Assembly: GCA_000442015.1 (NCBI GenBank)
Contig: KE560431.1
Span: 1 to 25,060 of the forward strand
Direction: 5' to 3'
DNA: 25,060 nt
From: Rozella allomycis CSF55
Lineage: Eukaryota; Rozellomycota
The notes under the pieces were generated by a model. It made no database searches. It saw only the letters and a list, made by a program, of their open reading frames with translations, and had not been told where the DNA came from. This document shows positions 1-25,060 of this stretch, piece after piece; within the stretch, counting starts at the first letter, position 1; the number at the start of each line of letters is the position of its first letter. A program made the position numbers and the translations under genes.

Positions 1-42
1 ATCAAAGTGTTCTAAAAATAGAAGTACCCTTACATTTGGCAA

Positions 43-57
43 CCCTTGTTGCAAGGG
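43..57. repeat. Short perfect hairpin just upstream of the first ATG
   Basis: CCCTTG at 43-48 pairs with CAAGGG at 52-57 across a 3-nt loop, ten bases before the ATG at 68. It would lie in the 5' untranslated region or core promoter. It may be chance; no other gene in the window shows it. Confidence 0.3.
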
Positions 58-67
58 CTTAGACATT

Positions 68-981
68 ATGAAAACATTTTTCTTGTTCTTGGCGCTACTT
101 CAGGTATTATTTTCCGTTCCCTTGACTGCTTTGAAATCTTCAGGCCGTGAAGCTTTAAAAAAAGTGATTTATCGACGATTGTCCACCAGATACATGACGA
201 GGATCACAGAAATGCAATCATTTCTGAACTCAAGGCACTCACTACCAAAGGACGAGAGGTTTCAAATCCTTTGACGCCAGGTTCTTTTACAAACTCTGCA
301 ACGTATTTCTTTTCGACTCGCCTATTCGACTATGTTCTCGAATATTTGCCACGCACAAAGTATTACCTGTCCCACAACGACAATCAAGTAATCGGCATCA
401 GAGAAAAAGCTAAAAATTCAAACTGCGTGAAGTGAAAATGGGAAAGGCGCTCAGTCTTTCTGCTTTCAGGTAACATCGACAATGAATTTGACGACGAAAT
501 CCTGTACACGCATTCTGTTTATGAGTGCGTAGCCTTGAGTATTCGAAGAAAGAAGAGACCGTCCCATTGCTTTTGGCTCATATCAATCGAGAAGAACTGA
601 AAACGGTATCACTACTGATATCGTTGACAGGATCATTCAAAGGTATAAGTCATTTGATGGCAAAGATATTGTGGTAAATGAAAGTCTGCTTATATCTCTG
701 ATCATTTGGAGAGAATCTTGGAAAAATTGTATACGGCAGGAATGAAGAATATCAATTTGAAAATTGAAAACGAGGTTATCTTTATGGACCATGCAGAAGT
801 GGTTAGAGTCGTGAAAAATAATGAAAAAATATTCATGGGCCCCTTCAATCCTCAGTTGCTCTCTGCGTATGTCAAGCCTGCGAATCTTGCACTGTCAAAA
901 TTGACTGGCCAAGAAATCGATCTTTTCCCAGAAGAAAGCGATCCATTCTTGAAGAATATTAAAATTGCGGCAATTAAATAA
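68..981 (+). pseudogene. Frame-broken gene for a secreted protein of unknown function
   Basis: The ATG at 68 opens a strong signal peptide (MKTFFLFLALLQVLFSVPLT). Coding-like sequence continues to the TAA at 979-981, but the reading frame changes several times. First change: at the A7 run 157-163, where one extra A would rejoin the frames. Second: near the A5 run at 412-416. Third: around 468-471. Fourth: between about 530 and 550. Fifth: between 682 and 705. No pair of GT-AG sites 26-29 nt apart repairs these, unlike the clean introns of neighbouring genes. The last segment (706-981) is an intact, soluble-looking stretch with no recognised domain. I cannot tell a decayed gene from several single-base assembly errors, although at least the first two breaks fit homopolymer undercalls. 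No family recognised. Confidence 0.55.
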
Positions 982-1050
982 TAAACTGGCATTCAATAAC
1001 AATTACAAATGCATATTTTTTGCCACATAGATGTATTTTATTTGATGAAA

Positions 1051-1353
1051 TTATTCGTCTTCTCCGGATGAAAGAAATCGGCTAATTTCTGGATCATAAT
1101 CTTTGCACCAACATCCTTGTTGATCAAAATCTCGGTTACAAAAGATGTAAGGATTGCAGTTGAATCGTCCGAATCTGTCCAAGTCGTCTCTGTCGCAAAC
1201 ATCTCTGCAAAATCTACGGCAGCGTCTTTCATAACGGTCACAGAAATCCATTCTTCTTCGTCTTTCCTCTTGAGCTGAAGCGATGATTGCTAGAAGGGCA
1301 ATGATTGCAAAAAAGACAATGTTGAATTGCATAATGATGGGGAAGTGGATCAT
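1051..1353 (-). CDS. Small secreted Arg/Cys-rich protein
   Basis: Single-exon protein of 100 residues (93 if the second Met, at 1332, is the start). That second Met begins a clean signal peptide with a hydrophobic core (FFAIIALLAIIASA), so 1332 is the likelier start. The mature part opens with an Arg/Glu-rich run (EERRRR), then eight cysteines in two groups: four in a basic segment (FCDRYERRCRRFCRDVC) and four after NPYIF (about residues 66-84). An even cysteine count after a signal peptide suggests disulfide-stabilised secretion. The tail is acidic. The gene converges on the broken secreted gene, with about 70 bp between them. It resembles small secreted effector-like proteins in architecture only; no family recognised. 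Confidence 0.7.
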   Translation of the reverse strand: MIHFPIIMQFNIVFFAIIALLAIIASAQEERRRRMDFCDRYERRCRRFCRDVCDRDDLDRFGRFNCNPYIFCNRDFDQQGCWCKDYDPEISRFLSSGEDE

Positions 1354-1463
1354 CGGTATATTTCAATTAAATTGAAAGCATTTCTTCTAGCTTTGTCTCA
1401 ATTAAAGAAACGATGAATTATTGGTAGCATTGACGTTTCTTCAAACTGGCTTCGCTTCAGCCA

Positions 1464-1464
1464 N
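1464..1464. other. Assembly gap (single N)
   Basis: A single N lies between two short hairpin-prone GC-rich pieces (TGGCT..AGCCA on each side) upstream of the farnesyltransferase gene. Other Ns at 5773, 23739, 23963 and 24290 behave as contig joints, so sequence may be missing or duplicated here too. Confidence 0.6.
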
Positions 1465-1518
1465 AATGGCTTGCCCAGCCACGCTTCTAAACGATGGACT
1501 TTCTACATCTGTCTTACA

Positions 1519-2824
1519 ATGATGACAATTTTGCCACCAAAACAAGTGACACACAGGTAAAAATTACTATTTCTTGAAAAAATGGATCCAAGTAGAGTCG
1601 TCATGCATAGAGCGATTCCAAGAAAATAATTCTTTCACACTTAAGAGGCAAGATCACATCGATTTCATTCTTGAAAACTTTGTTAATCTAGAGTCATATA
1701 TGATCAGTCTTGATTCGAGTCAAACTTGGCTGTGTTATTGGATGTGTCATTCTCTTGCACTTTTAGATGCGCCAATACCTCACCAGGAAAAGTATTTGTT
1801 GATTATTTGTTTTAAAAGATTGATAAACACGATTAGATTGTTGCAAAGTGAACAAGGTGGATTCGCTGGAGCGCCTGGAATGATCCCACATCTTGCATCG
1901 TCTTATGCCGCTATTTTGGCTATAGCAACAATTGGGACACCTGAAGCGTACTCCATTGTTAACACAAAGAAACTATATGAATTTTTGGCAAGTGTGAAAC
2001 ATAAAGATGGCTTCTTTTACATGCAGCAAGGAGGTGAAGTCGATGTAAGGGGATGTTACTGCGCTATTGTTTGTGCATATTTAACAGGCATAATGGACGA
2101 TAAACTGACTGAAAATGTAGCGGAATATATTCTAAAGTAGTTTATCATATTTTGAAATAAAAGATGCCAGACATATGAAGGTGGGTTCGGAGGTATTCCC
2201 GATGCTGAAGCGCATGGCGGATACACGTTTTGTGCAGTTGCTGCGCTCAAGATTTTGGGAAGAGTTAAAGATTGCAATATGGACGCTCTTATTGTAAGAA
2301 ATAATGAAATTCTTGACGTAGCGATTTGTTTCATCGAAACAAATGAAATTGGAAGGAGGATTTCAGGGAAGATGCAATAAATTAGTCGATGGGTGTTATT
2401 CATTTTGGCAAGCAGCGATTTTCCCGATAATTGAGAGTGAATTACCGATTCCAGAGTTTCACGCATACAATCAAGGTAGAATATAGTTTTGCAATTTATA
2501 GAAATGCTTCAAAGGTATTTGCTTTGTTGTTGCCAACTTGATCTTGAGGATCACGGGGGAATGTTAGATAAGCCTGAAAAGTAATAGATTTTTTATCAAC
2601 TTAAATGGTATCCAGATTTGTATCATACATGCTATTGTCTCTCTGGTCTTTCTTTATCTCAAAGAATAATTCGTCTGTCGAAAGAAAATCCATTCACTCT
2701 TAGGTGCATGGAAATGTCAGTTATTCTTGGAGACGAATCAAACGAATTAAAAACTACTCATCCCGTATTTAACATTGTATCAACCAAGGTTGATTCCATT
2801 TTGGATTATTTTAAAGTCAAATAA
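1519..2824 (+). CDS. Protein farnesyltransferase beta subunit (six exons)
   Basis: Catalytic subunit of CAAX farnesyltransferase; with the alpha subunit it attaches farnesyl to the cysteine of Ras-type proteins. Exons: 1519-1556, 1585-2136, 2164-2293, 2322-2475, 2502-2580, 2608-2824; they sum to 390 codons (389 aa), close to the core of family members. Visible: WLCYW near residue 61, GEVDVRG with the substrate-binding Arg near 168, EAHGGYTFC near 212, GRCNKLVDGCYSFW with the Asp and Cys zinc ligands (about 263 and 265), and DLYHTCYCLSGLS with the His ligand (about 324). AHGGYTF and DGCYSFW favour farnesyl- over geranylgeranyltransferase. Introns 2-4 are GT-AG (27, 28, 26 nt). Introns 1 and 5 (28 and 27 nt) are GT-TG when placed by frame and homology. 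The ATG at 1519 gives an N-terminus ending QVTHRIQVESS, which matches the family. A BSD gene follows 48 bp downstream. Confidence 0.93.
1557..1584 (+). other. Farnesyltransferase intron 1, GT-TG
   Basis: The donor is a good CAG/GTAAAA. The first downstream AG (1591-1592, a 36-nt intron) puts exon 2 out of frame with every open upstream frame. Ending at AAATG (1584) gives a 28-nt intron and joins the MMTILPP exon in frame to the QVESS segment. Confidence 0.55.
2581..2607 (+). other. Farnesyltransferase intron 5, GT-TG
   Basis: The donor is AA/GTAATAG. The only usable AG (2614-2615, 35 nt) breaks the frame and removes the conserved Asp before LYHTCYC. Ending at AAATG (2607) gives a 27-nt intron and the product KPEKYPDLYHTCYC, with the same spacing as the human KPGKSRDFYHTCYC. 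Confidence 0.65.
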
Positions 2825-2872
2825 ATTTAGCATTAATCATCTAGTTTACTTTTCAGTATTTCTAAATTTCAA

Positions 2873-3622
2873 ATGCAATTTTTGAGTAAGCGTTTATTCC
2901 ACTTGTGATCTTAGAATCAGTTATAGATAAAAATTTTGATACAGAATATATAGCCGAACTAACTGGCGAAATAAAGAATCAAATAAAATCGACCATCAGC
3001 AATTTAACCGAAGAATTTCAAAAAGAAAAGAATGAATTCATGGCAAAAAAGGCAGAAATAGACCAGAATGAAACTGAAGAATTTTGGGACAAGTATACAG
3101 AAGATGTGAAGAAGAGAATACTGGAACTTTCAAACGATTCAAGAAATTTTCTTGTCAATCCGCCAGTTGATACAGAATATCAAAGTGATTATGCAACAGA
3201 TTTGCAAAAAGGCATAGTAATGATTAAATAGAGGGTGTAAAGGCTATAATGAAAGTTGATGAAAAACTGCAATCAATGAGATACCAGCTAGTACCAACAA
3301 AGTAAATCGTGAATGTAAATATAATAGAATTGATGATAAAAGTTTTTGGAGAAATTATTTTTACAGAGTTCATATGATTGTAATGGAATCTGAAGACAAT
3401 GTACTGTTTGACAATTCGTCACCAAAAAAGGAAGAACCAATTGTGGTTATGAAGAGTGAAGATAATAATAAAATAGAAAGTTCTGACTGGGATAAAAATT
3501 TGGATAATGAATTGGAAAAATTGGGGCTGAATTTGGATGACGTGGAAATTGAAGGATCGGAAGACGTTGAATTGAATTTGGACGATATTGATAATGAATT
3601 GAACAAATTAACAAATAAATAA
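2873..3622 (+). CDS. BSD-domain protein (BSDC1-like, four exons)
   Basis: BSD domains are short three-helix folds found in TFIIH p62, synapse-associated and BSDC1-type proteins; the exact role of this member is unknown. Exons 2873-2885, 2915-3216, 3243-3301 and 3328-3622 sum to 223 codons (222 aa), separated by GT-AG introns of 29, 26 and 26 nt. The N-terminal half is charged and helical. The BSD signature FWRNYFYRV lies at the start of exon 4, near residue 132, preceded by QLVPTKIDDKS; its invariant Phe-Trp pair is intact. The C-terminal tail is strongly acidic (ESEDN, DLDDI-type runs) and probably disordered. The domain is only visible after splicing, because exon 3 otherwise ends at an in-frame TAA. 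The stop lies within AATAAATAAA. The gene converges with taxilin (45 bp apart). Confidence 0.82.
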
Positions 3623-3667
3623 AGAAATAATTTTGTCATAATTTTGTAATGTGATAAATTTGATTGT

Positions 3668-4872
3668 TTATTCTGTAACTTTTTCTGAATCATCCAAATT
3701 TTCAATTTCGGATTTTCCAGAATCTGAAGATTTTGCATTTTCATCAATTTGTTTAAGTTCTTCTTTTGCCTTTTTTCTTTCTTGCTGGAGAGCTCGACAC
3801 AATTTTTCTAATTTTTGATTTTGGGTTTTCAAATTATCAATTGACGATTGCATTTTCGTTCTCTTTGATTATTAAAGAGAGAATAAAATACCTCGTCAAT
3901 CATTTCTAGAATATTTTTATTAAAAGTTTCAATCTTTCTGGACTGGTTCTGTTTTTCAATTTCCAGGGATCTATTCTTTTTATTCATCTGTAATTAAAAA
4001 TAAAATTTATTTTACATTATCGATTTCTTTCTTTAAAGTATCAAACATTACGTTGCTTTTATCCAACATTACTTCAACGCTCTTAAACTTTTCTGCATAC
4101 GTGCAAATTTGAGCTTTCATTTCTTTTTCTATAAATGAATATTCAGTGACTTGTCTCGTTAAAGTTTCTACTTGAGAATTCATTTCTGAATTATTCTGAA
4201 TTTGTTGCTGCAATTTAGCTTCAGCTAATTTCAATTCCAAATCTTTCTTTTTCATCAAAGTATTAAAATGTTTCTCACGAAGATCATATTGCTCAACATA
4301 ATTATTATATTGTTCTTTCATCTTCTCATACATCCCCTGTCTCTTTTTTTGCTCCTCTGAATCCTTTTCAATCTTTTCTTTAATATCAGAAATAGCACTT
4401 TCAAATTTTGATGACAATTCATCTCTCTTCTTTTCAGCCTCTTTTGATGCCTTCAATGCTTCTTCTCTCACACTCTTATTGTCCTTTTGTAGTTCTCTAC
4501 ACAAATTCTCTAGTTTTTTAGATTTCGCACTATCTTGAATCACTTTAAATAAATAACTATAAAAGTTATTACATTGTTCGCGTTCCTTTATCAATAAATC
4601 ACATTTATTCTTTAAAGTGATGTAACTACTCTCAAGATGCTTCAAATCTTTAATCAGAAATTAAATATAAATTATTTAATTACCAAATAATGATCTTGCA
4701 TAGAGTTGGAAGCGGTTAAAATAGCCTTTCCAATTATTTCACCTAAAATGTACATAAAGAGTCTTTTATTACGAACTGGGATATCTTCAACAGAATATGA
4801 CATTTCTAACTGCTCGAGTCTCGATTTTAATAACTCTATAGAGTCAGGTGATAATTTGCTATTTTGGAGCAT
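3668..4872 (-). CDS. Taxilin family coiled-coil protein (four exons)
   Basis: Taxilins are long coiled-coil proteins that bind syntaxins and act in vesicle traffic and centrosome-linked functions. Exons on the minus strand: 4872-4684, 4654-4016, 3987-3892, 3862-3668; all junctions are phase 0 and the total is 373 codons (372 aa). Two family hallmarks are visible: KLENLCRELQKDNK in exon 2 and QKLEKLCRALQQERKK in exon 4, plus the segment with SNVMFDTLKKEIDN. Heptad-like, Lys/Glu/Gln-rich sequence covers most of the protein. Introns 2 and 3 are GT-AG (28 and 29 nt). Intron 1 is placed at 4683-4655 (29 nt), ending in TG, which gives HYLIKDLKHLE in frame; the nearest AG (36 nt) shifts the frame. 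The tail is acidic. Confidence 0.88.
4655..4683 (-). other. Taxilin intron 1, GT-TG candidate
   Basis: Minus-strand donor TTG/GTAATT; the end at TTTCTG gives 29 nt and keeps phase 0. The alternative AG end at 4648 (36 nt) would need one extra exon base, for example a third G before the donor. Confidence 0.5.
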
Positions 4873-5012
4873 TTGAATTTTGGACCAGGGTCATTCTTAA
4901 TGCATTAATTATTCATTGGAATAGTGGAAAATAGCAAATCACCTCAACATTATTTATTAGTAAATATAAAAAGCAAAAAAGTTCATTGTATGTTGCTTTA
5001 TTTTCGGTAACC

Positions 5013-6394
5013 TTAGAGGGTTAATTCCACATAAAATTCCTCGCCCTTTCCTTTACCTGGCTCTTTATAAATGATGCCGTTATCATGAACCTCAAAATTC
5101 ATGTCTTTCTTTTCCCCACCTATAACCTTTTGCTCAAATATATGGACAGGAATTCTCAACTTGTTCTCAACTAGCACTGCGTCCCCATTTCTCTCAAAAT
5201 ACGCATAATATGGAATATCATAGTCAACGGCCATCCAATCCGAAGCCCCACTAGTGTCTCTAGAGGCACAATTTGCTGATCCCTTCTCACACAACTTGAA
5301 ACTATCATCATTTTTACCCTTTGTTATGAATAAAGGTTTGTCTCCGCGTCCGTATTTAGACTTATTATCTACATACATAAACGCATCTTTCCCTACCCAA
5401 GCACCAGCAAAATCCTTTCCTCTCATCACACCAAGAACAGCTTCTTTTCCGTTCACCAACACGTTATCTACTCTACTGCAAACGTCTCTGAACAGGAAAT
5501 AGTCTCCTTTGCATTCATCTTTGGAATAACAAGGTCGTTCACGGTCTTCAGGGACAAGATAATATCCATTTTCACACTTTTGACAGGCCAATTCGGCGTT
5601 TCTCGTCACGCACCCTTTCGGTAAGCAAACCATTTTTCCATTTAATTCATCTTTGTTCTTGCAATCTTGGTTCAAAGTTTTGTCAACATCCAAACATTTG
5701 TCACCGTCCCTATTTGGCATCTTTTCGCCTTTGCAAGAGTCACATTTTTTCCCATCAGGGCTGTACTTTTCANAGGGGTGTACTTGTCACATTCCGGAAT
5801 AGGAGTTGCGCATATTTTCTTGTTGTTGTCAGTCGTTTGAAATGGGCCATTGTCCTTTAACTCACACTCTTTGCATGTGAGACCTCCAGTAAGATCGTAA
5901 ACTTTGCATCCATTGATGGGCATACCGCAAGCATGGTAATCGTTTTCAGCGTCGACTAGAAGAACTTTGTGGTTGCTATCTTTGCATTCCACACATTGAC
6001 CTCCGCTAACACTTTTACATCCGGGAACTTGAACCTTGGCTTGCGAATTGTTTGTCGTTGATGATGAAGATGAAGACGTAGAAGAAGCCGTCGAGGACGA
6101 CGTCGATGAAGGTGTTTGCGTAGTGGTGGGTCCTGATGCGATAGGCGCCCCTGTACTCGTTGAAGAAGCACCTGAGTTTGCTAAAGGAGGTACCGCTATT
6201 CCTGAATTCGGCGGCCAATAGTTTGAAGCCAAAGGACCAGAATACATCGAGGGAAACACTGGACGACCGTATTGGTCATATCCAATTGGCATCTGATAAC
6301 CGTAGTACCCTCCTTGAATATTTTGTGGACGCACACCTGTTGGCGCGCTTATTGATATTCCTAGTAATGCTGGAAGAACAAGAAACTTGTGCAT
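5013..6394 (-). CDS. Secreted Cys-rich protein A (Ser/Thr-rich linker), one assembly joint
   Basis: Signal peptide (MHKFLVLPALLGISIS), then a Gly/Pro/Tyr-rich stretch, a Ser/Thr-rich linker (about residues 74-118, probably O-glycosylated), then Cys-pair modules (CVEC, CKEC, CDSC, CQKC) and a C-terminal domain of about 190 residues with few cysteines. It is paralogous to the next gene upstream (shared GCKVYD, CKEC, NGPF, TTDN). The frame breaks at the N at 5773. There the stretch AAGTAC..CCCT appears twice, on either side of the N, and skipping the duplicate restores KYSPDGKKCDSC, which matches the paralogue's KYKPDGNTCDVC. I therefore read this as one intact gene with a badly closed gap. Extracellular or surface role inferred; no known family recognised. 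AATAAA follows the stop. Confidence 0.78.
5773..5773. other. Assembly gap inside Cys-rich gene A
   Basis: A single N with a short near-duplicate (minus strand AAGTACACCCCT then AAGTACAGCCCTGATGG) on either side: two contig ends that overlap but were not merged. Confidence 0.75.
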
Positions 6395-6779
6395 TCGTTT
6401 TGTTACATATTTCTCCTGTTAGCAAAGAATTTATACATCTAATATTAGAAGTTTTAATCTTATTTCAGATAGTATTTCCAGGTAGTAGTACTAAATTTAG
6501 ATCTCAATAATGTTGATGAATTCTAATGCGCTACTCTGTCAGTTGCTACTTCGGCGTTTCCCGCACCATCTTAATAAAATTGGAGATAAATGACGTTTTA
6601 ACTCATTGCCCCTGAAAAGTCAGGCAAGGGTGAATCTGGCGCTACATTGATTGATGAATTAATTAGCATCATCAACTAGATCGATTGCTGGTCACGCTTA
6701 AACGTAAACTATCTTAAAAGCTTCATGAATGTGGTACACTAGTAAATAATTAGATTTATAGCTTTATTATATGTGCTAA
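6395..6779. other. Intergenic region between Cys-rich genes A and B
   Basis: 385 bp holding the 5' flank of gene A (see promoter entry) and the 3' flank of gene B. I see no further gene, tRNA or repeat in it. Confidence 0.6.
6411..6436 (-). promoter_or_regulatory. TATA-like box and AACAGGAGAA block, gene A
   Basis: On the minus strand GTATAAAT (6436-6429) is followed by AACAGGAGAA (6420-6411), 17-26 nt before the ATG at 6394. The same block at nearly the same distance precedes paralogue B, so it is either a shared promoter/initiator element or recent common ancestry. Confidence 0.5.
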
Positions 6780-8252
6780 CTATTGAAGTTCCATCAGGAT
6801 TTCGTAGCATTCCCCTATGTCACTTAACCAAACTCCATCATGTCTAACTACATAGCACAAATCATTAACTTTGCCATCCGAATGCTTTTCCACAAAGGTA
6901 ACGGATACCCTCCACTTATTGTCTTTAAATGATGCATTTCCAATTTTATCCATGGAAATATAATTCCATTTTTCTTTAATATACGAAAGTGACATCCATT
7001 GTTTAGTTTCTGTTCTGAAACCCACGTAATTACTATCACCTTTACCATCAACTTTGCATAGAGCCTTTAAGCCACCCGTGTCTTTTATGTCTTTTATCGT
7101 GTATTCAGGATTATTTCCATTACATTGGTTACCGTATCCTGTCGCAAATTTTGAATATAAATATGTATCATCCCCTTCACAAAGTGCGAATTCATTTCCA
7201 CCATTTTTCAAGATGAGTTTAACTTTTTGGTCATTTTTTATTGCATCCTCCACTTTCATACAACGATTATTCACAAACATGTATTTTCCATTGCATTTAT
7301 CTTTTCCCACACAAGTTTTGTCAAGTAAAAAGTACCCTTAGCCTTCATCGCATTTTGTTGCCTTCCATCCTGTGGCCCCATCTTTTTCACGATCCAACCA
7401 TCCTGTGGGAAGACATTCAATCGCATTATCCTTCTCTTTTCTGTATTTACATTCTGGATCTGATTGGTCGTCCTTTTCAAGGGTTAAACATTTTTTCCCA
7501 TCTGAACTTGGAAGTCTTTTACTACCATTCTCCTTGCAAACATCACAAGTGTTTCCATCAGGCTTGTATTTCTCACAATCAGCAATTGGTGCTACACAAA
7601 TTTTCTTATTCTCAGTGGTAAGAAATGGTCCATTATTCTTATCCGTGCACTCTTTACACGAGAGTTTGTCGCCAGCATCATAGACTTTGCATCCATTCAC
7701 TTCAACACCACATGCGTATACCTTCTTATCAACATCCACCAACAGAGCCTTTTCATTGCCATTGCTACACTTGATACACTTTCCATTAGCGTCACGATTG
7801 CAGCCTGAATCCTCGGCTCTGGCTTGTGAACTACCACTGTTTGTCGTCGAGCTTCCGGTGTTAGATATCGGTGGCACTATGGATCCAAAATTATTAGACT
7901 GGGGAGTTACAATACCCGCTGGACTACCATTGCCGCTTGTCATCGAGTTTCCATTGTTATACGCTGATGGCACTGGTGTCCCAAAATTATTATATTGGGG
8001 ACTTACAATACCCACTGGGCCACCATTTCCCATGGAGCTTGCAAAGTTAGACACTGGTGGGACTGGGCCCCCAAAATATCCCGACTGAGGAGTTACAAAA
8101 CCTGCTTGACCTCCATTTCCATAACCACTACCAGTATTCTGGTATGACGGATTCGGGATTTGATTCTGTTGTGCATAGTTCGGAGGAGGGTAAGGTATTG
8201 GAGCGCTTTTCGCTATTCCTATTAGTACTGCAAGAGCTAAAACGTGTACCAT
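6780..8252 (-). pseudogene. Secreted Cys-rich protein B, interrupted by one in-frame TAA
   Basis: Signal peptide (MVHVLALAVLIGIAKSA), a Pro/Asn/Gly-rich linker with three imperfect repeats of about 31 residues, then Cys-pair modules (CIKC, CKEC, CDVC) as in gene A and a C-terminal domain ending EILMELQ. Reading is open from 8252 to a TAA at 7340-7338, then continues in the same frame to 6780. The stop sits in GAAGGC-TAA-GGGTAC. Removing the six bases GGCTAA would align CDEG-YFLL with CENG-YYLV of gene A. Upstream of the stop, B has also lost cysteines that A keeps (CLPTGWLD versus CLPKGCVT). Options: a recent loss-of-function insertion, two separate proteins, readthrough, or a sequence error. 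Its start codon and promoter look intact. Confidence 0.7.
7830..8114 (-). repeat. Three-copy protein repeat in the linker of gene B
   Basis: Three tandem units of about 93 nt encode variants of AGIVTPQSNNFGSIVPPISN followed by a Ser/Gly/Asn-rich spacer (residues about 47-141). The copies differ at many sites, so this is an old coding repeat and not an assembly error. Confidence 0.75.
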
Positions 8253-8268
8253 TTAAAACAAGTAGCCC

Positions 8269-8289
8269 CTTTCTCCTGTTATTTATAGG
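8269..8289 (-). promoter_or_regulatory. TATA box and AACAGGAGAAAG block, gene B
   Basis: Minus strand CCTATAAAT (8289-8281) is directly followed by AACAGGAGAAAG (8280-8269), 17-28 nt before the ATG at 8252. The layout matches gene A. The whole divergent gap to the PRP31 ATG at 8379 is only 126 bp. Confidence 0.5.
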
Positions 8290-8378
8290 TCTAATTTAAG
8301 AAACTACATCCTAATAATAGTCTCATGTTGCTTTGAAATCTACATGCCTAAAGTTTGGCAGTGGCATAGTTTCGACGT

Positions 8379-9879
8379 ATGAATGAACAAGAGCTTTTAG
8401 CTGATTTAGACGACCTAGATGATATTTCCGAAAATGAACTAGAAGATAATGCTATCTCTGTAGACGAAAACGAAGTAATACCCGAAAACCAACAATTAGC
8501 AGACTTCAAACTCATACATTCTTATCATCTTAGGCAACTTTTAGATGTAAATTATAAAACAAAGTAACAAAGGCAATTGAAAATGGTATTGAGATAGATG
8601 TTGGCTTTGGCCAAGAAGATCCTCAGTACAAACTCTTATTGCAAGCAAACAAAACAGCCGTTGATATTGATAATGAAATATATCTTATACATAAATTCAT
8701 AAGAGATATTTACTCTCAAAAGTTCCCTGAATTAGAAGGCTCTGTGCTCAATATGGTGGATTATATTAAAGCAGTACAGCTTATCAAAAATGAAACAGTA
8801 AAAAAAGAATATTAATCTTAAAAGGACGTATCCAAAGTTAATCTTCAGCAAGCATTGCCTGCTTCCACCGTGATGACTATATCTGTGGCTGCCTCTACCA
8901 CGACTGGGAAGCCATTAAATCAACATGATTTGGATAGTGTATTGAAGGCTTGTGATATGGCTTTAGAGTTGGAGAATATCAGATGGAAAATATTGGCGTT
9001 TGTTGAAAGCAAAATGACATTTCTGGCGCCAAATCTCTCAGCCTTATTGGGAACCTCAACGGCTGCTAAATTAATGGGAGTTGCTGGAGGATTACTGCCA
9101 CTCTCCAGGCTACCTGGAAATACAATTCAAGTATTAATCAATGCAAATATTAACTAGATTTTGGGTTCACAAAAGAAGCATTTGGCTGGATTTTCATCTG
9201 CTAGTGTCAAGCAACATGTGGGATTTATTTACGAAATGGAATTCATTAAACGCTTGCCCAAAGAATTAAAAATGAAGGCACAAAGAGTCATCGCTTACAA
9301 AGCTGCATTGGCCGCAAGAGTGGATGCCTGCAAGGAAGCACCTGATGGATCCGTTGGAAGAAATTTGAAGCAAGAAATTGATTCCAAGTTTGAGAAATTT
9401 CAAGAACCTCCGCCTTTAAAGAAAATCAAAGCTCTTCCAACGCCTACTGAAGGCCGCAAAAGTAAAAGAGGAGGAAAAAGAGTTCGCCGACAAAAGGAAA
9501 CATTTGCAGTGACTGAATTAAGAAAACTTCAAAACAGAGTTCAATTTGGAGTCCAAGAAGAAGAAATTATCGTAGGGGACACTGTTAAGGGATTAGGTCT
9601 CATTAAAGGAGCATCTGGTCGAGTTAGAACAGCAGCTACTAATGACAAACTTAGAGGTAAACGACTAATATCGATTAGATAGAAAAAATAAAAAAGACTC
9701 GTCAATTAAAACCATTGGCTGCTAATGAATCAGGCTTGGCGACGTCAATCGCCTTTACTCCTGTCCAGGGATTCGAATTGTACAACCCAGAAATTGCAAA
9801 GGCAGAAAAAGAGCAACAAAATTCTTCCAAATACTTTGGCAACATAACTTTTAAAAAGCCAACTTTTGTGCCGAAATAA
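8379..9879 (+). CDS. PRP31: Pre-mRNA splicing factor PRP31 (five exons)
   Basis: PRP31 binds the U4 snRNA kink-turn with the 15.5K protein and holds the U4/U6.U5 tri-snRNP together before spliceosome activation. Exons 8379-8546, 8573-8797, 8825-9130, 9158-9656 and 9683-9879 sum to 465 codons (464 aa; the human protein is about 499). Introns are GT-AG of 26, 27, 27 and 26 nt. The acidic start is MNEQELLADLDDLDD. The NOSIC/coiled region carries FPELEGSV and DYIKAVQLI. The Nop domain carries ACDMALEL, APNLSALLGTSTAAKLMG, GGLLPLSRLP, GFSSASVKQHVGFIY and LAARVDA. The C-terminal PRP31-specific part has QEPPPLKKIKALPTP, RGGKRVRR and SIAFTPVQGFELYNP. All hallmarks are intact. The TAA stop lies within AATAAA, 34 bp from the converging neighbour. 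Confidence 0.97.
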
Positions 9880-9913
9880 ATTCCATATTTACAAAGATTT
9901 CATTGAAATGTCT

Positions 9914-11221
9914 TTATTGAAAAAATGCAGAGTACCACGACGCTTTTCCTTTTTGTGCGATTCCTATAACTATCGGAGTACCTAAATACGGTGATTGCCA
10001 TCCATCAACATGAGCAAAATACAAATTCCATGCCATTTTGGACATTAAGGGTACTATCGATTGGCTCCAAGCACATTCTTTTGATGTAGAAACATAGCAC
10101 AGTGGACTAATCACGTATTCCTGGTAAGTGCGAAGTAGCGAGTCTTTTGCAATGGTTGGTTGAACGAATATTAATCTACCTCCAGCTCTTAACGATGAGT
10201 GAATATTATTTAGAATATTCATAATGGTCGAGTTTTTCTCACCATTTAGTGGAAAGCTCCAATCCATGAATATAAAGTCAAACTTGTTGTGCGGCAAAGT
10301 AAAATTGTGCAATGATAGCATGTGTGCATTTTCAGAAAGATGAGAAATACGAAGGTTTGGGGCTTTTGAAATATCAACAAGTGCAGAAAGTTTCACTTTT
10401 GGCTTATTTAAGGTTGTGTATGCAATTCCTGGCAACGGTATAGCAGTGTGAAGCATTTTCGTTACATATTCAACACCTTCATGATATTTAGTTGATAGCA
10501 TATGCAATGGATCGGTTTCATACTTTATCTTTTCCTTTTTGTCTTTGCTATGGGAAGAATTTGGTTTAGACAATGGAGTTACTGTTTCAACTGAATTGCT
10601 CTTCTTTTCTTTTCCTTTTACCGAACTGCTCTTGTTAAAATTTTCAATTATTAATCTTAATCTGTTCGCATAAGCATAGGAATCATCATCGCCGAGGTGC
10701 CCAAGATCTAAGATTTCACCTACCAGGAAAAAGTCAAATATTTGTTTGGGATTCACATTGCTTCCAGTGCCATTTTTCCAGACAATATTTTCAAATGGGT
10801 TCAAGTTCGTTATGTGGTAGAGATACTTATGAACAGGTTGAAGTTTGTGGTAAAATTGAACCGAATGAAGAGCTAAAGAACCACCAGCATAATAAATTGC
10901 CGGCAAAGCATATCCTATGAGTGATGATCCAAACAATATGGCCATGAGAAAACTTGTGAGGAAAGCAATAAAATATGCGTTTTTGTTTGGTCCAATCTTT
11001 CCCGCTTCTTTTTCCTTGACGTTTTTCAAAGTTTTTTCAGGTATAGTATTCAGCGGCTTCTTTTCTGAAATTGGTTTCAATACTTCGTCCTCTCTTTTTA
11101 TTTCAAGGTGCTCTTCTTCTTCAGCTCTTGAACCTGTGCTCTCTCTGGAAATGCTACGACGGCGAGGAGAACGAGAATTGGACTTTTTATTCCGCGTTGA
11201 TGAGCGAACAACTTTTGTCAT
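9914..11221 (-). CDS. Membrane-anchored methyltransferase-like protein
   Basis: Single exon, 435 residues. Residues 1-80 are basic, Arg/Ser-rich then acidic and probably disordered on the cytosolic side. Residues about 82-115 hold one or two hydrophobic segments (FIAFLTSFLMAILFGSSLIG). A Ser/Lys-rich insert lies around 195-230. The C-terminal part has the late motifs of class I SAM-dependent methyltransferases: KFDFIFMDWSF (motif IV-like, about 313) followed by INNIHSSLRAGGRLIFV-type sequence (LRAGGRLIFVQPT, motif V/VI-like). The glycine-rich SAM motif I is not obvious, so catalytic activity is uncertain. Substrate unknown. It converges with PRP31, and the next glycosyltransferase lies head-to-tail upstream. 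Confidence 0.6.
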   Translation of the reverse strand: MTKVVRSSTRNKKSNSRSPRRRSISRESTGSRAEEEEHLEIKREDEVLKPISEKKPLNTIPEKTLKNVKEKEAGKIGPNKNAYFIAFLTSFLMAILFGSSLIGYALPAIYYAGGSLALHSVQFYHKLQPVHKYLYHITNLNPFENIVWKNGTGSNVNPKQIFDFFLVGEILDLGHLGDDDSYAYANRLRLIIENFNKSSSVKGKEKKSNSVETVTPLSKPNSSHSKDKKEKIKYETDPLHMLSTKYHEGVEYVTKMLHTAIPLPGIAYTTLNKPKVKLSALVDISKAPNLRISHLSENAHMLSLHNFTLPHNKFDFIFMDWSFPLNGEKNSTIMNILNNIHSSLRAGGRLIFVQPTIAKDSLLRTYQEYVISPLCYVSTSKECAWSQSIVPLMSKMAWNLYFAHVDGWQSPYLGTPIVIGIAQKGKASWYSAFFQ

Positions 11222-11313
11222 AGAATTCGGTTGCTAGGAACTCTTGTAAACACTTAATTAGGTTAAGGCAGGGTGAAATTGTAACCAAATAGATAATTGA
11301 AACAAACTTTATT

Positions 11314-12399
11314 TTAAGGTATTTGATGAGAAATTATTTTGTCGTACCAATACTTTGCATAAACTATTTCTGGTAAAGTATCAGGCCCGGGTTGATATTG
11401 TTCAAGTACTTCCTGGGTCAGATCATCCCATGATTTCAAAATAATGACTTTGCTTGTATTATTGAAAGCAGCATTCATAGTTGAGTCCAAAACTATAGGA
11501 ATAGCACCCATGACAAGGGCTTCCCAGGTCCGGTGACAATCAAGTCCATTACCCCTTGGGCTTAAAACAAACTTTGAATCAATCAAATCTTCTAAATATT
11601 GATTATATGGAATTCTATTTTTTAATATTTTCACATTGTTTAAATCGCGAAACCTGTTTTCCAAAGCAGCGCGCGCTCCATCCGTCTCCAGCTTCATGTT
11701 GATATAAAGCAACGTTTTTCTTTCATTAAATTTTTTTCGTTTATTGGACATTTCACTAATGAGACGAATGTTACCATGTCCCCAAATAACATTCGCTAGT
11801 CCGATCGGCAAAGGATGAACTTTTTCATGTATCATATCAGCGTTTTGAGGAAACCAAGCAATTAGTTTATCGAAATTTAAAAGACTCTGGTACGGCTCTG
11901 GAGCTGAATGGTCGCTATTTGAAGTAATTAATATGAATGGCTCCTTGACATTCTGAAGAAGGACATTAGTAATGTGTTTCAGCATGTGAGTAGCGACAAA
12001 GACCAGTTCATTTTTCTTGATTCTTTTCGCTATATGCTCATACACTAGATACGATGTATGTTCATCAAACACATGATGGCAAAATGATCTATAAGTGTCA
12101 CCCGATATGAAAGGACATGAAGGTAGCCTGTTGTCGTCTTCGCTTACTTGGATTTTCGGCAGCAATAAACATTCTCGTTCATAGTAGTCTTTATAATAAG
12201 TAGCATTAATGAACTGTTCAGTATCGCTATCTTCTACCTTAAATGTAGAAACATCAATTGTATTTCCTTTAATTTCTAAGCTGGATGCGTCTTTCTTTTC
12301 TTTGTCTCCAGGACTTAAATAAATAAGTATAAGTAATGTTGCAATTGATACCAGAACTAATGATGGAATGCCCTTTGATCTGTAAAGAAATGTCTTCAT
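11314..12399 (-). CDS. Type II membrane glycosyltransferase, exostosin (GT47)-like, copy 1
   Basis: Single exon, 361 residues. A short basic cytosolic tail and a membrane anchor (about 13-30, LVLVSIATLLILIYL) are typical of Golgi glycosyltransferases. Then follow YYERECLLLPK, CPFISGDTYRSF, FILITSNSD and HPLPIGLAN, and the diagnostic FVLSPRGNGLDCHRTWEAL (about 277-295) with MGAIPIVLDS, which is the nucleotide-sugar-binding signature of exostosin-like and related enzymes. Sugar donor and acceptor cannot be told. A clear paralogue lies at 14805-15848 on the other strand, and both copies keep all motifs. AATAAA-like sequence follows the stop. Confidence 0.85.
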   Translation of the reverse strand: MKTFLYRSKGIPSLVLVSIATLLILIYLSPGDKEKKDASSLEIKGNTIDVSTFKVEDSDTEQFINATYYKDYYERECLLLPKIQVSEDDNRLPSCPFISGDTYRSFCHHVFDEHTSYLVYEHIAKRIKKNELVFVATHMLKHITNVLLQNVKEPFILITSNSDHSAPEPYQSLLNFDKLIAWFPQNADMIHEKVHPLPIGLANVIWGHGNIRLISEMSNKRKKFNERKTLLYINMKLETDGARAALENRFRDLNNVKILKNRIPYNQYLEDLIDSKFVLSPRGNGLDCHRTWEALVMGAIPIVLDSTMNAAFNNTSKVIILKSWDDLTQEVLEQYQPGPDTLPEIVYAKYWYDKIISHQIP

Positions 12400-12828
12400 C
12401 CTCGCACTAAATTTTCAAAATTTCCAGTTCGCCGTCATGTGTTAGATTATGATTACACTATATTTTAGTCGCTACTACATGAAAAGTTGTACGGTTGTTA
12501 TACAAGTCCATCTTCCAGTCGATTTGAAAGTGTACCGAAAAATTCACCATATACTTTACCCTTTATAATGTTTATGCCAGCATTATAGAACGATATTGGC
12601 ATATTTGTTAAGGGAATGTTGCGTATTATATAAATCTGTAACCATCTAATTTCTGATTCCATCTTTCATAGAAAACTTATGGTATTATCGTTAAAATTAT
12701 AATTAACTTGGTGTAAATATAAGAAAACAACATCCTTGAGCTTCCATAAATTATAGTCTTCATTGATCTTCACTAAAATAAGTTCAAAATTTGGTTTTGT
12801 GGCTGACGTTTGAACTTTGAAGTTGCAA
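12400..12828. other. Divergent intergenic region
   Basis: 429 bp between the start of the glycosyltransferase (-) and the start of SDE2 (+). It should hold both promoters. I see no RNA gene, repeat or coding remnant; only AT-rich sequence with possible TATA-like stretches such as TATATAAAT near 12637. Confidence 0.5.
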
Positions 12829-13514
12829 ATGTTTCAAGCTTATATAGAATTCCCTGGCCTTTCAAACCATCTTTTTAACTTTAACGAATCATGTACATAT
12901 AAAGACATTCAAGAAGTTGTATCTAAACATTATAATGTTGATGTATCCAGATATAGGCTCAAAACAAGTCTTGGACTTTATTTGAATGAATCTTTTCATT
13001 TTAAAGAATATTTTAATGTATCTATACCAACATGTATCTCGGTTATGCCGTCTCTCCTCGGCGGGAAAGGTGGATTTGGGAACAGACTTCGTTCACAAGG
13101 TGCCAAAATGTCCATGATTAAAACTACAAATTTTGAAGCTTGCAGAGATCTATCAGGTAGACGATTGAAAACAATACATGACGCTGAAAGACTTGCAAGG
13201 CATATTCTGGAAGAACCAGAAAGAAAGCAAAAGGAAAAGGAAAAATTGAAGAAGAAAATTGAAAAGATTTTGGAAGATCCATTTGAAAGATCTAAAAAGA
13301 AATTCATCGAAGACTCTGAGTTTTTAGATCAGAGCCGAATAACACAGTCTAGAATAGAAGAGGGTGTGATTGCAAGTAATATTTTATGAGGTTTTACATA
13401 GATATTGAGTCAGAAATTATGAAATGTAAAAATAAAGAAAATAATTCAGTCAAGATCAGTAAGAAATGGAATGTCGACTCTGATTCCGATACAGACGAAG
13501 AAACATCAAAATAA
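12829..13514 (+). CDS. SDE2: SDE2, ubiquitin-fold splicing/genome-maintenance factor (two exons)
   Basis: SDE2 is made as a ubiquitin-like precursor, cleaved after a diglycine, and its C-terminal product works with the spliceosome (selected introns in fission yeast) and in DNA replication-stress control in humans. Exons 12829-13375 and 13402-13514 flank a 26-nt GT-AG intron; 219 aa in total. Residues 1-75 are the ubiquitin-like fold. SLLGGKGGFGNRLRSQGAK (about 76-93) carries the GG/KGG processing site. ACRDLSGRRLKTIHDAERLA follows at once, the core of the family. A Lys/Glu coiled coil and an acidic tail ending DSDSDTDEETSK close the protein. Start: the first ATG in frame. The TAA lies within AATAAA. 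Confidence 0.93.
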
Positions 13515-13573
13515 ATCATTCCTTTACAGAATTAAAACTACTTTATTCTCGAATTCTATACATTTTATTAAAA

Positions 13574-14509
13574 TCATTCTACGGATAATATCTTTTTACA
13601 AAGCGCTCTATATGGTAGTCCACAGCTAACCTTGGTCGGAGCATCAAATTTTCCAGGATTTATTACCACGCATTTGTTATTGTGAGACACTCCGTTCCAT
13701 GAATCAATATAAGTTTTTGAGGTAATACACAAATTCTTGACAATGAAATCATATTCAAAAGATCCCCATAATTCAGCGAGGCTAGCCCCATATTGCTTGC
13801 AAATGTGACGTGCTACCGATTCTCTTCTTAAAGGTAGTACAAAATAGCTAATGACTTGATTTCTTGATGGAGTGCACTTGATAGGTTTAACAACATTTTT
13901 CAAATATAGAATTGGATCGACAACAAACCGAAAACCAGCATCCACTGGTGTCAAACAATCTCCATTGGTGTAAATGTAGCTTAGGTTATCATTTTTCGCT
14001 AACTTTCGCAATGTTTTCAGAGGGCTGCCTGTCTTTAATAACTCCAATCCTTCGGGTGTCGTGTTGAGTGCCTTTAATCTACAGTCCTCTGCAATTTTCC
14101 AAGATGCAGGTAGAAAAATATCAATATCAGTTGTCCAGTTACCGATTTGATTGTTCGAGGTTGAGTCTGCTAGCCATATATCGTCTCCAGAGTTCGAAAT
14201 CAATTTTCCTTGCAGAAAGACAGCAAATGCAACTCCCTGACGTCCCTTTGAGCTTTTTGTCTGTAAAGATATGACAAATGGATCTTGAAGAAGTTTCGTG
14301 TCGTTGTGTGCTATGAATAGAACTGAGTCCTTTGTCGGTTCTCCTTGAACTGTGTCTGCACCAATTGTTAAATTGAATTGGTGAAATGAGGATAAAGCAA
14401 CAACTACGTCAGCCTTAGGGAGCTTCGGATTTAAACTTTTGCTTGATGTTATTATTGAATTGCAGGACATCATGGAGAGCAATACATGAATGAGGAAGAG
14501 TGACTTCAT
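13574..14509 (-). CDS. Secreted protein with C-type-lectin-like C-terminus
   Basis: Single exon, 311 residues. The signal peptide is MKSLFLIHVLLSMMSCNS. Several Asn-X-Ser/Thr sites (NLTI, NTTP, NLSY) suggest N-glycosylation. The middle region (about 25-200) matches nothing I recognise. The last 100 residues look like a divergent C-type-lectin-like domain: ICKQYGASLAELWGSFEYDF resembles the C..hGA.LA.i.s..E..f helix region, and later cysteines (NKCVVINPG, VSCGLPYRALCKK) fit the closing strands. No calcium-site EPN/QPD motif is visible, so sugar binding is doubtful. Role inferred as surface or secreted adhesion. Confidence 0.65.
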   Translation of the reverse strand: MKSLFLIHVLLSMMSCNSIITSSKSLNPKLPKADVVVALSSFHQFNLTIGADTVQGEPTKDSVLFIAHNDTKLLQDPFVISLQTKSSKGRQGVAFAVFLQGKLISNSGDDIWLADSTSNNQIGNWTTDIDIFLPASWKIAEDCRLKALNTTPEGLELLKTGSPLKTLRKLAKNDNLSYIYTNGDCLTPVDAGFRFVVDPILYLKNVVKPIKCTPSRNQVISYFVLPLRRESVARHICKQYGASLAELWGSFEYDFIVKNLCITSKTYIDSWNGVSHNNKCVVINPGKFDAPTKVSCGLPYRALCKKILSVE

Positions 14510-14548
14510 TGTTTACAATTTTTGAATGGGGGGGGTCCAACGAGGCCG

Positions 14549-14556
14549 TATTTATA
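14549..14556 (-). promoter_or_regulatory. TATA box of the lectin-like gene
   Basis: TATAAATA on the minus strand, in the context ACCCTATAAATACGG, 40-47 nt upstream of the ATG at 14509. A G8 run on the plus strand (14528-14535) lies between box and start codon. Confidence 0.55.
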
Positions 14557-14804
14557 GGGTGGGGTCTTGATTGATTTTCTTAGATAAACAAATATAAATC
14601 CTAATGATAAACAAATATTTCGAGGGGGAATTTTCGAATTGACGATGTAAACAAACATTCACATTTCAATGGGGAGAGAGAATATATTGTAAGAACCGAA
14701 GGCATTAGAAATAAAAAAACAACTAATAAAATAGGAGGATTGAGTCGTATATTATTTCATTATTCAAGTCTAACACCAGTTGTTTCCTAAAATAGGTTCG
14801 GTTA

Positions 14805-15848
14805 ATGGGAATTCATCAAGTCAAAAGGTCAAAAACACTTATTTTAACAATGATTTGTGCAATGTGCTTCTTGTTCATATTCCAACATATGATTAAGCGG
14901 CACCATATCGATTATAATTCTTCATTCAATTCCAAACCGGAAGAACAAAGCATTGATAAAAGAAATTACTACGAAAGAGGATGCGAGAATCTTCCGAAGT
15001 ATCATGTTAACGAGGGTGATATGAAAATACCAGCGTGTCCTTACATTTCTGGCGATACCTTCCGGTCTTTCAGCAACCTAGTGTTTGATGAAACAACCCC
15101 ACAAATGGCATATTCATATAAAGCAGAGAGAATAAGGAAAAATAACTTAGTTTTTGTAGCTACACATTATTTGCGAGAGGTTGAAGCAGCCATTCTAACT
15201 AATACAAGAGAACCATTTATACTAATAACTTCTAACAGTGACGACCCAGCGCCTTCAGCTTACCCAAAATTACTAAATTTTAAATATTTAATAGCTTGGT
15301 TTGCACAAAATGTCGATATGGCACATGAGAAGGTTTATCCACTCCCAATTGGTATCGCAAACTACAAATGGGGTCACGGTAATATCACATTAATCAAACA
15401 TATAGCCGAAAGAAAGAAACCATTTCATAAAAGACAAACTCTGCTTTATGTTAACATGAATGCAGGAACCGATAGATCAGGCGTCAGAGCGACATTAGAA
15501 AAAAGATTTTCTTCATTTTCAAATGTTAAAATTTTGAACGGTCGAGTGCTATACAAAGAATATCTAGAGCATTTACAAGATGCCAAATTTGTACTTAGTC
15601 CGCGGGGGAATGGATTAGATTGTCATCGAACGTGGGAATCAATGATAATGGGTGCTGTACCAATTATTTTGTCTTCTGAAATGGACAAGATGTTTTTTAA
15701 TGTCACCAATGTGATTATTCTGAAAACATGGGAGGAATTAAACGAAGAAATGCTTACGTCATTCAAACCTGACTTTCAAGGTGATGGCTCAGATATAATA
15801 TATGCAAAATATTGGTATGATAAAATCTCTTCGCGAAAGGTTGCTTAA
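14805..15848 (+). CDS. Type II membrane glycosyltransferase, exostosin (GT47)-like, copy 2
   Basis: Single exon, 347 residues. The anchor lies at about residues 10-28 (TLILTMICAMCFLFIFQ). Colinear with copy 1 throughout: NYYERGCENLPK, CPYISGDTFRSF, FILITSNSD, YPLPIGIAN, FVLSPRGNGLDCHRTWES, MGAVPIILSS and a shared C-terminus YAKYWYDKI. The copies differ most in the stem after the anchor. They point away from each other with SDE2 and the lectin-like gene between them, so the pair arose by an inverted duplication or a later rearrangement. Same uncertainty about the sugar transferred. It ends 60 bp before centrin. Confidence 0.85.
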   Translation: MGIHQVKRSKTLILTMICAMCFLFIFQHMIKRHHIDYNSSFNSKPEEQSIDKRNYYERGCENLPKYHVNEGDMKIPACPYISGDTFRSFSNLVFDETTPQMAYSYKAERIRKNNLVFVATHYLREVEAAILTNTREPFILITSNSDDPAPSAYPKLLNFKYLIAWFAQNVDMAHEKVYPLPIGIANYKWGHGNITLIKHIAERKKPFHKRQTLLYVNMNAGTDRSGVRATLEKRFSSFSNVKILNGRVLYKEYLEHLQDAKFVLSPRGNGLDCHRTWESMIMGAVPIILSSEMDKMFFNVTNVIILKTWEELNEEMLTSFKPDFQGDGSDIIYAKYWYDKISSRKVA

Positions 15849-15907
15849 CATGATAAATAAACAATTCTTACGTGATCCTTGTTTTGTAATTTTCGGCCTT
15901 CGACAAT

Positions 15908-16495
<588 letters not shown>

Positions 16496-16586
16496 AAGTA
16501 AAAATAAATGGCTAAAAATAAATTTTCAATGCCTTTATCAAGTGTTTTAAACTCTAATTAACCTGAGCCACCACTACCAGTGTTAA

Positions 16587-16972
16587 ATGGACACAAACAT
16601 ACAGTTATTAATCATTACGTCAGTATCAGCGCTCTTCATTGCGCATTTAATGAACTATTTTAATGCTTTTCAGTAATAGTATAAAAGGGGGCAGCAATTA
16701 GAAAGTATGCTTATGTTTTGCTAATAGTCTACCTCGTCGTACTTACAGCCTCCTTTATTTATCCTTACACAGTCATTTCCGAAGATTTTAAAAATGTACT
16801 CCCAATTTAGTTCATTTTAAAGGATCAATATTACATCGCCAAAATTGTAATGACCTTATTAAACATCGGCATATTCCTAGTTTATGTTTTTGATTGGTTT
16901 TATTACCTTCTAATAAAACCAACTATAATTATTGTGCCAGATGAAATTCTTTTCCATTCAAAGAGCGGTTGA
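16587..16972 (+). CDS. Small three-exon membrane protein, unknown
   Basis: Invisible as one ORF: exons 16587-16672, 16702-16795 and 16823-16972 are separated by GT-AG introns of 29 and 27 nt and sum to 110 codons (109 aa). Splicing removes all stops and leaves three hydrophobic segments: LLIITSVSALFIAHLM, YVLLIVYLVVLTASFIY and IVMTLLNIGIFLVYVF. The tail is IIIVPDEILFHSKSG. Intron lengths, GTA starts and AG ends match the other genes, which supports it. I do not recognise the family; three short helices and no signal peptide suggest an integral endomembrane protein. Confidence 0.75.
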
Positions 16973-17045
16973 TGCTATTAAGTTAATTGATAGTAAATTT
17001 ATCATCGAAAACTTTTTATTCCTTTTATATTGAGCTTTTTAATGC

Positions 17046-17606
17046 CTATAAAGTAATGTCCACATCTTTTTGTAACGTCAATTGTTTCCATTCGTTCATT
17101 TTTTGCTCTACTAGCGCATTTATCATTTCTTTTTCCTCTTCATCTTCGCTAGATGTTTCAGAGTCTGAAACGTAAATAATTTCTACAACTAATGACTCCG
17201 TGGACTCCTGTACTAGTGAATCATTCGAAGGCAATTCCGTGTCGTAAACAATTTTTCTCACTGCTAAATTGAAATCGACTTTCTTTACGTTTTCATTTGT
17301 TTTTGTGCCTCTTAGAAGTTCTGTATCTACACAGTCTTGAAAATCTGATACTTCGTCCGCAGGGATACTGATGACATCTTTGGTAACTTTTGCGTCTAGA
17401 TTAGTTAAGTCCTCCGCAGATATTTTTCTATCAAGCTCTTCCAATTCTTTTTTCCTATACTCGTTTTCAAAGCATAGCCCTTGGTCCGCACTACTCAAAA
17501 CATCAATAAATAAGTCATCAGAAGATTCATCATTTTCATTGTATAGACCAAATCTCTTTAATGTCTTTCTGGCCAACTTGGAATAAAACTTTAAGATAAA
17601 AGACAT
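17046..17606 (-). CDS. Acidic protein of unknown function
   Basis: Single exon; the first true ATG is at 17606 (186 aa). The N-terminus is basic and helical (MSFILKFYSKLARKTLKRF), followed by long acidic, Ser-rich stretches (ENDESSDD, SDSETSSEDEEEKE). No domain recognised. The composition suggests a largely disordered nuclear or cytosolic protein. It converges with the small membrane gene, 73 bp apart. Confidence 0.6.
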   Translation of the reverse strand: MSFILKFYSKLARKTLKRFGLYNENDESSDDLFIDVLSSADQGLCFENEYRKKELEELDRKISAEDLTNLDAKVTKDVISIPADEVSDFQDCVDTELLRGTKTNENVKKVDFNLAVRKIVYDTELPSNDSLVQESTESLVVEIIYVSDSETSSEDEEEKEMINALVEQKMNEWKQLTLQKDVDITL

Positions 17607-17941
17607 GTTTTGTCTCAAATATGTCCGATCACAGTCTAATATTAGGACTCATTTTTTGAAAGTCTATAGATAAATTAAAATTTGGAACGACTGAGAATTT
17701 GAAATTAACGGATCGCAAATCTAGAGATAATTGGAATGAACGATAATACGCGTTTGATAATCGCATGACCAGGGTTAACGAAAGTGACAATTTGATCTTG
17801 AACGGGGTGAATGATTAGGTTGGAACTTGGAAAAAATATTCAATATTTAAATTATTTAATGATATTAATATTCTTACGACTGTTGGGCTACAAATGAAAT
17901 TCTAAAATAGCGTAAATACGTTATAGTAATGAAATTTGAGT
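17607..17941. other. Intergenic region
   Basis: 335 bp between the start of the acidic gene and the end of the C2H2 gene, both on the minus strand. AT-rich towards 17830-17880. No gene or repeat seen. Confidence 0.5.
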
Positions 17942-18541
17942 TTATGGCCTTCTGGACATTAGCTTTGACATGATTGTTATGACTCTATCATGGCAATTGC
18001 TATCTAAATTGGTAAAGTGGGCCTTGAGATCTGACACTGTCAAAAATGGCGCCCCACAGCTAGAGCAATATATAGACCTCTGTCTATCTTTTTCAACAAC
18101 TTTCATGTGCTCGTCAAGATGTTGATGAGTTTCAAAACGCTTGTAACAATGCCCACATAGAGGATGTGACTTTTGTTCGTGATTTTCAAGACACTCCAAG
18201 TTTCTAAAATATTGGCTACAAACGCGACATTTCAAGTGGCAATTATCCAAGTGGTTATATCTGGCTTCTTTATTTTTGAAATACCTGTCACAAAACGGAC
18301 AGTGGAAATCCGAAATTTGATGTTGCTGCCATTTATGCTGATCTAAATGGTTGTCATATTCAAAAACTAATTCGCAACCGCCTTGAGGGCATACGTAGTG
18401 CTTTTTGTTGTTATGCTGAGAAAGAGCGTGCCAGTTAACAAAGAATCGTTCACAAAATGCACAAAATGGTTCATCTGTGACACAATGATGTTGGATAAAA
18501 GTATAAAAACCGTAATCACAATTTTTACAGCACCAAACCAT
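17942..18541 (-). CDS. C2H2 zinc-finger protein
   Basis: Single exon, 199 residues, almost wholly made of closely packed Cys2His2-type fingers: C-x2-C pairs at about residues 5, 27, 81, 105, 129 and 159, plus a CPQGGC finger at 51, each followed by His/His or His/Cys ligands (for example HNNKKH, HKWQQH, HLDNCH, HEQKSH). The spacing between fingers is short and lacks the TGEKP linker of classic DNA-binding arrays. It resembles the fungal proteins with many degenerate fingers of the CxxCDRxF type, whose function is mostly unknown. Nucleic-acid binding is inferred. The start is divergent from ELP2 with 166 bp between the ATGs. Confidence 0.8.
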   Translation of the reverse strand: MVWCCKNCDYGFYTFIQHHCVTDEPFCAFCERFFVNWHALSQHNNKKHYVCPQGGCELVFEYDNHLDQHKWQQHQISDFHCPFCDRYFKNKEARYNHLDNCHLKCRVCSQYFRNLECLENHEQKSHPLCGHCYKRFETHQHLDEHMKVVEKDRQRSIYCSSCGAPFLTVSDLKAHFTNLDSNCHDRVITIMSKLMSRRP

Positions 18542-18706
18542 TTTGGTGGCTTGAAACTGTAACGTGATTCTGTGCTAAATATAAGAAGCATTAAAATTGC
18601 AGCGAATAATAACTAAAAAAATTTAAATCAAATTAAATGAATAATGATTCAATTCAAATACAGATTTTCATGTTTGACTTTAACTGTCAAGCCACCCAAA
18701 ACTGTT

Positions 18707-21168
18707 ATGCAACCCGAATATATTTCAGTGGGATGTAACCGTGATACTCGAGCATCAGCCTGGTCATATGATAATATCGTAGCGTACGCTGCTAATAAAA
18801 TGATAGCCCTTTTTAAGCCAACGGTATGTAGTAAGAAAAACCAAAATAGGATTCAAAACAGAGAGGGGTTTATAGAACGCTTCTTGGACACAAAGAATTT
18901 GTTACTAAAATCAGTGTCATACATAAAAGTAAACGTCTATGCCAATTTATATTCAGGGACAGGAAAGGATGTTCAAACGATTGGAATGGTTTCTGGATCT
19001 GCTGATGGACAAGTGATTATTTGGAAGCGTCAAGGAGACTCTGTAATTATAAATATTTCACAATATAGTTTAAAATAGTTAAAATCTTGAGTGATCATTC
19101 CCTGACAATTACTGGGCTCAGCGTGTTGGAGGATAAATTGAACCACACCGTCTACTATTTAGCTACATCTTCTTTAGATGAAGCTGTCTTTATATATCAA
19201 TTCAACGAAGAGTTTTTAAATGAAAGCGAAAATGGAAAGTTTGAACTTGATTCGAAATTGAGTTTGGGTACTAAATACGTAACTTGTCTTGCAATGGAAT
19301 GTTTTCTTCCCTTCAATGTTCCTCTTCTTGCATGTGCCACCACTGATTGTAAAATTAATTTGTATTCAAAGGGAATGAATGAAACCTTTCAATTGTTGAT
19401 TACCCTTAAAGGTCACGAGAATTGGATTCAAGGATTATCTTTTGGAGTATTCAATGAAGGTGGGGAAGCAAATGATCTTGTTTTGGCTAGCTCTTCACAG
19501 GATAAATATATTAGGCTGTGGAGGATCAGTTCGAGAAATGTTGCGGAAGCGATGGATGACGACTTTAAGAGTTTACAGCTAAGCACGCAAGCTCAACTGT
19601 TTGAATTGAGCTTGTCTACTGAAAAGACGATGAAATATTCAGTGATGGTTGAAAGTGTGTTGTATGGCCATGACGACTGGGTGTACAGTGTACAATGGCT
19701 GCCCCCAAAGGCAAAAGAAGTGAATGGCAAAATTGAATGGATTCAAGAAAATGTGCTCTTAAGTGCATCGTCCGACAAGTCATTGATGCTGTGGAAGTTT
19801 GATGACGAGAGTGGCGTTTGGAATAATTTTGCCAGGGTAGGTGAAATTGGTGGGAATTCTTTTGGATTTTATAATGGAATGTTTGAACCTAGTGGTAACT
19901 ATATTTTAGGTCAAAGTTACACTGGGGCATTTTATTTGTGGTCATTCGATGGTCAAAGTAAATTATTTTTGAATTGATCAAGGTTAGAACTTGAAGCTGA
20001 ACCTTGCATAACGGGAAATATGGATGAAGTTCGTAGATGTGAATGGAACAAAGAACTTGGATATTTAGTCACAGTGAGCAAAGACCAAACAACGAGGATT
20101 ATAAGTGAATGTGATTCAGCATGGTATGAGATAGCAAGACCGCAGATTCATGGGTATGATATGCAATGTATAACATTTACGAATACTTTTCAATTTGTGT
20201 CTGCAGGTGAAGAAAAAGTTTTGAGAGTTTTTGCAACACCAAAATCATTTATTAAAACTTATTGTGGATTGAAAGGAATAAACGAAGAAGAATATAAGAA
20301 ATTGGAGGGGAAAACAAGCTTTGTTGGAGCTAACGTTCCAGCCCTTGGTTTGTCTAACAAGGCGGTTTCTGAAATTAATGAAAAGGAAGAAATAAATTCA
20401 CATTCTGACAATCGATTTAATAATGAATTTTCAATGATGAGATTAGAAGAAATAAAAAAGGCTCCATTAGAACATCATTTAATTACCGGAACACTTTGGC
20501 CTGAAATTGATAAACTTTATGGGCATGGGTTTGAAGTATTCTCTGTTGCTTCTTCTAACGATGGTTCATTGTTGGCATCCTCTTGCAAATCTTCAACAGC
20601 TGAACACGCAAAAATTATTTTATGGGACACAAAAACATGGAAAATTATTTCTCATCTAGCAGGCCACTCGTTAACTGTAACGCGCATCAAATTTTCTCCT
20701 GATGATTCTCATCTTGTTTCAGTGTCACGTGATAGATCTATTTGTATTTTCAAAAGAAATGGAAATGATTTTAATTTAATAAAAACCATCCAAGCTCATT
20801 CCAGAATTATCTGGGATGTAGATTGGTTTGATAATTTAAACTTTATTACCGTATCAAGAGATAAGAAAATAAAAATTTGGAATCTGGAAAAAGATTTGCC
20901 TACAAATGTTATGGAATTGAATGATTCAGTCACTTGTGTTTCAGTTGCTCCTGTAAACAATATTTTTGCTGTTGGTTTGGAATCTGGAGCTATTCAATTA
21001 TTTATTCAAAGAGAAAATAGAATAGAAAAATATTTGGAAATCGATGATGATCATTTTCATGCTTCATCCGTTACTTCTATTGCATGGTGTTTGATTGACA
21101 AGAGACTCAAGTTGGCATCTACTGGATCTGATAATTCAGTAAGAATTTTTAGCATTAAATATGATTAA
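18707..21168 (+). CDS. ELP2: Elongator complex protein 2 (WD40, five exons)
   Basis: Scaffold subunit of Elongator, which modifies wobble uridines of tRNAs with ELP1 and ELP3. Exons 18707-18823, 18850-18928, 18957-19042, 19069-19957 and 19983-21168; introns 1-3 are GT-AG of 26, 28 and 26 nt. About 785 aa, near the human length of 826. Family marks: MQPEYISVGCNRDTRASAW at the start, LLGHKEFVTKI, SGSADGQVIIW, LKGHENWIQGLSF, LYGHDDWVYSVQW, NVLLSASSDKSLMLWKF, VGEIGGNSFGFY, LVTVSKDQTTRI and IIWDVDW. Two seven-bladed propellers are expected. At the fourth intron (19958-19982, 25 nt) the exons are one base out of phase; an extra A in the AAA before the donor would fix it. An in-frame ATG at 18644 is an alternative start, but homology favours 18707. 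A decayed copy lies 1.2 kb downstream. Confidence 0.93.
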
Positions 21169-21201
21169 TAATAAACAAACTTGATTAATGCAAAATTTGA
21201 T

Positions 21202-22254
21202 TTATTTCTTGTATTCAAATTTCAATCTTATCGGTTTGCACTTGTCGCCTGATCCACTAATCAGAACTGCGTATTGATTTTTAAAGTCAAGGCACACACC
21301 ACCATCCTTTTTCGGTCCACTTTTAAACATCACTTCAAAAGTGTCGCCAGTTGACCTGACCGGTTCAATGTACACACGGTGGTTTTCAGCGGTTCCAATC
21401 AAAAGATCTGAATTGACTTGAATGAATCGGTTGTATTTGTCATCTTTAAAAGATATAGACTTATCTGCATTCACCTTGAATCTGATTGGGATAGTCTTAT
21501 CCGATGCCACAACTAATTGAATCTCAGACTTTATTTCACTGTCTTCTTTTAATATAGACAATTCCTTGCCATCTAAAGTAAGCGTGGCAATTATACCATC
21601 TTCGTCGTTTCTGAAACACTGTTTTCCAGCATCAGGAACTGTCACTACGACACTATTGTCTTTTGCGTTGCACTCTTTCTCCTCTATGCATTCTGGCACT
21701 TCAGTTCCTATACCAACAAAATCATGTGAACACGCACACCTGTTATTTATTCTCTTTTCGCAATACTGAGGCAATGCACATTCTGCAAAATTGTCCAGCG
21801 TGCGTCGGTAAGAATAACACCGCCCGTAATCGTATGATGGCTTTTTATAGTCTGCCTGCTTAAATTCCAAACACGAGTCCCAGAAATTGATGGTCTTTTC
21901 TGCGCACTCTTCACAAGTGTTATCAGTGTCAGAGTAAAGCTGACACTTGTTTATGAATGGGCCGCACTTCATTGACCCAGATTTGGTTTTCAATAGTTCA
22001 CCGACTTCGCATTTAATGCATTTGAGATCGTTTGAGTACAAGTAGCAGTCTTTGACTTTGGGCCCACAACTCCAAGTCTTTGGAGATTCTGAAACTAGTA
22101 ATGCATCGCCGTCTCGACATGTCTCTAAGCAATCGCCATTTTGGCCATACGCTTTGCACTTGTCAATTAACTTTGGTGCTTCGCCATAGTTCTGAGCAAA
22201 ACTTATGCCAAAAAGAGTAGATGAAAGTAAAACGAAGCGATAGCTGTCAAACAT
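21202..22254 (-). CDS. Secreted Cys-rich protein C
   Basis: Single exon, 350 residues. The signal peptide is MFDSYRFVLLSSTLFGISFA. Residues about 30-200 carry Cys modules (CIKC, CEEC, CACSHDF) with the same rhythm as genes A and B (CYLYSNDLKCIKC versus CKVYDAGDKLSCKEC; CGPFINKCQLY versus CVAPIADCEKY). The C-terminal 140 residues (GIIATLTLDGK onward) have few cysteines and correspond in position to the C-terminal domain of A and B. The low-complexity linker of A and B is missing. It is intact, so it shows that the family is functional in this genome. It converges with ELP2 (33 bp apart). Confidence 0.82.
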   Translation of the reverse strand: MFDSYRFVLLSSTLFGISFAQNYGEAPKLIDKCKAYGQNGDCLETCRDGDALLVSESPKTWSCGPKVKDCYLYSNDLKCIKCEVGELLKTKSGSMKCGPFINKCQLYSDTDNTCEECAEKTINFWDSCLEFKQADYKKPSYDYGRCYSYRRTLDNFAECALPQYCEKRINNRCACSHDFVGIGTEVPECIEEKECNAKDNSVVVTVPDAGKQCFRNDEDGIIATLTLDGKELSILKEDSEIKSEIQLVVASDKTIPIRFKVNADKSISFKDDKYNRFIQVNSDLLIGTAENHRVYIEPVRSTGDTFEVMFKSGPKKDGGVCLDFKNQYAVLISGSGDKCKPIRLKFEYKK

Positions 22255-22339
22255 TTATAACACACTTACCCCTGAATCATGTTTCATACATCTGTCGTGA
22301 GACGTGAACTATATTTGGAAACATGATGTGTAATATTCA

Positions 22340-22850
22340 TTGACTAAAATTGAATCAGATAAAGTTTCAAACGAAGAAGAATATAAGAATTTGAAGAGAA
22401 AAACAAGTTTGTTGGATGTAACAAGGCGGTTTCTAAAATTGATGAAAAGGAAGATGGAAGAAATGAATTCTCATTCTGACAACCATTTAATAAAGGAGAA
22501 TTTCCAACGAAGAAATTAGATAAAAATAATAGAAAAGGCTCCTTTAGAACATCATTTAATTACCAGAACCCTTTGACGGGTATGGATTTGGAGTATTCTC
22601 AGTTGCTTCTTCTAAAGATGGCTCATGGTTGGCATCTTCTTAAATCTTCAACAATTGGACATGCCAAAATCATGTTATGGAGCACAAAACACGGAAATTA
22701 TTTTCTCATCTTAGCTTAATGAACTTGGAAGGTTTTTTATTGAATTGAAGTCATTTCTATTTCTTTTAATAGATCTATCACGTGAAACTGAAACAAGATG
22801 AGAATTATCATGAGAGAATTACAGTTAACAGTTACCCTAGCGGTTGGAAG
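22340..22850 (+). pseudogene. Decayed ELP2 fragment with an internal inversion
   Basis: From about 22366 to 22718 the sequence runs parallel to ELP2 20278-20661 (for example GAAGAAGAATATAAGAA, AACAAGGCGGTTTCT, GAACATCATTTAATTACC, TTGGCATC.TCTT), with many substitutions, deletions and stops. From about 22722 to 22845 it matches the reverse complement of ELP2 about 20815-20675 (GATCTATCACGTGA, CTGAAACAAGATGAGAAT). So a duplicated piece of the WD40 gene suffered an inversion of about 150 bp and then decayed. Upstream similarity to about 22340 is weak. Not coding. Confidence 0.85.
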
Positions 22851-23342
22851 TTTTGCTGGATATCACGATTCTAACCAGCCTATTAATGTTCCACTAGTCA
22901 TAAATATAGTTAATTGAATATGGTTCATTGATACGTACAAGAAATTAATGGTCAAATTTTTTAATCACGACTCGGCTGAGTGTTTTGGCCAAGCTCAGCC
23001 GTTGCTGGAACGGCATGAGCCCAAGCCGTTAACAACACTACCTTTTTGAGTCTTTAGAACTAATAATAAAATAATCAAACTTATTTTACCTTTATTCTGT
23101 TCCAATTTCAGTTTTACCTCTGCATTTATTTCATCAAGAAGTGCCATTTTTTTCAATCCAGTTTCGTCAACTCAAACCAAATAGGACCTGTTAGCACTGT
23201 GTAATCGCTTTCAAAGAAAAGATTGACAATGTTTTTCGAAAATCATTCAATTAGTTACGGATTTGGCCAGCGGGCACGAAATCGTATAGTTAGTCGCATT
23301 TATTATGTCTTTAGTGAACTGAAAATTTTAAAGGAAATGTAT
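22851..23342. other. Gene-poor stretch with GC-rich hairpins
   Basis: 492 bp. It contains the hairpin pair described separately (22973-23030) in otherwise AT-rich sequence. A minus-strand ATG at 23147 opens only about 40 codons even with a plausible intron. No convincing gene. Confidence 0.5.
22973..23030. repeat. Two tandem GC-rich hairpins
   Basis: CGGCTGAG (22973-22980) pairs perfectly with CTCAGCCG (22994-23001) around a 13-nt loop. AACGGC (23009-23014) pairs with GCCGTT (23025-23030) around a 10-nt loop. The GC content is well above the surroundings. It is not a tRNA: no cloverleaf fits. Confidence 0.5.
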
Positions 23343-23738
23343 TTATTTTTTGGATTTTGAATAAGCACAGTAATTTGAGTTGGGAAGCGTAGCGCAATAA
23401 AGTGGAATGGGTACATACTTTGGTTTTGGCGTGTATTCATGATTTAATTCAACAGCTAAAATTCTCCCATTTGCTCCTGCAGGTAACTCTTCTGTGTTAT
23501 GTTCTCTAATCCTATCTTTGGGCCTTTGAATGGGCCTTCTCCAGACACTAGTGCTTTTCTCATGGTTGTTTATTGGAGGTAATGTTCGACCTAATGTGTG
23601 AAAAGCATCATTAACCCAGTTGGGACTTGATGAATCACTAGAGGGGCGTTTTGATGATACTAAATCAACTGGTGTGGATGTTATTGGGGTTGGATTCCGA
23701 CCTATGGCATCGTTTTGGACATCACGAATGTTCTCTTT
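23343..23738 (-). CDS. C-terminal part of a repeat protein related to the J-domain locus
   Basis: Open on the minus strand from the N at 23739 to TAA 23345-23343 (131 codons). It begins in the repeat unit found on the plus strand further right (DVQNDAIGRNPTPITSTPVDLVSS, SSDSSSPN), then leaves it where plus copies continue with MSGSIFSP and reads WVNDAFHTLGRTLPP instead, a unique basic tail with RRPIQRPKDRIREHN, ending NSNYCAYSKSKK. This looks like the end of the tandem-repeat gene. Its orientation conflicts with the plus-strand copies, so either there are two genes or a contig was flipped at the N. Confidence 0.6.
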   Translation of the reverse strand, partial: KENIRDVQNDAIGRNPTPITSTPVDLVSSKRPSSDSSSPNWVNDAFHTLGRTLPPINNHEKSTSVWRRPIQRPKDRIREHNTEELPAGANGRILAVELNHEYTPKPKYVPIPLYCATLPNSNYCAYSKSKK

Positions 23739-23739
23739 N

Positions 23740-24157
23740 CATCAAACTCAAAGAGGAAATCAAAGAGGACAAAATGTAGAGGGGAATATGTTAACATTCG
23801 AGCATCTCGATAATCCAAGCCCAACTCTTAAACCAAGTGGAAATACAGTGAATGTTCGCCCGGGTGTAGAGCCTGTGACAATTGCTGATACTAATTCAAA
23901 ATTAAATATTCATGATGTCACCAACGATGCCATAGTTCGGAATCCTACTCCAATAACATCCTNAATCAAAATCCAAATGGGCAAAATGTAAAGGGGGATA
24001 TGTTAACATACGAGCATCTCGATAATCCAAGCCCAACTCTTAAACCAAATGGAAATACAGTGAATGTTCGCCCGAGGGTCGAATCAGAGCAAAATATTGG
24101 TACTAATTCAAAAGGGAACATTCGTGATGTCCAAAACGATGCCATAGGTCGGAATTC
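23740..24157 (+). CDS. Fragments of the J-domain repeat protein (plus orientation)
   Basis: Two partial repeat units, joined at the N at 23963. Each encodes NML/NMLT..EHLDNPSPTLKP.GNTVNVRP, then an Asn/Ser-rich spacer and V.NDAI.RN. The frame changes at 23963 and the unit is cut short there (PITS then a new start), as expected for a collapsed or misjoined repeat. Not a complete gene in itself. Confidence 0.5.
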
Positions 24158-24286
24158 TTTTGAATTAGTAGCAATATTTCGCTCTGATTCGACCCTCGGA
24201 CGAACATTCACTGTATTTCCATTTGGTTTAAGAGTTGGACTTGGATTATCGAGATGCTCGTATGGTAACATATTCCCCTCTACATT
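23985..24286. repeat. Large inverted repeat inside the repeat locus
   Basis: Left arm about 23985-24113 and right arm about 24158-24286 are reverse complements with only scattered mismatches, separated by 44 nt. The arms are the EHLDNPSPTLKP coding unit in opposite orientation. It ends close to the N at 24290, so misassembly is likely, but the few differences between arms show that they come from distinct repeat copies. Confidence 0.75.
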
Positions 24287-24290
24287 TCGN

Positions 24291-25060
24291 TCCGGGTGTA
24301 GAGCCAGCGAGAATTGCTGATACTAATTCAAAAGGGAATATTAATCGTGATGTCGACAACGATGCCATAGTTCGGAATCCAACTCCACTAACATCCACAA
24401 CAGTTGATTTAGTATCATCCAATCACCCTTCTAGTGATTCATCAAGTCCCAACAGTATGAGTGGATCCATATTCAGTCCAGATCAAATTAACGATGTCAA
24501 GGTTGAAAAGGCATTTGAAGTTATTGGTATGAAGAAAACATTCAACATGGACGCGATAAAGAAACAATTTCGGAGAGCCATTCTAATGCAACATCCGGAT
24601 AAAAGTGGGAACACTGCAAAAGCTCAGGATATTATATCTGCATATCAAAATATTATAGACTACATATCTCGAAAAGACGCCCCAACTGCAACTAGTGATA
24701 CTACTGGTATTGGTCACCAGAATGCTAAGAATATTCAGAACAATCAAAGTCAAAGAGTACAAAATGTAGAGGGGAATATGCTACCGTATGAACATCTCGA
24801 TAATCCAATCCCAACCCTTAAACCAAATGGAAATGATCGTGCCAGTATCGAGCGTGAGAAGAATATTGATAATAATTCAAAAGGGAATATTCTTGATGTC
24901 ACCAACGATGCCATAGTTCGGAATCCTACTCCAATAACATCCTCACCAGTTGATTTAGTCTCGTCCAAAGGTCCTTCTATTAGTTCATCAAATCCCAACA
25001 GTATGAGTGGATCCATATTCAGTCCAAATCAAATTAACGATGTCAAGGTAGAAAAGGCAT
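24291..25060 (+). CDS. Tandem-repeat protein with J-like (DnaJ) domains, open to window end
   Basis: One frame is open from the N at 24290 to the window edge (256 codons), with no start or stop inside. Order: Ser/Thr/Asn-rich linker (DLVSSNHPSSDSSSPN), MSGSIFSPDQINDVKVEKAF, then a J-like domain (about 24493-24670): AFEVIGMKK..FNMDAIKKQFRRAI, the loop MQHPDKSGN with the HPD signature, and the last helix AQDIISAYQNII. Next come a Gln/Asn-rich linker, EHLDNPIPTLKP, another linker, and a second MSGSIFSPNQINDVKVEKA starting at 25003. The two MSGSIFSP sites are exactly 546 nt (182 codons) apart. HPD implies a possible Hsp70 partner; function otherwise unknown. Confidence 0.75.

Follow-up and report, generated by a model that had tools for sequence, protein, structure and literature searches.

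Few marks of an intron's end are as strongly conserved as the AG dinucleotide. A described departure from it is found in mammals: in the accessible text of Szafranski et al. (2007, PMC2374985), 36 human genes have a U2 intron with a TG 3' splice site (0.02% overall), and these sites are always alternative and have an AG within 28 nt. The same text mentions, with results not shown, that chicken CNBP has a viable GG where the human gene has TG. TG and GG are also named among the commoner alternative acceptors of mouse cells in the available part of a 2026 review (PMC13149111). At the other end of the intron, GA-AG introns are known from Eurytemora affinis and Oikopleura dioica, and in one species they make up 3.2% of the sites supported by RNA, as given in the accessible portion of Frey and Pucker (2020, PMC7072748); the main text of that survey, which covers 130 fungal genomes, contains neither 'GT-TG' nor 'Rozella'. 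For Rozella, 2.5 introns per kb are given in the available text of a fungal intron paper (PMC8476143), where its acceptors are not discussed, and the word 'intron' is absent from the main text of the Paramicrosporidium genome paper (PMC5701793). No TG acceptors in Rozella were reported in the titles and abstract openings searched.

As far as the available texts allow the comparison, the introns described here resemble the mammalian TG sites in joining a GT donor to a TG acceptor in U2-type introns, and differ from them in amounting to about 3% of the settled introns, in being 27–29 nt long and, in the best cases, in having no AG choice that keeps the conserved protein. With the GA-AG lineages they share the use of one non-canonical dinucleotide at a few per cent, whereas the affected site is the 5' one there and the 3' one in Rozella.

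The window (the whole stretch of 25,060 nt that was analysed) carries at 1494–2824 the gene for farnesyltransferase (FTase) beta, which aligns with the solved chain 1jcq_B at 352.7 bits and whose product gives 358.5 bits with Pfam Prenyltrans. The gene is single-copy in the genome searched (the parasitic fungus Rozella allomycis CSF55, 9.97 Mb, 213 contigs), its sole distant relative being located on contig C17. The spliced product comprises 397 amino acids and is encoded as follows.

1494–1556, plus strand: exon 1, MDFLHLSYNDDNFATKTSDTQ, aligned to homologues.
1557–1585, plus strand: intron 1, 29 nt, GTAAAA...AAATGG, GT donor and GG end, placed by the profile scan peak at 29 nt.
1586–1791, plus strand: exon 2, beginning with IQVESS, from homologue alignment.
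1792–1818, plus strand: probable intron 2, 27 nt, GT-AG, a multiple of three and stop-free, suggested by homologues (the scan prefers 21 nt).
2137–2163, plus strand: intron 3, 27 nt, GT-AG, from the profile scan.
2294–2321, plus strand: intron 4, 28 nt, GT-AG, from the profile scan.
2476–2501, plus strand: intron 5, 26 nt, GT-AG, from the profile scan.
2581–2607, plus strand: intron 6, 27 nt, GTAATAG...TTAAATG, TG acceptor, placed by the profile scan peak at 27 nt.
2608–2824, plus strand: last exon, from YPDLYHTCYCLSGLS with the zinc-ligand His to the stop, from homologues, its end derived from the 397-residue product.

The splicing of this gene was evaluated with a profile built from 18 homologues, Rozella left out, and for each intron all lengths of 15–55 nt were tried in turn; an earlier scan of the two odd introns covered 18–59 nt. 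The last intron reads GTAATAG...TTAAATG/GTATCC, and its 27-nt form scores best of all lengths (524.0 bits), with the same maximum in the earlier scan. The best AG choice is the 35-nt form, which reaches 440.1 bits, 84 below the TG form, because the frame breaks. The initial annotation had proposed both the 27-nt TG-ending intron and the disruption of the frame at the next AG, and the scan upholds it on both points.

The first intron proved odd as well, in a way other than that proposed. The scan peaks at 29 nt (1557–1585, end TGG), and owing to the adjacent Gs the intron can be written in two ways that yield the same product, either as GT...GG (1557–1585) or as GG...ATG (1556–1584). The initial annotation had described 28 nt with a TG end (1557–1584), for which the frame MMTILPPKQVTH would be needed; it scores 503.9 bits against 519.9 for 29 nt, so that the irregular end stands and the length and frame do not. 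The frame MDFLHLSYNDDNFATKTSDTQ/IQVESS, which begins with the ATG at 1494, gives gapless alignments with Batrachochytrium DDEGFATETSDAQLQVED and with solved FTase beta 1jcq, and the spacing at the junction DDNFATKTSDTQ/IQVE is the same as in Batrachochytrium DDEGFATETSDAQ/LQVE. It had further been stated that the next AG breaks the frame; this is true at 36 nt, but an in-frame AG at 41 nt (1597) had been overlooked, and its use lowers the score to 511.2 from 524.0 bits. An N is present at 1464, about 90 nt upstream of this intron.

The in-frame AG at 1597 is used by the public protein P0001, which lacks IQVE as well as the 19 residues YPDLYHTCYCLSGLSLSQR holding the zinc-ligand His. Read on the DNA, these gaps match introns that end, at each of the two odd sites, in an AG farther downstream. 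Against the FTase beta profile P0001 gives 446.3 bits and the restored frame 519.9.

The scan of introns 3, 4 and 5 peaks exactly at their AG, so these three of the introns behind the six exons counted originally are each recovered. A suspected frame slip in this gene turned out to be the 28-nt intron at 2294–2321. The count of six itself probably has to be raised to seven, since a 27-nt GT-AG intron at 1792–1818, absent from both the first reading and P0001, is likely. This region forms an insertion of about seven residues relative to the homologues, and removing 27 nt gains 4.1 bits (524.0 against 519.9 unspliced). The profile favours a 21-nt removal (531.2 bits), so intron 2 is less certain than the others and the scan is not infallible.

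Other features of the window were noted by eye or by the gene finder. A PRP31-like gene with four GT-AG introns of 26–27 nt was seen by eye at 8379–9879. At about 7338–7340 on the minus strand, the gene of a cysteine-rich protein contains an in-frame stop that the gene finder reads through. The region 23400–25060, near a DnaJ-like stretch, shows by eye repeated blocks, single Ns and apparent inverted copies, and may be a place where scaffolds were joined within a repeat.

Non-AG acceptors were also sought ab initio in 225 kb, composed of 200 kb of another contig and the window. An AG-only gene finder placed 214 introns there, mostly of 26–29 nt and with GTAA donors; with any acceptor allowed, the number of its non-AG calls varied with the penalty, between 0 and 12. 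When one extra dinucleotide at a time was admitted in these 225 kb, TG was not singled out (score gains AA 56.0, TG 32.3, TA 30.7, TT 26.9), so that this test lends the idea of TG acceptors no support. Its TG calls miss the FTase beta intron, so it has little power, and as it gave TG no excess over AA a homology approach was taken. Two of the non-AG calls were rejected, one in a MAP4K-like kinase, where an AG lies at 34 nt, and one in D-2-hydroxyglutarate dehydrogenase, where a 27-nt AG intron occurs together with a frame slip; others fall in unconserved genes. Within AG introns, TG is depleted between nt 25 and the AG (18/699 against 323/5393, odds ratio 0.41), as would be expected if TG could be read in that stretch, but a TTGA-like motif farther upstream confounds the comparison.

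GSK3 and proteasome beta-5, both single-copy, were scanned with profiles from 40 homologues each over lengths of 18–55 nt. All seven ordinary introns of the two genes peak exactly at their AG, and the other three peak at TTG ends of 29, 27 and 27 nt, where the best AG choice is 17 to 337 bits worse. Among all AG introns that served as scan controls, one in 11 (FTase beta intron 2) peaks off its AG, at 21 nt. The TG introns found by homology in these and further genes are the following.

GSK3 (L064, C152:18700–19750), first TG intron: 29 nt, ending CCATTG, from the profile scan and the alignment with solved GSK3-beta.
GSK3 (L064), second TG intron: 27 nt, ending CAATTG, from the profile scan and the alignment with solved GSK3-beta.
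Proteasome beta-5 (L078, C160:22100–22950): 27 nt, ending AAATTG, from the profile scan and the solved-structure alignment.
CaMK (L050, C72:3950–4800): 28 nt, ending AATATG, from alignment; Pfam kinase 225.6 bits with TG against 215.4.
AMPK-like kinase (L056): 27 nt, ending AAAGATG; Pfam kinase 200.8 bits with TG against 194.1 with AG.
CDK9/12-like kinase (L057, C164:62750–63700): 28 nt, ending GATGCTG, from alignment; Pfam kinase 212.5 bits, the top of three lengths.
ATG4, candidate outside the survey: 26 nt, ending AAAGTG; 229 against 218 bits.
Window 4655–4683, minus strand: taxilin, possible TG intron of 29 nt, called by the gene finder; Pfam Taxilin 213.3 bits with TG against 211.2 with AG, a weak difference.

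The alignment with the GSK3-beta structure is gapless through KKVLQDKRFK/NRELQIMR and LCDFGS/AK, and that with the proteasome beta-5 structure through CR/LYELRNKERIS, where the aphelid protein P0254 reads RRCRLYELRN. The public proteasome beta-5 model P0241 lacks LYELR, and no Rozella GSK3 protein was present among the best 120 of 7679 matches. The CaMK and CDK alignments are also gapless through the TG junctions. In the AMPK-like kinase the AG located 3 nt upstream of the TG would yield HRDDLK instead of HRDLK, and in the CDK9/12-like kinase a 25-nt form ending GATG gives 207.1 bits against 212.5 for 28 nt. The ATG4 alignment has small gaps beside the junction. In the taxilin gene (gene-finder span 3668–4872) the AG alternative is 44 nt long (4640–4683).

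The first six of these introns belong to a survey of 60 conserved-gene loci elsewhere in the genome, picked by the author: 34 kinase loci, mostly multi-exon (of 138 matches), 8 CCT (of 33), 10 proteasome (of 23), 7 AAA (of 19) and 1 U2AF1. Junctions were judged by eye from family motifs and sequences, and the six TG cases are backed by tools as well. The settled introns number 213, of which 207 end in AG and 6 in TG; the TG rate is thus 2.8% (95% interval 1.0–6.0%), to be read with the bias that the TG introns were identified, and all others curated, by one and the same observer, and that unsettled junctions were excluded. These exclusions are L042 at HRDI/KGGN, the last junctions of L065, L047 and L053, the first of L040 and L031, the later introns of L054, the C-terminus of L034, and L074:208, a proteasome position dropped as an intron and regarded as coding. 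By family, TG introns account for 5/126 in kinases, 1/30 in the proteasome, 0/31 in CCT, 0/23 in AAA and 0/3 in U2AF1. A supposed 25-nt non-AG intron in kinase L037 was rejected, being a normal 29-nt GTTAAG...TAG intron.

The settled AG introns are 25–32 nt long, 184 of the 207 fall within 26–29 nt, only one is shorter than 26 nt, and all except three have a GTA donor. All six TG introns have a GTAA donor and 27–29 nt and resemble them: they share with the ordinary GT-AG minimal introns of R. allomycis, taken as U2-type, the GTA donor and the range of 25–32 nt, and differ in the last two bases, which are not AG. If non-AG ends were random, about 5% of them would be TG, so that six TG out of six would arise by chance with p ~2e-8. 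The DNA ends, lengths, reading frames and restored conserved proteins are direct observations. The original suggestion that some minimal introns of this genome take TG acceptors is borne out in independent genes (6/213, of which GSK3 has two and proteasome beta-5 one), and homology evidence points to such acceptors in several conserved genes, at a few per cent.

Several of the surveyed loci show further peculiarities. In the CCT genes L028 (contig C35, 998–1057) and L031 (C69, 611–669), two full-size GT-AG introns abut directly (30+30 and 30+29 nt), leaving no exon in between, and homology requires the removal of both; each pair resembles minimal introns joined at a recursive splice site of zero length. 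In kinase L041 (C112, oriented locus 423–476) two 26-nt GT-AG introns surround a 2-nt exon GG, which is required for YRDLK. Kinase L042 (C112, oriented locus about 360–420) has its HRDI/KGGN motif split by about 54 nt at a break without a GT donor. Inside this break lies ATATCCTTT, which we take to be a U12-type donor; the frame is incompatible with a simple U12 intron. A sub-threshold U12 snRNA match (36.4 bits, gathering threshold 53) occurs at C191:364863–364995 and a second U2AF1-like match, which could be ZRSR2, at C191:599776–600220; Rozella may keep a minor spliceosome. Assembly flaws were met in two CCT genes, namely a one-base frame slip in L030 (about 300) and a single N with duplicated flanks in L034 (about 865).

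It is possible to ask which machinery would produce such ends. Splicing at the TG junctions in vivo, and its manner, we infer from the sequences described above. All survey TG introns start with GTAA, and on this ground U12-type introns, whose donor motif is [AG]TATCCTTT, were rejected. Stwintrons, in which an internal intron interrupts a splice site of the outer one (available text of PMC5639578), were looked for at the TG sites by eye only, and no second intron was seen. The best reading is that in about 3% (1–6%) of introns the ordinary spliceosome would take UG for the 3' splice site. That the genome has U2-type introns of nearly fixed size (mostly 26–29 nt) in which UG, and at least once apparently GG, would be accepted in a few per cent at the usual distance from donor and branch region, we consider highly probable. 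Loss of U2AF35 as the cause was rejected: the gene is present with both zinc fingers, which are like the human ones, so AG recognition was probably not lost. Such recognition by U2AF35 may have been kept for most introns, and the short fixed length would place the intron end for the second step, the exact dinucleotide being tolerated. L056 and ATG4 both have an AG at nt 24 that is skipped for a TG, at 27 and 26 respectively, which a minimum distance for the intron end would predict; together with the single AG intron under 26 nt among 207, this favours exon ligation that would be set by distance and tolerate UG. To the fuller proposal of a relaxed 3' splice-site code, with UG and sometimes GG as constitutive acceptors in about 1 in 35 introns as length and not AG sets exon ligation, we give about even chances.

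The TG could instead serve only as an alternative of the mammalian kind, a nearby AG defining the intron in step one and the TG being chosen in step two. This reading, which is compatible with TG use and opposes only the length-set mechanism and constitutive use, appears possible but rather doubtful. It would agree with the AG seen 7–17 nt downstream in 9 of 10 non-AG candidates (the survey six, FTase beta introns 1 and 6, ATG4 and taxilin) and with the constant presence of an AG within 28 nt in mammals (accessible text of PMC2374985). However, 132 of the 207 AG introns likewise have the next AG within 17 nt, so nine of ten is not far from the background; in the tenth candidate, L056, the next AG lies 33 nt downstream, though another lies 3 nt upstream; and in GSK3, beta-5 and FTase beta the nearby AG would remove conserved residues or disrupt the frame.

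We regard it as quite unlikely that sequencing or assembly errors made TG or GG out of AG. One-base frame slips do occur in a CCT gene and in D-2-hydroxyglutarate dehydrogenase, an N with duplicated flanks in another CCT gene, and the N at 1464 lies near FTase beta intron 1; on the other hand, the gene finder called 5–6 frame slips or readthroughs in 225 kb at a strict penalty (27 at a laxer one), and errors would be spread over dinucleotides, six equal single-base changes of AG giving six TG of six with p = 2e-5. Three single-copy genes would each require errors exactly at their acceptors. A missing A at both FTase beta sites is unlikely, because adding one would leave the first site out of the conserved frame, and because errors would not produce TG in all six survey cases. 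We find it very improbable, too, that the affected introns are mis-spliced or retained in genes that decay or encode shorter proteins. The public models P0001 and P0241 imply as much by their other ends at these places, but the pieces lost belong to conserved segments: FTase beta would forfeit its zinc-ligand His, proteasome beta-5 LYELR and GSK3 NRE. The affected genes are single-copy and otherwise intact in the parts inspected.

For the Rozella genome, which belongs to an early-branching fungal lineage, AG-only annotation would harm the models of conserved genes, including their active-site segments, and where the root of Fungi and Microsporidia is studied, such damaged models can pass for lost or diverged genes. 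If a eukaryote routinely ligates exons at UG in minimal introns, one could ask directly whether it is the dinucleotide or the distance that the second splicing step requires.
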